Below are positions 1 through 64,000 of a DNA stretch of 64,000 nt, in pieces. The first letter of the stretch is position 1, and the number at the start of each line of letters is the position of its first letter. The stretch comes from Pseudomonas viciae. Lineage in GTDB: Bacteria; Pseudomonadota; Gammaproteobacteria; Pseudomonadales; Pseudomonadaceae. Both the position numbers and the translations under genes were made by a program. Under the pieces are notes generated by a model. That model saw only the letters and a list, made by a program, of their open reading frames with translations. It did not search any database and had not been told where the DNA came from. The stretch covers positions 6,595,001 to 6,659,000 of the forward strand of contig NZ_CP035088.1 of the NCBI RefSeq assembly GCF_004786035.1, given 5' to 3'.

Positions 1-2457
1 CTGGCCCTGCCTTACCTGGGCGCTGCCGTGGGCACCGCCGTCTGGCTCTGGCAAATTCTGGATGACATTGAAACGCTGATGCAGGACAGCGAACACGCCA
101 ACGACCAGGCCACATGGGAGGCATTCGTCGACCTGTTGCTGAACCTGGCCATGGCGATCACCACTCACGCTATCGACCATGCCAGAGAAGGCACACGCAG
201 TCGCAGGGCAGCGGCGCCGGAGGTGATAGAGGAGCCGGTCAAGCTGGTTAAACCCAAGCTCGTCATCGAAAAACTCGCGCCTTCCACCGGCAAGGAACTG
301 CACCCTGAGCACTATGAGTCCATCCATTCCAGCGGCGCCCTGACGGGCAAATCGGGAGAGGGCGCCAAGCTCCTTGAGACGTTCAGTGTCGACGCGCCCG
401 AAACACCAGGGCAGGCCCATATCGATGGCACGTTCAAAGGGCTCTATCACCGACAGGGGCTGTGGTACGCCAAAGTGGCAGAAAAATGGTTCAACGTGAC
501 GATGGTGGGCGATAAGGTCTGTGTCGTCGACGGGAAGAATCCCTCGCGCCTGGGCCCTCCCCTGCGGCTCGATATACACGGCCATTGGCATATCGACATC
601 CGCCTGCGCCTGCGCGGCACGGGATCAAAAGGTGCGATGGAAAAAGTCATCGCCGACACTCACCGCCGCAGTGTTCAACTGCTGGCCGAACTGAACCACT
701 TCGAAGAAAAAAAACCGGAGCACCAGGCGCTGCTGACAATGAACGCGCAGGAGCTGAACAACGCCTCGGGCTCCACCAAGGAGACCAAGCGCAACGTTTA
801 CTTGAGTACCTTGAAAACCCAGCGCGAAAGCTATGAAGAAGCGTTGAACATCTTGACTCAATGGCCCGTCTTCCAATCAAGGCCCGACGCGCCCAAAGCC
901 AGGCTTGGCTACCTGAACGCACAAATCAACTTCACGTTCGAAGAGATAGACGCGCTGAAAGAGCGGTTTACCCCGGCCCTGAGAACAGCCATGGACATGG
1001 CCACCACCGGCGTCGCGGTCGTGGAGCAGCAGCACGTCGATGCAGCCGAGAGCATGATCCGGGTCGGCGAGGACATGAACGAGCGCCTGGATTACATGGA
1101 GACACGTTTTTCCAGGCTCAAGGTACTGGGGCGTGAAGGTTTTGAATTTATCCGGCAGCACCGAGGAAGAATGCCGACCTACAAGAGCGACGGTATCCGC
1201 CTTATCCAGTTAGACATGTATCGGCACCTCTGCCTGACGCTCGATAGCGTCAATACCATGCCCGAAGGTTGGGCAGTCATTAACCAACTGGTTGATAGCG
1301 CCACGATTGCCTTTCAAAGCCTGCACGATGCCATCGAGGAACGCAGCGTGATCCGACTGGACGAGCAAATCGATGCATTCGGCAGCCTTACGGAGCAGTT
1401 CACCGCCCTTGAAGAACAACTCGAATACGTGGGCACCGAGTACAAGGAGAGCGCCCGCCCGGCCGAACTCAATCGGCTGAGCAAGCAGATCAGCAGCCTG
1501 AAAAAACGGGCATTGCAACATTTGGCCCAGGCCCTCGATGAGAGGAGCAACCGGCGCAGCATGGGCAACCCTTATGAGCCACGCCCCAGGTTCAGGAAGA
1601 AGTTCATCAGGGCACGTTTCTGGGGCCTGGTCAGCGGCGAACCTCGGTTAACGAAAATGCACGAAGAAACCGATTGGGTCGATGTCAAGAACCCGGTCAC
1701 AGACAAGATCATCGCCACCTTCCACCGCAAGGGAACGGGTGAGTGGGTGCCCCATGCGCTCACCGATACGCCACAGATCGTCCCGTCCCTGGCAACCAGC
1801 CTTGCAAAGGGCCGAGCCCTGGTCGATGGACTGGAGGCGTTCCAGGCGCAGGTCGAGGAGCACATGAATGCGCCAGGCCGATCGCCCACCGGTATCGGGA
1901 TGATTCTGAACGCTCATGCAAACAGGATGGAGAAAGTCGGCATTGCAATCAAAAAGGCAATGGACAGTGCCTCGAACGAAACCGTTGAAGTTTCAGTGAA
2001 ACAAAAGCGTACGGCCGAAGCCTTGCGTACGGAACTCAAGACGCAAGCGAAGGCCCTTTATGAGGAAGCCTTCGATGCCGTACTGAATGTCATCAAACAT
2101 CGTCCCCCAACCATGGATGGCGTCATATGGCTTAAAAGCCGCAATCGCATTTCCATCACCAAACTAAAGAACCGACAAAAAAACAAAGGCCCGCTTCACG
2201 GCTATCTCGACCGGTACGAGATCCGGGACGTGAAGGAAAACAAAACGCTTTGGTTTGCGGATTTCCGTTACTCCACCGACTGGGTCCCCGCCCACGCCTA
2301 CCTTTCCGGTCGCTTGAAAACACCGGAACAAGTCAACAAGGGAACGCGCGCCGACGCCACCCAGGACCTCACCCAGCGTCAACTGATCGATCTTTACCGC
2401 AGCGAAATCGCGGTGGACCAGGCCAAGGAAGTGTTCTTTCCAAAGCAGCCCTCATAA
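1..2457 (+). CDS. C-terminal part of a large DUF6543/dermonecrotic-toxin-like protein (5' end outside window)
   Basis: The reading frame is open from base 1, so the start lies upstream; at least 818 residues are present. The part seen begins with a hydrophobic stretch followed by long, charged, helix-rich sequence with many E/K/R/Q runs. Two similar segments, around residues 140-200 and 535-590 of the visible part, carry the motif pattern W-x-K/D-V...G-x-W and look like repeated small beta units. This resembles the C-terminal half of the very large Pseudomonas proteins annotated as dermonecrotic toxin domain (DUF6543) proteins, a family also present intact at 6096-11447. No catalytic motif was recognised in this half. 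These proteins are thought to be secreted or translocated effectors, but no secretion signal can be seen here. Family assignment is moderate and function is unknown. Confidence 0.6.
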   Translation: MALPYLGAAVGTAVWLWQILDDIETLMQDSEHANDQATWEAFVDLLLNLAMAITTHAIDHAREGTRSRRAAAPEVIEEPVKLVKPKLVIEKLAPSTGKELHPEHYESIHSSGALTGKSGEGAKLLETFSVDAPETPGQAHIDGTFKGLYHRQGLWYAKVAEKWFNVTMVGDKVCVVDGKNPSRLGPPLRLDIHGHWHIDIRLRLRGTGSKGAMEKVIADTHRRSVQLLAELNHFEEKKPEHQALLTMNAQELNNASGSTKETKRNVYLSTLKTQRESYEEALNILTQWPVFQSRPDAPKARLGYLNAQINFTFEEIDALKERFTPALRTAMDMATTGVAVVEQQHVDAAESMIRVGEDMNERLDYMETRFSRLKVLGREGFEFIRQHRGRMPTYKSDGIRLIQLDMYRHLCLTLDSVNTMPEGWAVINQLVDSATIAFQSLHDAIEERSVIRLDEQIDAFGSLTEQFTALEEQLEYVGTEYKESARPAELNRLSKQISSLKKRALQHLAQALDERSNRRSMGNPYEPRPRFRKKFIRARFWGLVSGEPRLTKMHEETDWVDVKNPVTDKIIATFHRKGTGEWVPHALTDTPQIVPSLATSLAKGRALVDGLEAFQAQVEEHMNAPGRSPTGIGMILNAHANRMEKVGIAIKKAMDSASNETVEVSVKQKRTAEALRTELKTQAKALYEEAFDAVLNVIKHRPPTMDGVIWLKSRNRISITKLKNRQKNKGPLHGYLDRYEIRDVKENKTLWFADFRYSTDWVPAHAYLSGRLKTPEQVNKGTRADATQDLTQRQLIDLYRSEIAVDQAKEVFFPKQPS

Positions 2458-2463
2458 CGGTCA

Positions 2464-2484
2464 GGAGCCCGCTCCCACAGGGAT
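2464..2484. repeat. Half REP element
   Basis: A single arm reading GAGCCCGCTCCCACAGGGAT lies just after the stop codon of the toxin-like gene. It matches one end of the two-armed REPIN elements elsewhere in the window, but no partner arm follows before 2516. Confidence 0.6.
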
Positions 2485-2515
2485 GGCGTTTGACTGACCG
2501 GCAGGCATTCCGCCT

Positions 2516-4060
2516 TCATCTTTTCCAGGCCTTTGCCAGGTTCGCCAGCGCGGTGCCAATCGCCGCTGGCGGCACAGCCGCAAACCCCAGCACCAGCCCG
2601 GCTCGCACTGGCGTCGTCGTAGTGGGCAACCAATAGCCACTCAAGCCATTGATTTCGACACCGGCATGGGTCGCTTGCGCTATGAGCTCGTATTCACGCT
2701 CGACGCTGTCCACCGGCACGGTGACATGCAGCCCGGCCACCACCGTGGGCATGGTGCCGACACCGGCAACCGCCTTCGGCCAGCCGGCCAGCAGCGCATC
2801 ACGCCGGACCAGGGCGGCCCGACGCATGCGCCTGATGTGTCGCTGGAAATGCCCCGCTGCCATGAATTCGGCCATCACCGCTTGAGTACTGACTTCAGAG
2901 TGGCGCACATCCACGGCGCGGCGGCGGGCGAAGGCGCTCACCAGGCCAGGCGGCAAAACCAGATAACCCAGGCGCAGGGCCGGAAAAGCCACTTTGCCAA
3001 AGGTGCCAACGTAAAGCACACGGCCCTGGCGATCCAGCGCGGCCAATGGCGCCAACGGCGCGCCGCTGTAGCGGTATTCACCGTCGTAGTCATCCTCGAC
3101 GATCCAGCCGTCGTTGCGCTCGGCCCAGGCCAGCAGTTCCAAGCGCCGTGCCAGGCTCATGACCACCCCGGTCGGGTACTGATGGGACGGGGTGACATAG
3201 GCCAGCCGACAGTGGCTCAACGTACCCAATGCCGTGCAATCGAGACCATCGCTATCAACCGATACGCCTCTCACCTCGGCACCGGCCACGGCAAACGCAT
3301 GCCCGGCGGCGCGATAGCCGGGGTTTTCCACAGCGACGACATCGCCCGGGTCCACCAACAGCTGTGCACAAAGGCTGATGCCCTGCTGGGCACCGCTGGT
3401 GATCACAATTTGTTCAGCAGTGCAGTGCAGGCCTCGGGAGCTGCGCAGGTACGCCGCGATCAGGCCGCGCAAGCGTGCATCACCTTGAGAATCGCCATAA
3501 CACAGCTGCTGCAGATCCGGCTTGCGCCAGAAAGCCGCATTCAGCTTGGCCCACACGTCAAAAGGAAACAGATCGAACGCAGGAATACCGACTCGAAACG
3601 CCCTCGGCGGGCCGCTGGGCGGCTGGACCAAATGATGCTTTTCAACCCGCTCCAAGGCGTCGCTGTGGATAACTTGGCTGGATGAAACCACAGGTAAATC
3701 CAGCCAATCTGTGGATAAGGCTGTGGATAAGTCTGTTGAAAACCCTGTGGACACTTTTGTGGATATGTTTTTGAGCGGTAACGCCGTCGCAGACAGCTTT
3801 GCCACATAAGTACCGTCACCGACCCGCCCCTCAATGAAGCCTTCGGCGTAGAGCTGATCGTAGGCCCGTACCACGCTGTTGCGGGAAATCGACAAGGCCG
3901 CCGCCAGATCGCGACTGGCCGGCAGGCGCGTACCGCTGGCCAACCGCCCGTCCAGCACCCGGGCACGCAACGCTTGGTACAGCTGACGACTGAGCCCCTG
4001 ACGCCGATCCAGTTCGATGCCGGCGGGGTTGAATGACAGTGGCGGTACGGTGTTGTTCAT
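2516..4060 (-). CDS. MocR/PdxR-type GntR regulator with aminotransferase domain
   Basis: A 514-residue MocR regulator. An N-terminal GntR winged helix (about residues 20-88, motif LPASRDLAAALSISRNSVVRAY) is joined by a linker to a class I aminotransferase-like domain (about 155-510). The PLP-lysine motif is GTFGK (Lys356), with VEDDYDGEYRY at about 321-331 and SGAQQG at about 222-227. Family members bind PLP and DNA and usually control a divergent gene, here the PaiB-like flavoprotein at 4162. The motif reads GTFGK rather than the commoner GTFSK. The linker (residues 98-119) is an ST-x-x repeat encoded by 12-bp tandem DNA containing DnaA-box-like sequences. Strong family assignment; ligand and target are inferred. 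Confidence 0.9.
   Translation of the reverse strand: MNNTVPPLSFNPAGIELDRRQGLSRQLYQALRARVLDGRLASGTRLPASRDLAAALSISRNSVVRAYDQLYAEGFIEGRVGDGTYVAKLSATALPLKNISTKVSTGFSTDLSTALSTDWLDLPVVSSSQVIHSDALERVEKHHLVQPPSGPPRAFRVGIPAFDLFPFDVWAKLNAAFWRKPDLQQLCYGDSQGDARLRGLIAAYLRSSRGLHCTAEQIVITSGAQQGISLCAQLLVDPGDVVAVENPGYRAAGHAFAVAGAEVRGVSVDSDGLDCTALGTLSHCRLAYVTPSHQYPTGVVMSLARRLELLAWAERNDGWIVEDDYDGEYRYSGAPLAPLAALDRQGRVLYVGTFGKVAFPALRLGYLVLPPGLVSAFARRRAVDVRHSEVSTQAVMAEFMAAGHFQRHIRRMRRAALVRRDALLAGWPKAVAGVGTMPTVVAGLHVTVPVDSVEREYELIAQATHAGVEINGLSGYWLPTTTTPVRAGLVLGFAAVPPAAIGTALANLAKAWKR
3664..3769. repeat. 12-bp tandem repeat with DnaA-box-like cores inside the MocR gene
   Basis: Five 12-bp units start at 3710, 3722, 3734, 3746 and 3758, with cores TGTGGATAA, TGTGGATAA, TGTTGAAAA, TGTGGACAC and TGTGGATAT. 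A further TGTGGATAA lies at 3664. TGTGGATAA is the reverse complement of the perfect DnaA box TTATCCACA. The units stay in frame and encode the ST-x-x linker of the regulator. Whether DnaA binds is unknown; simple repeat expansion is the alternative. Confidence 0.85.
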
Positions 4061-4161
4061 GACGGCACCTGGAAAATGGACCTATCAAATTGGTCAGAAG
4101 TGGCTCTTACAACAGACCAATAGCCTGCCTAGGATGCTCGCATTCGCCAAGGAAAATCGTC
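4061..4161. promoter_or_regulatory. Divergent promoter region with GACC/GGTC repeats, probable MocR operator
   Basis: About 100 bp separate the MocR gene from the divergent flavoprotein gene. They contain CTATCAAATTGGTC (about 4081-4094) and an inverted GACCAATAG (about 4115-4123), which share the half-site CTATTGGTC in opposite orientation. Paired short repeats like these are typical MocR targets. The operator role is inferred from position only. Confidence 0.5.
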
Positions 4162-4803
4162 ATGTACAACCCTAAAGCCTTTGCCGTCGAAGACCTGCTC
4201 CAACTGCAACAGATGATGGTCGATTGCCGCCTGGCCGTATTGATCACTCACGGTGAACACGGCTTGCAAGCCAGTCATTTGCCGCTGTTGCTGGACACGC
4301 AACAAGGCCCCAACGGCAGCCTTTATGGGCACATGGCCCGGGCCAACCCACAATGGCGCGACCTGCAAGCCGGCGCCGAAGCCTTGGTGATCTTCGCCGG
4401 GGCCGACGCCTACGTCAGCCCGGACTTCTACCCTAGCAAGGCCGAACACGGCAAAGTCGTTCCAACCTGGAACTACCAGGCCGTACACGCCTACGGCACC
4501 GCCGAGGTGTTCAACGATCCTGAGCGCCTGCGCAACCTGGTCGGCGCCCTCACCGACCGCCACGAAAGCGGCCGCGCCTTGCCCTGGAGCATCGACGATG
4601 CTCCGGCCGAGTACATCGACAGCATGCTCAGGGCCATCGTTGGCTTCGCCCTGCCCATCCAGCGCCTGGAAGGCAAACGCAAGCTCAGCCAGAACCGCAG
4701 CCCGGTGGATGCCGCCGGGGTGCGCAACGGGCTCGCCGCCAGCCCTGATCCACAGGACCAGGCGCTTGCGTGCCTGATGCCTGAACAATTGTCCAAGGAG
4801 TGA
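4162..4803 (+). CDS. PaiB-like FMN-binding split-barrel protein
   Basis: A 213-residue protein of the PaiB family (FMN-binding negative transcriptional regulator). Features are an N-terminal MYNPKAF, the segment LAVLITHGEHGLQASHLPLLL, VSPDFYPSK at about 91-99, WNYQAVHAYG, and a C-terminal GKRKLSQNRS segment. Family members are dimeric split-barrel proteins that bind FMN or haem; B. subtilis PaiB was described as a repressor of sporulation and protease genes, but the biochemical role in Pseudomonas is unknown. The start at 4162 is preferred over the 24-residue longer GTG option because an AAGGA site lies 8 bp upstream. The next gene begins 2 bp after the stop, and the MocR gene diverges from it, so it is probably the MocR target and first gene of an operon with the acetyltransferases. 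Confidence 0.87.
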   Translation: MYNPKAFAVEDLLQLQQMMVDCRLAVLITHGEHGLQASHLPLLLDTQQGPNGSLYGHMARANPQWRDLQAGAEALVIFAGADAYVSPDFYPSKAEHGKVVPTWNYQAVHAYGTAEVFNDPERLRNLVGALTDRHESGRALPWSIDDAPAEYIDSMLRAIVGFALPIQRLEGKRKLSQNRSPVDAAGVRNGLAASPDPQDQALACLMPEQLSKE

Positions 4804-4805
4804 AC

Positions 4806-5252
4806 ATGAACCAAGCCGAAATCCGCCTCGTCAGCGCAGACGATCACGCCGCCTGGCTGCCGTTGTGGCAAGCCTACCTGCGGTTCTACAACACCGAACT
4901 GCCAGACGCGGTCAGCCAAAGCACCTGGCAGCGCTTGCTCGACGACCGCGAGCCGACCCATGCTGCCCTCGCCTGGCACGGCGACACGGCGGTGGGCCTG
5001 GTGCATTTCATTTATCACCGATCGAACTGGAGCATTGAAAACTCCTGCTACCTGCAAGACCTGCTGGTGACGGAACACTGCCGTGGCACTGGCGTCGGTC
5101 GCCAACTCATCGAATTCGTCTACCGCACCGCCAAGGCCGACGGTTGCTGCAAAGTGCACTGGTTGACCCACGAAACCAACGCGACCGCGATCCAGCTCTA
5201 CGAGCGCATTGCCGAACGCCCGGGTTTCATTCAATTTCGCAAAGCCCTGTAA
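4806..5252 (+). CDS. GNAT family N-acetyltransferase
   Basis: A 148-residue single-domain GNAT acetyltransferase. The acetyl-CoA-binding motif A is seen as LQDLLVTEHCRGTGVGRQLIEFV (R/Q-x-x-G-x-G/A pattern at RGTGVG, about residues 96-101), followed by a motif B region ending HETNATAIQLYERIAERPGFIQF. The substrate cannot be told from sequence. The start is ATG 4806, served by an AAGGAG site at 4795-4800; the GTG at 4800 falls inside that site. It lies 2 bp after the PaiB-like gene and 10 bp before a second GNAT gene, so the three probably form one transcript under the MocR regulator. Confidence 0.9.
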   Translation: MNQAEIRLVSADDHAAWLPLWQAYLRFYNTELPDAVSQSTWQRLLDDREPTHAALAWHGDTAVGLVHFIYHRSNWSIENSCYLQDLLVTEHCRGTGVGRQLIEFVYRTAKADGCCKVHWLTHETNATAIQLYERIAERPGFIQFRKAL

Positions 5253-5262
5253 GGAGCGCAGC

Positions 5263-5934
5263 ATGTCGACTTCACTCGCCGATTGGAAAGGTGTCCCGGC
5301 ACCGTCTACGCAGTTGATCGAAGGGCGTTTCATTCGCCTGGAAAAACTCGATCCGGCGCGTCACGCCGACGGTCTGTGGCAAGCGCTGGAAGGTCCCGGG
5401 GCCGACCCGAAACTCTGGGATTACTTGCCCTACGGGCCCTTCAAGGATCGCGGCGCTTTCGATGCCTGGCTGGAGAATCATGCGGCCAATGTCGACCCGT
5501 ATTTCTTCAGCGTGATCGACCGCGCCAATGGCCAGGTGCAGGGCATCCTCAGCCTGATGTCCATCGTGCCGGCCCAGGGCCGCATCGAGATCGGCCACGT
5601 GACCTTCGGCGCGCCGATGCAGCGCTCGCCGAAAAGCACCGAGGCAATTTATCTGCTGGCCAAGGAGTCTTTCGCCCTGGGTTATCGCCGGCTGGAGTGG
5701 AAGTGCAACAACGCCAATGCCCGCTCCAAATACGCCGCCGAACGGCTGGGCTTCACGTTTGAAGGGGTGTTCCGCCAGCACATGGTGGTCAAGGGGCAGA
5801 ATCGTGACACCGCGTGGTACTCGATGCTGGATTCGGAATGGCCGGCGATCGCCGCGGGGTTCGAGCGCTGGTTGAGTGAGGAGAACCAGAGCGCGGATGG
5901 GCAGGTGCTTGGGTTGGTGGAGTGTCGCTCGTAG
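5263..5934 (+). CDS. GNAT family N-acetyltransferase, RimJ/RimL-like
   Basis: A 223-residue acetyltransferase of the RimJ/RimL-like GNAT subgroup. It shows IEGRFIRLEKLDPARHADGLWQAL at the N terminus, WDYLPYGPF, IEIGHVTFGAPMQRSPKSTEAIYLLAKESF, and the typical end YRRLEWKCNNANARSKYAAERLGFTFEGVFRQHMVVKG. Family members acetylate protein N termini or small amines; the real substrate is unknown. ATG 5263 is chosen because AAGGAG sits at 5251-5256, right at the stop codon of the preceding GNAT gene; the upstream extension is translation of the other gene's end. Third gene of the presumed MocR-controlled operon. Confidence 0.9.
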   Translation: MSTSLADWKGVPAPSTQLIEGRFIRLEKLDPARHADGLWQALEGPGADPKLWDYLPYGPFKDRGAFDAWLENHAANVDPYFFSVIDRANGQVQGILSLMSIVPAQGRIEIGHVTFGAPMQRSPKSTEAIYLLAKESFALGYRRLEWKCNNANARSKYAAERLGFTFEGVFRQHMVVKGQNRDTAWYSMLDSEWPAIAAGFERWLSEENQSADGQVLGLVECRS

Positions 5935-5958
5935 GTTATCGGTGATGGGTCGTCCACT

Positions 5959-6053
5959 ATCGCGAGCAAGCTCGCTCCCACAGGGGGCCAGGGGCGGCTG
6001 CAGGATCTGCGTTCGCCGCCAACCCCTTGTGGGAGCGGGCTTGCTCGCGATGG
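5959..6053. repeat. REPIN (inverted pair of REP elements)
   Basis: ATCGCGAGCAAGCTCGCTCC at 5959 and its inverted relative GTGGGAGCGGGCTTGCTCGC at 6029 flank about 45 bp, forming a long hairpin between the convergent GNAT gene and toxin gene. It may serve as a transcription barrier. Confidence 0.85.
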
Positions 6054-6095
6054 CGATTAAGCAGGCGACGAATTCGTCACCTGCCAACCGTCAAA

Positions 6096-9000
6096 TCACT
6101 CCAATTTCGGCTTCATCTCACCAAACTGCTTGAGCGAGTCAGGGGTCACGCCTCGCCGCGCATACTGCCAGGCCCAGGCCGGGATGCTCAGATGACTTTC
6201 CAAGTACACGGCAAAATCCAGACGGCTATGCCCCAAGCGGTTAGTGGGGAAGTCAAAGTTGTAGAGATAGAGCTGGGCCCGACGCTGGCTGACGGAAAGC
6301 AGGTGTTGAACAATCCGATTCGCACGGGCTTCTTCTGCTCCCAGGCTGTCCCTTAATGCCAATCCAAAATCCAGTCCAGTACGCAGCGACCCCGGTCGTC
6401 CAAGCGCCTGCCGAATAGTCGCATCGCTAAAGTGCGGCCCAATCAGGTCAAGCCAGATCTGCATGGCGTAATCGGGGGGCAGGCGCATGAGGTTCCCCAA
6501 TAAACCCGGGGTATTGAACAGGAGGGCCGCCCGGGCATTGGAAGGCGACTGCCCTGGAGGGCTGAACAGCTTTGCGACGGCAGGCACGTCTATGCTCTCG
6601 ATGTTCTGCCGCGCTCCGCCCAGGAACCTCATGAACGCCGTCAGATTATCTTGATAAGTGATGATGCTTTGCAGGTTCCGATCATCGAACACCTGCATCC
6701 AGTCGAGGTCGATGCGCCCCGTACGCTCCAGTTCGCCATAACGGGCGTCTGCATACGCGGCGATGAGTTCAAAGCGCCTGTCGGAGAGCGCCGGATTACG
6801 GATCAACCTCGCGATCTCACTCACGGGCAACATGCCCCCGAGGTTGTGAATGATAACGGGGGATCTCAGGATAATATCGACCCGCCGCCGCAAAACAGGG
6901 AAACGCCCAAGGGCCGTTCTGAGTAAATCAACGGTCCGCTCGACCCTGTCGGCATACATGAACTGATCGAACAGCTCAGCATCGTCATCGACGAACCTGC
7001 CCCGAACACGCATCAGCAGGTCTTTTGCGTCATCCAAATCATTGCGATCCACGAGATGGGCACCGTCCAGCAGCTCTTCAATCGCATCCGCGTCCAGATG
7101 GCCGTGCAACTCTTCATCGTACCTGACATAGCCCAGGCTATTGCGGGGATGATGACCGAGCAACTGCCGGGCGGTGACCCCATACTCCAGCATGATATGA
7201 GCCACGTCTCTGGAAACCAGCAGGTACTTGTTATTGAGCAGTTGGAGGATGTTCTGATCATCGACCGGCCCCAGCAGGATGTCCTCGAACAGTCGCTGCA
7301 TGGTGACTTTTTCCTGCGCGGAAAAAGGGGCGCTGGTGTTCGCCATCAGATTGGCCGGGGACCGGGGCGACACCAGGCGGCCAACTTCCTGCAGGATCTC
7401 GGGGGGTAACTTAGTCCCTGGCGCCTCAGTGATTGCCGTCCGAATAGTCCTTTTTACCTGCAGGTCCAGGTAATCCAAGGTCGGTTGGAACAAGCGATGC
7501 GGGTTGGGCGTGCCGTAAATGATCCGGGTAAGATCGAACACCGCCGAATTGTCCAGGAGATTGACCAGCGACGGCGCACTCTCGAAGAGCGCTTGCTGGA
7601 TGTCGGAGACTGGGGGCGCCACATATTGACTCAACTCCGGATGTTGATCGACATGATCGGCTGCCGCATCACGCAGCCCCTGCATCGTGAACGTCTCCTG
7701 GGCCTGCCCTTCATTCAACCCCGCCGACAAGGTATTGAATAAGCAATCACCATCGGCCTCGAACTCCACTACGCGCTCACCCAAGAGCAAACTGTAATGG
7801 CTATGACCGGTTCGTCTCAAAACGACATCTGTGTCCGCTCTATCCGGATGCTCGGCCACCGGATAAATCGTTTCATGTTGCCCAGGGGTAAAACGTACCG
7901 ACCAGGCACGTCCCGCGGATATTTCATCAATGATCAGCAAGCTGCGGTTTTGTGGCCAGATCGCCAGACGCGTCATGATTGACGGCACCAGGTCCATGAT
8001 CCGATTGTTCCAAGTGCCCGGCGTGCGTATCGAATTGGAAACAGCGGAAACCGATAGGGCAGGCTTCTTTGAAGGGCCCGGTTGGGCAGGCGTATCCGCC
8101 GGGCGTTTGCCGCCGCCCCGGCCAAATCCCACGGCGCGCCACTCGCCATTGGGCAGCCGCGCCACCGTACTTCTCATCACCCCGACAGAGCGGATGTTCA
8201 ATCCGGTAACAGGGTCCACCAGCGTGGCCTCGGTTGCGTTCAACTTCGTATGGTCATGCACCCGGAACACGGTGCCATCAGGTTGTCGCACATAGACCGG
8301 GCGAGCAATAACCCGGCCGGTGGCCATATCGCTGACTGTCGTGCGATAAAAGCCGCGTGCGTCCGCTGTCAGTCCTTGTATCACCGAGGTATCCGAAACG
8401 GCATAGGATCGGTAGACCGCCGCCTCCAACGGCAGCCCCGTCAGTGCCTCGTCCTGGGTTTGGCGAGCCGTCAGCGTCCGGAAAGAGGATTGGCCTCGTG
8501 GCGCAAGCGTCACGTTTCGGACCAGGCGCCAGCCTCCGTGGTTGGCCACGGTGTGCACGAATGCCAGGGTTTTCAGGTTCAGCGGGATAGAACCGGTCCT
8601 GGATATCAACAGGCCGGTCTTGATGATGCTCTTGAGCATCTGGAAACCGGGGGCCAGGAACATCGTCGCCAGTTCCAAGGCAATCTCGACCGCCACCTGT
8701 CCAAACCTGCCGAGCGTTTGATAATGAACATCCAGGTTGCTAGTGGAGCGATGGTCGGCATGCGCACTGTGGAAGTTGGCGTGCGCCCGGTGAAGGGCCT
8801 CCAGCAGATCGCCGCTGATCAACGTGCCACGAATCAGCGGGCGGCCGCCTCGCTGCCCCAGGGTACGTTTGATCTCTTCAGGATCGCTGGTGGCAATGCG
8901 CGAACGGAAATACGCCTGCCATTCCTCTCGTGGCAAAAGCCCTGCCACGCCATCGCTCAGATCGGCAAACTCATGGAAGTCGTCGCCCTCGGGGCTGTCT

Positions 9001-11447
9001 GGAAAATAAACGCCAACCGTTCCCTTGATGTCCGGCCCTTCCTGATCGGAAAAGATCAGCGGGCCATCGATGCTGAGCGCATTGCTCATCCTTCCATGCT
9101 GCTCTCCAGCGCCCACGCTACCGCCAAGCAGAAGACCATGGACATGCACCCGTCGCCCCAAGACCAGGGGGCGTGTCTGCGCCGTCGGTGAGCGCAGGAC
9201 CGCATCCAGCCAGAGCGCGAGGCGCTTGCACGGCTTCGGTGGAGTACAGGCCGTATCGAGCACAGTACTCTTGAACACTTCATTGCCCCTGAGCGCGGCT
9301 TCGTAACCTTTGAATTTCATGTTGGCCAGATACGCCGTTTGCCAGGCCTTCTTGTAGTCCGGCTTGTTCATCTCCTTGCCGAGCAGGGTTTGGTAGCTTC
9401 CTCCGGCATCGATGCTCGTCACCATCCGGGCCAATTCGCGCCCGGTCAACGTGACGAAATAACCGTTGGCCGGATGCCGGATACGTTGCCCATCCTGGTC
9501 GACAACATAGACCGCCTGCACTTCCCGCAGGGCATTGGGGTACTGAGTCGGACGCAAGTTATCGAGCATCAACTGAGTCAAGCTGGAGGTACGGAACTGC
9601 CTTGAGCTGGCACTTTCCCCGAAGGAAAACGTGACCAGGCACTTGTCCGGATCTGGATCGATGCCCGGGTGCACCGTTTGTTGAAGGTAGTGTTTGACCT
9701 TCTGGCGGGTGAACTGCCACAGCGTCTGGACATCGCGGGCACCCAGTTCATAGGCCGCTTCCAAGACCTGTTTTTCCAAGTTGCGATAGGTCGATTGCTC
9801 CGAACCAGCCGCGCGCTTGTAGAAATCCGGGCGACTGTTTTCAACCAGGACTTCCTGACGGACAGCCAGCGGGCCGGCAAGCGACAACATGGGTAAATCC
9901 AGCGCATCTTCAACATTCAGCGCAAAGGCCGCCAAAGCGACCGTCTCGTTTTGCGGAGCATTCAGATACGTTTCCAGGGCGGTGCCTTGGATCTGCAGCA
10001 GGTCATCTGCCGCCACTTCAAAAACATGTCCGGACAATTCAGAGGAAATATCCCGGATCGTGCGTTTCTGCCCGTCGTAGGTAGGGCTTACTTGATTGAC
10101 CAACGCCTGGAAAGAATGGAAGCGCTGTATGCCCCCTTCCAAGGAGTAGAGAAACAATGAAGGTTGATCCGTGCGTTTGATCACCATTGCAGCGGGCCAT
10201 TTCTGCACGGTCGCGCTGCCCATATCGAGCATGACGGCGTAGACATGGGGAATGGGCGTTCGCAACAAGCGGTTTCTGTCCGCCATGCCCGGATGGGTCG
10301 TGATGAGGTCCAACAGGCGATCTTCTTCACCCTGCTGGCTTCGTTCACTTTGGGTTAACGCAATGCCTGAATCCCGATCGGCCTTGTACAGGTCGAAAAG
10401 GTGCAGGAATCGTCGGGACAACAAATGAGCGAGGGCCGCTTCAGCGGTAGACGGGGTTGAGGTCTCGAGCGAGTCGCCCCAGTGCTTGTTACGGCGAAAG
10501 GTGATGAAATCGTCACGAAACTGACGTTTCAGGCTGTCATTGGTTGTGGGTTGGGCGATATAGAAGACCGCCTCCATGGCCGCCAGGACTTTCCTGTCCA
10601 CCGGGCTGGCAAATACGCTGTCCGCCTCTTCCACGGCATCCGGACGGGTGAAGAACCCCACGCCACCGACCGAGTACGTCGGCGGTGTGTCCGTCGCCAG
10701 ACAGCTCAATAGAACATCGGTAAAACTCTGCGAGGCGATCAATGAACGTCCGCCGACGGCGTCGATACGGAAGTGGTTCACATACCAATGATCCGGATCG
10801 ATATGCTCAAGCAGTGATGGGCGAAATTTCGTCTCGGCGATCTTTATCTTGAGCTTGCCGATCAGCAGGCTCTTGAGCACCGAGTCGAACGTGGGCAGGC
10901 CGGCGAACAAACGCGCCAGTTTCACCTGATTGCTGTCCAGCAGTGCCAACTGCCGAACTTGTTCTTTGCCACGGACACTGAGCAGATTGCCTTGGGCATC
11001 CACCTCGGTGACAACGGGCTGGCCCGTGCCCTGGTAGCCGGGGGCAATGCCCGTTTGCAACTGCTGCAAGACGTCTGGCGAAAGGGCTTTACCGTTGACC
11101 CGCAGCGACGAGAAGTCCAGGGACATATGGCTTCGATGTGGATAAATCCAGCCCTCACGTGGCGAATGGCCGGAGGGATAGACCCGGCTTTGGTGGGCGA
11201 TCAAAAAGCCTTGTGTCACGGCGTCACGCAACGGCACCGATGTGCGCTGACTGATCGCGGCCGACTCTTCGGTCTCGACCTCTTGATAAGTGACCATCAC
11301 TGGCGCGTCGCCAACAAGGCCCCACTGGCCCAGCCATTGATCGGCAAAGGCATGCGGTTGGAATCGAAGACCGTTGGATAACAGGGTGAGGGGTTTCAAG
11401 GGCACGACAGAAGGCGCGCCATGTTCATGTTCAGAGAAGACCGTCAT
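6096..11447 (-). CDS. Giant DUF6543/dermonecrotic-toxin-like protein with apparent permuted OTU protease domain
   Basis: A 1783-residue protein. The N-terminal half (about 1-900) resembles the DUF6543 dermonecrotic-toxin region of large Pseudomonas proteins, with FAGLPTFDSVLKSLL, IDPDHWYVNHFRID, and VYAVMLDMGSATVQKWPAAM. A hydrophobic patch at about 925-960 is followed by a beta-rich segment and a low-complexity linker GGGKRPADTPAQPGPSKKPA. Residues about 1165-1330 look like an OTU cysteine protease: GHSHYSLLL (His1217) comes before ADGDCLFNTLSAGLN (Cys1235), i.e. in circularly permuted order. The C terminus (about 1330-1783) is helix-rich. No signal peptide is seen. The start codon has only a weak upstream site. 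It is probably an effector or toxin; ubiquitin-directed activity is inference. Confidence 0.75.
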   Translation of the reverse strand: MTVFSEHEHGAPSVVPLKPLTLLSNGLRFQPHAFADQWLGQWGLVGDAPVMVTYQEVETEESAAISQRTSVPLRDAVTQGFLIAHQSRVYPSGHSPREGWIYPHRSHMSLDFSSLRVNGKALSPDVLQQLQTGIAPGYQGTGQPVVTEVDAQGNLLSVRGKEQVRQLALLDSNQVKLARLFAGLPTFDSVLKSLLIGKLKIKIAETKFRPSLLEHIDPDHWYVNHFRIDAVGGRSLIASQSFTDVLLSCLATDTPPTYSVGGVGFFTRPDAVEEADSVFASPVDRKVLAAMEAVFYIAQPTTNDSLKRQFRDDFITFRRNKHWGDSLETSTPSTAEAALAHLLSRRFLHLFDLYKADRDSGIALTQSERSQQGEEDRLLDLITTHPGMADRNRLLRTPIPHVYAVMLDMGSATVQKWPAAMVIKRTDQPSLFLYSLEGGIQRFHSFQALVNQVSPTYDGQKRTIRDISSELSGHVFEVAADDLLQIQGTALETYLNAPQNETVALAAFALNVEDALDLPMLSLAGPLAVRQEVLVENSRPDFYKRAAGSEQSTYRNLEKQVLEAAYELGARDVQTLWQFTRQKVKHYLQQTVHPGIDPDPDKCLVTFSFGESASSRQFRTSSLTQLMLDNLRPTQYPNALREVQAVYVVDQDGQRIRHPANGYFVTLTGRELARMVTSIDAGGSYQTLLGKEMNKPDYKKAWQTAYLANMKFKGYEAALRGNEVFKSTVLDTACTPPKPCKRLALWLDAVLRSPTAQTRPLVLGRRVHVHGLLLGGSVGAGEQHGRMSNALSIDGPLIFSDQEGPDIKGTVGVYFPDSPEGDDFHEFADLSDGVAGLLPREEWQAYFRSRIATSDPEEIKRTLGQRGGRPLIRGTLISGDLLEALHRAHANFHSAHADHRSTSNLDVHYQTLGRFGQVAVEIALELATMFLAPGFQMLKSIIKTGLLISRTGSIPLNLKTLAFVHTVANHGGWRLVRNVTLAPRGQSSFRTLTARQTQDEALTGLPLEAAVYRSYAVSDTSVIQGLTADARGFYRTTVSDMATGRVIARPVYVRQPDGTVFRVHDHTKLNATEATLVDPVTGLNIRSVGVMRSTVARLPNGEWRAVGFGRGGGKRPADTPAQPGPSKKPALSVSAVSNSIRTPGTWNNRIMDLVPSIMTRLAIWPQNRSLLIIDEISAGRAWSVRFTPGQHETIYPVAEHPDRADTDVVLRRTGHSHYSLLLGERVVEFEADGDCLFNTLSAGLNEGQAQETFTMQGLRDAAADHVDQHPELSQYVAPPVSDIQQALFESAPSLVNLLDNSAVFDLTRIIYGTPNPHRLFQPTLDYLDLQVKRTIRTAITEAPGTKLPPEILQEVGRLVSPRSPANLMANTSAPFSAQEKVTMQRLFEDILLGPVDDQNILQLLNNKYLLVSRDVAHIMLEYGVTARQLLGHHPRNSLGYVRYDEELHGHLDADAIEELLDGAHLVDRNDLDDAKDLLMRVRGRFVDDDAELFDQFMYADRVERTVDLLRTALGRFPVLRRRVDIILRSPVIIHNLGGMLPVSEIARLIRNPALSDRRFELIAAYADARYGELERTGRIDLDWMQVFDDRNLQSIITYQDNLTAFMRFLGGARQNIESIDVPAVAKLFSPPGQSPSNARAALLFNTPGLLGNLMRLPPDYAMQIWLDLIGPHFSDATIRQALGRPGSLRTGLDFGLALRDSLGAEEARANRIVQHLLSVSQRRAQLYLYNFDFPTNRLGHSRLDFAVYLESHLSIPAWAWQYARRGVTPDSLKQFGEMKPKLE

Positions 11448-11507
11448 TTAAGTGTCCCGGTTGTGATCAGGGCTGGGACCCTATCGCGCCGTTCGAGCGC
11501 AAATGAC

Positions 11508-11519
11508 ATACATATGTAT
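11508..11519. promoter_or_regulatory. Perfect 12-bp palindrome ATACATATGTAT upstream of the toxin gene
   Basis: ATACATATGTAT lies about 60 bp upstream of the start of the minus-strand toxin gene, where an operator or promoter would sit. AT-rich palindromes stand out in this GC-rich DNA, but no regulator can be named. Confidence 0.35.
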
Positions 11520-11571
11520 AGCGGAGGCTAGAGGACTCGGGGAAAAGCGTAAGCCCGAATTTCAGCGAGTG

Positions 11572-11669
11572 CTGTGGCGAGGGGATTTATCCCCGTGGGC
11601 TGCGCAGCGGCCCCAAGGATTTTGTGGTTGCTGCGCAACCGAGCGGGAGCAAGCTCCCTCGCCACAGGA
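11572..11669. repeat. Divergent REPIN of the GTGGCGAGGGGA type
   Basis: CTGTGGCGAGGGGATTTATC at 11572 and the inverted GGGAGCAAGCTCCCTCGCC ending near 11664 flank about 60 bp, which hold an inner inverted pair (GGCTGCGCAGC...GCTGCGCAACC). It belongs to a second REP family, different from the GTGGGAGCGAG type. It occupies most of the gap between the toxin gene and the methyltransferase gene. Confidence 0.7.
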
Positions 11670-11686
11670 GTATTTCACATCAAGAT

Positions 11687-12601
11687 TCAGATCAGCTTTT
11701 GCGCCAACACCGCAATATGCTCCGGCCCGATCCCGCAGCAGCCACCCAGATGACTGGCTCCACGCTGCTGCCAATCCGCCGCCCACTGCAGGTAGCCCGG
11801 TGGATCGAGGTCTTCGCGCAGCGGGTCCAGGCCGTCGTTGGCCGTCGCTTCCTTCGGTTGCGGCGGGAAGGCGTTGGCGTAGGCACCGATGTGGATCTTC
11901 ACCCCCAGGCGCTCGAAGGTTTCCCGCGCGGCATCAATCGCCGCGCCGATCACTTCCGGCTGGCTGCAGTTGAACAGCAGCACTTCGACACCCAGCTCGG
12001 CCGCGACCACCGCAGCGTCCGCCACCGGTTCACCGGAACGCAGGCGCGGCACTTCATCGGTGTCTTCATCTTTCAAGGTAAACGACAGCCAGAACGGCTT
12101 GCCGTCCTTGGGCAGCCCGGCGTGAATCGCCCGCGCTTCGACCGTCGAGCTTTGGGTTTCGGCCAGCCACAGATCGACATGGGGCGCCAGGCCGGTCACC
12201 AATGGCGCGAGCAATTCACTGGCGCGGGAAGCGTCGAACAGATCCGGACGATAGGAACCGAACAACGGCGGCAGCGACCCGGCAACCCGTACCGCTTTGC
12301 CTGAAGCTTGCACCGCCCGCCGCGCCAGCTCTCCCGCCAGCGCGGCCAGGGCCTGGCCTTCTGCAGCGAAGCGCGCTTCACCAATGTGAAACGGCACTAC
12401 GGCGTAGCTGTTGCTGGTGATTACATGGGCGCCGCTGGCGATGTAGGCTGCATGCACGGCCTCTACGGCCTGAGGCGCTTCGCTCAAGGCCAGGGCCGAC
12501 CACTCGGGCTGTCGGAACGGCGCGCCCCGGCGTTGCAGTTCGCGGCCCATGCCGCCATCGAGAATGACTGTCGTTGCTGAGCCCATATGCGATTCACTCA
12601 T
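11687..12601 (-). CDS. Homocysteine S-methyltransferase family protein
   Basis: About 304 residues with the zinc/homocysteine-binding fold of the MmuM/BhmT family: LDGGMGRELQRRG at the N terminus, the first zinc Cys in LLFNCSQPEVI and the GGCCG pair near the C terminus (HLGGCCGIGPEHIAVLA). Such enzymes transfer a methyl group from S-methylmethionine, or another methyl donor, to homocysteine to give methionine in the cytosol. Three starts are possible: GTG 12622, ATG 12601 or ATG 12586; none has a strong ribosome-binding site, so ATG 12601 is a compromise. It diverges from an amino-acid ABC binding protein/permease pair, suggesting uptake of its methyl-donor substrate. The donor is not known. 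Confidence 0.85.
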   Translation of the reverse strand: MSESHMGSATTVILDGGMGRELQRRGAPFRQPEWSALALSEAPQAVEAVHAAYIASGAHVITSNSYAVVPFHIGEARFAAEGQALAALAGELARRAVQASGKAVRVAGSLPPLFGSYRPDLFDASRASELLAPLVTGLAPHVDLWLAETQSSTVEARAIHAGLPKDGKPFWLSFTLKDEDTDEVPRLRSGEPVADAAVVAAELGVEVLLFNCSQPEVIGAAIDAARETFERLGVKIHIGAYANAFPPQPKEATANDGLDPLREDLDPPGYLQWAADWQQRGASHLGGCCGIGPEHIAVLAQKLI

Positions 12602-12699
12602 AAGCTTATGAAAAATACTCACTACCGGAGTTGTTCTTATAACTATTTAATACGCACCAATCGGCTAACTACAACTTATTTTTCTACCAGGGACTTCAC

Positions 12700-13521
12700 G
12701 TGAAACTACAACCATTGCTGGCCCTGGGCCTGACCCTGCTGGCCGCTTCGTCGCAAGCCTTCGCCGGCACCACCCTGGATCGCATCGAACAGAAAAAAGA
12801 ACTGGTCGGTGTGTTGATGGAAAGCTACCCGCCCTTCTCGTTCCTGAACGATCAGAACCAGCTCGACGGTTTTGACGTAGATGTCGCCAAAGCGGTCGCT
12901 GAAAAGCTGGGCGTGAAGCTGCGCCTGGAAACACCGTCCTGGGACGTGATCGCTGCCGGGCACTGGAGCGGACGCTATGACATCTGCATCTGCTCCATGA
13001 CGCCGAGCAAGGCGCGCGCCGAAGTGTTCGATTTCCCGGTGCAGTATTACGCCTCGCCAGCGGTGATCGTGGTCAACGCCAAGGACGATAGCATCCACGG
13101 CGCCAAAGACCTGAGCGGCAAGAAAGTCGGCCTCACCAGCGCCTCCAGCTACGAGAGTTACCTGAACAAGAACCTGGTGATCGAAGGCGCTGAAGACACC
13201 CGCCTGAGCTATCCCTTCGAGAACGTGCAGATCGCCCCGTACGACACCGACAACGTAGCGTTCCAGGACCTTGGCCTGGGCGCCGGGGTGCGTTTGGATG
13301 CGGTGCTGACCAACCTGGTGACCGCGCAGCCGCGCCTGACCGAAGACAAGCGCTTCAAACTGGCGGGCGAGGCGCTCTATTCCGAACCGAACTCGGTGGC
13401 CATCGAAAAGGGCGACGCCCAGTGGAACGCCAAGGTGCGTGAAGTCTTCGCGCAGTTGAAACAGGACGGCACCTTGAGCAAACTCTCGCAGAAATGGATC
13501 GGCGCCGACATCACCCAATGA
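12700..13521 (+). CDS. Amino-acid ABC transporter periplasmic binding protein
   Basis: A 273-residue family 3 solute-binding protein. It has a signal peptide (about 1-22, cleaved near SQAFA-GT), then RIEQKKELVGVLMESYPPFSF, GFDVDVAKAVAEKLG, DICICSMTPSKARAEVFDF and the C-terminal domain GKKVGLTSASSYESYL. It delivers an amino acid or related small molecule to the inner-membrane permease encoded immediately downstream with a 4-bp ATGA overlap. Because the divergent gene is a homocysteine S-methyltransferase, S-methylmethionine or methionine is a plausible ligand, but that is contextual inference. The 77-bp region before 12700, shared with the divergent gene, is AT-rich. Confidence 0.9.
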   Translation: MKLQPLLALGLTLLAASSQAFAGTTLDRIEQKKELVGVLMESYPPFSFLNDQNQLDGFDVDVAKAVAEKLGVKLRLETPSWDVIAAGHWSGRYDICICSMTPSKARAEVFDFPVQYYASPAVIVVNAKDDSIHGAKDLSGKKVGLTSASSYESYLNKNLVIEGAEDTRLSYPFENVQIAPYDTDNVAFQDLGLGAGVRLDAVLTNLVTAQPRLTEDKRFKLAGEALYSEPNSVAIEKGDAQWNAKVREVFAQLKQDGTLSKLSQKWIGADITQ

Positions 13522-14354
13522 CCTCTTTTCCGTCTCCGTCTCGGCCACCGCACCCGGTGGCTGAGTCGCGTCTGCAAAAAATCTTCGGCTTTCGCACCCG
13601 GCTGTACCTGACCTGGGCGGCGATGCTGGTGCTGTTCGCGAGTTTCTTCCTGAGCTTCGACCTGAAGTTCTCCATCATCCTCGACAAACTGCCGAACCTG
13701 CTCGGCATGCACCTGGCCCCCAACGGCTTTCTGCAAGGCGCGGTGCTGACGCTGTTTCTGTGCCTGTGCTCCATCGTCGCGTCGTCATTGCTGGGCTTCA
13801 TCACCGCCCTGGCGCGGCTGTCCAACAGCGCGGTGGCGTTCGGCATCGCCAGCTTCTACGCATCGTTCTTTCGCGGCACGCCGCTGCTGATCCAGATCCT
13901 GCTGATCTACCTGGGCCTGCCACAACTGGGCGTGGTCCCGGGCGCCATCGCCGCCGGGATCATCGCCCTGTCACTGAACTACGGCGCCTACCTGAGCGAA
14001 ATCTTCCGCGCCGGCATCCTCGGCGTCCCCCACGGCCAGCGCGAAGCCTCGCTGGCGCTGGGCTTGAGCGAAACCGTGATCTTCTGGCGCGTCACCCTGC
14101 CCCAGGCCATGCGCACCATCATCCCGCCGACCACCAACCAGTTCATCTCGATGCTCAAGGACTCCTCACTGATCTCGGTGATGGGCGTCTGGGAAGTGAT
14201 GTTCCTGGCGCAATCCTACGGTCGTTCCAGCTATCGCTATATCGAGATGCTGACGACGGCGGCGATCATTTACTGGTTGATGTCCATTGCGCTGGAGCTG
14301 ATTCAGGCGCGGATGGAGCGGCATTATGGGAAGGCGTATCTCAAGCGCAGCTGA
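13518..14354 (+). CDS. Amino-acid ABC transporter permease (HisM/GlnP type)
   Basis: A 278-residue inner-membrane permease. Several hydrophobic helices are visible (about 30-55, 75-105, 115-150, 245-265). The family motif for contact with the ATPase appears as GILGVPHGQREASLALGLSETVIFWRVTLPQA (EAA loop, about residues 170-200). The start ATG 13518 overlaps the stop of the binding-protein gene (ATGA), which fixes the start and implies translational coupling; the longer frame starting at 13494 would overlap the neighbour. No ATPase gene follows, so it must share an ATP-binding subunit encoded elsewhere. Confidence 0.9.
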   Translation: MTSFPSPSRPPHPVAESRLQKIFGFRTRLYLTWAAMLVLFASFFLSFDLKFSIILDKLPNLLGMHLAPNGFLQGAVLTLFLCLCSIVASSLLGFITALARLSNSAVAFGIASFYASFFRGTPLLIQILLIYLGLPQLGVVPGAIAAGIIALSLNYGAYLSEIFRAGILGVPHGQREASLALGLSETVIFWRVTLPQAMRTIIPPTTNQFISMLKDSSLISVMGVWEVMFLAQSYGRSSYRYIEMLTTAAIIYWLMSIALELIQARMERHYGKAYLKRS

Positions 14355-14546
14355 CAGGACAGATCCGAAGAAGTTGTAGGGCGAAGCTTCAGGTCGTGGA
14401 AGCCAACGCGACGATGTCTGGATCGCAACACGACCAGCCTACAGATTTCATCTGCTGTGTCTTGCCCAAGGCGTGGCGTTAGCTGGCATCGTGGCCTGGG
14501 GTGGAATTTTTAAAGTGCGGACTCCTTTCAAGAGAGGCCGCATTCG

Positions 14547-16883
14547 ATGTCTATTCAACACTTTTACCCACCCCAACACCTTGCCCTGGCAGTCGCCTTG
14601 GCGCTTGGTTGCGTCGATGTTTCGATGGCTCAGCAACCAGCCGAGATCCCCACAACCGCCGAGCAACAAGAGCGCCTCAAGGCCTTCTCCGACGCTGCGG
14701 ACACCAAGCAGCAAAATGCCAACACTTCCCGCAAAGGCGACGCGAAATGGACTGGCAAAAATGACTTGGTCATCATCAGCGGAAATGGAAAATTCCCCGG
14801 AATCATTGATGGCGGCGGTGGAAAAAACGTTCTGCGACTTGATGCCGCCAAACATCCAATATTGGCTGAAACCCGCAACTTCATAGCTTTGCAGGTTGCC
14901 ACAGGCGAATGGCAGCACACCGGGAGTTTCGCTGGCTGGGGAGTGATCGAGCCGGACACCACGTTGATCAACACTGGCCGAATCGACGGACAGCTAGGGG
15001 TTCTCGGCAAGCTGGATAACAAGGGAGTGGTGCCCAATCGTGTAATTGTCGAGCCAGGCGCCCACATGATGAACTCAGGAATGGCCGGTCACGTGGAAGT
15101 GCGTGAGAAGGCCAGCTTCAGCGGCAATGGGACAGTGGAGCTCTTGAGTGTCGCGGGCCAGTTGGAAGTCGGTCCCGAAATGGGCGCACCCTCCATTACC
15201 AAGGATTTCTCGTTGGCGGAGACTGCCGAGCTGATCTACGGGGTTAATGCAGATGGCGGTAGCTCCACGATCAACGTTGAAGGCACCGCGTTCCTGAACA
15301 ACGCGACGCTGACAGTTGCCGGCGTGCCAGGCGAATACATTGAGGCGCGCGAGCACACCGTCATCCGTGCGAGGACGATCGAAGGAGCGTTCGGCACGGT
15401 TTCCAGCAAGCTTGCATTCATGACGGCGACGCTGACCCCCACCGATACGCAAGTCAGCCTGACTTATGCCCGCAACGATGTCCCACTCAAGGAAGCAGCC
15501 ACTTCCGATAACGGGCGAGCATTTACGGCCAGTATCGAAGAGCCGCTACCGGCCAAACCAGCCGAACCCATTGATGTCCCCCCCGTCGCACAGGCACTTG
15601 CAGCCAACCCAAAAACCGAGGCCCCAACAAACGAGCCCGCTGAACCGCCAGAAATCACCCGTGCCGCATCAAAACCCGTCGGCCAATTGCACGCTGCCAA
15701 GCCAGAAACAAAACCCAACAAAGCCATCAACGTCCTGCTCGGCAGCGATATGACTAGCGCCGCCGACGCCAGCAAAACGAAGGTCGTAGACACCTCACAC
15801 AAACCCGCCGAGCCACCAGAAATCCCCGGTGCCGCATCAAAACCCCTCGGCCAATTGCAAGCCTCCAAGCCAGCCGCGAAACCTAACAAAGCCATCAACG
15901 CCCTGCTCGGCACCAACATGGCGACCGCCGCCGATGCCATCGACCAACTAAGCGGCTACAACACGGCGGACCTGGGCAATGCCACCTTGAGCAGCGTCAC
16001 GCCAATCGGCACCGGCATGCTCTCAGCCATGGGCCAGAAAAACCCGGAGAACGTACATACCGACGGCCAAGTCTGGGTGCAGGCCATCGGCAACAGCGGG
16101 CGCATCGGGAAGCAATTGGGCAGCTATGCCCTGAAGCATTCGACCAAAGGTCTGATGCTGGGGACCGATTGGGCTGTCAGCCCTGATTGGCGTCTGGGGA
16201 TAATCGGCAGCAAGACCCAGACACGGCTGGACAGTCACCGCTTCGATGGCCGACTCGACAGTTGGCATGTGGGCGCCTACGCCGTGCGCCAGGACGGACC
16301 GCTGGCGCTGCGCCTGGGCGCCGTTCACGGCAATCATGACGGCAGTACCAAGCGCCAGGTGGCCTTTAACGGTTTCAGCGATCGCCTCAAGGGGCGGTAC
16401 GATGCCAACACGCAGCAGGTCTTTGGGCAAATCGGCTACAACCTGGACGTCGGTCATGTCGATATCGAGCCTTATCTCCAACTGGGCTACCAACGCTACC
16501 AACGTGATCGCTACACAGAGAAAGGTGGCGACGCGGCGCTGCGATTCAATGGCCAAACCCAGGACAACTACAACAGCAACGTGGGCCTACGCCTCGACCG
16601 GGCCTTCCCTCTTGATCAAGGTATGCAACTGACTCCCCGCTTGAATCTCGGTTGGAAACACCTATACGGCAAGACCCGGGGCACGTCCCGCCAGCGCCTG
16701 GCCGGCGCAGGCAACACGTATACCGTCGAAGGCGTCGAACTGGACCGTGACAGCCTGCTCTTTGAAACAGGGCTGGACCTGGCTGTTTCGTCTCGGCACA
16801 CATTGGGGGTGAGCTATAAAGGCGAAACCGGTCAGGACAACCGCAACAGTGCTCTGATGGGTCAATGGCGAATGATGTTCTGA
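14547..16883 (+). CDS. Autotransporter with C-terminal outer-membrane beta-barrel
   Basis: A 778-residue type V secreted protein. Residues 1-28 form a signal peptide (LALAVALALGCVDVSMA). A passenger of about 300 residues is rich in Gly, Asn and Thr with short beta repeats (INTGRIDGQLGVLGKLDNKG, SFSGNGTVELLSVAGQLEVG). A Pro/Ala/Lys-rich region (about 340-480) contains a 56-residue tandem duplication. The barrel domain (about 510-778) includes GQVWVQAIGNSGRIG, GLMLGTDWAVSPDWRLGI and the terminal strand ending MMF, with the C-terminal Phe expected for outer-membrane insertion. No protease, lipase or RGD motif was seen in the passenger, so its function is unknown. Upstream 14355-14546 holds no gene. 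Confidence 0.9.
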   Translation: MSIQHFYPPQHLALAVALALGCVDVSMAQQPAEIPTTAEQQERLKAFSDAADTKQQNANTSRKGDAKWTGKNDLVIISGNGKFPGIIDGGGGKNVLRLDAAKHPILAETRNFIALQVATGEWQHTGSFAGWGVIEPDTTLINTGRIDGQLGVLGKLDNKGVVPNRVIVEPGAHMMNSGMAGHVEVREKASFSGNGTVELLSVAGQLEVGPEMGAPSITKDFSLAETAELIYGVNADGGSSTINVEGTAFLNNATLTVAGVPGEYIEAREHTVIRARTIEGAFGTVSSKLAFMTATLTPTDTQVSLTYARNDVPLKEAATSDNGRAFTASIEEPLPAKPAEPIDVPPVAQALAANPKTEAPTNEPAEPPEITRAASKPVGQLHAAKPETKPNKAINVLLGSDMTSAADASKTKVVDTSHKPAEPPEIPGAASKPLGQLQASKPAAKPNKAINALLGTNMATAADAIDQLSGYNTADLGNATLSSVTPIGTGMLSAMGQKNPENVHTDGQVWVQAIGNSGRIGKQLGSYALKHSTKGLMLGTDWAVSPDWRLGIIGSKTQTRLDSHRFDGRLDSWHVGAYAVRQDGPLALRLGAVHGNHDGSTKRQVAFNGFSDRLKGRYDANTQQVFGQIGYNLDVGHVDIEPYLQLGYQRYQRDRYTEKGGDAALRFNGQTQDNYNSNVGLRLDRAFPLDQGMQLTPRLNLGWKHLYGKTRGTSRQRLAGAGNTYTVEGVELDRDSLLFETGLDLAVSSRHTLGVSYKGETGQDNRNSALMGQWRMMF
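15630..15933 (+). repeat. 168-bp tandem duplication in the autotransporter gene
   Basis: Two copies, offset by exactly 168 bp (56 codons), encode PAEPPEI..AASKP.GQL.A.KP..KPNKAIN.LLG. The first runs roughly 15630-15765 and the second 15798-15933, each followed by less similar sequence. The copies differ at many third positions, so the duplication is not recent. It lengthens the Pro/Ala-rich linker between passenger and barrel. Confidence 0.85.
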
Positions 16884-16896
16884 CCATTTGGCGGGC

Positions 16897-16923
16897 AAAA
16901 AAAAAGGGGAGCACATGCCCCCC
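16897..16923 (-). terminator. Rho-independent terminator of the pycAB operon
   Basis: Read on the minus strand, GGGGGCATGTGCTCCCC is followed by nine T residues, a stem-loop plus U-tract directly after the pycB stop codon. It also separates the convergent autotransporter gene. Confidence 0.8.
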
Positions 16924-16955
16924 CGAGGTTAAAAGGTTGTATCGAGGCTGTTAAC

Positions 16956-18770
16956 TCAGCCTTCGATCTCGATCAGGATCTCGCCCGGATTGACCCGGTC
17001 GCCCTTGGCCACATGAATAGCGGTGACCTTGCCGGCGATGGCCGCCTGCACTTCGGTTTCCATCTTCATGGCTTCGGTGATGAGCACCGCTTGGCCGGCC
17101 TTCACCACGTCGCCCTCCTTGACCAGCACATCAACGATGTTGCCCGGCATGGTGGTGCTGACGTGGCCCGGCGCAGTGGCTTGCTTGCGCTTGCTGCTGC
17201 CGCCGCCGACAAATTCATTGAGCGGTTCGAACACGACCTCTTCGGGCATGCCGTCGATGGACAGGTAGAAGTGACGCTTGCCTTCGGCCTTGACGCCCAC
17301 ACCGGTGATATCAACGCGGTAGGTTTCGCCGTGAACGTCGATGACGAACTCGGTCGGCACACCTTCGCCGCCCGCCGAGCTCACACTGCCCGCCTCAGGA
17401 ATTGGCAACAGCACTTCTGGCGTCAGGGTGCCGGCTTCGCGTTCTTCGAGGAACTTGCGCCCGATGTCCGGGAACATGGCGTAGGTCAGTACGTCTTCTT
17501 CGGATTTGGCCAGCGCGCCGATCTCGCCGCGCAGCTTGGTCATTTCCGGCTTGAGCAGGTCAGCCGGACGCACGTCGATCACGTCTTCGCTGCCGATGGC
17601 CTGACGGCGCAGCTTCTCATTGACCAAACCCGGCGCCTTGCCGTAGCCGCCCTGCAAGTAGAGCTTCACTTCATTGGTGATGGTCTTGTAGCGCTCGCCG
17701 GCCAACACGTTGAAAAACGCCTGGGTACCGACGATCTGCGAGGTCGGGGTCACCAACGGCGGGAAGCCGAGGTCTTCGCGCACTCGCGGAATTTCCGCCA
17801 GCACTTCGTTCATCCGGTTCAGCGCACCCTGCTCTTTCAACTGGTTGGCCAGGTTGGAAATCATCCCGCCCGGTACCTGGTTGACCTGGACCCGGGTGTC
17901 CACCGCGGTGAACTCGCTTTCGAACTGGTGGTACTTTTTGCGCACGGCATAGAAATACAGGCCGATTTCCTGGAGCAATTCCAGATTCAGGCCGGTGTCG
18001 AACTCGCTGCCCTTGAGGGCCGCGACCATCGATTCGGTGCCCGGATGGCTGGTGCCCCAGGCGAAGCTGGAGATGGCGGTATCGATGTGATCGGCGCCGT
18101 TTTCGATCGCCTTGAGCTGGCACATCGCGGCCAGGCCGGCGGTGTCATGGGAATGGATGAATACCGGCAACGACTGCTCGGTCTTCAGTGCCTTCACCAG
18201 CTCGCCAGTGGCGTATGGGGTCAGCAGGCCGGCCATGTCCTTGATCGCCACTGAGTCGCAACCCATGGCTTCCATCTGTTTGGCTTGGGCCACGAAAGCT
18301 TCAATGGTGTGCACCGGGCTGGTGGTGTAGGCGATGGTGCCCTGGGCGTGCTTGCCAGCGGCCTTTACCGCTTCGATGGCAACCCGCAGGTTACGCACGT
18401 CGTTCATCGCATCGAAAATACGGAACACATCAATGCCGTTGACCGCAGCCTTGGCCACGAACGCCTTGACCACGTCATCGCTGTAATGGCGATAGCCCAG
18501 CAGGTTCTGGCCGCGCAGCAGCATTTGCAGGCGGGTGTTGGGCAGCGCCGCACGCAGTTGGCGCAGGCGTTCCCACGGGTCTTCCTTCAGGAAGCGCACG
18601 CAGGCATCGAACGTCGCGCCGCCCCAGACTTCCAGCGACCAATAGCCGACTTTGTCGAGCTTGTCGCAAATCGGCAGCATGTCTTCGGTGCGCATGCGGG
18701 TGGCAAGCAGCGATTGGTGGGCGTCGCGCAGGATTGTGTCGGTAACAAAGATCTTCTTGGACATGGTCAT
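16956..18770 (-). CDS. pycB: Pyruvate carboxylase subunit B (OadA-like carboxyltransferase with biotin carrier)
   Basis: A 604-residue carboxyltransferase/biotin carrier subunit. An HMGL-like TIM barrel (about 6-270) holds TDTILRDAHQSLLATRMRTEDML, and SHDTAGLAAM carries conserved metal-site residues. The conserved PYC/OADA domain (about 290-490) follows, then a linker and a biotinyl domain with EAMKM (Lys569). With PycA it carboxylates pyruvate to oxaloacetate, replenishing the TCA cycle. There is no membrane beta subunit nearby, which argues against a sodium-pumping oxaloacetate decarboxylase. The gene starts 6 bp after pycA with TAAGGAAG as ribosome-binding site; the start could be Met1 or Met3. 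Operon order and the divergent LysR gene match the P. aeruginosa PA5435-PA5437 locus as I recall it. Confidence 0.92.
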   Translation of the reverse strand: MTMSKKIFVTDTILRDAHQSLLATRMRTEDMLPICDKLDKVGYWSLEVWGGATFDACVRFLKEDPWERLRQLRAALPNTRLQMLLRGQNLLGYRHYSDDVVKAFVAKAAVNGIDVFRIFDAMNDVRNLRVAIEAVKAAGKHAQGTIAYTTSPVHTIEAFVAQAKQMEAMGCDSVAIKDMAGLLTPYATGELVKALKTEQSLPVFIHSHDTAGLAAMCQLKAIENGADHIDTAISSFAWGTSHPGTESMVAALKGSEFDTGLNLELLQEIGLYFYAVRKKYHQFESEFTAVDTRVQVNQVPGGMISNLANQLKEQGALNRMNEVLAEIPRVREDLGFPPLVTPTSQIVGTQAFFNVLAGERYKTITNEVKLYLQGGYGKAPGLVNEKLRRQAIGSEDVIDVRPADLLKPEMTKLRGEIGALAKSEEDVLTYAMFPDIGRKFLEEREAGTLTPEVLLPIPEAGSVSSAGGEGVPTEFVIDVHGETYRVDITGVGVKAEGKRHFYLSIDGMPEEVVFEPLNEFVGGGSSKRKQATAPGHVSTTMPGNIVDVLVKEGDVVKAGQAVLITEAMKMETEVQAAIAGKVTAIHVAKGDRVNPGEILIEIEG

Positions 18771-18776
18771 ACTTCC

Positions 18777-20192
18777 TTACAGGCCTGCGTGGGCGGCAAT
18801 GGCGGCGGCGATGGCCAGGGCCAGCTCTTCGGGTTTGCGCTTGATCGAGTAGTTGGTCAGTTCAGGATGGCTTTCGACGAAGCTGGTATTGAACTGGCCG
18901 CTGCGAAATTCCGGATTGCGCAGGATCTCCTGGTAATACGCGGCGGTGGTCTTGACCCCTTGCAGGCGCATGTCGTCCAAAGCCCGCAAGCCACGGTCCA
19001 TGGCTTCTTCCCATGTCAACGCCCAGACCACCAGTTTCAGGCACATCGAATCGTAGAACGGTGGAATGGTGTAGCCGGTGTAGATCGCCGTATCGGTGCG
19101 CACGCCCGGGCCGCCAGGGGCGTAGTAGCGGGTGATCTTGCCGAAGCTGGGCAGGAAGTTGTTTTTCGGGTCCTCGGCGTTGATCCGAAATTGCAACGCA
19201 AAACCACGGTGCAGAATGTCTTCCTGCTTGACCGACAGCGGCAGCCCGGAGGCGATGCGGATCTGTTCGCGGACAATGTCGATACCGGTGATTTCTTCGG
19301 TGATGGTGTGTTCCACCTGCACCCGGGTGTTCATCTCCATGAAGTACACCTCGCCCTCGGCGAGCAGGAACTCCACGGTGCCGGCGTTCTCGTAGCCCAC
19401 CGCCTTGGCGGCGCGCACCGACAAATCGCCGATGTAGGCGCGTTGCTCGGGTGTCAGTTGCGGGCTGGGGGCGATTTCGATCAGCTTCTGGTTGCGCCGC
19501 TGGATCGAGCAGTCACGCTCGAACAGATGCACCACGTTACCGAAGCTGTCACCGAGGATCTGCGCCTCAATGTGCTTGGGATTGACGATGCATTTTTCCA
19601 GGAACACTTCCGCCGAGCCGAACGCCTTGGTCGCTTCGGAGATGACCCGCGGGAAGGCCTGTTCGAGTTCTTCACGGCTGTTGCAGCGACGGATACCACG
19701 ACCGCCGCCACCGGAGGTGGCCTTGAGCATCACCGGATAACCAATGCGGTCACCTTCGGTCAGGGCTTCTTCGATGCCCGACACGTTGCCTTCGGTACCT
19801 GGCGTAACCGGCACACCGGCCTTGATCATGCTGCGGCGTGCTTCGGTCTTGTCGCCCATGCGGCGAATGACTTCCGCCGACGGGCCAATGAATTTGATTC
19901 CGCGTTCGGCACAGATGTCTGCCAGCTCGGCATTTTCCGAAAGGAAGCCGTAACCGGGGTGCAATGCATCGCAGCCGGTTTCCACCGCCAGGTTCACCAG
20001 TTTTCGCGGGTTGAGATAGCCGGCCAGCGGATCGGCGCCGATGCTGTGGGCCTCGTCCGCACGCTTGACATGCAAGGCATGGCGGTCAGCGTCGGAATAG
20101 ACCGCGACCGAGCGAATGCCCATCTCGGCGCACGCGCGCACGATTCGAACGGCAATCTCACCACGGTTGGCGATCAGGATCTTTGTTATCAA
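18777..20192 (-). CDS. pycA: Pyruvate carboxylase subunit A (biotin carboxylase)
   Basis: A 471-residue ATP-grasp biotin carboxylase. It shows ITKILIANRGEIAVRIVRACAEMG at the N terminus, the Gly-rich ATP loop KATSGGGGRGIR (about 158-169), EMNTRVQVEHTITEEITGIDIV (about 285-306) and a C-terminal biotin carboxylase domain. It carboxylates biotin on PycB with ATP and bicarbonate. The start is taken as TTG 20192: translation there gives the family's N terminus and 471 residues, with AAGGGA 8 bp upstream, whereas the frame from 20279 adds 29 residues of unrelated sequence. Operon with pycB; the LysR gene at 20380 diverges from a 187-bp shared promoter region. Confidence 0.92.
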   Translation of the reverse strand: MITKILIANRGEIAVRIVRACAEMGIRSVAVYSDADRHALHVKRADEAHSIGADPLAGYLNPRKLVNLAVETGCDALHPGYGFLSENAELADICAERGIKFIGPSAEVIRRMGDKTEARRSMIKAGVPVTPGTEGNVSGIEEALTEGDRIGYPVMLKATSGGGGRGIRRCNSREELEQAFPRVISEATKAFGSAEVFLEKCIVNPKHIEAQILGDSFGNVVHLFERDCSIQRRNQKLIEIAPSPQLTPEQRAYIGDLSVRAAKAVGYENAGTVEFLLAEGEVYFMEMNTRVQVEHTITEEITGIDIVREQIRIASGLPLSVKQEDILHRGFALQFRINAEDPKNNFLPSFGKITRYYAPGGPGVRTDTAIYTGYTIPPFYDSMCLKLVVWALTWEEAMDRGLRALDDMRLQGVKTTAAYYQEILRNPEFRSGQFNTSFVESHPELTNYSIKRKPEELALAIAAAIAAHAGL

Positions 20193-20379
20193 TTGGAGGT
20201 TCCCTTGAGCCGGTGGTACCACGACCTGGTGTCCAGGCCGACGCGTGACCAGATGTAACAATTGGTCGCAGCTCCACACTAGTCCTGGCTGGGGATTAAC
20301 AAAAATGAATATTTATTGGGTCGTGCATAAGTAAAGACTTATAGTTGCGCTACCCGCTTCGCTCTCGAGTGTTTAGACA

Positions 20380-21342
20380 ATGCGTAAGTCATTGATGCGT
20401 ATGACATTGCGTCAATTGCAGATTTTCAACGAGGTGTGCGACCTGAGGTCCTACAGCCGTGCAGCTGACGAAATGTCTCTCACACAACCGGCCGTTAGCC
20501 TACAGATTCGATCCCTTGAAGAGCTGATTGGCCAGCCACTGTTCGAATACGTTGGCAAAAAACTCTACATGACCGAAGCCGCCGAAGCGCTGCAACGCGC
20601 CAGCCGGGACATCTTCGGGCGCCTGGAAAACCTCGACATGCAGCTCTCGGACATGCAGGGTTCGCTGCAAGGGCAGCTCAAGCTTGCAGTGGAGTCCAGC
20701 GCCAAGTATTTCGTGCCGCACCTGTTCGCCGCGTTCAAGCGCCAACATCCGGAGGTCAACCTCAACCTCACGGTGGTCAATCGCGGGCAGGTCATTCGAC
20801 GACTTTCGGACAACCGTGATGACCTGGTCATCATGTCCATGGTGCCTCAGGACATGGGGCTGGAGTTCTTGCCGTTTCTCAACAATCCGATCGTAGCCGT
20901 GGCACCGCCCGATCATCCGCTGTGCCATATGGGCCCGCTGCGCCTGCAGGATCTGGAGCCGTATACGCTGCTGCTGCGCGAACCAGGGTCAGGCACGCGG
21001 CAGGCCTGTGAGGAGTATTTCAAGGAGAAACGGGTGCACTTTACCCAGACACTGGAAGTGGCATCGGCCGAGGCCCAACGCGAATGCGTGGTGGCCGGGC
21101 TGGGCGTGGCGCTGTTGACGCGCCACGCCGTGAGCCGGGAGCTGTCGTCCGGCGCACTCATCGAGTTGCCGGTGGAGGAACTGCCGCTGTACCGCAGTTG
21201 GTGCCTGGTACAGGCCCGAGCAAAACGCTTGTCACCGGTGGCTCATGCCTTCCTGGCATTCGTTCGCGGTGAACGCGCTCAGATCATTGGCCTGGTTGAG
21301 CGTTTCGACGGGAAGCCGCCGGCGATGCCTGCCAGTAGTTGA
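20380..21342 (+). CDS. LysR-family regulator divergent from pycAB (PycR-like)
   Basis: A 320-residue LysR protein. The N-terminal winged helix (about 8-66) reads MTLRQLQIFNEVCDLRSYSRAADEMSLTQPAVSLQIRSLEELIGQPLFEYVGKKLYMT; the effector domain (about 95-300) includes VAGLGVALLTRHAV. Its position, head-to-head with the pyruvate carboxylase operon, matches the P. aeruginosa regulator named PycR, reported to affect virulence and anaplerosis. Regulation of pycAB here is inferred from orientation. Its last 59 bp overlap, on the opposite strand, the small gene at 21284-21493. Confidence 0.9.
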   Translation: MRKSLMRMTLRQLQIFNEVCDLRSYSRAADEMSLTQPAVSLQIRSLEELIGQPLFEYVGKKLYMTEAAEALQRASRDIFGRLENLDMQLSDMQGSLQGQLKLAVESSAKYFVPHLFAAFKRQHPEVNLNLTVVNRGQVIRRLSDNRDDLVIMSMVPQDMGLEFLPFLNNPIVAVAPPDHPLCHMGPLRLQDLEPYTLLLREPGSGTRQACEEYFKEKRVHFTQTLEVASAEAQRECVVAGLGVALLTRHAVSRELSSGALIELPVEELPLYRSWCLVQARAKRLSPVAHAFLAFVRGERAQIIGLVERFDGKPPAMPASS

Positions 21343-21493
21343 ACTCTGCCGCGTCGGGGAATTCGCTGATTTCTGCCAGGAGCTGACGCTGCTCGTAGCG
21401 GTCTTCGATCGCACGACGAAACGCCATGCGGCGCTGGTCTTCCTGCTGACGACGGGTTTTGACGGCGCTGCGTTCTTCGTAGGACTGGGTCAT
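21284..21493 (-). CDS. PA3496-family small basic protein
   Basis: A 69-residue protein with the core VKTRRQQEDQRRMAFRRAIEDRYEQRQLLAEISEFPD, which I recognise as the short Pseudomonas family typified by PA3496 (annotated in databases as a putative envelope integrity protein). No signal peptide or membrane helix is seen; it is strongly charged and probably helical. The start is supported by GGGAG about 7 bp upstream. Its 3' end overlaps the 3' end of the LysR gene by 59 bp in convergent orientation. The function is unknown. Confidence 0.75.
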   Translation of the reverse strand: MTQSYEERSAVKTRRQQEDQRRMAFRRAIEDRYEQRQLLAEISEFPDAAEFNYWQASPAASRRNAQPGQ

Positions 21494-21593
21494 GTCGAGT
21501 CTCCCAAGACGTATACGGGAGCTTTACGATGAAGGCATGCGATGACGGTTTGGCGGCGCGAGCGTTACAGAACGATGAATTCGCAAATGCCCC

Positions 21594-21624
21594 CTGTAGC
21601 GAGGAGCAAGCTCCCTCGCCACAA
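21594..21624. repeat. Single REP palindrome (GTAGCGAGGAGCAAGCTCC type)
   Basis: GTAGCGAGGAGCAAGCTCCC and the following CTCGCCAC form one imperfect hairpin of the same subfamily as the element at 11572. It lies between the minus-strand regulator gene that ends at 21651 and the small gene starting at 21493, and may end transcription of the regulator. Confidence 0.6.
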
Positions 21625-21650
21625 AAGCCCTCGACCTCAGGACTTGGGCA

Positions 21651-22517
21651 TCAGTCGTCCAACGCTTTTACCGACTTGGGCGACAGCCGCAGGCTACGAA
21701 GGCTGCGCTTCACGCTCTTGAGATGGTTGACCAGGCTCGGGCCGCGCGCCATGGCGACGCCCATCGCCAGCACATCGATCACCACCAGGTGCGCGATGCG
21801 CGAGGTCAGCGGCGTGTAGATTTCGGTGTCTTCATGTACGTCGATGGCCAGGTTAACCGTCGAGAGCTCGGCCAATGGCGTCTGGCTTGGGCACAAGGTA
21901 ATCAGCGAGGCACCGCTTTCGCGCACCAGGTTGGCGGTGATCAACAAGTCTTTGGAACGCCCCGATTGGGAGATGCAGATCGCCACATCGGTGGGCTTCA
22001 ACGTCACCGCCGACATCGCCTGCATGTGCGGGTCGGAATAGGCCGCTGCCGTGAGCAGCAAGCGGAAAAACTTGTGCTGGGCATCGGCCGCCACCGCGCC
22101 CGAAGCACCGAAGCCATAGAATTCGACACGCTGGGCCTGGGACATCGCCGTGACGGCTTTTTGCAACGCCACCGGATCAAGCTTCTCGCGCACCTCCATC
22201 AGCGTGTGCAAGGTCGTGTCGAAGATTTTCAGGCTGTAATCCGCGACCGAGTCGTCCTCATGGATCGCAAACTGGCCAAAGCTTGCACCGGCCGCAAGGC
22301 TTTGCGCCAACTTGAGTTTCAGGTCCTGGAAACCTGAACAACCGATGGCCCGGCAGAAACGCACGATGGTCGGTTCGCTGATGCCGACGCTGTGGGCAAG
22401 GTCAGCCATGGAGCTGTGCATCACGGCCGCAGGATCAAGCAATACGTGATCGGCGACTTTCAGCTCCGACTTGCGCAGCAGGTGGCGTGACTGGGCGATG
22501 TGTTGCAACAGGTTCAA
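21651..22517 (-). CDS. RpiR/HexR-family transcriptional regulator with SIS domain
   Basis: A 288-residue regulator. The N-terminal RpiR-type helix-turn-helix (about 1-77) includes LRKSELKVADHVLLDPAAVMHSSMADLAHSVGISEPTIVRFCRAIGCSGFQDLKLKLA. The C-terminal sugar-phosphate-binding SIS domain (about 110-255) includes RVEFYGFGASGAVAADAQHKFFRLL and CISQSGRSKDLL. HexR relatives sense 2-keto-3-deoxy-6-phosphogluconate and control Entner-Doudoroff and glucose genes. This looks like a HexR paralogue at the PA5438 position and has no zwf next to it. The start codon is a TTG at 22517 with no strong ribosome-binding site. The TTGTAGT..ACTACAA palindrome 44 bp upstream is a likely autoregulatory operator. 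Confidence 0.87.
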   Translation of the reverse strand: MNLLQHIAQSRHLLRKSELKVADHVLLDPAAVMHSSMADLAHSVGISEPTIVRFCRAIGCSGFQDLKLKLAQSLAAGASFGQFAIHEDDSVADYSLKIFDTTLHTLMEVREKLDPVALQKAVTAMSQAQRVEFYGFGASGAVAADAQHKFFRLLLTAAAYSDPHMQAMSAVTLKPTDVAICISQSGRSKDLLITANLVRESGASLITLCPSQTPLAELSTVNLAIDVHEDTEIYTPLTSRIAHLVVIDVLAMGVAMARGPSLVNHLKSVKRSLRSLRLSPKSVKALDD

Positions 22518-22560
22518 GGGACTGGACTCTTGTTATTGGCAGCTGCCGGGATGTAGCAAG

Positions 22561-22579
22561 CTTGTAGTTATACTACAAG
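22561..22579. promoter_or_regulatory. HexR/RpiR-type operator palindrome
   Basis: CTTGTAGTTATACTACAAG has two perfect 8-bp arms around a 3-bp centre. It fits the HexR-type pattern TTGTAnT-N3-AnTACAA and lies just upstream of the RpiR/HexR-like gene, so autoregulation is likely. The assignment rests on motif and position. Confidence 0.75.
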
Positions 22580-22955
22580 AATCGGCTCTTTGCCCGCCCC
22601 AATACGTAACCGAATCAGCTTGCCACCCCTTGTTTTCGCGGAGAGCGCTTCATGTAGCCATCCGGGCCGGCTGTGACAAGGGAGAAAACTCACTCATCCC
22701 TGGACCGGGCACTCCTTCGCCCCCCCTTATCTTCCGAAAACGGCTGACGAGTCAGATAGCTTGCGCGTATAAAAATAAATACAAACCCGCCCTATATATT
22801 TCCCCACAGCGACTCAGTTTCATGACGCACTTACAACAGACCATGCACACATACGCTTTCAAATTCTCACTATTTATCTCTTTCCCAAGCGGCAGCACAT
22901 ACTTATATTGGCGACGCAGGACGCAACTTACTATCCACTACAGGAGTTATCTAAC
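22580..22955. other. AT-rich intergenic region between the HexR-like gene and a small unknown gene
   Basis: About 375 bp without a convincing gene. From about 22750 onward base composition turns AT-rich compared with the rest of the window, containing runs such as TATAAAAATAAATAC. It probably holds the promoter of the small gene at 22956, perhaps with a long leader. No clear hairpin or terminator was seen. Confidence 0.5.
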
Positions 22956-23270
22956 ATGGCTATTAATACCAAAGACTGGACAGCCCAAATCGACCGTATG
23001 CCCGGCGCAGCTTCTTTCCGCGCCTCTGGAACGGTAGAGGTATCGAACAGTGGCATCACACCAAAGCTGGTCCTGAGTGAAAAACAGGATAAATCCTTCG
23101 ATCTGCGCCTGGATTTGGTACTCGAACAAAGTGAAGAAGTTTCGCTACAAGTGATCACGCACAAACATGTCGAGTATAAAGTTCTCGGTGATTCTAACGT
23201 AACCGGCGTCAGCATCTTCTTCGAAGATGAACTCGTTCATCATATTGATGAAGTCATCATCACGCATTAA
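22956..23270 (+). CDS. Unrecognised small beta-rich protein in AT-rich DNA
   Basis: A 104-residue protein of unknown family. The start at 22956 is supported by CAGGAG 9 bp upstream; the 16-residue longer frame has no such site. There is no signal peptide, membrane helix or Cys residue. The sequence alternates hydrophobic and polar residues (SGITPKLVLSEKQDKSFD, EEVSLQVITHKHVEYKVLG, GVSIFFEDELVHHIDEVIIT), suggesting a beta sandwich or barrel. Composition and codon use are more AT-rich than its neighbours, a sign of transfer. It is a monocistronic gene, closed by a strong inverted repeat at 23282. I cannot name a function. Confidence 0.7.
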   Translation: MAINTKDWTAQIDRMPGAASFRASGTVEVSNSGITPKLVLSEKQDKSFDLRLDLVLEQSEEVSLQVITHKHVEYKVLGDSNVTGVSIFFEDELVHHIDEVIITH

Positions 23271-23281
23271 TACATAATAAG

Positions 23282-23324
23282 CTTCCCGTCGGAGCGACAC
23301 CGGGCGTGACACTCCGGCGGGAAG
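23282..23324. terminator. Long stem-loop between convergent genes
   Basis: CTTCCCGTCGGAG (23282-23294) pairs with CTCCGGCGGGAAG (23312-23324) with one wobble and a 17-nt loop. Located between the convergent stop codons at 23270 and 23327, it likely ends transcription in both directions. The minus-strand exit is T-rich, the plus-strand exit is not. Confidence 0.65.
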
Positions 23325-23326
23325 CC

Positions 23327-26197
23327 TCATTCCAAGCGCTGCTCTCGCAGCAGTTGGGCCAGGCCCTCGGCCTCAACCGGCCGGCTGATGAGGTAGCCCT
23401 GGACCTCGTCGCAGCGTTCGGCCTCCAGAAACTCAAGCTGCTCCTGGCGCTCGACACCTTCGGCCACTACCTTGAGCGACAACCCATGAGCCATTGCAAT
23501 GATCGCCCGGGTAATCGCCGCATCCTCTCCCCCCTCTTCCAACCCACGAATGAACGCCTGGTCGATCTTCACGTAGTCCACCGGGATGCGCTTGAGGTAA
23601 CTCAGGGACGAGTAGCCGGTGCCAAAATCATCGATCGCCAGCTTGACCCCAAGGTCGCGCAGTTGCTGGAACGTCGCAATGATGTGTTCAACGCTGTCGA
23701 GCAATTGGCTCTCGGTCAGCTCCAGTTCCAGGTATTGGGGTTCCAGGCCGGTTTCTTCCAGCACTTGTCGCACCAGGCTGACCAGCTTGCCCTGGCGCAG
23801 CTGATGCACCGACAGGTTGACCGACACCCTGATCGGCGCAAGGCCCTGGCGCTGCCATTCGCACGCCTGCCAACAGGCCTGGCGCAACACGAACTCGCCA
23901 ATCGGCCCGATCAGCCCGGTCTCTTCCGCCAGGCCAATGAAATCTACCGGCGGGACCTCGCCCATGACCGGATGATCCCAGCGCACCAACGCCTCAGCGG
24001 CGTTCAAGCGCCCGGTCGCCAGGCACAACTTGGGCTGGTAGAAAACCTTCAACTGCTGCTCTTCGAGGGCCTTGCGCAGCTGATTCTCCAGTTGCAGGCG
24101 CTCCAGCGTGCTGGCCTGAAGGCTGTCGGTGTAGAACTGGAAATTGTTGCCGCCCAGATGCTTGGCATGTTGCATGGCCATGTTTGCCTGGCTGACCAGC
24201 GTGGAAATTTCCCGCGCGTTATCGGGCAGCATACTGATACCGATGGAGGCACTGACCACCAGTTCATGGCCTTCGATGGTCAGCGGCAGGCGCAGCTTGG
24301 CGGACAAACGGGTCGTCACCCGCGCCAGGCTGGAAAGGTTGCCATAGGCATCGAACAGCACGGCGAACTCATCGCCGGACAATCGAGCGATGGTGTCGGC
24401 TTCGGGCAGTGCATTGATCAGGCGCCGGGCCATTTTCTGCAACAGCTGGTCGGCAATGTCGTGGCCGAGGCTGTCGTTGAGCAGTTTGAAGCGGTCCAGG
24501 TTGATATGCAGCAACGCCAGGCTGCGCCGTCCGCCTTGGCGCACCCGCTGGTGAGCCTCGTGCAGGCGCTCGCGGAACAGCGAGCGATTGGCCAAGCCGG
24601 TCAGTTCGTCGTAATGCGTGAGGTAGCGCATCCGCTCTTCGGATTCGCGTCGAGCCGACAGATCGGCGAAGAAGCCCACTATATGGCTGGTATTTCCCCG
24701 AGTGTCGCGCACTACGTTCAGTTGCAGCCACTGCGGATACAGTTCGCCATTGGCCCGCGCTTCGACCAGTTCACCCTGCCAGGTACCGTGCTGCTTGAGG
24801 GCTTGGCGAATGACGGGGTAGTGCCGGCGCGCATCACGACTGCACGGCAGGTCCACCACGTTGTGCCCTAGCATGTCTTCGATATTGAAGCCGGTGACCC
24901 GCGTGAACGCCTGATTGGCGGCGAGCAGCGCGAAGCTCGGATCGAAAATCACGATGCCCTCGCTGGCGGCCTCGAATACCGTGGCCGCCAGCTGTTGTTG
25001 CTGCTCGAGCTCTTTACTGGCGCTGATGTCTCGCCGGGTGCCAACCATGCGCAGCACCCGCCCACTCGCGCTGCGCTCCACGGCCCGGCCGCGGTCTTCG
25101 ATCCACACCCAATGACCGTCGGCGTGTCGCACACGATATTCGATCTGGTAATCCTCGCTGCGACCCTTGAGGTGTTCGACCAACGCACGCTTGAGGGCCG
25201 GCAGGTCCTGAGGATGCAGGCGCGGCTTGAGATGACTGAGCATAGCGGTGACAAATTCGGGCTCCAGGCCGAACAGCTCCTTGAGTTGGGTGTGGTGGAC
25301 TTCGTCGGTCTGCAGGTTCCAGTCCCACAAACCCAGCTCACTGGCCTTGAGCGCCAGGGCCAGACGCGCCTCACTCTTGCTCAGGGCCTGGCTGGCCGCC
25401 TCCAACTCAAGGCTGCGCTGCGCTACCCGCGCCTCCAGACCAACTTGGGCCACCCGCAGTTTTTCCTCGGCAGAGCGACGTTGTTCGACTTCACGACCCA
25501 GCGCCTCATTGAGCTGTGCGCTGCGGGCTTGCGCCTGCTGCCAATGCTCGATCAGCGCCTGGTTCTGGAACCGCCGCAACAGGCCATTTTGGATCAGCCG
25601 GTTGACCTGCCAGGCCACCACACTCAGCGAAACTAATACCACCAGCCCAAGCCAGCCCCACCCGCGCTGCTGCTCATCACCGCCCCAGAAGAGATAGCCG
25701 ATAGCCGGCAACAGGCACGGCAAGGTAAAGGACAGAAACGCCGGAAGACTCACGGCATAGGCGACGCTGGCCGACAGGGTGGCCGCGCCAATCAGGCCGA
25801 ACACCCAGGCCTGCTGCTGGAAGCTGTCGGCCGGAACGAGGGCGATGCCAGCCCCGGCCAGCGTCAGGCCGGTCATCGCCGAGCCGAGCAAAAACATACG
25901 CAACCAGACAGGGTGTGCCTGACGGCTGGGCATCGCCGAATCGAAGGCGGCCACCTGAATCACCCGCAACGCCACCAGTGACAGCAACCAGACCAGCCAG
26001 ACGCTGACCAGAACATAGCGCGCCGGCTCCCATAGCAGAGCGGCGCAGACCAGGCCGTTGACCAGCATGAACAGCGTGGGCAGCAACGAGCCCTGATACA
26101 GCAGACGTGTGCGTTCGACCGCCATTTCCATGGCGTACTGCTTGCAGATGACCCGCGGTTCCACACAGGGGCCCGCCAGATCGGAATTGAGGGTCAT
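23327..26197 (-). CDS. Membrane-bound PAS-GGDEF-EAL cyclic-di-GMP protein
   Basis: About 956 residues. The N terminus (about 30-205) has roughly six membrane helices, followed by a coiled coil (about 210-275), two PAS domains (about 280-400 and 405-525), a GGDEF domain (about 535-690) and an EAL domain (about 700-950). The diguanylate cyclase site reads SGDEF instead of GGDEF. The phosphodiesterase motifs are intact: EALVRW, DDFGTGYSSL, KIDQAFI and EGVE. It is therefore probably mainly a c-di-GMP phosphodiesterase, with cyclase activity possible because SGDEF is tolerated in some enzymes. It matches the PA5442 position beside uvrD. ATG 26197 is preferred to GTG 26203; the ribosome-binding site is weak. 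Confidence 0.92.
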   Translation of the reverse strand: MTLNSDLAGPCVEPRVICKQYAMEMAVERTRLLYQGSLLPTLFMLVNGLVCAALLWEPARYVLVSVWLVWLLSLVALRVIQVAAFDSAMPSRQAHPVWLRMFLLGSAMTGLTLAGAGIALVPADSFQQQAWVFGLIGAATLSASVAYAVSLPAFLSFTLPCLLPAIGYLFWGGDEQQRGWGWLGLVVLVSLSVVAWQVNRLIQNGLLRRFQNQALIEHWQQAQARSAQLNEALGREVEQRRSAEEKLRVAQVGLEARVAQRSLELEAASQALSKSEARLALALKASELGLWDWNLQTDEVHHTQLKELFGLEPEFVTAMLSHLKPRLHPQDLPALKRALVEHLKGRSEDYQIEYRVRHADGHWVWIEDRGRAVERSASGRVLRMVGTRRDISASKELEQQQQLAATVFEAASEGIVIFDPSFALLAANQAFTRVTGFNIEDMLGHNVVDLPCSRDARRHYPVIRQALKQHGTWQGELVEARANGELYPQWLQLNVVRDTRGNTSHIVGFFADLSARRESEERMRYLTHYDELTGLANRSLFRERLHEAHQRVRQGGRRSLALLHINLDRFKLLNDSLGHDIADQLLQKMARRLINALPEADTIARLSGDEFAVLFDAYGNLSSLARVTTRLSAKLRLPLTIEGHELVVSASIGISMLPDNAREISTLVSQANMAMQHAKHLGGNNFQFYTDSLQASTLERLQLENQLRKALEEQQLKVFYQPKLCLATGRLNAAEALVRWDHPVMGEVPPVDFIGLAEETGLIGPIGEFVLRQACWQACEWQRQGLAPIRVSVNLSVHQLRQGKLVSLVRQVLEETGLEPQYLELELTESQLLDSVEHIIATFQQLRDLGVKLAIDDFGTGYSSLSYLKRIPVDYVKIDQAFIRGLEEGGEDAAITRAIIAMAHGLSLKVVAEGVERQEQLEFLEAERCDEVQGYLISRPVEAEGLAQLLREQRLE

Positions 26198-26458
26198 AGG
26201 CACTTGTTCTTGTTCTTATTCAGTGGAGCATGGAGAACCCGAAACGAGCACCGAGCATACACAAGCCAAACGCCATCCCACACTGCCCCAGCTCATAAAA
26301 GTGCGGAAAAAGTCGCTATTTTATTGGGCGGCGTGGCCTTCAAGCGAGCCCCGCCAGGGTCTGTAGCCGATGACCAACCGGTCATCATCGACCGGTCTTT
26401 TATCGGCGGATGCAAAGCTCGGTTTGCCCGAGGTGACGCCGCACCCTAGAATGCCCCG

Positions 26459-28642
26459 ATGCGCGATGACCTCTCCCTTCTGCTGAACTCCCTCAACGAT
26501 GCCCAACGCCAGGCCGTAGCTGCCTCCGTGGGTCGTCAGTTGGTCCTGGCCGGTGCCGGCTCCGGTAAGACCCGAGTGCTGGTGCACCGTATCGCCTGGT
26601 TGATCCAGGTCGAGAACGCCTCGCCCCATTCGATCCTGTCGGTGACCTTCACCAACAAGGCCGCTGCCGAGATGCGCCATCGCATCGAGCAGTTGATGGG
26701 CATCAACCCGGCCGGCATGTGGGTCGGTACCTTCCACGGCCTGGCGCACCGCTTGTTGCGGGCGCACTGGCAGGAAGCCGGCCTGAGCCAGACCTTCCAG
26801 ATCCTGGACAGCGACGACCAGCAACGCCTGGTCAAGCGAGTGATCCGCGAACTGGGCCTGGACGAACAGCGCTGGCCAGCCCGTCAGGCCCAATGGTTCA
26901 TCAATGGCCAGAAAGACGAAGGCCTGCGCCCACAACATATCCAGGCCAGCGGCGACCTGTTCCTGGCGACCATGCGCAGCATCTACGAAGCTTACGAGGC
27001 GGCATGCCAGCGCGCAGGCGTCATCGACTTTTCCGAGCTGCTGCTGCGTGCGCTGGATCTGTGGCGCGATCACCCGGGCCTGCTGGCTCATTATCAGAAG
27101 CGCTTCCGGCATGTATTGGTGGACGAATTCCAGGACACCAACGCCGTGCAATACGCCTGGTTGCGCCTGCTGGCCAAGGGTGGCGACAGCCTGATGGTGG
27201 TGGGCGACGACGACCAGTCGATCTACGGCTGGCGCGGCGCCAAAATCGAGAATATCCACCAGTACTCGGCGGACTTTCCTGACGCCGAAGTCATCCGCCT
27301 GGAACAGAATTATCGCTCCACCGCCGGTATCCTCAAGGCTGCCAACGCCCTGATCGCCAACAATACCGGGCGCTTGGGCAAGGAGTTGTGGACCGATGGC
27401 GGCGAAGGCGAAGCGATCAACCTCTACGCCGCCTTCAACGAACACGACGAAGCCCGCTACGTGGTGGAAACCATCGAAAGTGCGCTGAAAACCGGCTTGG
27501 CCCGCAGCGACATCGCCATCCTGTATCGCTCCAACGCCCAGTCGCGGGTACTGGAAGAGGCCTTGTTGCGCGAACGGATCCCGTACCGTATCTACGGCGG
27601 CCAGCGCTTCTTCGAGCGCGCCGAAATCAAGAACGCCATGGCTTACCTGCGCCTGCTCGAAGGGCGTGGCAACGATGCGGCCCTGGAGCGGGTGATCAAC
27701 GTGCCAACCCGGGGCATCGGCGAAAAAACCGTCGAAGCGATTCGCGATCACGCCCGCCACAGCCATGTGTCCATGTGGGAAGCCATACGTCAGCTGGTCA
27801 CCAACAAAGGCGTGACCGGGCGCGCCGCCGGTGCACTGAAGGCCTTCATGGACCTGATTGAAGACCTCGCCGCCAAGTGCGGGGAGATGCCGCTGCACTT
27901 GATGACCCAGACGGTCATCGAGCAGTCCGGTCTGATCGCCTACCATGAAGCCGAAAAGGGTGAAAAAGGCCAGGCCCGGGTGGAAAACCTTGAGGAACTG
28001 GTCAGCGCCGCGCGCAACTTCGAGAACACCGAAGAAGACGCAGACCTGTCACCACTCTCGGCCTTCCTGGGCCATGCCTCCCTGGAGGCCGGCGACACCC
28101 AGGCCGACGAACATGAAGACAGTATCCAACTGATGACCCTGCACAGCGCCAAGGGCCTGGAATTCCCCTACGTATTCCTCGTGGGCATGGAAGAAGGCCT
28201 GTTCCCCCACAAGATGAGCCTGGAAGAACCGGGGCGTCTGGAAGAGGAACGGCGGCTGGCCTACGTCGGCATCACTCGCGCCATGCAGAATCTAGTGCTG
28301 ACCTACGCCGAAACCCGACGCTTGTACGGCAGCGAGACCTACAACAAGGTGTCACGCTTCGTACGCGAAGTGCCGAAAGGCCTGATTCAGGAAGTGCGGC
28401 TGTCCAACAGCGTCAGCCGTCCATTCGGTGGCGGCCAGCAACAAAGCACCAGCAGCCTGTTCGGCGGCAGCGATATCCCGGAAACCGGCTTCAGCCTCGG
28501 CCAGACCGTGCGGCATTCAGTATTCGGCGATGGGGTGATCCTCAACTTCGAAGGCGCCGGGGCCCAGGCCAGGGTGCAGGTGAACTTCAGCGAAGGCAGC
28601 AAGTGGCTGATGCTGGGGTATGCCAAGCTGGAAGCGATCTAG
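26459..28642 (+). CDS. uvrD: DNA helicase II UvrD
   Basis: A 727-residue superfamily 1A 3'-5' helicase. Visible motifs include Walker A AGAGSGKT (motif I, about residues 32-39), TFTNKAAAEMRHRI (Ia), VDEFQDTN (II), GDDDQSIYGWRGA (III), EQNYRS (IV), LMTLHSAKGLEFPYVFLVGMEEGLFPH (V) and LAYVGITRAM (VI). The C-terminal part (about 655-727) forms a Tudor-like fold region. Length fits UvrD. It unwinds DNA in nucleotide excision repair and mismatch repair. The 255-bp region shared with the divergent GGDEF-EAL gene contains no other gene. A REP hairpin lies 16 bp after the stop. Confidence 0.95.
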   Translation: MRDDLSLLLNSLNDAQRQAVAASVGRQLVLAGAGSGKTRVLVHRIAWLIQVENASPHSILSVTFTNKAAAEMRHRIEQLMGINPAGMWVGTFHGLAHRLLRAHWQEAGLSQTFQILDSDDQQRLVKRVIRELGLDEQRWPARQAQWFINGQKDEGLRPQHIQASGDLFLATMRSIYEAYEAACQRAGVIDFSELLLRALDLWRDHPGLLAHYQKRFRHVLVDEFQDTNAVQYAWLRLLAKGGDSLMVVGDDDQSIYGWRGAKIENIHQYSADFPDAEVIRLEQNYRSTAGILKAANALIANNTGRLGKELWTDGGEGEAINLYAAFNEHDEARYVVETIESALKTGLARSDIAILYRSNAQSRVLEEALLRERIPYRIYGGQRFFERAEIKNAMAYLRLLEGRGNDAALERVINVPTRGIGEKTVEAIRDHARHSHVSMWEAIRQLVTNKGVTGRAAGALKAFMDLIEDLAAKCGEMPLHLMTQTVIEQSGLIAYHEAEKGEKGQARVENLEELVSAARNFENTEEDADLSPLSAFLGHASLEAGDTQADEHEDSIQLMTLHSAKGLEFPYVFLVGMEEGLFPHKMSLEEPGRLEEERRLAYVGITRAMQNLVLTYAETRRLYGSETYNKVSRFVREVPKGLIQEVRLSNSVSRPFGGGQQQSTSSLFGGSDIPETGFSLGQTVRHSVFGDGVILNFEGAGAQARVQVNFSEGSKWLMLGYAKLEAI

Positions 28643-28657
28643 AGATTTGTGCAGGAC

Positions 28658-28684
28658 CCTGTGGGAGCAAGCTCGCTCCCACAG
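28658..28684. repeat. Single perfect REP hairpin after uvrD
   Basis: CCTGTGGGAGC and GCTCCCACAG flank a short AAGCTC loop. It directly follows uvrD and may serve as its terminator. Confidence 0.75.
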
Positions 28685-28881
28685 TTGTTCTGGGGGACGT
28701 CAAAACATTTCCGATAGAACTTGTTCCTCTTTCCTACAGCCCAAAGCGAACAGGCCCTCTTGCGCGGCTGAAGCTGAACCTCACCTGTCACGCAAAAGCC
28801 CGAAACACTCTGCCGCTAGCCAGCAACAGTTCAGCTGTGCAACATGGCGCGCGTGCTATCCACAAATGGGAATGCCTTTAT

Positions 28882-29757
28882 ATGAAACGTTTTCTTAGCA
28901 TCGCCATGGCGTTGTGCATCGGCCTGACGATGGCCATCGACGCCAATGCCGCCAAGCGCTTTGGCGGTGGTAAAAGTTCGGGCGCAGCCCCGACTCACCA
29001 GACCAGCCAGATGGCGCCGTCCTCCGCCGCCGGGTCCACCGCTGCTACCGCAGGCGCGGCCGGTGCCGCTGGCGCTGCCACCAAGGCCAGCGGTGCTTCG
29101 CGCTGGCTCGGCCCTCTGGCCGGTATCGCCGCCGGCGGCCTGCTCGCGTCCATGTTCATGGGCGACGGCTTCCAGGGCATGCAGATCTTCGACATCCTGA
29201 TCATGGCGGTCATCGCCTTCCTGGTCTTCCGCTTCATTGCCGCCCGTCGTCGCAAGCAGCAGGAGCAATTGGCTCCGGCCGGTCATGCACCGATGCAACG
29301 TGAAGTGTTCAACCAGCAACCGGCCAGCGGTTCGATTTTCGGTGGTTCGGCAGCGCCAGTGGCCGCCCGTCCGGTCATCAACGCGCCAGCCTGGTTCAAC
29401 GAAGAGCGCTTCGTCGAAGCTGCGCGCAGCCATTTCATGTCCCTGCAGCAACACTGGGATGCGAACGAAATGGACAAGATCTCTGAGTTCGTGACCCCGC
29501 AACTGCTGGAATTCCTCAAGCGCGAGCGGGCCGAACTGGGCGATGGCTTCCAGTCGACCTACATCGACAATCTGCAAGTACAACTGGACGGCGTCGACGA
29601 TCGCGCCGACAAGACCATCGCCACCCTGACCTTCAGCGGTGTGTCGAAGGACTCGCGCTTCGACAAGGGCGAAGCGTTCAGCGAAAGCTGGAACATGGAA
29701 CGTGCCCAAGGCGATGACCAGCCTTGGCTGGTGGCCGGTATCCGCCAGAACAGTTAA
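28882..29757 (+). CDS. Tim44-like domain protein, membrane-anchored
   Basis: A 291-residue protein. A signal peptide (about 1-24, IAMALCIGLTMAIDANA) precedes a Gly/Ala/Ser-rich low-complexity segment (30-75). Two hydrophobic helices follow (about 76-93 and 98-116, FDILIMAVIAFLVFRFIA), then a basic RRRK stretch. The Tim44-like domain (about 165-290) includes FNEERFVEAARSHFMSLQQHWDANEMDKISEFVTPQLLEFL. Bacterial members are widespread but have no settled role; the fold is related to the mitochondrial import motor subunit and to ribosomal protein L45. The start at 28882 gives the signal peptide. A strong terminator follows at 29790. Confidence 0.88.
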   Translation: MKRFLSIAMALCIGLTMAIDANAAKRFGGGKSSGAAPTHQTSQMAPSSAAGSTAATAGAAGAAGAATKASGASRWLGPLAGIAAGGLLASMFMGDGFQGMQIFDILIMAVIAFLVFRFIAARRRKQQEQLAPAGHAPMQREVFNQQPASGSIFGGSAAPVAARPVINAPAWFNEERFVEAARSHFMSLQQHWDANEMDKISEFVTPQLLEFLKRERAELGDGFQSTYIDNLQVQLDGVDDRADKTIATLTFSGVSKDSRFDKGEAFSESWNMERAQGDDQPWLVAGIRQNS

Positions 29758-29789
29758 ACCTCTGCGCGTTTTGCATGTTGAAATAAAAG

Positions 29790-29812
29790 AACCCCGGCTC
29801 AGGCCGGGGTTT
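29790..29812 (+). terminator. Rho-independent terminator after the Tim44-like gene
   Basis: AACCCCGGC TCAG GCCGGGGTT followed by TTCTATTTC is a perfect GC-rich stem-loop with a U-rich tail, 33 bp after the stop. Confidence 0.9.
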
Positions 29813-29895
29813 TCTATTTCGCGGTTGCATCTATAGCGAGCTACTGTATAAACCGCTCCATATAAACCGCGCCATCGAGAAAGAGGATCCCGGAC

Positions 29896-30303
29896 GTGGA
29901 AGAAATCATCGAACAATTGCGTGAAGCCAACGAACCCGTACCGGTTCCGCTGGAGTTGCCTGACGAAGATTTGTTGGTAGAGATCGAAGAACAGCTGTTC
30001 ATCGATATCCCGTTCGTCTTCAGGGAGTTTTTGCTCACCGTCAGCGATGTCGTCTATGGCAGCCTGGAGCCGGTGACCGTCACCGATCCCCAATCCCACA
30101 CCTATCTGCCGGATGTGGCCGCCAATGCCTGGGATGCCGGTGTGGAGCGCAGCCTGATCCCGATCTGCCAGGACGGTGACGATTATTATTGCGTCGAAGA
30201 AGACGGCACTGTGGTGCTGTGGCAGGCCGAGGAAGAACTGATTGCCGAGGAAACCTGGGAATCCGTCTGGCACTGGGCGCGGGACGTCTGGTTGGAAAGC
30301 TGA
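29896..30303 (+). CDS. SMI1/KNR4 (SUKH) family protein
   Basis: A 135-residue acidic SUKH-fold protein: MEEIIEQLREANEPVPVPLELPDEDLLVEIEEQLFIDIPFVFREFLLTVSDVVYGSLEPVTV, then IPICQDGDDYYCVEEDGTVVLW and a C-terminal ETWESVWHWARDVWLES. Many SUKH proteins are immunity partners in contact-dependent toxin systems, but here there is no toxin beside it and it sits among core genes, so a housekeeping role is as likely. The start is GTG 29896 with AAGAGGA 8 bp upstream. The convergent antiporter gene ends 22 bp downstream. Confidence 0.85.
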   Translation: MEEIIEQLREANEPVPVPLELPDEDLLVEIEEQLFIDIPFVFREFLLTVSDVVYGSLEPVTVTDPQSHTYLPDVAANAWDAGVERSLIPICQDGDDYYCVEEDGTVVLWQAEEELIAEETWESVWHWARDVWLES

Positions 30304-30325
30304 TCCACCAGCGCCCCGCCGCGGG

Positions 30326-32089
30326 TCAATGCCCGGACGACTCCTTGTGATTGTCCAGGGTTTCCAACAAGGCCACCTGCATCCGCGTATGCAGGCGGAT
30401 GAACCAGCGCCAGAGCAAGGCTGCGACGGCAATCGCCACCACTGCAATCAACACCAGCAACTTGTTGGTCGGCAAGATGCTGGCCGACAAGGCCGCCAAT
30501 AGCAGGAAAATAACCAGCAACGAGAGGATCGGGATCACTTCGGCGATCACTCGACGCACACGCTGGGTATGGCGGCCGGCCATCTCCGGCTTGACGCTCA
30601 TCTCTGCCAGCAGCATCGACAGTGCCTTGAGCTTGCGATACGCGGCGATCAGAAACGGTAGCGATAGCAATAACGCCCCACCCCAGATCAATGCTTTCTG
30701 CCAGCTCGGGTCGCTGATCCACATTTGCAGGTAAGCCGACATCCGCTCGGCAAAAAAACCACCCGAAACAAAAATCGCGATGACCAGTGCAAGGTTGACT
30801 CCGACCTGTAGCAGGATCCGCCGGATCATCGAGGCCACCACCGCTCCCTCCCCGTGGGGTTGGATGCTGCGCAGCCATTCACCATACATCCCCAGCACCC
30901 GCGTCAGCCGTTGCGGCATGACCGTCGCCAACTTGACGGACAACGGGTCGGCAGCCCGGATCAGGTAAGGCGTCAGCAGTGTGGTCAACACCGAGACCGC
31001 GACGGCGACCGGATAGAGGAAATCACTGGTGACCTGCAGGGTCATCCCCAGCGACGCGATGATGAAGGAGAATTCGCCAATCTGCGAAAGCCCCATCCCG
31101 ACTCGCAGTGAGGTGCGTCCGTCGTTGCCGGCGATAAAGGCACCGAGGCCGCAGGACAGCATCTTGCCAAGGACCACTGCGCCAGTGATCACGGCGATCG
31201 GCCAGGCGTACTGCAGCAATATCGCCGGATCGAGCATCAGCCCGATGGCCACGAAGAAAATCGCGCTGAACAGATCGCGTACCGGCTCCACCAGTCGTTC
31301 GACTTTCTGCAACTGCCGGGACTCGGCCATGATCGCACCGATCAGGAATGCCCCGAGCACCATGCTGTACTCCAGTTTCACCACCAACAGGCAGAAACCG
31401 AAACATAGGCCCAGCACAGTGATCAGCAGCATTTCGTTGCTATCGAACTTTGCCACGTAGGCCAGTAGCCTCGGCACCAGCAGAATGCCAATGACCAGCG
31501 CGACGATCATGAACAGCGACAACTTGCCGACTGTGGAAAACACCTCGCCGGAGCTCACCGTGCCACTGACGGCAATGCTCGACAGCAAGGCGATGATGCC
31601 AATGCCCAGAATGTCCTCGACGATCAACACCCCGAAAATCAACTGTGCGAAGCGCTCGTTTTTCATCTTCAGGTCGTTGAGGGCCTTGACGATGATGGTG
31701 GTCGAGGAGATGGCCAGGATAGCGCCGAGGAACAGCGAGTCCATGGTGCTCCAGTCGAACCAGCGGCCAATTTCGTAGCCGATCCAGATCATCAGCACGA
31801 TTTCGAGGAACGCCGCGATGAACGCGGTGGCGCCCACCTTGAACAACTTGCGCAGGCTGAATTCCAGGCCCAGGCAAAACATGAGGAAAATCACCCCGAG
31901 CTCGGCCAGTGTCTTGATCGTGTCTTCGTCGTGGATGAAACCGAACGGCGGCGTATGCGGGCCGATGATGAAGCCGGCCACGATATAGCCCAGGACCACC
32001 GGTTGTTTAAAACGATGAAAGAGAACGGTCACCAACCCCGCTGCCATCATGATGATTGCCAGGTCTTGAATGAAACTGATGGCATGCAT
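30326..32089 (-). CDS. CPA2 cation:proton antiporter (KefB/YbaL-like, without TrkA-N domain)
   Basis: About 587 residues. The N-terminal CPA2 domain (about 5-385) has some 12 membrane helices with FLMFCLGLEFSLRKL, LGAILAISSTTIIVKAL, LIVEDILGIGIIAL (the acidic pair of the ion path) and AIFFVAIGLMLDP. There is no cytosolic TrkA-N/RCK domain as in KefB or YbaL; instead the C terminus (about 430-580) has further membrane helices. It likely exchanges K+ or Na+ for protons. ATG 32089 is chosen because AGGGAG lies 9 bp upstream; a TTG at 32110 would extend it by 7 residues. Confidence 0.88.
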   Translation of the reverse strand: MHAISFIQDLAIIMMAAGLVTVLFHRFKQPVVLGYIVAGFIIGPHTPPFGFIHDEDTIKTLAELGVIFLMFCLGLEFSLRKLFKVGATAFIAAFLEIVLMIWIGYEIGRWFDWSTMDSLFLGAILAISSTTIIVKALNDLKMKNERFAQLIFGVLIVEDILGIGIIALLSSIAVSGTVSSGEVFSTVGKLSLFMIVALVIGILLVPRLLAYVAKFDSNEMLLITVLGLCFGFCLLVVKLEYSMVLGAFLIGAIMAESRQLQKVERLVEPVRDLFSAIFFVAIGLMLDPAILLQYAWPIAVITGAVVLGKMLSCGLGAFIAGNDGRTSLRVGMGLSQIGEFSFIIASLGMTLQVTSDFLYPVAVAVSVLTTLLTPYLIRAADPLSVKLATVMPQRLTRVLGMYGEWLRSIQPHGEGAVVASMIRRILLQVGVNLALVIAIFVSGGFFAERMSAYLQMWISDPSWQKALIWGGALLLSLPFLIAAYRKLKALSMLLAEMSVKPEMAGRHTQRVRRVIAEVIPILSLLVIFLLLAALSASILPTNKLLVLIAVVAIAVAALLWRWFIRLHTRMQVALLETLDNHKESSGH

Positions 32090-32347
32090 GGTTTGGGGCT
32101 CCCTGTTCAAAATGACTCATCGCGGAGCTGGATAAGTCCGTTTCCTTTGTAGGAAAAGCCCTCGCAACGGCTTTTGAAGGGTAACACCGCGACTTCCGAC
32201 AAAAAGTCAGTGCAATATATGGAAACAGATCCATCGGGGCGTGACGGCAGCCACAGGTGCGGCGTCCCGATATCGGTGGTTTTTAAAACCTTCCAGCACC
32301 CGCAGAGGTGCACTCCCGAAATTGCTGCCTTGAACCGTGAGTACGTT

Positions 32348-32833
32348 ATGGAACCCGGAAACGCCCAGCTGTCGATGACGGTGTTAATGACCCCCGATAT
32401 GGCCAACTTCTCTGGCAATGTCCATGGCGGCACCCTGCTCAAATACCTCGACGAAGTCGCCTATGCCTGTGCCAGCCGCTACGCCGGGCGCTATGTGGTG
32501 ACGTTGTCGGTCGACCAGGTGATCTTCCGCGAGCCGATTCACGTCGGCGAGCTGGTGACCTTCCTGGCGTCGGTGAACTACACCGGCAACACGTCGATGG
32601 AAGTGGGCATCAAAGTCGTGACCGAAAATATTCGCGAACGCTCGGTACGCCACACCAACAGCTGCTTCTTCACCATGGTCGCGGTGGACGATCAGCGCAA
32701 ACCCGCCGCCGTCCCGCCGTTGCAACCGCAGAATGGGGAAGAAAAGCGCCGCTACGAACAAGCCCAGCAACGCCGGCAGATCCGCCAGGAACTGGAAAAG
32801 CGTTACCAGGAGATCAAGGCGGACGGGCCTTAA
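32348..32833 (+). CDS. Acyl-CoA thioesterase (YciA-like hotdog)
   Basis: A 161-residue hotdog-fold thioesterase: LMTPDMANFSGNVHGGTLLKYLDEVAYACASRYAGRYVVTLSVDQVIFREPIHVGELVTF. The catalytic Asp/Glu lies in LDEVAY and the conserved NxHGG is present. A C-terminal tail of about 35 residues is rich in Gln, Arg and Glu. It hydrolyses acyl-CoA thioesters; the chain-length preference is unknown. The start at 32348 matches the family N terminus; the 58-residue longer frame is unrelated sequence. A REPIN follows. Confidence 0.88.
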   Translation: MEPGNAQLSMTVLMTPDMANFSGNVHGGTLLKYLDEVAYACASRYAGRYVVTLSVDQVIFREPIHVGELVTFLASVNYTGNTSMEVGIKVVTENIRERSVRHTNSCFFTMVAVDDQRKPAAVPPLQPQNGEEKRRYEQAQQRRQIRQELEKRYQEIKADGP

Positions 32834-32852
32834 CAGACAGATGAAAACCAAA

Positions 32853-32944
32853 TGTGGGAGCGAGCTTGCTCACGATGGCGATATCACAGCCAACATTTAT
32901 GTTGAATGTGATGCCCCCATCGCGAGCAAGCTCGCTCCCACAGG
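32853..32944. repeat. REPIN
   Basis: TGTGGGAGCGAGCTTGCTCA at 32853 and the inverted ATCGCGAGCAAGCTCGCTCC ending at 32944 flank about 42 bp, between the convergent thioesterase and pdxY genes. Confidence 0.85.
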
Positions 32945-32970
32945 GATTTGCAGCATTTCCACGGGTGCGA

Positions 32971-33843
32971 TCAAAGGCTGATCGGCACAGCCTCAAACCG
33001 CACCCGCGGATGGGCGATCCGGTCCTGGGCGCGGACCAGTTCCAACTCGTAGCTGACACACGCCTGAGTCTCCAGCAACACTTCATGCACGGCGGCGGCG
33101 GTAAATTCGAACGCCGCCACCAGACTGTCGCCCAACAGTATCCGCGCCAGGAACAGCCCCGACGTCAGGTCCCCCACGCCCACCGGCTGGCGAGGGAAGG
33201 CCAGCAGCGGACGGCGCAGGTGCCAGCTGCCGTCAGCCGTCACCAGCAGCATTTCGAAGCTGTCATCGGGCTTGCCTGGGTAGGCCAGATGTTTGACCAG
33301 CACCGCCTTCGGTCCGCGGGCCAGTAGCGCGCGGGCCATGGCCAGGCAGTCCAGCAGCGACTGCGCCTTGCGCCCGGAGAAGCTGTCCAGCTCCAATTGG
33401 TTCGGGCACATGAGGTCCGCCACGGCCGCGGCCTCTTCCAGCAGAAACTGACTCACCTCGGGCGCTACGATGCAGCCCTTCTCCGGATGCCCCATGACCG
33501 GGTCGCACAGGTACAGCGCCTTGGGATTGGCGACCTTGATCCGCGCCACGCCCGTCAGAATCGCCCGCCCCTGAGCGGCGCTGCCCAGGTAACCGGACAG
33601 CACCGCATCACAGTTCCCCAGCTCACCGATCGCCGCAATGCCCTCTACCAATGCCGGTATTTGCTCAGGCGCAAGCACTTCCCCGGTCCATTGACCGTAT
33701 TGGGTGTGATTGGAAAATTGCACGGTATTGAGCGGCCATACGTTCACCCCGACCCGCTGCATGGGAAACACGGCAGCGCTGTTGCCAGCGTGACCGAATA
33801 CCACGTGAGACTGGATGGCAAGCAGATGAGGTGTACGTTTCAT
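32971..33843 (-). CDS. pdxY: Pyridoxal kinase PdxY
   Basis: A 290-residue ribokinase-fold pyridoxal kinase. It shows [77 protein letters not shown] and the anion-hole/catalytic region [17 protein letters not shown], where Asp acts as the base. It phosphorylates pyridoxal to PLP in the salvage pathway. The start [12 protein letters not shown] at 33843 matches PdxY; the 11-residue longer frame is not conserved. The length fits PdxY (about 287-290). Confidence 0.95.
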
Positions 33844-33962
33844 GCGGGAAGTTTCCGTAAAACGATTGAAATTCAAGCCGCGCAGTATGCGACTAAACGC
33901 AGCCTGTACGACAGACCAGCGACACAGTTAAGCTGACCGCAACTTGTTGGAGCACTTCGTTC

Positions 33963-34385
33963 ATGCTGACCCTTGGAAATATTTTCGTGCTGATGCTGCT
34001 GGCCACTGGCTGCGCCTGGCTGTGGCACAACCACGGCTTGCGCGAGCGGGCCTTGGCGAGGGTCATGCAGCATTGCGCCAACCTCAAGATCGAGCTCCTG
34101 GACGGCAACGTGGCGCTGAAAAGGATCGGTTTCGTGAAAGATGCAAACGGCCGACGACGCCTGGCGCGTATCTATAATTTCGAATTTACCGTCACGGGTG
34201 AGACCCGCCATTCGGGCACCATTACCCAATTCGGTGCCCACAGCGCGCAAATCGAGCTGGCGCCCTACCCCATGCCGTTCGAAGAAACGCCCCAGGCGTC
34301 CATTGAAGCGGTCCAGACCAGGCCCCGGGCCGAAGTGATCGAGTTGAGTCAGTGGCGCCAGGAACACAACAAGTGGAAGCCTTGA
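33963..34385 (+). CDS. DUF3301 membrane-anchored protein
   Basis: A 140-residue protein of the DUF3301 family. One N-terminal membrane helix (about 4-21) is followed by HGLRERALARVMQHCANLKIELLDGNVALKRIGFVKDANGRRRLARIYNFEFTVTGETRHSGTITQFGAHSAQIELAPYPM. Widespread in gammaproteobacteria with no known role. Monocistronic; it faces the convergent COG0523 gene 12 bp away. Confidence 0.85.
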   Translation: MLTLGNIFVLMLLATGCAWLWHNHGLRERALARVMQHCANLKIELLDGNVALKRIGFVKDANGRRRLARIYNFEFTVTGETRHSGTITQFGAHSAQIELAPYPMPFEETPQASIEAVQTRPRAEVIELSQWRQEHNKWKP

Positions 34386-34397
34386 AACAGCGCTGAC

Positions 34398-35363
34398 TTA
34401 TTCACAACGACAACTCGCCAGACCGGCCTGTAGAGCATCAACGTCTTGCGCCTCGGCGAAAATCAGTTCGATCCGTGAGTCCTGTCGCCACTCGCTGGTC
34501 CCCCAATCCAGGACCGCGCCCTCCAGTGCATTGGCTGAAACCCAGCCGTCCACGCTGTGGATAACCATCTTCGCGCGTTTCCAACCCCAGCCTTGCAGCC
34601 ATTGAGTGAGCGCCGCCGTGTCGAACAACTGGCTCGGATGCCAGCGCCAGCCGATGCTCCAGCCACCTTCCTGCTGCTGATGCAGGCAGATCGGCAATCT
34701 CGGGTCGGTCCAGATGGCCGGCATGTAACCCACATCCTTGGGTAGCCTGAAGTTATCCACAACCCCACTCCCCCGAGTTGCAAGACCCGGCAGTCGATCC
34801 AGCGGCAACTCAGCCTGTTGCGTCCAATACAACGCAAGCGCCGGCAGTTGCGCCGTGATACGTGCTCGATCGATCTCAGAGAGCTTCTCGGACTTATTCA
34901 ATACCAGCAGCCCGGCATCGGCCAAAGCACGCTGCTGCGCATCAGGCAGTGGCTTACCGTCCGCCATCGCCTGGGCATCCAGCACCAGCACGCCAGGTTG
35001 GACACTCAGCACGCCGAGCCATGGAGCCTCGTTCAATTGCCGCATCAGTTGCGCCGGATGGCCCAGCCCCGAAGGTTCGATAAACAAACGGTCTGGTCGC
35101 GCCTTGCGCAGCAATCGACCGAGACCAATCTGAAACGGCGCGCCGTTGACGCAACACAAACAGCCCCCGGCCACTTCGCCCAGTGCGATACCATCGGCGG
35201 CCTGGGTCAGCAACGCGGCATCCAGACCGATCTGGCCGAACTCGTTGATCAGCACCGCCCAGCGTTCATTGGCCGGACGCTGTGTCAGCAGATGCTTGAT
35301 CAAGCTGGTCTTGCCAGCCCCCAAGGGGCCGGCGATGACATGGGTGGGAATGTTCTGCAACAT
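34398..35363 (-). CDS. COG0523 (CobW/YjiA) GTPase, putative zinc metallochaperone
   Basis: A 321-residue G3E-family GTPase. Walker A is GPLGAGKTS (about 12-20), the metal-binding CxCC motif is GGCLCC (Cys68, 70, 71), EPSGLGHP forms the switch region and LNKSE is the NKxD-like base-recognition motif, here with NKSE. The C-terminal CobW_C domain (about 215-320) is shortened. COG0523 proteins deliver zinc or other metals to client enzymes. It lies at the edge of a Zur-linked cluster with a second COG0523 protein, FolE2 and a metal importer, supporting a role under zinc shortage. No Zur box was seen directly upstream, where the divergent gene is only 27 bp away. Confidence 0.87.
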   Translation of the reverse strand: MLQNIPTHVIAGPLGAGKTSLIKHLLTQRPANERWAVLINEFGQIGLDAALLTQAADGIALGEVAGGCLCCVNGAPFQIGLGRLLRKARPDRLFIEPSGLGHPAQLMRQLNEAPWLGVLSVQPGVLVLDAQAMADGKPLPDAQQRALADAGLLVLNKSEKLSEIDRARITAQLPALALYWTQQAELPLDRLPGLATRGSGVVDNFRLPKDVGYMPAIWTDPRLPICLHQQQEGGWSIGWRWHPSQLFDTAALTQWLQGWGWKRAKMVIHSVDGWVSANALEGAVLDWGTSEWRQDSRIELIFAEAQDVDALQAGLASCRCE

Positions 35364-35390
35364 AATCGACGGCTTTCGATGGAGGTGAAA

Positions 35391-35744
35391 ATGCGGATGC
35401 TCGGCTGGTTGTTACTGGCATTGACGTCAAACCAGGCACTGGCCCAGGCTTGTGTTGTGCACAGTCAGGCGGAGCGGCTCGATGTAAAAGTCTGCCAGCA
35501 GAACCGCAACATCCCGCAGAAGTTGTTCGCCGACGGCTTCTGCCAGCCAAGCCTCGCCGGGCAAAAAGTCGAGGTGCAGTACGTCGATCAGTGCCCTGGC
35601 GGCGCGTTTGGCATCTGCAGCAACGCCCAGGTCGCCAATATGCCTTACCGCCAGGATATTCACTATTACGGCGTGGCCACTGACGCCGCTTATCTCCAGC
35701 CGTTTTGTGAAGGCCAAAGCCAGGGCAACTGGCTCAAACCTTAA
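35391..35744 (+). CDS. Small exported Cys-rich protein of unknown function
   Basis: A 117-residue protein. The N-terminal signal peptide MRMLGWLLLALTSNQALAQA is followed by a mature part with six Cys residues, suggesting three disulfides in the periplasm (ACVVHS, KVCQQN, GFCQPS, DQCPGG, GICSNA, PFCEGQ). The start ATG 35391 has GGAGG 4 bp upstream; Met3 is an alternative. It diverges from the COG0523 gene by 27 bp and its end overlaps the convergent DUF1826 gene by 4 bp. I do not recognise the family. Confidence 0.75.
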   Translation: MRMLGWLLLALTSNQALAQACVVHSQAERLDVKVCQQNRNIPQKLFADGFCQPSLAGQKVEVQYVDQCPGGAFGICSNAQVANMPYRQDIHYYGVATDAAYLQPFCEGQSQGNWLKP

Positions 35745-36394
35745 GCCAGCCAATCCAGTGTGAGGATCAATCGGCGCTCCCCCGGGGCCGGTTCCGGCGA
35801 GCGGTGGATCAGGCCGAACCCTTCATTGCCGTGCCACTTCTCGCCTTTAAGCAACGCCACATCACCGCTGTAAAGCTGCTGGATCATCCGCGGATCGCCG
35901 GGCTCGGCTTCAGGCTGCGCCAAACATCGACGGTCCATGGCACTTTCCTTGAGCCACTGACTGCCGACACCGACATAAGTAGTGATTAGCCGCACCGGTA
36001 CATGGTCAACGTGAAAGCGCGGACACATGGCCTTGTCCAGTGCGCGCAGACGCAGGCCGACACGTTTGGCGCCCAGCAGACAGGCAAACGCACTGACCAA
36101 CCAGGCAACGTCGGCGATAAAGCCTTCGTAACCTTGCAGATCGCTGAACCCCGCGGCCAGGCCGTGCAGCGCCGGCTGAGTGTCGTCCTCCGGCAAGTCG
36201 AGCACCAGCGACTCAGCCAGCGGCTGCTCCATCGAAAGCACCATGGCCGCAAAGTCGCTGATATGCGCCGGAAGCTGACGTTGCCAGACAGCCAGGTTGG
36301 TGCCGTCCTCCAGAATTTGTGTCAGGATCCGTGGCGTTTCACCTTGGACCTGCCGCACCGGTGCAGCCCTATTCAGGCTGGGCGCCAGCATCAC
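35741..36394 (-). CDS. DUF1826 protein with dioxygenase-like HxD...H...R signature
   Basis: A 217-residue DUF1826 protein. The family is found next to COG0523 GTPases in Zur regulons, but its activity is unknown. Visible here is [19 protein letters not shown] (His128, Asp130) followed about 67 residues later by GLIHRSP (His197) and [11 protein letters not shown] (Arg207/208). This spacing resembles the Fe(II)/2-oxoglutarate dioxygenase facial triad and 2OG-binding Arg on a double-stranded beta helix; that reading is my inference. Translation is coupled to the upstream COG0523 gene through a 4-bp ATGA overlap, so both are under the Zur box at 37700. Confidence 0.82.
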
Positions 36395-37602
36395 GCTGCG
36401 ACCTCGTCGTCATGCCACGGGCCAAACGGGTCCGGCAGCAAGCGCCAACTTTCGACACCCAGGGCCATTTCCGCGTCGCTGAGCAGACAAGCGTCCAGTT
36501 CAGCGGTGAGCTGGGTGAAGTCGATGTCTTGTCCGATGAATACCAGCTCCTGGCGGCAATCGCCCGTGCTAGGCAGCCAGTTTTTCAGGATGGCAGCGCT
36601 ACTTTCCTCATCCTGCGGCCACTGGTTTTTTGGCACAAACCGCCACCAGCGCCCGGCAAATCCGTGCCGCATCAAACCGCCGGCCTGAGACCAACTGCCC
36701 GCTTCCTCAGGTTTGCTGGCCAGCCAGAAGAACCCTTTGGAACGCAGGAGTTTGCCGTTGGTCCACGGACGGTCGATCAAACTGAAAAAACGCTGAGGAT
36801 GAAACGGTCGGCGCGCCCGGTAGGCTGTCGAGGCGATGCCATATTCTTCGGTCTCGGGTACATGCTCGCCGCGCAGCTCCCGTAGCCAGCCAGGCGCTTG
36901 CGCGGCGCGTTCAAAGTCGAAAAGGCCGGTATCGAGAATGCGCCCCAAGGGGACCTGCCCCATGACCATGGGAATGATCTGCGCCTGGGCGTTGAGACGC
37001 TCCAGGATCGCAATCAATTCTTCCCGTTCGTCACGGCTGATCAGGTCGATTTTGCTGATTAAAATCACGTCGGCGAACTCGATCTGCTCGATCAGCAGGT
37101 CAGTAATCGAGCGCTCGTCTTCCTCGCCCAGGGTTTCGCCCCGGGACGCAAGGCTTTCGGCAGCCTGGAAATCCAGCAGGAAATTCACCCCATCAACCAC
37201 CGTCACCATGGTGTCGAGCCGGGCAACATCGGCCAGGCTGCGACCCTCTTCATCACGAAACGTGAAGGTTTCCGCCACCGGCAAGGGTTCAGAAATACCC
37301 GTGGACTCGATCAGCAGATAATCGAAGCGCCCCTCCCTGGCGAGCTGGCCGACTTCTTCCAGCAAGTCCTCACGCAGCGTGCAGCAGATGCAGCCGTTGC
37401 TCATTTCCACCAGTTTCTCTTCGGAGCGGCTCAGGGTGACATCTCGCTGGACTTCGCTGCCATCGATGTTGATCTCGCTCATATCGTTGACGATTACGGC
37501 GACGCGTAAATTGTCGCGATTGCGCAGGACATAGTTGAGCAGCGTGCTTTTACCGGCACCAAGAAATCCGGAAAGCACGGTAACGGGGAGGCGATTGGGC
37601 AT
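36391..37602 (-). CDS. COG0523 GTPase, ZigA-like zinc chaperone
   Basis: A 403-residue G3E GTPase of the longer ZigA/YciC type. It shows Walker [10 protein letters not shown] (about 12-20), CxCC in SNGCICC (Cys71, 73, 74), [22 protein letters not shown] as the base-recognition motif, and a CobW_C domain (about 265-390) with [13 protein letters not shown] and [16 protein letters not shown]. Such proteins are induced by zinc starvation and move zinc to client proteins; a histidine-utilisation link was reported for Acinetobacter ZigA. The start [10 protein letters not shown] at 37602 has GAGGA 8 bp upstream. It lies about 100 bp downstream of a strong Zur box, first in an operon with DUF1826. 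Confidence 0.92.
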
Positions 37603-37699
37603 CAGGTATATCCTCATCGGGGCGGCCATTGCTGACGCTGTTCACGCGCGTTTTGGCTCGTTTTCAGGCTTGGGCTTGGATCATGCCTGGGTAGTTTTA

Positions 37700-37714
37700 T
37701 GTTATAGTATAACA
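37700..37714. promoter_or_regulatory. Zur box in divergent promoter
   Basis: TGTTATAGTATAACA is a perfect inverted repeat that matches the gammaproteobacterial Zur consensus core TGTTATAnTATAACA. It lies between the ZigA-like/DUF1826 operon and the small exported protein gene, so it probably represses both when zinc is sufficient. Confidence 0.92.
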
Positions 37715-37761
37715 ACACAATTCAGCCAGCCCTGCCGCCCTCATTAGCCTGAGAACAATCG

Positions 37762-38160
37762 ATGCACACTTGTCTGAAACTCGTATTAGCGAGCCCGTTG
37801 TTGCTGTTGGCGCTGAGCGCTTCGGCCCAAAGCCCGCTCTTGGCCAACTGCACCCGCAGTGCGAGCTTGCTGGCGTGCGTTGACGGGCAAGGTAATGCCT
37901 ACAGCGTCGCAACAAGCGGAAACACCCTTTATCTGCGTGGTTTTGAAGCGGTCAGTCGTCGCCATTGGGCGCAAACGAACAGTCGTTACGGTCAAATCAC
38001 TTTCTTCACAGGCTTGGCGTCCGATGGTGAAAGTTGGGTTGGATACAACCGACGAGTTGGCTGGACGACCATCAACCGCTTCTCCAGCGCAGGCGGTGGT
38101 GGTAGCGGCGGTGCGTTCATATGCGGCCGCATGAACGGTTGTCAGAGTTCGTCGCACTGA
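37762..38160 (+). CDS. Small exported Gly-rich protein under a Zur box
   Basis: A 132-residue protein with signal peptide MHTCLKLVLASPLLLLALSASA (about 1-22). The mature part has four Cys (ANCTRS, LLACVDG, FICGRM, NGCQSS) and a beta-like middle (GNAYSVATSGNTLYLRGFEA, GQITFFTGLASDGESWVGYNRR). A Gly run (SAGGGGSGGAF) precedes the end. It is not His-rich. The gene starts 48 bp after a perfect Zur box and is followed by a second Zur box before folE2, so zinc-limitation control is likely. I do not recognise the family. A periplasmic role linked to the metal ABC importer, as AztD has in other bacteria, is possible but unproven. Confidence 0.78.
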   Translation: MHTCLKLVLASPLLLLALSASAQSPLLANCTRSASLLACVDGQGNAYSVATSGNTLYLRGFEAVSRRHWAQTNSRYGQITFFTGLASDGESWVGYNRRVGWTTINRFSSAGGGGSGGAFICGRMNGCQSSSH

Positions 38161-38176
38161 TGTTTCACGTGGAACG
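38161..38176. other. parS-like ParB-binding site
   Basis: TGTTTCACGTGGAACG matches the parS consensus TGTTYCACGTGRAACA at 15 of 16 positions. It begins one base after the stop codon of the small exported protein. See the two further copies at 38674 and 48055. Confidence 0.75.
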
Positions 38177-38228
38177 TGGGAGTAAAGAAATGAAACTCCG
38201 TTCATGAAAGAGGTTTATTCGAATTGAC

Positions 38229-38243
38229 TGTTATACTATAACA
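38229..38243. promoter_or_regulatory. Zur box upstream of folE2
   Basis: TGTTATACTATAACA, followed by TTAAATT, is a perfect Zur-type inverted repeat, 31 bp before the folE2 start. It should control folE2 and the downstream metal ABC transporter genes that overlap it. Confidence 0.92.
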
Positions 38244-38273
38244 TTAAATTCGAACCTATGATGGACCTTGCCC

Positions 38274-39170
38274 ATGAATGCGTTAACGCTGCCAGATGTT
38301 GCTGCGCAGGCTTCACGCCAAGCTTTACCCCTCGATTGGGTAGGCATGTGTGGGATCGCCACACCGGTTTTGATCGACGGCCAGCGTCTGAGCGCGACGG
38401 CCGACGCAGGTGTCAGCCTCGACGACGGTGATGCTCGTGGCATCCATATGTCACGTTTGTATTTGGCGCTGGAAATACTTGAAGAAACACCTCTTTCTCC
38501 AGCGCTATTGCATCGCGTATTGCGGCAATTTCTCGATAGCCATGAAGGCCTGTCCCATTTTGCTTCCCTAAGCATCCACACCGATTTGTTGCTTAAACGT
38601 CCGGCGCTAATCAGCCCGCTGGCCGGCTGGAAGCGTTATCCCGTGAGTATTGAAGCGCACCTGAAATACGCAGTGTTCCACGTGGAACTGAAAATTCAGA
38701 TCCCCTACTCGTCCACCTGCCCTTGCTCAGCGGCGCTCGCCCGACAGTTGATTCAGCAGCAATTCGTAGACGACTTCGCCAACCAAAGCCTCGAGCACGC
38801 TGAAATCCTGGCCTGGCTGGGCTCAGCAAACGGCATTGTCGCTACTCCCCACAGTCAACGCAGCATGGCCACGTTGAATCTACGGCTGGACACCCATGTC
38901 GACGAATTGCCGCTGCTGTCTCTCATCAACGAGGCCGAAGCGGCCCTAGGCACTGCTGTGCAAACCGCAGTCAAACGCGCCGATGAGCAGGCGTTCGCGC
39001 TCGCCAACGGCCAAAACCTGATGTTCTGCGAAGACGCCGCTCGGCGATTGAGCACCGCCTTGAGGCGCTCATCCAGCATCACCGCCCTGGATGTACGCGT
39101 CGTCCACGCCGAGAGCCTGCACGCCCATGACGCCGTGGCCCAAAGCCGCTGGCAGCGGGAGGCATCATGA
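38274..39170 (+). CDS. folE2: GTP cyclohydrolase I type IB (FolE2)
   Basis: A 298-residue FolE2 protein. It shows DWVGMCGIATPVLI, the signature ARGIHMSRLY, IPYSSTCPCSAALARQL with the catalytic Cys149, and ATPHSQRS. FolE2 makes 7,8-dihydroneopterin triphosphate from GTP, the first step of folate synthesis, and works without zinc (Mn or Fe can serve), replacing FolE under zinc shortage. Start ATG 38274 is preferred to the TTG 6 bp upstream. It sits behind a Zur box and overlaps the ABC ATPase gene by 4 bp (ATGA), forming one Zur-controlled operon. Codons for VFHVEL contain a parS-like site. Confidence 0.94.
   Translation: MNALTLPDVAAQASRQALPLDWVGMCGIATPVLIDGQRLSATADAGVSLDDGDARGIHMSRLYLALEILEETPLSPALLHRVLRQFLDSHEGLSHFASLSIHTDLLLKRPALISPLAGWKRYPVSIEAHLKYAVFHVELKIQIPYSSTCPCSAALARQLIQQQFVDDFANQSLEHAEILAWLGSANGIVATPHSQRSMATLNLRLDTHVDELPLLSLINEAEAALGTAVQTAVKRADEQAFALANGQNLMFCEDAARRLSTALRRSSSITALDVRVVHAESLHAHDAVAQSRWQREAS
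38674..38689. other. parS-like ParB-binding site inside folE2
   Basis: TGTTCCACGTGGAACT contains the perfect 14-bp parS palindrome GTTCCACGTGGAAC used by ParB in Pseudomonas. Confidence 0.88.
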
Positions 39171-39835
39171 TCCGTTGCCAAACCTTGCGCTGGGGTGCCC
39201 CTGGGCAACCTCTCACACCACCGCTGAATATGGAGCGGCCAGCGGGCAGCCTGACGGCCATCATCGGCGCCAACGGTTCGGGTAAGAGCAGCCTGCTGAA
39301 AGTACTCGCGGGGTTGCAAAAACCCCTGTCCGGGAAGGTCACGCTGGACGTCCCCCGCCGCGGCGGTGTCTCATTCCTGCCGCAGCAACAACATCTGGAT
39401 CGGCAGTTCCCCATCAGCTTGCAGGAGTTGGTGGCCGCCGGCTCCTGGGGGAATAGGCACACACCCGCCATGCGCAGGCAACTGCTCCAGACAGCCTTGG
39501 AAGACTGGGCTCTGGCGGGGCTGGAAAATCGTCCGTTGATGGCATTGTCTGGCGGCGAGTTACAACGCGCCCTGCTCGCTCGCCTGAGCCTGGCCGAAGC
39601 GCCGCTGCTGTTGCTCGACGAACCCCACGCGGCCCTCGACGAACAAGGCCAGGCGCTACTGTGGAAACACATCCATGGCTGGCACGCGGCGGGCAGAACC
39701 GTGGTGGTGGTTTGTCATGACCTGGCGGCGGTACGCGAACACATTCCTCACACATTGCTGGTCAGCCACGCCGGCTGCACGCTCAATCGCAGTGTCGACT
39801 TGATCGCCCAACAACCTCGCATGCGGGTGGCGTGA
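39167..39835 (+). CDS. Metal ABC transporter ATPase (ZnuC-like)
   Basis: A 222-residue ABC ATPase. It shows Walker A GANGSGKSS, Q-loop FLPQQQHLDRQFP, signature LSGGELQRALLARL, Walker B LLLLDEPHAALDE and the H-loop VVVVCHDLAAV. It powers import of a divalent metal, probably zinc, together with the permease and binding protein that follow. It overlaps folE2 by 4 bp and the permease gene by 1-4 bp, so it belongs to the Zur-controlled operon. It is distinct from a classical znuACB/zur locus: no zur gene is present. Confidence 0.9.
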   Translation: MIRCQTLRWGAPGQPLTPPLNMERPAGSLTAIIGANGSGKSSLLKVLAGLQKPLSGKVTLDVPRRGGVSFLPQQQHLDRQFPISLQELVAAGSWGNRHTPAMRRQLLQTALEDWALAGLENRPLMALSGGELQRALLARLSLAEAPLLLLDEPHAALDEQGQALLWKHIHGWHAAGRTVVVVCHDLAAVREHIPHTLLVSHAGCTLNRSVDLIAQQPRMRVA

Positions 39836-40701
39836 TGCTCGCGGCCACCCATCTCTGGCAACCATTCCAGGAGTTCGTCTTCATGCGCCGGGCCTTGCTT
39901 GGCGGTCTGGTATTGGCGTGCAGCACAGCCCCGCTGGGAGTATTTCTGATTCTTCGACGTATGAGTCTGATCGGCGATGCCGTGGCTCACGGTATTTTGC
40001 CAGGCGCCGCCCTGGGTTTCTGGTTCGCTGGATTGAGCCTGCCAGCCCTGACAATCGGTGGCCTCGGCGCGGGCCTGGGCATGGCCGGGCTGGCAGCCTG
40101 GATTACCCGACGCACCGGTCTGCGGGAAGACGCCAGCCTCGCGGCGATTTATCCGATTTCCCTGGCAGCCGGCGTGTTGATCCTCGGCATGGCCGGCAAA
40201 CGCCTGGATTTGCTTCACTTGCTGTTCGGCTCGGCACTGGCGGTAGACGGCCCGACACTCACCGGCATGCTCTGGGTTTCCGGGGCCAGCCTGGTGGCCA
40301 TGGCGCTGATTTATCGGCCCCTATTGCTCGACACCCTGGATCCGCTGTTCCTGCAAACCGTCAGTCGCTTGGGCCCTTTGGCCCATGGCGTGTTTCTGAC
40401 GTTGGTGGTGTTGAATCTGGTGATCGGCTTCCAGGCCATCGGTGCGCTGATGGTGGTCGGCCTGATGATGCTTCCGGCTGCCGCTTCGCGATTCTGGAGC
40501 CGGCGCCTGCCGATTCTAATGATGGTCGCGGCGCTGCTCGGTTGTCTTTCGGTGTGGCTGGGCCTGTTGCTGTCCTTCTATTTCTCGCTGCCCAGCGGAC
40601 CGGCCATCGTACTGGTAGCCGGCGCGTTATATCTGTTGTCCGTGGTGTTCGGTCCGGTGCACGGTTTGTTGCGCCGCCCGCCTTTGCTCACATCCCAATG
40701 A
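39835..40701 (+). CDS. Metal ABC transporter permease (ZnuB-like)
   Basis: A 288-residue ABC-3 family permease with about eight membrane helices. It shows FMRRALLGGLVLACSTAPLGVFLILRRMSLIGDAVAHGILPGAALGF near the N terminus and IGFQAIGALMVVGLMMLPAAAS, both typical of zinc/manganese importers. The start may be GTG 39832 or ATG 39835; both overlap the ATPase gene's stop codon. It acts in the inner membrane with the neighbouring ATPase and binding protein. Confidence 0.9.
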   Translation: MLAATHLWQPFQEFVFMRRALLGGLVLACSTAPLGVFLILRRMSLIGDAVAHGILPGAALGFWFAGLSLPALTIGGLGAGLGMAGLAAWITRRTGLREDASLAAIYPISLAAGVLILGMAGKRLDLLHLLFGSALAVDGPTLTGMLWVSGASLVAMALIYRPLLLDTLDPLFLQTVSRLGPLAHGVFLTLVVLNLVIGFQAIGALMVVGLMMLPAAASRFWSRRLPILMMVAALLGCLSVWLGLLLSFYFSLPSGPAIVLVAGALYLLSVVFGPVHGLLRRPPLLTSQ

Positions 40702-40712
40702 GGTGTTTCCCG

Positions 40713-41588
40713 ATGCGCGTCCTGCTCGTGCTGTTCAGTCTGATGCTGTCCATGTCCTTATCCGCCGCCGAAAAACTTCAGGTGGTAACCAGCTTCAGCA
40801 TCCTCGCCGACATGACCCGACAGGTCGGTGGCGAGCATATCCAAATCACCAACATGGTCGGGCCGGACGCCGATGCGCACACTTACGAACCCACACCAGA
40901 CGACGCCAAGGCGCTACTCCGCGCTAAGCTGATCATCAAGAATGGGCTGGGTTTCGAGCCATGGTTGGATCGCCTGGTCACCAGCACGGAAACCGGCGCC
41001 CCGGTGATCAGCGCCAGCCGCGGGGTGATCCCACGTTCGCTGGATGAAGATGGCGAGACCATCCCCGACCCTCACGCCTGGCACAACCTGGCAAACGCCG
41101 AACTGTATGTCAGCAACATCACCAAGGCACTGGAAGCGGCAGACCCGGCGAACAAGGCTGACTACGAACGCAACAGCCAGGCGTATCTGAAGAAGATCTA
41201 CGCCCTGCTCGCCGAAGCCAAGGCCAAGCTCGGGGCCTTGCCGCCAGGCAATCGCAAGATCGTGACGTCTCACGATGCGTTCGGTTACTTGGGCCAGGCC
41301 TACGGTATCGAGTTCATGGCGCCTCAGGGGTTGTCCACTGAACGTGAACCTTCGGCTGCAGAAGTCGCCGCGTTGATCACCCAGATTCGCCAGGCGAAAG
41401 TCAAAGCGGTGTTCATGGAAAACATCAAGGATGCGCGCCTGCTCAAGCAGATCGCTGACGAAAGCGGCGCGCACATTGGCGGTACGCTGTACTCCGATGC
41501 CCTAGCGACCAGCGGACCGGCCAGCACCTTCACGGGGCTGTTTGAATACAACCTCAATACGTTGTACGAGGCGTTGAGCCGGCCTTGA
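40713..41588 (+). CDS. Periplasmic metal-binding protein (ZnuA/AztC-like, cluster A-I)
   Basis: A 291-residue metal-binding lipocalin-free solute receptor of the ZnuA/PsaA class. It has a signal peptide (about 1-18), then VVTSFSILADMTRQVGG, MVGPDADAHTYEPTPDDAK (His56), PDPHAWHNLANAELYVSNI (His121), SHDAFGYLGQAYGIEF, a conserved Glu region STEREPSAAEV and an Asp in TLYSDALA. It lacks the His-rich loop of ZnuA, resembling AztC or MntC-type receptors; zinc is favoured because of the Zur box upstream. ATG 40713 with GAGGTG 7 bp upstream is chosen; ATG 40698 would add 5 residues. Confidence 0.9.
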   Translation: MRVLLVLFSLMLSMSLSAAEKLQVVTSFSILADMTRQVGGEHIQITNMVGPDADAHTYEPTPDDAKALLRAKLIIKNGLGFEPWLDRLVTSTETGAPVISASRGVIPRSLDEDGETIPDPHAWHNLANAELYVSNITKALEAADPANKADYERNSQAYLKKIYALLAEAKAKLGALPPGNRKIVTSHDAFGYLGQAYGIEFMAPQGLSTEREPSAAEVAALITQIRQAKVKAVFMENIKDARLLKQIADESGAHIGGTLYSDALATSGPASTFTGLFEYNLNTLYEALSRP

Positions 41589-41596
41589 TCGATCAT

Positions 41597-41623
41597 GCGT
41601 GGGAGCAAGCTTTGCTCTCACGC
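41597..41623. repeat. Degenerate REP hairpin after the metal ABC operon
   Basis: GCGTGGGAGCAA pairs with TTGCTCTCACGC around a 3-nt loop. It looks like a decayed single REP and probably ends the Zur-controlled operon. Confidence 0.6.
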
Positions 41624-41641
41624 TGTTACTACACATGAGGC

Positions 41642-42163
41642 TCAAGCCCTCGGCTTGACCGTCCCGCAATCCTGCCCGAGCCACACAGCCCGGGTGTCGA
41701 GGCTGCCGTTCTGCTGAATGCCGGTAGCGTTGAACGTGCCGTTGACCTTGGTGGTGAATTCACGATCGCTCTGGAACGTCGCGATGCCATTACCCTGGGC
41801 CTTCGGGCAGCTGAAGCGAAACTTCCACTGATTGCCAGTCCGGTCGGTGATCTGCTGTTTGCAACCCGATTGCGGGTCTTGCAGCGGGATATCATTGGTT
41901 TTGACCTGCTCCGGGGTCAGGCAAACCCGAATGCCTTTGCCGCCCATGGTGATGCCCTGCTTTTCCAGCATCGCCCGTTGCTCCGGGGTCATCTGGGTTT
42001 GCAACTGGCCGAGGATCAGTTGAAGGTCCGGCAGGTTCTGGTTATCGACTTTCATATTGCTCGTTGTCAGTTCCCACAAACCCGGTTGAAGCATCTGCGC
42101 CTGAGCCGCCATCGGAACCGACAAGCCAACCGCCAAGGCCAAACCCAGCAGACGAACATTCAT
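41642..42163 (-). CDS. DUF3617 exported protein
   Basis: A 173-residue DUF3617 protein. A signal peptide (about 1-22, LLGLALAVGLSVPMAAQAQ) is followed by the family N-terminal signature PGLWELTTSNMKVD, then GKGIRVCLTPEQV, SGCKQQITDRTGNQWKFRFSCP and a C-terminal LDTRAVWLGQDCG. Four Cys suggest two disulfides in the periplasm. Function unknown. ATG 42163 is supported by GGAG 8 bp upstream and by the signal peptide. Confidence 0.88.
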   Translation of the reverse strand: MNVRLLGLALAVGLSVPMAAQAQMLQPGLWELTTSNMKVDNQNLPDLQLILGQLQTQMTPEQRAMLEKQGITMGGKGIRVCLTPEQVKTNDIPLQDPQSGCKQQITDRTGNQWKFRFSCPKAQGNGIATFQSDREFTTKVNGTFNATGIQQNGSLDTRAVWLGQDCGTVKPRA

Positions 42164-42305
42164 TGCATAAACTCCAGAGGACAAGTGGCCGTTAGACGCC
42201 GCCCATAAGCTTCGGTTCAGACCCGGTACGAGTGAATTAAATAGCGACATTCGCCATGGAACATGGTCTGTTAAGCATTGAAAATGTCAGGAGCAAGGCA
42301 GCCCC

Positions 42306-43745
42306 ATGGATTTTTTTGGCCCCCATATTTTCGGTTACCTGATCGCGCTGCTCCATACCCTGGGCTCCATCGCCGCCGTCCACGCCGTACTGACGGTGCG
42401 CACGGCCCAAGGTGCGATCGCCTGGGCCCTGTCGTTGGTGTTCATTCCTTACCTGACGCTGATTCCCTACCTGGTTTTCGGCCGCAGTACCTTTGATGGT
42501 TATATCAAGGCCCGGCGGCAAGCCAACGAAGAAATGCGCAAGGCGATCTCCGAGTTGAACTGGCGGCCGTGGGTCGAGGAGGCCTTGACCGCCCGCGCCT
42601 CCCAGGCCTACGCCTCGTTACGGGCCATGCCCAAGCTGGGGCGCACACCGTGCCTGGCAAACAATCAGGTGCGATTGCTGGTCAATGGTCACGCCACGTT
42701 CGAGACGATTTTCCAGGCCATCGACAGTGCCCGTGAGGCGGTGCTGATTCAATTTTTTATCATCCACGACGACCGCCTTGGCCAACGCCTGCATACACTG
42801 CTCTTGAAAAAAGCCGCCGAAGGCGTGGCCGTGTATTTACTCTATGACCGCATCGGCAGCCACTCCCTGTCCCACCGCTACGTTCAGGCCTTGCGCGACG
42901 GTGGCGTCCAGGTGAAAGCCTTCGCCACCCGCAGCGGCTGGCTCAACCGGTTCCAGGTCAACTTTCGAAACCATCGCAAGATCGTGGTGGTGGATGGTGT
43001 TTTGGGTTTCGTCGGCGGGCACAATGTGGGCGACGAATACATGGGCGAAAAGCCGCCCTTGGCACCATGGCGCGACACCCACGTTGAAGTGCGCGGGCCG
43101 GTGGTGGGGAGCATGCAAGAGTCGTTTGCCGAAGACTGGTTCTGGGCGGCCCGTTCGTTGCCACCGCTGATCCTGCCGGACAGCTACCCGGACGACGGTG
43201 TGCTCTGCCAGCTACTGGCCAGCGGACCGGCTGATGCCTACGAAACCTGCTCACTGTTTTTCGTCGAGGCTATTCACGCGGCCAGCGACCGAGTCTGGAT
43301 CACAACGCCCTACTTTATTCCTGACGAAGCGGTATTCGCAGCGTTACGCCTGGCGGTGCTGCGCGGCGTGGACGTGCGCATCCTGCTGCCCTCGCGACCG
43401 GACCACAAGGTCGTCTACGCCGCGTCCAGCCTGTATGCATTTGAAGCGGTGCGGGCTGGCGTGCGGGTGTTCCGTTATCAGCCGGGCTTTCTGCATCAGA
43501 AGGTGGTGCTGATCGACGGGGAAATCAGCGCCATCGGCAGTGCGAACCTGGACAATCGTTCGTTCCGATTGAATTTCGAAGTGATGCTGCTGACCGTGGA
43601 TATCCCATTCGCCAGCGAGGTGGAGCAAATGCTCGAGAACGACTTCGCCCAGGCCCAGGAAATCGACAAACAGGCAAGCCGGGAGACCCACCGCCTGCAG
43701 AAGGTCGGCATGCGGATCGCCCGGCTTATTTCCCCGATACTCTAA
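42306..43745 (+). CDS. cls: Cardiolipin synthase (phospholipase D type)
   Basis: A 479-residue ClsA-type enzyme. Two N-terminal membrane helices (about 8-27 and 37-58) precede two HKD active sites: [19 protein letters not shown] (about 221-239) and [25 protein letters not shown] (about 400-424). It condenses two phosphatidylglycerol molecules into cardiolipin at the inner membrane. Length fits ClsA. Its stop codon overlaps, by 4 bp, the stop of the convergent cyclopropane synthase gene. Confidence 0.94.
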
Positions 43746-44929
43746 GGTATGTAGATATCGTCACGGGTCCAAGGTAAATCATGGCTACCGTCGGCGTGGG
43801 CCTTCACCGCCAGGATCTGGTGCAGGTTGATCCAACCCTTGGCAAACGCGTAGGCGCAACCGGCCAGGTACAAACGCCAGATCCGCAGCGCCTGTTCCGG
43901 CACTTGCTTCGAGGCGGCCTCGAGGTTGTCCTCCAGGCGTTCACTCCAATGGTCGAGCGTGCGCGCGTAGTGCAGGCGCAAGCTTTCCACGTCGACAATC
44001 TCCAGCCCCGCTTCGCTGATCTCGGCGCAGATCATCGACAGGTGCGGCAGCTCGCCGTTGGGGAACACATACTTCTCAATAAACTCACCCGCGCCGCGAC
44101 CGACCGGACGACCGTCAGTGTGCTTGGCGGTGATGCCGTGGTTCATCACCAGCCCACCCTCGCGAACGGCGCCGAACAAGGTCTTGCAGTACTGCTTGAG
44201 ATTGGCATGGCCGACATGCTCAAACATGCCGACACTGACCACCTTGTCGAAGCGACCATCCTGGGGCAGGTCCCGGTAGTCCAGCAGCTGCAACTCCACT
44301 TGATCCTCCAGGCCTTGCGCCTTGACCCGTTCGCGGGCCAACGCCAGTTGCGCCTCGCTCAGGGTAATGCCAAAGACCTTGGCGCCGAATTCCCGCGCCG
44401 CATAACGCGCCAAGCCACCCCATCCGCAGCCCACATCCAGCAGATAGTCGCCAGGTTGCAGACGCAGTTTGCGGCATAAGTGGCGGAATTTAGCTTGCTG
44501 GGCCTGTTCGAGGGATTCGCTGCCTGTCTCGAAATAGGCACAGGAGTAGGCCATGTCGCTGTCGAGCCACAGCTGATAGAACGCGTTGGACAGGTCGTAG
44601 TGATAGGAAATCGCCTTGGCATCGGTTTCCTTATCATGAATCGAACGCACCGGCGGGTTGTCAGAATCTTCCTTGATCAGCGCCTGGCTCCATTCATCGC
44701 AGACCCGGATCACTTCGTGGATCGAACCTTCGAGTTCGAGTTTGCCCTCTACGAACGCCGCACCCAGCGCATCCAGGCTGGGATGGGAGAGTTGCGCGAC
44801 CATTTGTGGGTCCTTGACCACGATCGTGACGCTGGGGTCGGCACCCAGCGTAAATTCATGGCCATCCCAGAGCCGCAGCCGAAGCGGTAAATGAAGATTC
44901 TGTAAGGCCGGTGGAAGTTGCGCGAGCAT
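43742..44929 (-). CDS. cfa: Cyclopropane-fatty-acyl-phospholipid synthase
   Basis: A 395-residue SAM-dependent methyltransferase. The N-terminal domain (about 1-110) is followed by [27 protein letters not shown], the SAM loop [49 protein letters not shown] and [16 protein letters not shown]. It adds a methylene bridge to unsaturated acyl chains of membrane phospholipids, usually on entry to stationary phase. It is convergent with cls, so two membrane-lipid enzymes share a 3' end. Confidence 0.94.
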
Positions 44930-44989
44930 GAAATAACCCCCTCGTTTCAGACATCTGAAAATGAGGGTAGACCATCGTAGAAAAATAGC

Positions 44990-45010
44990 AGGCTATCGAA
45001 TTTATAGCCT
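44990..45010. terminator. Inverted repeat, possible terminator of the SPFH/ATPase operon
   Basis: AGGCTAT CGAATTT ATAGCCT is a perfect 7-bp inverted repeat. On the minus strand it is followed by GCTATTTTTC, so it may terminate the operon ending at 45125. On the plus strand it is followed by TTTTCT. It could also lie in the cfa promoter region. The rest of 44930-45124 shows no gene. Confidence 0.4.
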
Positions 45011-45124
45011 TTTTCTATCGCCTTCCAAAACTACTGTTGGAGCCAGTAACTGCCTGAAGTGGTTCGCCCTCTTCCCTAGCTGACTATGAGTATGGCCCAC
45101 AGTTCGCCAACATGCCCAAACGGC

Positions 45125-47029
45125 CTATTCATCCCGAATCTTCAGCAACGGCTCTTGAAACCGCAGCAAGCGCCCGGCATTCCCCAACACCAGCAACGTG
45201 CTCAAATTATGCAGCAACGCCGCGATCATCGCCCCCGCCGCACCGAGCCAACCGAACGCCGCGAAGGCAACAATTGCCAGGGTCCAGCCCAAGCCGATGA
45301 TCACGTTGACTTGCAGCGTACGCCTGCATTGGCGACTGAGCCGAACGCAGGTACCGAGACGTCGCAGATCGCTGCCAATCAACACGATGTCCGCCGATGC
45401 GAGGGCAATATCTGCACCACCGGCGCCCATCGCGACACCCACTACGCCAGCCTTGAGCGCCAGGGAATCGTTGATCCCATCGCCCACCACCATTGGCCGG
45501 AACCCGTGGTCGATTTCGGCCATCACACGCTTGAGTTTATCTTCCGGCAAGGCCTGGGCCTGTACGTCGCCGAGGCCGATGTCCTGCGCCAAGGTGTTGG
45601 CCACGCTCTGGCGGTCACCGGTCAGCAGCAACTGACGCCCAAGGCCCAGTTCCCGTAGTTCAGCCATGGCAATCCGTGCTTCCGGCTTGACGCTGTCAGC
45701 CAGCAGCAGCCAGGCGAGAAATTTTCCATCCAGGGCCAACCCGGCAATCGGGCCATCATGGTTGGGGACTGCTGGGGTTTCGATGCCCAACTGAGTAAAC
45801 AACTCTGGCCGACCAAGCGCCGCTTCGCCCTGCCCGGTCATCGCCACCACACCCAGGCCCTGGCGCTCTCGGATATCGCTCAGCGGCAGGCAATTTTCCT
45901 GCTCCACCAGTCCCGCCAATGCACGGCTGACCGGATGGCTGCTGGCCGAACCGAGGCTGGCGGCCAATGCGAGTAAAGGCGCGTGATCGTCGTGGGCACT
46001 TTTGATAGATTGCAGGCGCAGGGCGCCGTACGTCAGGGTGCCGGTCTTGTCGACGACCAACGACGTCAGGTCCGCCAGTTCTTCCAGAAAGGCCGAACTG
46101 CGGATCAGGATCCCGTGGCGCGCCGCCACCGCGATCCCGGCAATGGCCGTCGCCGGCGCCGACAGCACCAACGCGCAAGGGCACGCCGCCACCAATACGG
46201 CGAGCATCGCCTGAGAGTCGTTAGTGACAAACCAGGTCACCGCCGCCAGCAGCAACACCAGCACCAGATAACTGCCGGCGTAGCGTTCCAGCAACCGGGT
46301 GATGGGCGGCTTGGAGCGTTCGGCGTTTTGCATCAGGGCAATGACCTTGCCCAGGGTTGACTCATTGCCGGTGCGGGTCACCTCCAGACGCAACAGCCCA
46401 TCAAGATTGATCGCGCCACCAAAGACTTCGGTGCCGACCACGGCCTCCAGTGGCACCGATTCGCCGGTGATGGGCGCGGTGTCGAGGCTGGCCTGACCGG
46501 ACAACACGCGACCATCGGCCGGCACCCGGTCACCGGCGCGCACCTCCACCACATCACCGGGCCGGAGCGTGCCGTTATCGACCTCGACGATCGTACCGTC
46601 AGCCAGCACCTTGCGGCCCAGGCTGCGGGTCAGTTGGCCAAGGGCATGAATCGCTTCCTGGGAACCAATGACGCTGCGCTCCTCCAGCACATGGCCGAAG
46701 ATCATGATGATTGGCAGCAGCGCTGCCGTCAGTAGATCACCCGTGGCCCAGGCGCCAAGCATCGCCAGGGCAATCAGTTGATCGGTGATCCCGTGCAGGC
46801 TCGGATAACGCAGGCTGTACCAGGCCGAACGCATCACCGGCACTGCCACCAGCAGCGAGGCGGATCCCAGCAGCAGTTGACTGACACCGCCCTGCTCCTG
46901 CGACCAACCGCGCCACACCAGGCCCAAGGCGAGCAGCCCAAGGGCGAGCATCGCCAAGGTCAGTTGGCGGGCGGCTGTGCGTTGTTCGGCGCCAGACAAC
47001 ATCGGCACCACGGCGGATTGAGCGGTCAT
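45125..47029 (-). CDS. P1B-type metal ATPase without N-terminal metal-binding domain
   Basis: A 634-residue heavy-metal P-type ATPase. It shows TGES (about 188-191) in the actuator domain, the membrane metal site CPC in AACPCALVLSAP (283-285), phosphorylation Asp327 in DKTGTLT, the HP pair (365-366) in SSHPVSRAL, and VVGDGINDSLALK. The last membrane segment reads LLHNLSTLLVLGNAGRLL, resembling Zn/Cd and Cu pumps but lacking the DxG of classical ZntA. No HMA domain or Cys/His-rich N terminus exists. It is the last gene of an operon with three SPFH genes, overlapping the previous one by 4 bp. Metal and direction are unknown; zinc is favoured by the Zur-like site and neighbours. Confidence 0.88.
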   Translation of the reverse strand: MTAQSAVVPMLSGAEQRTAARQLTLAMLALGLLALGLVWRGWSQEQGGVSQLLLGSASLLVAVPVMRSAWYSLRYPSLHGITDQLIALAMLGAWATGDLLTAALLPIIMIFGHVLEERSVIGSQEAIHALGQLTRSLGRKVLADGTIVEVDNGTLRPGDVVEVRAGDRVPADGRVLSGQASLDTAPITGESVPLEAVVGTEVFGGAINLDGLLRLEVTRTGNESTLGKVIALMQNAERSKPPITRLLERYAGSYLVLVLLLAAVTWFVTNDSQAMLAVLVAACPCALVLSAPATAIAGIAVAARHGILIRSSAFLEELADLTSLVVDKTGTLTYGALRLQSIKSAHDDHAPLLALAASLGSASSHPVSRALAGLVEQENCLPLSDIRERQGLGVVAMTGQGEAALGRPELFTQLGIETPAVPNHDGPIAGLALDGKFLAWLLLADSVKPEARIAMAELRELGLGRQLLLTGDRQSVANTLAQDIGLGDVQAQALPEDKLKRVMAEIDHGFRPMVVGDGINDSLALKAGVVGVAMGAGGADIALASADIVLIGSDLRRLGTCVRLSRQCRRTLQVNVIIGLGWTLAIVAFAAFGWLGAAGAMIAALLHNLSTLLVLGNAGRLLRFQEPLLKIRDE

Positions 47030-48078
47030 TGTTCGGCTCCCTGAATGATCAGGCGGGAATCGTCCTTCGGATCGACCGTTGTCACCGAGCCGGCCTGACG
47101 AAGGATAGCGGGCATGCGCTCACGATAAAGGCGCAACAGCATTTGCGGATCGGTGCCTTGGGCCTTTGCCAGGCCGAGCACTGTGGCGGTATCGGCCGAC
47201 GCCTTGGCGAGCCGCTCACTGGCCTGGGCATGGGCGACTTGCACCGCACGGTCGGCGTCCTGGCGGGCGCTCTGGGTCAATTTTTCAGCCTCGGTTCGGG
47301 CATTGGCAATGGCCTTGTCGGCCTGTTGGCTGGCGGTCAGTACCGCGTTGAATGCACTCACCGCGGACCCTGGGAGGCTCGACTGCACGTCGACCCGCAC
47401 CACTTCAATGCCCAGGCCCTGCCCGGTTGCAGCCAGATCGGCCAGGCGTCGGTTGATACCTTGCACCAGATCGCCGCGCAAGCGCTCACGGCGCTCGGCG
47501 GCCTGGTTGTCACTGCCCATCAGTTCAGGGCGCGCCACCAGAATGGTGTCCAAGTCCCGGGCGGCGGTAAGGGCCACGGCACTGCGAGTCGCCAGTCGAT
47601 CCAACGCCGGCAATACATGTTCGCCTTGTAAAACGAAGGCGTAGGGGTCGGTTACTTTGTAGAAGAGTCGCACATCCAGTTGCACTACACCGGCGTCACC
47701 GGTCAATAAATAACCAGAACCGGCTAACGCATCGCTGACCGGCGTGGCAAAACTGGCGACGCGATCCGCCTGCAAAGCCGCATCCGAACGCAGCAGGTAT
47801 TCCACTCGACGCTCAAGCACCCGATCCGCCGCTGGCAGCAGGATCACTTGTTCCACGGGACGAGGCCATGCCAATAGAAGGCCGGCATTCTGGATTCGAT
47901 CCATGGCACCAAAATGCAGGACTACCGCACGGCTCTGCGGATCGATCTGCCGCACGTTGGAAAACGCCCAGGCCAACGCCGCCAGAACCGTGACCGCGTA
48001 CAACGCCAGAAAAGCCAAACGTCCTGCCTGAATCCATGGACTGGATAAGCCGTTTGTTCCACGTGGAACCAAACTCAT
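47026..48078 (-). CDS. SPFH (HflC-like) membrane protein
   Basis: A 350-residue prohibitin/SPFH protein. One N-terminal membrane helix (about 18-40) precedes the SPFH domain: NVRQIDPQSRAVVLHFGAMDRIQNAGLLLAWPRPVEQVILLP, VVQLDVRLFYKVTDPYAF and a helical coiled-coil region (about 240-300) rich in Ala, Gln and Lys (ASQQADKAIANARTEAEKLTQSARQDADRAVQVAHAQ). HflC-like proteins form large membrane rings that control FtsH or organise microdomains. It overlaps its neighbours by 4 bp on both sides (ATGA junctions). Codons 3-8 (VPRGTN) contain a parS-like site. Confidence 0.85.
   Translation of the reverse strand: MSLVPRGTNGLSSPWIQAGRLAFLALYAVTVLAALAWAFSNVRQIDPQSRAVVLHFGAMDRIQNAGLLLAWPRPVEQVILLPAADRVLERRVEYLLRSDAALQADRVASFATPVSDALAGSGYLLTGDAGVVQLDVRLFYKVTDPYAFVLQGEHVLPALDRLATRSAVALTAARDLDTILVARPELMGSDNQAAERRERLRGDLVQGINRRLADLAATGQGLGIEVVRVDVQSSLPGSAVSAFNAVLTASQQADKAIANARTEAEKLTQSARQDADRAVQVAHAQASERLAKASADTATVLGLAKAQGTDPQMLLRLYRERMPAILRQAGSVTTVDPKDDSRLIIQGAEQ
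48055..48070. other. parS-like ParB-binding site inside an SPFH gene
   Basis: TGTTCCACGTGGAACC contains the perfect 14-bp parS palindrome GTTCCACGTGGAAC, with nearly symmetric flanks (GTTT and CAAAC). Confidence 0.88.
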
Positions 48079-49112
48079 GGTTGTGTTCCACCCTTGGGTT
48101 CCACGACAGGCGGGCCTTCTACCAACACCCGGAAGGGCGCGGCGTCGGTGCGCAGAATCAATTTCGTACCCGGCGAAACAATGGTTCCCAACGTATCCAG
48201 CGAGCGCAACAGGTTGTAGAGCTGAGGTGAGCCGGCATATGCCCTGCCGTAAATCTCGGCAGCCTCCACCCGGGACTGCGCTTCGATATCGGCGGCTTTC
48301 ACCGTGGCATCGGCCTGTAGAATTCGCGCATCACGCTCTGCAGCAGAACGAATTTGCGCCGCTTCGCGCCTGCCGATCGCCGTTCGCTCGGTGGCGATGG
48401 TTTCGCGCTCGGCACGCATGCGATCCACCGTCGCAGTCAGCGTCACCGACGGCAAGGTCAAGCGCTCAATACCGACTTGCAGCACGCGCACTCCGTAGGT
48501 GGTGAGCAACTGTTGATCTATCTGCTGACGCAATTGCGCTTCGAAATCGGCGATGCGCACCTGGCTGGCGTCAGTGTTGACCAGGTTTGCCAAGTCGAAA
48601 CTGGCAGCCGTGGTTTCCAGCGCCGAACCGACAAAGGTGCGGATCTGCCGGGCAGCTTCATCCGGTTGGTTCTGCACCGCACGCATGAAACGCTGCACAT
48701 TGTCCGGGTCGCCCTGGACCTGCCACGCCACGTACGCCTGAACGATAATCCGCAAGCCGTCGCGTGTGCCGACGTCCTGTAGACCGCTGGAAGTGGTGCG
48801 CAATCTCAAGTCCACCGGGATCGCCGCTTCGAACGGTGCCGGCCAACGCCAGCCCAGGCCCGGTTGCAACAGCACCCTTGCCGGGTTGCCGAAACGGGTG
48901 ATGACCGTGCCCTCTCCCGACCGCACTTGCACCAGGCTGGCGGCTGCCACGGCAAACGCCACCAGCAACGTCGCCCAACCCATCCGCCGCCAGGGGAACG
49001 GCCCGGCGTGCTGCGGATCGCCGTGATGGTGATGATGCCCATGGTGGTGGCCGGCATGAGCATGATCGTGACCGGCGTGGTCGTGGTGATCGTGTGAAGA
49101 GGACTGGCTCAA
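48075..49112 (-). CDS. SPFH (HflK/HflC-like) protein with cytosolic His-rich tail
   Basis: A 345-residue SPFH protein. Residues 7-36 are extremely His-rich (HDHHDHAGHDHAHAGHHHGH, then a further His run), lying before a single membrane helix (about 44-64) and so probably cytosolic. The SPFH domain follows: SGEGTVITRFGNPARVLLQPGLGWRWPAPFE, DGLRIIVQAYVAWQVQGDPDNVQRF and QQLLTTYGVRVLQVGIERLTLP, then a coiled coil (about 230-290). His-rich tails like this bind Zn, Ni or Co. It may be the missing metal-binding module of the operon's P-type ATPase. Both junctions to its operon neighbours are 4-bp overlaps. Confidence 0.86.
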   Translation of the reverse strand: MSQSSSHDHHDHAGHDHAHAGHHHGHHHHHGDPQHAGPFPWRRMGWATLLVAFAVAAASLVQVRSGEGTVITRFGNPARVLLQPGLGWRWPAPFEAAIPVDLRLRTTSSGLQDVGTRDGLRIIVQAYVAWQVQGDPDNVQRFMRAVQNQPDEAARQIRTFVGSALETTAASFDLANLVNTDASQVRIADFEAQLRQQIDQQLLTTYGVRVLQVGIERLTLPSVTLTATVDRMRAERETIATERTAIGRREAAQIRSAAERDARILQADATVKAADIEAQSRVEAAEIYGRAYAGSPQLYNLLRSLDTLGTIVSPGTKLILRTDAAPFRVLVEGPPVVEPKGGTQP

Positions 49113-51070
49113 TGGGCAGCTCCTGGCTGGACAGGGTTACGCGGCGACACGGGGTCTGCCGGCAGCGTGAAGGTACGCAGATCGATGGTCGGCGCGTTGC
49201 CGCTGCCGCCCAGGCGATGATCGAGAATCAGCAATCTGGCATTGCCGAGGCCCTGGCTCAGTTGGCTGAGGTATTGCTCCAACACAAATGCGTGGCCGGC
49301 CGTCGCGTAGGCTTTGCGCTCGGCGCTGAAGCGCAAGTCGGCGGCCTGGGCGGTGGCGTTGATTTCCCGGGCGGAGGCTTTGGCCTGGTCATGGGCGACG
49401 CTGGCTTGCAGTTGCGCCTGGTTGGTCTGCTCCGCCGCCGCGCCGCGCTCCCGGGCAATCATTGCCTGGGCGCCGATCTGCGCCGCTTGCACGCCGTGGT
49501 AAGCATTGGCCGCTCCGGCCGGCGGGTGAATCGCTTCGACCACTGTCGCCAGAATTTCCACACCACTGTCGAGCGACTGCAAGTCGGCCTGCACGGCACG
49601 GCCGATTTCATCGGCCAGCCTGACACGGTCCGCGCCCAGCAAACCGTCCAGCGTGCGCGAGGCAAACTCATGCACCAGGACGCGGCTGGCGGTGCTGCGA
49701 ATCAGCGTCGGCACATCGGCGCTGTTGTAGGTCGCCGCCAGCGCCGCTGCATCAGTCAAGCCGATGCGATAGACGAAACGCACGTCCATGTTGACGATCT
49801 GGAAGCTCTGCTGGTCGGCACGACGGCTGGCGATGACTTGGGATTTATCGTTCACATGGCTGGCGTCCCACAGCCGATTGGCAATCGCCGGGGCCGGCCC
49901 CTCAGCCGGCTCAGCCTCGGTGGGCGCCCGGTTAGCAGCGCCGCTGGTGGCCAGTTCATGCACGACACCGTTCTCGACGCTCAGCACCCTGCCCCAAGGC
50001 CAGGGTAAGCCGGCGTGCAGACCCGGGGCGAAAACCTCCACCGGCTTACCGAAGCGCTCATAAATACCGCGCTCCTGCAGCGGCACTTCATGCACGCCTG
50101 TCAGCAGCCAACCCACCAGCGATACCAGCGCCAACACCGGTAAGAAGGCCCGACGCATGTAACTGAAAGCCCAGATCTGCCGCAGGTCGATACCAAAACG
50201 GTTGTGCAGCTCATGCTGCAAAGCCAATAACGGTTGCGGCGGCCAGCGCAACAGGTCCGCGACGACGCTGCGCCCCAACAGGGTCGGCTCCAGGGAATCC
50301 CGGCGTGGGCTGAACAACGACAGCAGCGCGCGCAGTAACAACTCCACCGCCACCAACCCTGGCAATAATCCGATCAGCACCGCCAGGCGCACCGGCCAGA
50401 GCGACGTTTCTGCGGCGAACAACAAGCACAAGGCACCGAGCACCAGCACGATGATCGCCACCCGCGTCAACTGCGCCAGCGACGATGCTTCCGGCCACTC
50501 CACGCCAGGCTGCTGGGCCAATTGACGTTCGAACACCAGCAACCCAAACGCCAGCAACAAAGAAAGCACCGCGCCCACACTGGCGGACACGCCAAGGGCA
50601 GCGCCAGGTAATTGCAGGTTCCAGGCTTGCTCCAGACTCAGCAATACCATCACTGACCAACCGGCCAGCCACAAGGTGGATGCGCCGATCTGCTTCAGCA
50701 GGCCGACCCAGCGCGCGCCGATTCGCTCGAGCAGCCGCTCATACCAACCCAAGTTATCAACAGGCTCGTCTGCGGGAGTAGAGATATCCACAGCCGGCCG
50801 CAGTGCCCTGCCCCGCCATTGCGTGATCCACCAGGCCGACTGCAAACCCGCCACCAGTACCAGTAAACCCGCACTCTGGCTGACCAGCAACGCCGGCCAA
50901 AGTGATTGCGGCGAAAACAGCCCGATGAAAAGCGCCAGCCCCCATCCCAGGCCTGCCAGACCAGCCAGCGCGTAGGCGATTCGCTTCAAGCGACGCCCCT
51001 GAAACAACGCCCGCTGAAAGCGCGGCCACTCGGCAACCGCTGCCCCCTCGACATCAAGATCGACTTGCAT
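49109..51070 (-). CDS. Large SPFH (HflK-like) protein with multi-helix membrane domain
   Basis: A 653-residue protein. The first part (about 30-260) holds about six hydrophobic helices (LAGLAGLGWGLALFIGLF, ALLVSQSAGLLVLVAGL, LWLAGWSVMVLLSL, VGAVLSLLLAFGLLVF, VAIIVLVLGALCLLF, VRLAVLIGLLPGLVAVELL). A further helix at about 313-330 leads into an HflK-like SPFH domain (VHEVPLQERGIYERFGKPVEVFAPGLHAGLPWPWGRV) and a long Ala/Gln coiled coil (about 515-600). HflK itself has one membrane helix, so the membrane domain is an extension. It is the first gene of the SPFH/ATPase operon. The region 51071-51291 upstream, shared with divergent lpd, carries a Zur-like inverted repeat. Confidence 0.84.
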   Translation of the reverse strand: MQVDLDVEGAAVAEWPRFQRALFQGRRLKRIAYALAGLAGLGWGLALFIGLFSPQSLWPALLVSQSAGLLVLVAGLQSAWWITQWRGRALRPAVDISTPADEPVDNLGWYERLLERIGARWVGLLKQIGASTLWLAGWSVMVLLSLEQAWNLQLPGAALGVSASVGAVLSLLLAFGLLVFERQLAQQPGVEWPEASSLAQLTRVAIIVLVLGALCLLFAAETSLWPVRLAVLIGLLPGLVAVELLLRALLSLFSPRRDSLEPTLLGRSVVADLLRWPPQPLLALQHELHNRFGIDLRQIWAFSYMRRAFLPVLALVSLVGWLLTGVHEVPLQERGIYERFGKPVEVFAPGLHAGLPWPWGRVLSVENGVVHELATSGAANRAPTEAEPAEGPAPAIANRLWDASHVNDKSQVIASRRADQQSFQIVNMDVRFVYRIGLTDAAALAATYNSADVPTLIRSTASRVLVHEFASRTLDGLLGADRVRLADEIGRAVQADLQSLDSGVEILATVVEAIHPPAGAANAYHGVQAAQIGAQAMIARERGAAAEQTNQAQLQASVAHDQAKASAREINATAQAADLRFSAERKAYATAGHAFVLEQYLSQLSQGLGNARLLILDHRLGGSGNAPTIDLRTFTLPADPVSPRNPVQPGAAH

Positions 51071-51130
51071 ACCACCCCAGCGCTTGTGGCGATCAGAATC
51101 CGGGCCCGTGGACAGACGCCACCGCCGCTC

Positions 51131-51155
51131 CGTTATATGTCGTTACCTTATAACG
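51131..51155. promoter_or_regulatory. Zur-like inverted repeat upstream of the SPFH/ATPase operon
   Basis: CGTTATA (51131) and TATAACG (51149) form a 7-bp inverted repeat. Inside it GTTACCTTATAAC (51142-51154) matches 10 of 12 fixed positions of the Zur core GTTATAnTATAAC. It lies 61-85 bp before the operon start and 137 bp before divergent lpd. It is weaker than the two boxes near folE2. Confidence 0.5.
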
Positions 51156-51291
51156 ATTACTGTGAAATTTCTGTTTTGAATTCTTCATGACGCCCCCTGC
51201 GCCTACCCCTTGACTAAAGCCTTGACCTAAATCTTCGGGAACGCTCATATTACGCTCATAATTTTTTATCTGGCCAAGCGGGAGAACAGCG

Positions 51292-52692
51292 ATGAGCAAC
51301 TATGACGTAATCATTCTGGGCGGCGGGCCCGGCGGCTATAACGCGGCGATTCGCGCCGGGCAGCTGGGGTTGAAGGCCGCCTGTGTCGAAGGCCGTGCGA
51401 CCCTGGGTGGCACCTGCCTGAACGTCGGCTGCATGCCCTCCAAAGCGTTGCTCCATGCCTCGGAATTATACGAAGCAGCCATGGGGGCAGAGTTCGCCAA
51501 CTTGGGCATCGACGTCAAACCCAGCCTCAACCTTGCGCAAATGATGAAGCAGAAAGACGAAAGCGTGGCGGGCCTGACCAAGGGCATCGAGTTTCTGTTC
51601 CGCAAGAACAAAGTCGACTGGATCAAGGGCTGGGGCCACATCGACGGGCCGGGCAAAGTGACCGTCACCGGCGAAGACGGCGGCAAGACCGAACTGAGTG
51701 CCAAGGACATCGTCATCGCCACCGGCTCCGAACCCACACCGCTGCCAGGTGTCGAGATTGATAACCAGCGCATCCTGGACTCCACCGGCGCATTGTCCCT
51801 GAGTGAAGTGCCCCGGCATCTGGTGGTGATTGGCGCAGGCGTCATCGGCCTGGAGCTGGGTTCGGTCTGGCGGCGCCTGGGCGCCGAGGTGACGGTGGTG
51901 GAATACCTTGATCGCATCTGCCCGGGCGGGGATGGCGAGGCCGGCAAAACCCTGCAGCGAGCCCTGGGAAAACAGGGCATCCAATTCAAGCTGAGTTCCA
52001 AAGTCACGGGCGCCGTTTCGTCGGCCAGCGGTGTGCAATTGCAGATTGAACCCGCGGCGGGCGGCGAAGCGCTGACCCTGGACGCCGATTACGTGCTGGT
52101 CGCCATTGGCCGGCGGCCCTATACCCGAGGGCTGGGTCTGGAGAACGTCGGGCTGAGCACCGATAAACGCGGCCTGCTGGCCAACCAAGGCCATCGCACC
52201 GAAGCGCCCGGCATTTGGGTGATCGGCGACGTGACGTCCGGGCCGATGCTGGCCCACAAAGCCGAAGACGAAGCCATGGCCTGCATCGAACAGATCGCCG
52301 GCAAGGCCGCCGAGGTCAACTACGCGCTGATCCCCAGCGTCATCTACACCCGTCCGGAACTGGCCAGCGTCGGCAAGACCGAAGAACAACTCAAGGCTGA
52401 AGGCCGCGCCTACAAAGTTGGGAAGTTTCCATTCACGGCCAACAGCCGGGCGAAGATCAACCACGAGACCGAGGGTTTCGCCAAAGTCCTGGCCGATGAG
52501 CGCACCGACGAAATCCTCGGGGTGCATCTTGTGGGCCAGAGCGTCAGTGAGATGATCGGCGAATACTGCGTGGCCATGGAATTCAGCGCCTCGGCCGAGG
52601 ACATAGCCCTGACCTGCCATCCACACCCCACCCGTTCGGAGGCGTTGCGCCAGGCGGCGATGAACGTGGAGGGGATGGCGACACAGATGTAG
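51292..52692 (+). CDS. lpd: Dihydrolipoyl dehydrogenase (Lpd3-like)
   Basis: A 466-residue flavoprotein disulfide reductase. It shows the FAD motif VIILGGGPGGYNAAI, redox-active Cys42/Cys47 in GGTCLNVGCMPSK, NAD-binding VVIGAGVIGLELGSVWRRLGAEVTVVEY, a second FAD contact GIWVIGDVTSGPMLAHKAEDE, and the active-site His/Glu in LTCHPHPTRSE. It reoxidises dihydrolipoamide with NAD+. Standing alone without pyruvate or branched-chain dehydrogenase genes, it corresponds to the extra copy called lpd3 in P. aeruginosa. The start has GGGAG upstream. Confidence 0.93.
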   Translation: MSNYDVIILGGGPGGYNAAIRAGQLGLKAACVEGRATLGGTCLNVGCMPSKALLHASELYEAAMGAEFANLGIDVKPSLNLAQMMKQKDESVAGLTKGIEFLFRKNKVDWIKGWGHIDGPGKVTVTGEDGGKTELSAKDIVIATGSEPTPLPGVEIDNQRILDSTGALSLSEVPRHLVVIGAGVIGLELGSVWRRLGAEVTVVEYLDRICPGGDGEAGKTLQRALGKQGIQFKLSSKVTGAVSSASGVQLQIEPAAGGEALTLDADYVLVAIGRRPYTRGLGLENVGLSTDKRGLLANQGHRTEAPGIWVIGDVTSGPMLAHKAEDEAMACIEQIAGKAAEVNYALIPSVIYTRPELASVGKTEEQLKAEGRAYKVGKFPFTANSRAKINHETEGFAKVLADERTDEILGVHLVGQSVSEMIGEYCVAMEFSASAEDIALTCHPHPTRSEALRQAAMNVEGMATQM

Positions 52693-52725
52693 AGGGTGTT
52701 CTCTATTGGCTAATCACACCTGACC

Positions 52726-52817
52726 CTGTGGGAGCGAGCTTGCTCGCGAAGACGGCAGCACATCCAACATCGAAGCAAGCTGACCCTGCGCCATCGCGAG
52801 CAAGCCCGCTCCCACAG
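52726..52817. repeat. REPIN
   Basis: CTGTGGGAGCGAGCTTGCTC at 52726 and the inverted ATCGCGAGCAAGCCCGCTCC ending near 52817 flank about 40 bp, between the convergent lpd and the minus-strand exported protein gene. Confidence 0.85.
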
Positions 52818-52830
52818 TTACATCTTCAGC

Positions 52831-54981
52831 CTAGTTGGCAGCCATCCGTGCCTTGCGCTGGCGACGGCTGATCAACCCCAACACCACCGCTGCCACCAGC
52901 ACCAAACCACCCACTTGCAGCCACCCCTTGTAAGGTCGCAGCGTCGAGCGAATCGGCTCCAGGGCCTGGGTGACGTAGCGTTTGTTCGCGGTGCGGAAAT
53001 CCGGCTCCTGGCATTGATGACCGAAATCCCCGGCCCACTCCACGTAGGGGCCTTCCTTCACGTACCGCTGATACAACGCGCTTTGCTCTTCCAGGCTTGA
53101 GTTGTAACCGACCGCTTTGCACAGTACGGCCGCAAACGCCTGGCTGGTATGGGGCAAGTTATCTGCCGCCTGGCTGGCCAGCGCCGTGGCGACAAACCGA
53201 TAGTGGTAACGCACGTCCGGTTGCGCGGCGCTGGCCTGCTGGCGTTGCACTTCACCTTCAGCCACCAGCGGCCCGATCTTCAGCTCAACGGGTTCCAGGC
53301 TATAGCTGCCCCCCAGGCTGGCGTAATCCGGCGCCATCTCGTAGCCGAGCAGTTCCATGCCCCATTTGCGGGCCATCCAGGACGCATTGAAATACGCCTC
53401 GGCCCGCCCGGTTGGCCACCACTTGGACTCGGCATCCTGGCGCAATTGTCCATAAGCACGGGCTTTATTCTGCAGGTCAGCGTTGTCGAAATACGCCGGA
53501 GCCTCATCGTAGCGCCCTTCCCTGAGCAAGCGACGACCCAGCAGGTTGCGCAGGCTCGCGGCCACCGGCAGTGGCACGTAGTTGTCGCGATCTTGTTGGC
53601 TCAATGCCGGTGGCGCAGGGACTTGCGCGTCGACGTATTGTTTCAGCTCATCCACCGTCAGCACACGCTCGGCAACCAAGGCAGCGTCGTACCAATAGTT
53701 GGCCTGGCCGCGATAAAGCTGATCGAAGGCTTGCAGGTAGTCACCCCGTTGCAAGGCCAGGATCGCACTTTCGCCTTCGACCCGGCACTTGGGCTGCACC
53801 GACTCGAAATCCCAATCCGGTGTACGTCGACTGCCCCAGGACTCATCCTTCGGAAACGCCTGGGCCGCTTTGGCATAAGCCGCCGCCGCGGCGACTTTGT
53901 CCCCGTCGCGCAGCGCCAGTTTGGCCCGCACCCACCAGGCCAAACCTGTGTCGGGGGCCTTCTCCACAAAGGCCTTGGCGCCGGTGTAATCGCCGTGCTG
54001 ATAACTCACCGCCGCCAAACGGTCGGCATCTTCCAGGTTGCCCTGGGCGTTGGCTTGCAACAGCGTGAAGAGCCTTTTCTCACCCGACGGCTCCTCACCG
54101 TCCCACCAGCCGACGCGGCTGAGCAAATACGCGGTCACCAATCGCTGCACCGCCGGGGTTTTGAGCAATTGGCTCAAGCGTTCATCCGGCTGGATACTCA
54201 GGTCGCCCGCCAGTTGCAGCAACGAGCTGTAACCGACCTGGGAGCCTTGCAGGGACTGAGTCGCATACAGTTCGACAGCGCTGTTCCAATCATCAACGGT
54301 ATAGGCCACCCGGGCTTCTTCGCCGAGACTGGCGATACCCAGTTCCAGCGGATCGCTGAAGCCGGCAACGCTTAGCTCGCGGGCCTGGCGGAACGCTTCC
54401 CGAGCCTGCTGCTGCAACGCTGCGGGTTCGCCGCCACCGGCCTCGGTGCTCAGGGCAAACAAGGCCCGCCCCAGGGAATACGCGGCCCAGGTGCTACGCA
54501 ACGGGCGCTGATCAGCCGGCAACGCCAGCAACTGCTGGAACGATTCGGCTGCCCGCTGATGCTCACCGGCGTTAAAAGCCGCCGCGCCAATCGCGTACAG
54601 CCGCAGCTCGGCAGGCAGGTTGGCCGCTTCGGTGACAACCTGCTCGACATCGGTCAGCGCCCGCAAACGCTCCACCACCGCTTGCTGCGGCGGGGTCAGG
54701 CCAATCTGTTCAGCCTTGCTGCGTTGTTCGACGTAAGAAGCCATATCGTCATAGCTGTAATCCGGGTTGCGCGTCGCATCGGTGGCCGGCTTGAGCCCGG
54801 CAATCGCTCGGCCGAGGCGGCTGACCTCGAAGCGGAAGCTGCCTTCGGGCAATTCGGACAGTGATTGCGCGCGGTTATCCAGCAGGCGCATCGGAAAATC
54901 CGGCCCGCAGGCCAGTGCCTGTCCCAGCGGCAGGCTGAGGCTCAGACAGAGCAGATGGCGAGGCCACTTACGGGTAGACAT
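52831..54981 (-). CDS. Large exported helical-repeat protein with C-terminal membrane anchor
   Basis: A 716-residue protein. A signal peptide (about 1-24, LLCLSLSLPLGQALA) is followed by CGPDFPMRLLDNRAQSLSELPEGSF. The central part (about 60-560) has many Ala-rich helical pairs resembling TPR repeats (AAFNAGEHQRAAESFQQLLAL, AAAAYAKAAQAFPKDESWG, LGRRLLREGRYDEAPAYFDNAD). The C terminus has one membrane helix (about 687-706, VGGLVLVAAVVLGLI) and a basic tail, so most of the protein is periplasmic. The start MSTRKW at 54981 has AAGGAGG 6 bp upstream and overlaps the end of the DUF3142 gene by 14 bp. Partner of that lipoprotein; function unknown. Confidence 0.82.
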   Translation of the reverse strand: MSTRKWPRHLLCLSLSLPLGQALACGPDFPMRLLDNRAQSLSELPEGSFRFEVSRLGRAIAGLKPATDATRNPDYSYDDMASYVEQRSKAEQIGLTPPQQAVVERLRALTDVEQVVTEAANLPAELRLYAIGAAAFNAGEHQRAAESFQQLLALPADQRPLRSTWAAYSLGRALFALSTEAGGGEPAALQQQAREAFRQARELSVAGFSDPLELGIASLGEEARVAYTVDDWNSAVELYATQSLQGSQVGYSSLLQLAGDLSIQPDERLSQLLKTPAVQRLVTAYLLSRVGWWDGEEPSGEKRLFTLLQANAQGNLEDADRLAAVSYQHGDYTGAKAFVEKAPDTGLAWWVRAKLALRDGDKVAAAAAYAKAAQAFPKDESWGSRRTPDWDFESVQPKCRVEGESAILALQRGDYLQAFDQLYRGQANYWYDAALVAERVLTVDELKQYVDAQVPAPPALSQQDRDNYVPLPVAASLRNLLGRRLLREGRYDEAPAYFDNADLQNKARAYGQLRQDAESKWWPTGRAEAYFNASWMARKWGMELLGYEMAPDYASLGGSYSLEPVELKIGPLVAEGEVQRQQASAAQPDVRYHYRFVATALASQAADNLPHTSQAFAAVLCKAVGYNSSLEEQSALYQRYVKEGPYVEWAGDFGHQCQEPDFRTANKRYVTQALEPIRSTLRPYKGWLQVGGLVLVAAVVLGLISRRQRKARMAAN

Positions 54982-56161
54982 TGAAACCTCCTTGGTCAAT
55001 TTTTGTACAGCGCGCCCAGCCGATTGCCCGCTGGGCACCGGCGGCCAGGCGGCCTTCCTGAATGCGGGTGAAGGTAAGCAGTCCAGGGGTTTGTTGCAAC
55101 GTGTAACCAGCCAAGGCATCGACGCCGTCACACGCGCCGACGGCAAGCGTCAGGCGCTGGGGCCAAGGGCTGTCAAGATTGCCCTGATTCATCAGTCGGA
55201 TATCGTACAGACCTTCGTGTTCCCCCACCTGCAACGCCAGGCGACTGTCCAGGCTGTCACCCCGAGCGACAGCGCCGAGGGTGGTCAGGCTCCAGGCACG
55301 CCGGTCACCCGCCAACGGCAGACGAAACCAGATCAACCCGGCCAGGTGTTTCGGTGGTTCGGTGCGCAGCTGCGCCGCAAGACCGGCCACTTGTTGCGGA
55401 TCGGCCAACAGCTCGCGACGCTCGCCACCTCGATCGATCGGCACTTCGCTCTCCACCACCGGCGCCCCGCTCTCCTGGGTCAGCAGCGCCACACCGTAGG
55501 CCGGCAGGGCCAGATAGAACGGCCGAGTGGTAACGCCGCTCCAACGCTCAGCCCAGCGCCGGGCCTGCTCCGGATCGAACAGTCCCTGGCGCGGATCGCT
55601 CACCGCGTGAACCTGTAACACGCTACTGTCCACCGTCTGCAACAGCCCCGGCAACGCGGGGCTGTCGAGCCAGGCCGGCAGCGCCGTGATGCTCAATCCC
55701 AGGGTGGCCGGCAAGGCCTGCCGCAGCCGGGCCAGAAATGCCCCGTAGGCCGGCAAGCGTGCGTTACCGGCGTCATGGTCGATTTCCACCCCCACCGGAG
55801 CCAGACCCTGGGCTTGCCAGTCACTCAACAGTTGCTGGATCTGCGTGATCACCTCGTCCTGGTCCAGGGATTTGAGCTGACCGTCCAGGCGAATCACGGC
55901 AATCAGCGGTCGACCATCCGCCTTGAGCATGACCGAATCAATCCGCGCGCGGCTCCAGCCAGCCCCGGGAAAAGCCTGCAGTGCCAACACCCGCAGACGG
56001 GAAAAGTCGCCATGGCTCTGACGCAACGCCGGTTCGTGGGCCGGCGTCCATTGGCGTTGCCAGACATAGAGTTGTTGATCGAGGGATGGCATTGGCGGCT
56101 GTTCGCAGCCGCTCAAAAGCAACAAGGCGAGCGCCAGCGAGAGCCGGACAAGAAAAGTCAT
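54968..56161 (-). CDS. DUF3142 lipoprotein
   Basis: A 397-residue protein with lipoprotein signal ALLLLSGC (lipidated Cys at about 19). The DUF3142 domain includes LYVWQRQWTPAHEPAL, VLALQAFPGAGW, PLIAVIRLDG, GLAPVGVEIDHDAGNARLPAYGAFLARLRQALP, ITALPAWLDSP and FYLALPAYGVALL, a pattern like a TIM-barrel glycoside-hydrolase relative with conserved acidic residues. Activity is unknown. It is the first gene of a pair with the exported repeat protein, overlapping it by 14 bp; the two probably act together in the envelope. Confidence 0.87.
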   Translation of the reverse strand: MTFLVRLSLALALLLLSGCEQPPMPSLDQQLYVWQRQWTPAHEPALRQSHGDFSRLRVLALQAFPGAGWSRARIDSVMLKADGRPLIAVIRLDGQLKSLDQDEVITQIQQLLSDWQAQGLAPVGVEIDHDAGNARLPAYGAFLARLRQALPATLGLSITALPAWLDSPALPGLLQTVDSSVLQVHAVSDPRQGLFDPEQARRWAERWSGVTTRPFYLALPAYGVALLTQESGAPVVESEVPIDRGGERRELLADPQQVAGLAAQLRTEPPKHLAGLIWFRLPLAGDRRAWSLTTLGAVARGDSLDSRLALQVGEHEGLYDIRLMNQGNLDSPWPQRLTLAVGACDGVDALAGYTLQQTPGLLTFTRIQEGRLAAGAQRAIGWARCTKIDQGGFNVYP

Positions 56162-56211
56162 GAAACCTCACCACCCCGTAAAAGCTTCGCAGATTAACGC
56201 GTTGCACATGA

Positions 56212-56302
56212 CTGTGGGAGCGAGCTTGCTCGCGATAGCTTTGGATCAGCAGCATCTTTGCTGACTGATACAGCGCTTTCGCGAGCAAGCCCGCTCCCAC
56301 AG
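56212..56302. repeat. REPIN
   Basis: ACTGTGGGAGCGAGCTTGCT at 56212 and the inverted TTCGCGAGCAAGCCCGCTCC ending near 56302 flank about 40 bp, between the DUF3142 and GST genes. Confidence 0.85.
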
Positions 56303-56357
56303 GGTGGAGAACTTCAGGTTATTGGCCGATGGTCATCAAGACCTCAGCTGCATCTGC

Positions 56358-56984
56358 TCAGGCGGATCTTTGCAGGCCGACAGCGGTACGCGGCATGCCC
56401 ACGAACCCTGGCAAGGCTTCGATTCGCGCCAACCAGGCGCGCACATGAACGTAGTCCTCCAGCGACACGTTGCCCTCCGGTGCATGGGCGATGTAGCTGT
56501 AGCCCGCGACGTCGGCAATCGTCGCAGCGTCGCCTGCCAGATAAGCACGGTTGCTCAATTCTTGATCAATGACTTTCAACAGGCTGTGGGAGCGGGCAAT
56601 CACGTCCTCGGCGTTGTAGGGCGCGCCGAACACGGTGATCAGTCGCGCCGTGGCCGGCCCCGAGTGGATCGGCCCAGCCGCCACCGACAACCAGCGCTGC
56701 ACCTGGGCGGCACCGATCGGATCGGTTGGCAGCCAGCGGCCCTTGCCATATTTGTGCGCCAAGTACACCAGGATGGCGTTGGAGTCGGCCAGCACCAGAC
56801 CGTCATCGTCAATCACCGGCACTTGGCCAAACGCATTGAGGGCAAGAAAATCCGCCTGTTTGTGCGCGCCTTTGGCCAGGTCGACGAAGACCATTTCGAC
56901 AGGCAGTTCGAGCAACGAAAGCATCAGTTGGACACGGTGTGCATGGCCAGAAAGCGGGAAGTGGTAGAGCTTGATAGGGTTCAT
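56358..56984 (-). CDS. Glutathione S-transferase
   Basis: A 208-residue cytosolic GST. The thioredoxin-like N-terminal domain includes [50 protein letters not shown] (cis-Pro and glutathione-binding DS), followed by an all-helical C-terminal domain with [24 protein letters not shown]. It conjugates or reduces substrates with glutathione; the substrate is unknown. ATG 56984 is chosen because GGAG lies 7 bp upstream. It lies 125 bp downstream of a LysR gene on the same strand that may control it. Confidence 0.92.
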
Positions 56985-57109
56985 GGTCGACTCCGCTGGA
57001 AATGACGCCATTAGCAGAACGGCGTCGATGGAGTCATCCTCCTCTCTAGCTGAAAACAAGAGAATCACCCACAAGTGCAATCCATTGTTTCATCCAGCGC
57101 AACAATTCC

Positions 57110-58012
57110 TCAGCTGCTCAAAGCCGGATGTTCGCGTAATGCGCGGACGGTGAAATCGACAAAACTGCGAACCCGCGCCGGCGCATTGCGCCCACCCTGA
57201 TAGACCACATGGATCGGTAGAGGCGGCAGTTCGAAATCCGCCAGGACGATTTCCAACTCACCGGCAGCGACATTGCTCGCCACTTGATAAGCCAGGATTC
57301 GTGTCATTCCCAGCCCTTGGCAGGCGGCGGTGATCGCGGCCTGGTTGGCCGTCACCACCAGGCGTGGCACAGGCCGGACCGCCAACGGCTGGCCTGCCTC
57401 GACGAAGGTCCAGCTTTTGATCTGGCCGATGGCCGATGACGCCACCACCGGCATTCGTTCCAGATCCTGCGGATGCTTGGGCCGGCCGTGGCGTGCGAAA
57501 AAACCAGGGGAGCCGCAGACCACCCGCCGCACCTCACCCACGCGGACGGCGTGCTGGTTGCTGTCTGGCAACTCGCCAATGCGCACCGCAACGTCGATGC
57601 CCTCCTCGACCATGCTGACTGTACGATCGAGCAGCAAGGCGTTGATGCTGACCTCGGGAAACTGCTGCAGGTAATCGACCAGCACCGGTGTGACGAACAA
57701 CTGACCGAACAGCACCGGCGCCGTAATCGTCAGTTGCCCTCGAGGTTGGACGTGGCTGCCGGCCGCCGAATCCTCGGCTTCCTGCAAATCGGAAAGGATC
57801 CGCCGACTGTCCTCGAGAAAGCGCTGGCCGGCTTCGCTCAGGTACACGTTGCGCGTGGTACGTACCAGCAACGGCGTACCGATACGTTGCTCCAACCCCG
57901 CCACGGCTCGCGTGACGCTGGCCGCCGACAGGCCGAGGCGCCGCGCCGCCGCTGAAAACCCCGACTCCTGAGCCACGGCGACAAAAACCTGCATTTCCTG
58001 AAACCTGTCCAT
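57110..58012 (-). CDS. LysR-family transcriptional regulator
   Basis: A 300-residue LysR protein of the AaeR/PA-type subgroup. The N-terminal winged helix is MDRFQEMQVFVAVAQESGFSAAARRLGLSAASVTRAVAGLEQRIGTPLLVRTTRNVYLSEAG; the effector domain (about 90-295) includes INALLLDRTVSMVEEGIDVAVRIGELPDS. It is upstream of, and codirectional with, the GST gene and likely regulates it. ATG 58012 with GGGGGAT upstream gives the usual N terminus; the 40-residue longer frame is not conserved-looking. Confidence 0.9.
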   Translation of the reverse strand: MDRFQEMQVFVAVAQESGFSAAARRLGLSAASVTRAVAGLEQRIGTPLLVRTTRNVYLSEAGQRFLEDSRRILSDLQEAEDSAAGSHVQPRGQLTITAPVLFGQLFVTPVLVDYLQQFPEVSINALLLDRTVSMVEEGIDVAVRIGELPDSNQHAVRVGEVRRVVCGSPGFFARHGRPKHPQDLERMPVVASSAIGQIKSWTFVEAGQPLAVRPVPRLVVTANQAAITAACQGLGMTRILAYQVASNVAAGELEIVLADFELPPLPIHVVYQGGRNAPARVRSFVDFTVRALREHPALSS

Positions 58013-58203
58013 CCATCCCCCGATGAGAAATCCTGATACAAGTTTTCTGCGCGTCTCAAAGCCGCGCCATACGGCCGCTGTAGAGGCCTGAACCAGTGAA
58101 CCACAGCGCAGCGCAGCCGAACACCGGGACATGGACCCGGCCGTTGGCGGCTGCGCTTGTTACCATCCATTTTTGTGACAGTTTAATGACTGCGAGAAAA
58201 CCC

Positions 58204-58297
58204 TTGTGGGAGCGGGCTTGCCCGCGAAGGTGGTGTATCAGCCGGTGATGATGCTGACTGACATGCCGCCTTCGCGAGCAAGCCCGGTCCCACAGGG
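58204..58297. repeat. REPIN in a 333-bp gap
   Basis: TTGTGGGAGCGGGCTTGCCC at 58204 and the inverted TTCGCGAGCAAGCCCGGTCC ending at 58297 flank about 40 bp. The gap 58013-58345, between the divergent LysR and membrane sulfatase-fold genes, shows nothing else apart from the promoter sequences both genes must have. Confidence 0.85.
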
Positions 58298-58345
58298 TTA
58301 TGTGTGTTGTTCAATGGATTGGCTTCAACCTAAAGGCCTGTATTT

Positions 58346-60556
58346 GTGAACGTTTACCGCCATTTAAACCATCCCCTCGCTTCCCTTATCGCCCTGGCCG
58401 GATGCGTATTACTGATCCCGATGCTGCTGCGTCTGGTGCTGGGCTGGTCCGATCCGCAAGGCTATCTGTCGGATCTGGGCATCGGTGGGTTACTGATCGC
58501 GTTGCTTTACCGTCGTCCCTGGTGGCTCGCGCTACCTGTAATGCTGGCCTGGAGTGCGCTGACGCTGGCCAGTATCGAGTTGGTCAGCGCTGTCGGGCGA
58601 ATGCCCAGCCCCTCGGATGTGCATTACCTGATCGACCCGCAGTTCGTTGAAAATTCCACCAGCGGCGGCTTCGCCCATCCCTGGCTGGCCGCAATCCAGT
58701 TGATCGCGCTGGCATTCTGGCTGATGGTCCAATGGACCAGCCGTCCGCGCCTGGCACCACGCCTGCCTCGCCACGCCTGGACGTTGCCGGTGTTGCTCTT
58801 GCTGGTGCACAGCGCCGTGCAATCCTGGCGGCCCAGTGAGGCGGACCAATGGAATCTGTTCAACCTGCCCCATCAACTCGTCACGGCGGGTATCGTGGCT
58901 GGCCAGGAACAGGCCCAGCAATGGCTCGAAGGCGATGTCGTGGAGCCGGTCCCGCCCATGCAGGGCCTTACCCGGCTGGACCTGGAGGGACAAAAACTGC
59001 TGGCCGCGCCGGGCCGCGCGCGCAACGTCCTGGTCATCGCCCTCGAAGGCATTCCTGGCGCCTACCTGAGCGCCAACCGCCAGGCCTTGAACAGCCGCTA
59101 CCAAGAAAACCTGATGCCGCACCTCAGTGCCTGGGCCGAGCGCGGCATGAACACACCCGATTACGTCCTGCACAGTCACCAGACCATCCGCGGCCTGTAC
59201 GCGATGCTGTGTGGCGACTACGACAAGCTCAACGATGGCACGCCCAAAGGCGTCGAAATGCTCAACCAGACCCAGCGCAACCAGGCGTGCCTGCCGGCCC
59301 AGTTGCGCCAGAACGGCTTCTCCACCCACTTCCTCCAAGGTGCGGGCCTGCGGTTCATGGCCAAGGACCGGATCATGCCGCACATTGGCTTCGACACGAC
59401 CCTGGGCATGGACTGGTTCACCCGACCGGCCTACCTGGAATTCCCCTGGGGCAAGGACGACAAGACCTTCTTCGAAGGCGCCCTGGACTACGTCGGGCAG
59501 CTGCAACAGGCAGACAAGCCCTGGATGCTCACCCTGCTGACCGTGGGTACCCACCAGCCGTACTCCGCGCCGGATGACTACTTGCAACGCTACGACACCG
59601 CCAAGCAGGCCGCCGTGGGTTACCTGGACGACGCGCTGGAGAGTTTCCTGACGGGCCTGGAACGCCAGGGCATTCTGGAAAACACCCTGGTGGTCATCAC
59701 CTCGGATGAGTCCCATGGCATCGACGATGTGCGCCTGGCGTCGTCCTGGGGGTTCAATTTGACGCTGGCGCCGGAACCATTACCGAGGATCAAGTCAGGG
59801 ACCTACGGCCATGTCGACCTGACCGCCTCGATCCTCGATTACTTCGGCTTCGCGGTGCCCACGTCGTTGTCCGGTCGCTCGCTGTTCCGGGACTACCCGA
59901 CAGGCCGGGAAATCATGTCGTTCACCAACGGCAAGCTGCGCTACCACGACGGCAAGGGCACATTCACCGAGTGCGATTTCCTGCAGAACTGCCGCTACTA
60001 CAGCAGCCCAGGCTTCATCGCCGACCGTGCCAGCTACGGCGGACAATACAGCGGCCAGCGAGCCCGACTGATCAGCGCCCGGGCCACGGCCCTCGACCAG
60101 ACCCTGCTACACACGCCCCTGAACCAGCATTATCAGTTTGGCAGCGCCGATAAAATCCCACTGCCAGCCCAGGTCACCAATGACTGGACCGACAACCTGA
60201 TCGGCGCTCAATACCTGGAAATGCCCAAGGGCTCACAGACCCGCGTCAGCCTGACCATCCGCGCCGTGGAGGCAGACCATGCCGCCTATATTTCCCTCAA
60301 GGCCAAGGAGTTCGAGCAGGATGTGCCGATGGACCTGCCCACAGACGTGGCGGTAACCCCCGGGCAGCCACTGGTGATGAACATCCGTTTCGACAACCCG
60401 CAACCGCGCAAGGCGTTTTCCTTTCATTTGCTTGGTCACGGAGTGGGCGCCGTCGAGATCAGCGACTTCAGCGTCGTGACCGAACTGCCGGACCAGACCG
60501 ACCAGCCGGAATACCTGGACGACATGCAGGACGACAGCGAGGCCCAGTCCAGCTAA
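58346..60556 (+). CDS. LTA synthase/sulfatase-fold membrane enzyme
   Basis: A 736-residue protein. Five N-terminal membrane helices (about 10-160) precede a periplasmic sulfatase-fold domain (about 222-520). Metal and nucleophile motifs are VIALEG (Glu234), HSHQTIRGLYAMLCGDY (Thr280 nucleophile), THQPYSAPDDY, ITSDESHGID and TYGHVDLTASILDYFG. A C-terminal beta domain (about 560-715) follows. Relatives transfer glycerophosphate, phosphoethanolamine or similar groups from phospholipids to glycans, e.g. OpgB or LtaS. The substrate here is unknown; OPG modification is a reasonable guess. The start is GTG 58346 with AAAGG upstream. A perfect terminator follows. Confidence 0.88.
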   Translation: MNVYRHLNHPLASLIALAGCVLLIPMLLRLVLGWSDPQGYLSDLGIGGLLIALLYRRPWWLALPVMLAWSALTLASIELVSAVGRMPSPSDVHYLIDPQFVENSTSGGFAHPWLAAIQLIALAFWLMVQWTSRPRLAPRLPRHAWTLPVLLLLVHSAVQSWRPSEADQWNLFNLPHQLVTAGIVAGQEQAQQWLEGDVVEPVPPMQGLTRLDLEGQKLLAAPGRARNVLVIALEGIPGAYLSANRQALNSRYQENLMPHLSAWAERGMNTPDYVLHSHQTIRGLYAMLCGDYDKLNDGTPKGVEMLNQTQRNQACLPAQLRQNGFSTHFLQGAGLRFMAKDRIMPHIGFDTTLGMDWFTRPAYLEFPWGKDDKTFFEGALDYVGQLQQADKPWMLTLLTVGTHQPYSAPDDYLQRYDTAKQAAVGYLDDALESFLTGLERQGILENTLVVITSDESHGIDDVRLASSWGFNLTLAPEPLPRIKSGTYGHVDLTASILDYFGFAVPTSLSGRSLFRDYPTGREIMSFTNGKLRYHDGKGTFTECDFLQNCRYYSSPGFIADRASYGGQYSGQRARLISARATALDQTLLHTPLNQHYQFGSADKIPLPAQVTNDWTDNLIGAQYLEMPKGSQTRVSLTIRAVEADHAAYISLKAKEFEQDVPMDLPTDVAVTPGQPLVMNIRFDNPQPRKAFSFHLLGHGVGAVEISDFSVVTELPDQTDQPEYLDDMQDDSEAQSS

Positions 60557-60560
60557 ACGA

Positions 60561-60595
60561 AAAACGCGCAGTCGCTGGATACGGCTGCGCGTTTT
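60561..60595. terminator. Bidirectional rho-independent terminator
   Basis: AAAACGCGCAG (60561-60571) and CTGCGCGTTTT (60585-60595) form a perfect 11-bp stem with A and T runs on each side, serving the convergent sulfatase-fold and nudK genes. Confidence 0.92.
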
Positions 60596-60623
60596 ATCCG
60601 CTCAGGGCCTGGATCGCCGGTGG

Positions 60624-61217
60624 CTAATCCAGCAACCGATGCAACTTGGCGTATTGCAACAGCATGATGGTCTTGCCGTCGCAAATCTCCCCGCTTTCGA
60701 TCATGCCCAAGGCTTGGTCGAGCGGCAGCTCCAGCACCTCGATCTCCTCGCCCTCCGCTTCAAGCCCGCCGCCTTCGTGCCGTTTGTCTTCATCGAAGTA
60801 TTCGCCGACGAAAAAATGCACCCGCTCAGTCACCGAGCCCGGGCTCATGAAGGCTTCGAATACCTTGCGCACGTCCTGGACGATATAGCCGGTTTCTTCC
60901 TGGGTTTCCTTGCGAATGCAGGTGTGCGGGTCGTCGTTGTCCAGCAGGCCGGCGCAGGTTTCGATCAGCAAGCCATCGTGCCCGTTGACGAAAGCCGGGA
61001 AACGAAATTGCCGGGTCAACACCACGGTTTGCTTGACTTTGCTGTACAGCAGGATGGTGGCGCCGTTGCCCCGGTCATAGGTCTCGCGGGTCAGCTCGCG
61101 CCATTGGCCGTTGCGGCCGAGGTAGTCATAGGTGGTTTTGCGCAGCACGTACCAGTCGTCCGAGAGAACTTCGACGTGCTTGATGCGTACCCGATCCTTG
61201 GTGTTTGCCTGCGTCAT
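60624..61217 (-). CDS. nudK: Nudix hydrolase NudK (GDP-mannose pyrophosphatase)
   Basis: A 197-residue Nudix protein. The N-terminal VRIKHVEVLSDDWYVLRKTTYDYLGRNGQWRELTRETYDRGNGATILLY and the Nudix box GLLDNDDPHTCIRKETQEETGY closely match NudK, including the family-typical Asp for the first box Glu and Lys for the usual Arg. SPGSVTERVHFFVGEY follows. NudK hydrolyses GDP-mannose and ADP-ribose in the cytosol with Mg2+. Length fits (about 190-200). Confidence 0.9.
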   Translation of the reverse strand: MTQANTKDRVRIKHVEVLSDDWYVLRKTTYDYLGRNGQWRELTRETYDRGNGATILLYSKVKQTVVLTRQFRFPAFVNGHDGLLIETCAGLLDNDDPHTCIRKETQEETGYIVQDVRKVFEAFMSPGSVTERVHFFVGEYFDEDKRHEGGGLEAEGEEIEVLELPLDQALGMIESGEICDGKTIMLLQYAKLHRLLD

Positions 61218-61297
61218 TCAGCCATTCCAAGTCTGCTATCAGAAAGCGGCAGGACGGCCTGCCATGAGCTCAGGCAGGTTAGCAGAGGCCGGTTCGA

Positions 61298-62734
61298 TCA
61301 CTCCAGCCCGCTGGCAAACACTTTGCCGGGATTCATTAAACCGGCGGGGTCCAGAGTGCGTTTGATGGCACGCATCAGCTCGATCTCCAGCGGGTCCTTG
61401 AACTGGGCCGCAGCGGCCGGCTTGGCCTGCCCCAGGCCATGTTCGGCACTGATGCTGCCATTGAAGGCACTCGTCATCCGGTAGATCACTTGCATGATCG
61501 CCCTCTCCTGGGCCTTGAACGGGGCGTCCCCATGGCCGACTGGCTTGCTGATGTTGTAATGCAGGTTGCCATCGCCCATGTGGCCATAAGAAACGATGCG
61601 CACACCGGGGAAATCTTGTTGTAACGCGCGGTCCGTGCGTTCGATGAATTCCGGGATCCGGCTGACGGGCACGCTGATGTCATGCTTGAGACTGGGGCCT
61701 TCATGGTTTTGTGCTTCGGAAATGCCCTCGCGCAGGGCCCACAGCGCGGCGGCCTGCGCCTGGCTGCTGGCGATCACGGCATCGATCACCCAACCCTGTT
61801 CGAAGGCATGACTCAGGCCGCTTTCAAGCAACTGGGTCAACGGCGCGTCAGGCACCGTGTCGCGCAATTCGATCAAGGCGTACCACGGATGCGGCGTGTC
61901 CAGCGGGTCACTGCAACCGGCAACATGCTCCAGAACGAACGCCAGGCTCTGGCGTGACATCATCTCGAAGCCTGTCAAACGATCAGCGCACAGGCTGCGA
62001 ACATGGCCGATCAGGTCCACAGCCGCCTGCGCAGAAGGCAGCGCCACCCAGGCGGTTGCCGTGCTGTGGGTCGCCGGAAACAGCTTGAGCACCGCCGCCG
62101 TAATAATGCCCAGGGTACCCTCCGAACCGATGAACAGATGTTTGAGGTCGTAGCCGGTGTTGTCTTTACGCAGGCCTCGCAAGCCGTTCCAGATGCGTCC
62201 GTCGGGCAGCACCACTTCAAGACCCAGGGTCAGCTCCCGCATGTTGCCGTAGCGCAGTACCGCCGTCCCCCCGGCATTGGTGGCCAGGTTGCCGCCCACC
62301 GTGCAACTGCCCTCAGCCCCCAGCGACAGCGGGAACAGTCGGCCTGCCTGGCTGGCGGCTTCTTGCAAATGTTGCAGAATCACCCCGGCCTCGACCGTAA
62401 TGGTTTCATTGGCCAAGTCGATTTCACGGATGCGCTTCATCCGGCTCAAGGACAGCACCACCTGCCGACCCGAGGCGTCCGGGATCGAACCACCGCACAG
62501 CCCGGTGTTGCCGCCCTGGGGCACCAGCGCCACCCCGGCGTCATGGCAGAGCCGCACCACCGCCGCCAACGCCTCAGTGCTGGCCGGGCGCACCACTAAC
62601 GCAGCCAGGCCTTGGTAAGCGTTGCGCCAATCGGTCAGGTAGCCCTGCATGAGCTCGGGATCGCGCACCAGCCCGGCAGGGCCCACCAGGCGCTCGATGC
62701 TTTCGATCAATTCATGACTCAACGGCGACGACAT
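61298..62734 (-). CDS. FAD-linked oxidase of the D-2-hydroxyacid/glycolate dehydrogenase type
   Basis: A 478-residue FAD-binding PCMH-type oxidoreductase. The FAD domain shows LVPQGGNTGLCGGSIPDASGRQVVLSLSRM, PLSLGAEGSCTVGGNLATNAGGTAVLRYGNMRELTLGLEVVLPDGRIW and LFIGSEGTLGIITAAVLKLFP. The C-terminal domain shows GHMGDGNLHYNIS (metal/substrate His) and ISAEHGLGQAKP. It oxidises a D-2-hydroxyacid. It starts 9 bp after the talarate/galactarate dehydratase gene and is probably in the same sugar-acid operon; the exact substrate is not known. D-2-hydroxyglutarate dehydrogenase is the main alternative. Confidence 0.88.
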   Translation of the reverse strand: MSSPLSHELIESIERLVGPAGLVRDPELMQGYLTDWRNAYQGLAALVVRPASTEALAAVVRLCHDAGVALVPQGGNTGLCGGSIPDASGRQVVLSLSRMKRIREIDLANETITVEAGVILQHLQEAASQAGRLFPLSLGAEGSCTVGGNLATNAGGTAVLRYGNMRELTLGLEVVLPDGRIWNGLRGLRKDNTGYDLKHLFIGSEGTLGIITAAVLKLFPATHSTATAWVALPSAQAAVDLIGHVRSLCADRLTGFEMMSRQSLAFVLEHVAGCSDPLDTPHPWYALIELRDTVPDAPLTQLLESGLSHAFEQGWVIDAVIASSQAQAAALWALREGISEAQNHEGPSLKHDISVPVSRIPEFIERTDRALQQDFPGVRIVSYGHMGDGNLHYNISKPVGHGDAPFKAQERAIMQVIYRMTSAFNGSISAEHGLGQAKPAAAAQFKDPLEIELMRAIKRTLDPAGLMNPGKVFASGLE

Positions 62735-62743
62735 CGTATCTCC

Positions 62744-63901
62744 TCAAGCACGCTGGCCGATCTCAACCTGTTGCGCAGTCCAACCGGCGACTTGCTCGCT
62801 GAGCGACAGGCCGAGCCCTGGCCGGGTCGGCACCAGCATCCGTCCATCCCGGGTTTGCATGCGCTCGTTGAACAACGGTTCCAACCATTCGAAATGCTCG
62901 ACCCAAGGCTCGCGACTATAGGTAGCGGCCAAATGGATGTGCAGTTCCATGGCGAAGTGCGGGGCGATCATCAGCCCCGCTTGCTCGGCCAATGCCTGGA
63001 CCTTCAGATAGGGCGTGATGCCCCCCACCCGCGGCGCATCGGGCATCAGATAATCGGCGGCACGCAACTTGATGAATTCCCAATGCTCGGCAACGCTGGT
63101 GAGCATTTCACCGGTGGCGATGGGCGTGTCGAATTGCCCAGCGAGGGCGGCATGGCCTTCGGCGTCATAGCAATCGAGCGGTTCCTCGATCCAGACCAGG
63201 TTGTACTGCTCCAGATGGCGGCACATGCGCTGCGCCGTGGGCCGGTCCCATTGCTGGTTGGCATCGACCATCAGCGGGAAGGCATCGCCCAGGTGTTTGC
63301 GAATACTGCTGACACGGTGCAGATCCAGCGCCTGGTCTGGCTGGCCGACCTTGAGCTTGATCCCGCCGATGCCCTTCTCCCGGGAGATATCGGTATTGAT
63401 CATTAACTGATCGAGCGGCGTGTGCAGGAACCCGCCGGAGGTGTTGTAGCACTGGACCGAATCACGATGGGCGCCGAGCAGACGGGCCAGGGACAGGTTG
63501 GCACGCTTGGCCTTCAGGTCCCACAAGGCGACATCGAAGGCGCCAATGGCTTGTGTCGCCAGACCGCTGCGCCCCACCGAGGCGCCAGCCCAGCAGAGCT
63601 TGTCCCAGAGCTTTGAAATATCGCTGGGGTTTTCCCCGATGAGCGTGGGGCCGATTTCCCGGGCATGGGCAAATTGCCCGGGCCCACCGGCGCGCTTGGA
63701 ATAACTGAAACCCAGGCCTCTGTGGCCATCTCTGGTTTCAATTTCCACCAGCAGGATGGCGATTTCAGTCATCGGTTTCTGCCGGCCCGTGAGTACCTTG
63801 GCATCGCTGATGGGGTTGGCCAGCGGTAGAAATACCGACGCGATGCGGACCCAACTGATGCGGTCGTCGTCGGCTGACGGAAGAGGGGTCGGGCTTGGCA
63901 T
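62744..63901 (-). CDS. L-talarate/galactarate dehydratase (enolase superfamily, mandelate racemase group)
   Basis: A 385-residue enolase-superfamily enzyme. Catalytic residues seen are K182-x-K184 in GGIKLKVGQPD, metal ligands Asp213 (VDANQQWD), Glu239 (WIEEPLD) and Glu265 (ATGEML), and His315 in APHFAMELHIHLA. The stretches GGIKLKVGQPD, PLMVDANQQWDR, DAPRVGGI.P.LK and EPW.EHFEWL.PLFNE are almost those of the Salmonella TalrD/GalrD enzyme as I recall it. It dehydrates galactarate or L-talarate to 5-keto-4-deoxyglucarate. It is followed by a FAD oxidase and preceded, at the window edge, by the end of another gene. Confidence 0.88.
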   Translation of the reverse strand: MPSPTPLPSADDDRISWVRIASVFLPLANPISDAKVLTGRQKPMTEIAILLVEIETRDGHRGLGFSYSKRAGGPGQFAHAREIGPTLIGENPSDISKLWDKLCWAGASVGRSGLATQAIGAFDVALWDLKAKRANLSLARLLGAHRDSVQCYNTSGGFLHTPLDQLMINTDISREKGIGGIKLKVGQPDQALDLHRVSSIRKHLGDAFPLMVDANQQWDRPTAQRMCRHLEQYNLVWIEEPLDCYDAEGHAALAGQFDTPIATGEMLTSVAEHWEFIKLRAADYLMPDAPRVGGITPYLKVQALAEQAGLMIAPHFAMELHIHLAATYSREPWVEHFEWLEPLFNERMQTRDGRMLVPTRPGLGLSLSEQVAGWTAQQVEIGQRA

Positions 63902-63972
63902 GGCTATCCTCCAGTTCGACTGGCGCAGCGCAAGATTGCGTTGCGCCAGCCAAACCCATGGGTTGAGCTGAA

Positions 63973-64000
63973 TCAGCTGCGCATCAGTTCAATGGCAGCG
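63973..64000 (-). CDS. Very short 3' end of an upstream operon gene
   Basis: On the minus strand the last bases read ...AAIELMRS followed by a TGA stop (63973-63975), 71 bp upstream of the dehydratase start. This looks like the C terminus of a gene that begins beyond the window, likely part of the same sugar-acid operon. Too little is present to identify it. Confidence 0.4.

Follow-up and report, generated by a model that had tools for sequence, protein, structure and literature searches.

Four minus-strand genes in a 64-kb stretch of DNA (here called the window), encoding three SPFH proteins (S1, S2, and S3) and a P-type ATPase, were read in an earlier note as a metal-handling unit; our analysis agrees, and the metal is indicated to be zinc by an operator, by neighboring genes, and by published expression data. 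We observed a fixed gene order, co-occurrence of the genes, a Zur-box-like operator, a neighboring zinc locus, a conserved His-rich tail on S2, and characteristic ATPase motifs, and folds were predicted for single chains. The explanation that we favor, with modest confidence, is that the genes form a Zur-repressed unit for zinc starvation whose four products would be made together when zinc is short. S1 to S3 would then assemble in the inner membrane into a hetero-oligomeric SPFH cage, like HflK and HflC, with the ATPase held inside; the many S2 tails would place a dense cluster of His residues on the cytosolic side of the pump, which could bind zinc that enters or leaves it and prevent its escape, and this crowding might allow the pump to work without a tail of its own. 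The six-helix domain of S1 may dock to the pump or shape the membrane around it.

The genes follow one another in the order S1, S2, S3, ATPase (Table 1), and Pfam supports their naming as three SPFH genes and a P-type ATPase gene: Band_7 is found in S1, S2, and S3 (75.4, 107.9, and 61.9 bits, cut-off 23.6; residues 328-544 in S1), and E1-E2_ATPase and Hydrolase are found in the ATPase. Neighboring genes overlap by 4 bp at each of the three junctions, as had been claimed, but the claim that every overlap is ATGA had to be rejected; ATGA is present at S2/S3 and S3/ATPase, whereas the S1/S2 overlap reads TTGA, so that S2 starts with TTG. When start codons at 65 loci (window included) were set by rule, as the candidate nearest the previous stop, S2 started with TTG at 60, all three 4-bp overlaps were present at 26, and the overlap before the ATPase gene was present at 51. 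The operon is adjoined upstream by the divergent gene lpd (named by inspection), which starts at 51292, and downstream, past the ATPase gene, by cfaB; both are of kinds other than hflX, hfq, or a protease gene, in agreement with the context originally described. The span first given to the unit ends at 51291 and thus extends beyond the end of the S1 gene (51070) into the intergenic region with the operator. Downstream of the ATPase gene, the possible terminator hairpin comes from a region with 10 terminator-like sites, compared with 6.1 (SD, 2.8) in shuffles.

Table 1. Positions in the window of the genes, protein segments, and sites discussed in the text
Feature	Position	Strand	Description
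S1	49109..51070	-	653 aa, HflK-like SPFH protein, first gene; PA2439 / PaFlo5 orthologue
S1 six-helix membrane domain (residues 21-251)	50318..51010	-	Modelled, CDF/YiiP-like fold; without sequence support
S2	48075..49112	-	345 aa, HflC-like SPFH protein, TTG start; PA2438 / PaFlo6 orthologue
S2 His-rich tail (residues 1-44)	48981..49112	-	Before single membrane helix; presumed cytosolic
S3	47026..48078	-	350 aa, HflK-like SPFH protein; PA2437 / PaFlo7 orthologue
ATPase	45125..47029	-	634 aa, P1B-type; HmtA (PA2435) orthologue, no metal-binding domain or tail at the N terminus
CPC motif (ATPase residues 283-285)	46175..46183	-	Helix 6; in 68/69 by regular expression
HNLST motif (ATPase residues 607-611)	45197..45211	-	Last membrane helix; HN[LFI]ST in 68/69
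Zur-box-like operator CGTTATAAGGTAACG	51137..51159	-	Upstream of S1; matrix score 16.9
Second-best matrix site	37696..37718	.	Upstream of zigA (36391-37629, -); score 11.8
Third-best matrix site	38225..38247	.	Upstream of folE2 (38268-39170, +); score 11.0
Possible terminator hairpin	44990..45010	-	After ATPase gene; consensus scan only

HflK and HflC are the nearest solved relatives of S1 to S3 by sequence and, for S1, are among the best fold matches too. This likeness in sequence and predicted fold, together with a published table that labels the counterparts of S1 to S3 as FtsH modulators (PMC9431628), would suit a different explanation, in which the three proteins stand in for HflK/HflC during zinc starvation and tune the zinc protease FtsH, the ATPase being merely coregulated. 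We consider this distinctly unlikely. S1 and S3 (56.0 and 97.6 bits) fall below the HflK equivalog cut-off of 159.4 (TIGR01933), and S2 (90.9 bits) falls below the HflC cut-off of 134.4 (TIGR01932); identity of the three to the HflK/HflC of this genome is 22-27%, that pair being encoded at a separate locus whose HflC, at 617 kb, reaches the model cut-off. S1 to S3 were accordingly rejected as the classical HflKC of this genome. A general FtsH modulator, moreover, would not need to occur in the same genomes as the ATPase, as S1 does, and the His-rich tail and the six-helix domain would be left unexplained.

The linkage between the SPFH genes and the ATPase gene is as tight as had been supposed. 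The S1 membrane domain was detected in 65 of 298 Pseudomonadaceae genomes and the ATPase (E<=1e-100) likewise in 65 of those 298; comparison of both lists showed these to be the same genomes, and at the thresholds used none of the 298 had only S1 or only the ATPase. The order S1-S2-S3-ATPase was present in 64 of 64 fetched relatives, including L064, where the ATPase runs off the contig (L042 was left out as a second copy of the region of L106). Among the best 80 of 349 contig loci, from species that overlap with those of the genome draws, 79 had the four genes in order, that of Marinomonas flavescens (L158) among them, and the remaining one was a 3.3-kb contig. Retention of both the order and the S2 tail in all 64 fetched relatives is more than chance. 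Conservation of the gene order across Pseudomonas, which the earlier note had expected, therefore stands wherever the locus was fetched (64/64), whereas general presence does not (65/298 family genomes). In the phylum, 11 of 398 genomes contained the ATPase (E<=1e-120, the threshold for matches beyond the family); the 3 outside Pseudomonadaceae all had the whole unit, with S1 46-47% identical. In draws that sample few genomes per genus, the source genome was the only one with the S1 membrane domain among 274 class genomes and the only one with the ATPase among 369, and S1 was found in 3 of 145 order genomes, all Pseudomonadaceae. These patterns bear on plain coregulation, that is, SPFH proteins building a general membrane domain that is of use when zinc is scarce while the ATPase works alone. 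Zur regulons do contain many unlinked functions; however, the 4-bp overlap before the ATPase gene at 51/65 loci, the unchanged order in distant relatives, and the lack of any genome among the 298 with one partner only make this reading very improbable.

Regulation by Zur is suggested by the operator upstream of S1, a sequence (GTTATANNRTAACG) found once in the genome. The scoring matrix was derived from 62 sites (55 distinct) upstream of S1 in relatives, with the window, L068, and L070 left out, and is not independent of the Zur consensus, because the sites were picked by likeness to it; a search of PMC3781045 gave no Zur consensus. The next two sites lie upstream of zigA and folE2, and the fourth in the 64-kb window scores only -1.3. 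Both genes score above their model cut-offs (zigA, 680.9 bits, cut-off 600; folE2, 320.7 bits, cut-off 215), and directly after folE2 is an AztABC-like ABC transporter (39167-41588, +) whose best models, AztA, AztB, and AztC, all score below cut-off; 3.5 kb separate the end of this zigA/folE2/ABC locus from that of the ATPase gene. At least 9 of the 10 bases of GTTATNNNATAAC were present in 53 of 69 upstream regions, compared with 0.29% of shuffles, which preserve base composition only, and two loci from another family of the class (L199 and L200) had 10/10 and 9/10. A Zur box upstream, as in a Zur regulon, is thus found here. In 16 of the 69 regions, L158 and L198 (8/10) and L070 (7/10) among them, only 7 or 8 of 10 bases match and the operator is thus weak or absent, which counts against the explanation that we favor.

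Published expression data are largely in line with Zur control. In a P. aeruginosa znuA mutant, PA2435 and PA2437-PA2439 were induced 5.6- to 14.4-fold, with a weak predicted Zur site (PMC4542158), and the zinc-starvation link of these genes is therefore already in print. Zinc depletion raised the proteins of the hmtA locus, some without significance (PMC11761036), and N-acetylcysteine induces PA2437-PA2439 as part of a zinc-starvation response (PMC9431628). Zur was also reported to shift the PA2439 promoter; in the same study, however, the level of hmtA mRNA remained low and zinc did not repress it (PMC8531726), which speaks against our explanation.

The S2 tail is the element that would give the unit its metal-binding site. 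In the window, the N terminus of S2 has 16 His in 45 residues, in accordance with the tail of about 30 residues first described, and it is presumed to be cytosolic from the topology of HflC and from the WRR before the membrane helix. The tail was kept in 64 of 64 fetched relatives, and 6-20 His precede the membrane helix in 69 of 69 S2 proteins. The window ATPase, also as described, has neither an HMA domain (none at E<=0.01, Pfam) nor any His at its N terminus, where the 69 ATPases have 0 (37 proteins), 1-4 (14), or at least 7 His (18). Of the two tails, the S2 tail is hence the constant one, and that of the ATPase is often missing. In a FastTree phylogeny of the ATPases, rooted by choice on L199/L200, a His-rich tail persists in the aeruginosa type and in several further lineages, is reduced to 1-4 His in one clade of Pseudomonas, has disappeared completely or almost so from the sister clade, to which the window belongs, and is absent in L199/L200. 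The proposal that the SPFH protein supplies the metal site in trans agrees with this pattern, but strict replacement of the ATPase tail was rejected: 18 of 69 relatives have both tails, and the mean number of S2 His is 14.6 where the ATPase tail is missing (50) and 13.5 where it is present (19) (p 0.25, a raw comparison uncorrected for relatedness). The lack of a difference in S2 numbers speaks against simple compensation and, together with the coexistence of tails, counts against our explanation.

The ATPase is of the P1B type (TIGR01525, 518 bits, cut-off 346), with DKTGT and HPVSRAL in 69/69 relatives and with C283 and C285 unchanged in all 68 sequences aligned; the only exception to HN[LFI]ST is the truncated L064. 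Lys and Asp of the last two helices are functional residues of ZntA-type (P1B-2) exporters, and CoaT-type (P1B-4) pumps are marked by an SPC motif in helix 6 together with HEGxT in the final one. The closest solved relative, 7qbz, is named a cadmium translocating P-type ATPase, and we take it to be a CoaT-type exporter. HNLST aligns with HEGST of 7qbz and DTGAT of ZntA (4umv). The window ATPase shares with 7qbz the last-helix His, has CPC in place of SPC, and of the CoaT motifs retains His and ST while lacking Ser and Glu; compared with ZntA, it has His at the Asp position and Thr at the Lys position in the helix before last. Its score against the ZntA model (NF033775, 285 bits, cut-off 1240) led us to reject a ZntA-type pump. 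CPC and HNLST, with the missing ZntA Lys and Asp, thus set it apart from typical ZntA and typical CoaT pumps alike.

The direction of transport, in turn, is reported rather than read from motifs. Over 624 residues, the ATPase shares 80% identity with P0131 of P. aeruginosa, as expected of an HmtA orthologue, and P0131 is probably PA2435, judging from L062, where the order S1, S2, S3, extra open reading frame, ATPase is as PA2439 to PA2435 would be (the L062 ATPase N terminus matches the P. aeruginosa-group protein P0148), and from the published locus. Overexpression of HmtA is reported to raise cell zinc and copper and to cause hypersensitivity, and the protein is described as an importer (PMC10393844), and zinc and copper uptake is likewise reported elsewhere (PMC8456098); import thus rests on HmtA work as given in these reviews. 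The idea that the tails load the pump presumes export and is at odds with these reports. The scaffolding proposal of the earlier note therefore survives in its zinc unit, its SPFH-ATPase linkage, and its conserved S2 tail, and not in simple replacement or loading. An exporter derepressed together with broad zinc uptake, which would expel cobalt, copper, or nickel and be loaded by the His tails, has in its favor that the solved relatives export, 7qbz being the closest, that the last-helix His is shared with 7qbz and the ZntA Asp and Lys are not kept, and that cytosolic His tails suit loading. Given the rise in cell zinc and copper with the P. aeruginosa orthologue (PMC10393844) and CPC rather than SPC in helix 6, we nevertheless regard it as unlikely.

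Six hydrophobic helices precede the SPFH anchor helix of S1, confirming the extra membrane domain noticed earlier, and this domain is predicted to fold like a zinc transporter (CDF/YiiP). A Pfam search of 37 members at E<=10 listed PF01545 for none of them, and profile-profile comparison with CDF (hhalign) gave a probability of 0.2%, no better than a column-reversed control, which counts against our explanation. The metal-ligand positions of CDF proteins are conserved in 25 domains compared, D143 without exception and D35 and H139 almost so. Helices 2 and 5 of S1 contain no Asp or His in the window protein (residues 58-90 and 194-217) and no conserved Asp or His among 37 sequences. With ligands and Pfam and profile matches absent, a working CDF transporter was rejected. 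The fold could still matter in another way. In KdpFABC, a channel-like subunit turns a P-type ATPase into an importer, and S1, with its predicted transporter-like fold, might similarly have made an importer of an exporter-descended pump within an SPFH cage with zinc-catching tails. We hold this to be quite improbable; if true, the unit would parallel KdpFABC for zinc and would account for the odd report of import by HmtA, which appears in reviews as an unusual P-type importer.

So far, the SPFH neighbors of HmtA have either been labeled FtsH modulators or been examined separately from the pump. If they belong to it, Gram-negative SPFH proteins would gain a defined client and a defined condition, zinc starvation, and the possibility of import by a P1B pump would become open to testing. 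Part of this gene set was known before; the literature searched, with few subscription papers covered, contained no paper tying the SPFH proteins mechanistically to the pump or reporting the tail or the S1 fold.

The unit is orthologous to the hmtA locus of P. aeruginosa, PA2439-PA2435 (PaFlo5-7 and HmtA), with the same four proteins in the same order, whereas in aeruginosa-type loci the ATPase gene is preceded by some 600 additional bases, with an open reading frame of about 160 aa, and the ATPase has a His-rich tail, both missing in the window. The SPFH proteins of P. aeruginosa were the subject of a 2026 study that describes and deletes PaFlo5-7 and in which the word hmtA is absent and zinc is mentioned once; its discussion lists less biofilm and weaker Galleria killing, and loss of the three genes left growth of PA14 in LB unchanged (PMC13086221). 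The growth result counts against our explanation, with the qualification that the operon should be repressed in LB. With the HflK-HflC cage around FtsH, the unit shares K-like and C-like SPFH proteins; that system combines two of them with a protease, whereas the window has three with a P-type ATPase, a six-helix domain, and a His tail. In cation diffusion facilitators (YiiP, ZnT), the membrane part is followed by the CDF cytosolic domain, and in S1 an SPFH domain is found there. Mycobacterial PacL1-CtpC likewise has a membrane scaffold with its own His-containing metal-binding end, encoded beside a P1B ATPase (PMC9374683). PacL1 is small, is not an SPFH protein, and has its metal-binding end at the C terminus, whereas the S2 tail is N-terminal, and the DUF1490 scaffold (PacL type) had no Pfam match among the four window proteins. 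CtpC is an export pump required when zinc is in excess, and PacL1-CtpC foci form without flotillin, which counts against the explanation that we favor (PMC9374683). PacL1-CtpC platforms, though they serve export and form without flotillin, set a precedent for placing a scaffold that carries its own metal-binding end next to a P1B pump (PMC9374683).

Besides the unit formed by the three SPFH protein genes S1 to S3 and the P1B-type ATPase gene, the window holds another zinc-starvation locus (34398-41588); a distance of 3.5 kb separates its end from that of the ATPase gene. The small open reading frame in this locus matched no NCBIfam model at E<=1e-5.

Features of the second zinc-starvation locus
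Feature	Window position	Remark
CobW/COG0523-type GTPase	34398-35363	second of its type in the locus
zigA	36391-37629	member of the locus
Small ORF	37762-38160	one Zur-like site on either side (two in all)
folE2	38268-39170	member of the locus
AztABC-like ABC transporter	39167-41588	member of the locus

The complete four-gene unit is also present in Marinomonas flavescens (L158) and in a genome from another class (L198). The ATPase tree places the ATPases of both loci among or near those of Pseudomonas, and the unit may be transferable en bloc.

In the SPFH part of S1, His 405, 515, and 525 (window numbering) are invariant in all 69 aligned sequences; the stretch EAIHPPAGAANAYH, located at the beginning of the long C-terminal helix of the window protein, contains H515 and H525. 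An in-frame stop appears to break the S2 gene of one relative's locus (L199, 8717-9730), whereas S2 of the related L200 is a single open frame.

Nine aeruginosa-type loci (L054-L062) carry some 600 additional bases between S3 and the ATPase gene. All five of those translated (L054, L055, L056, L061, and L062) encode in this insert an open reading frame of about 160 residues, with a signal-like N terminus, whose position is that of PA2436 in the orthologous hmtA locus of P. aeruginosa.
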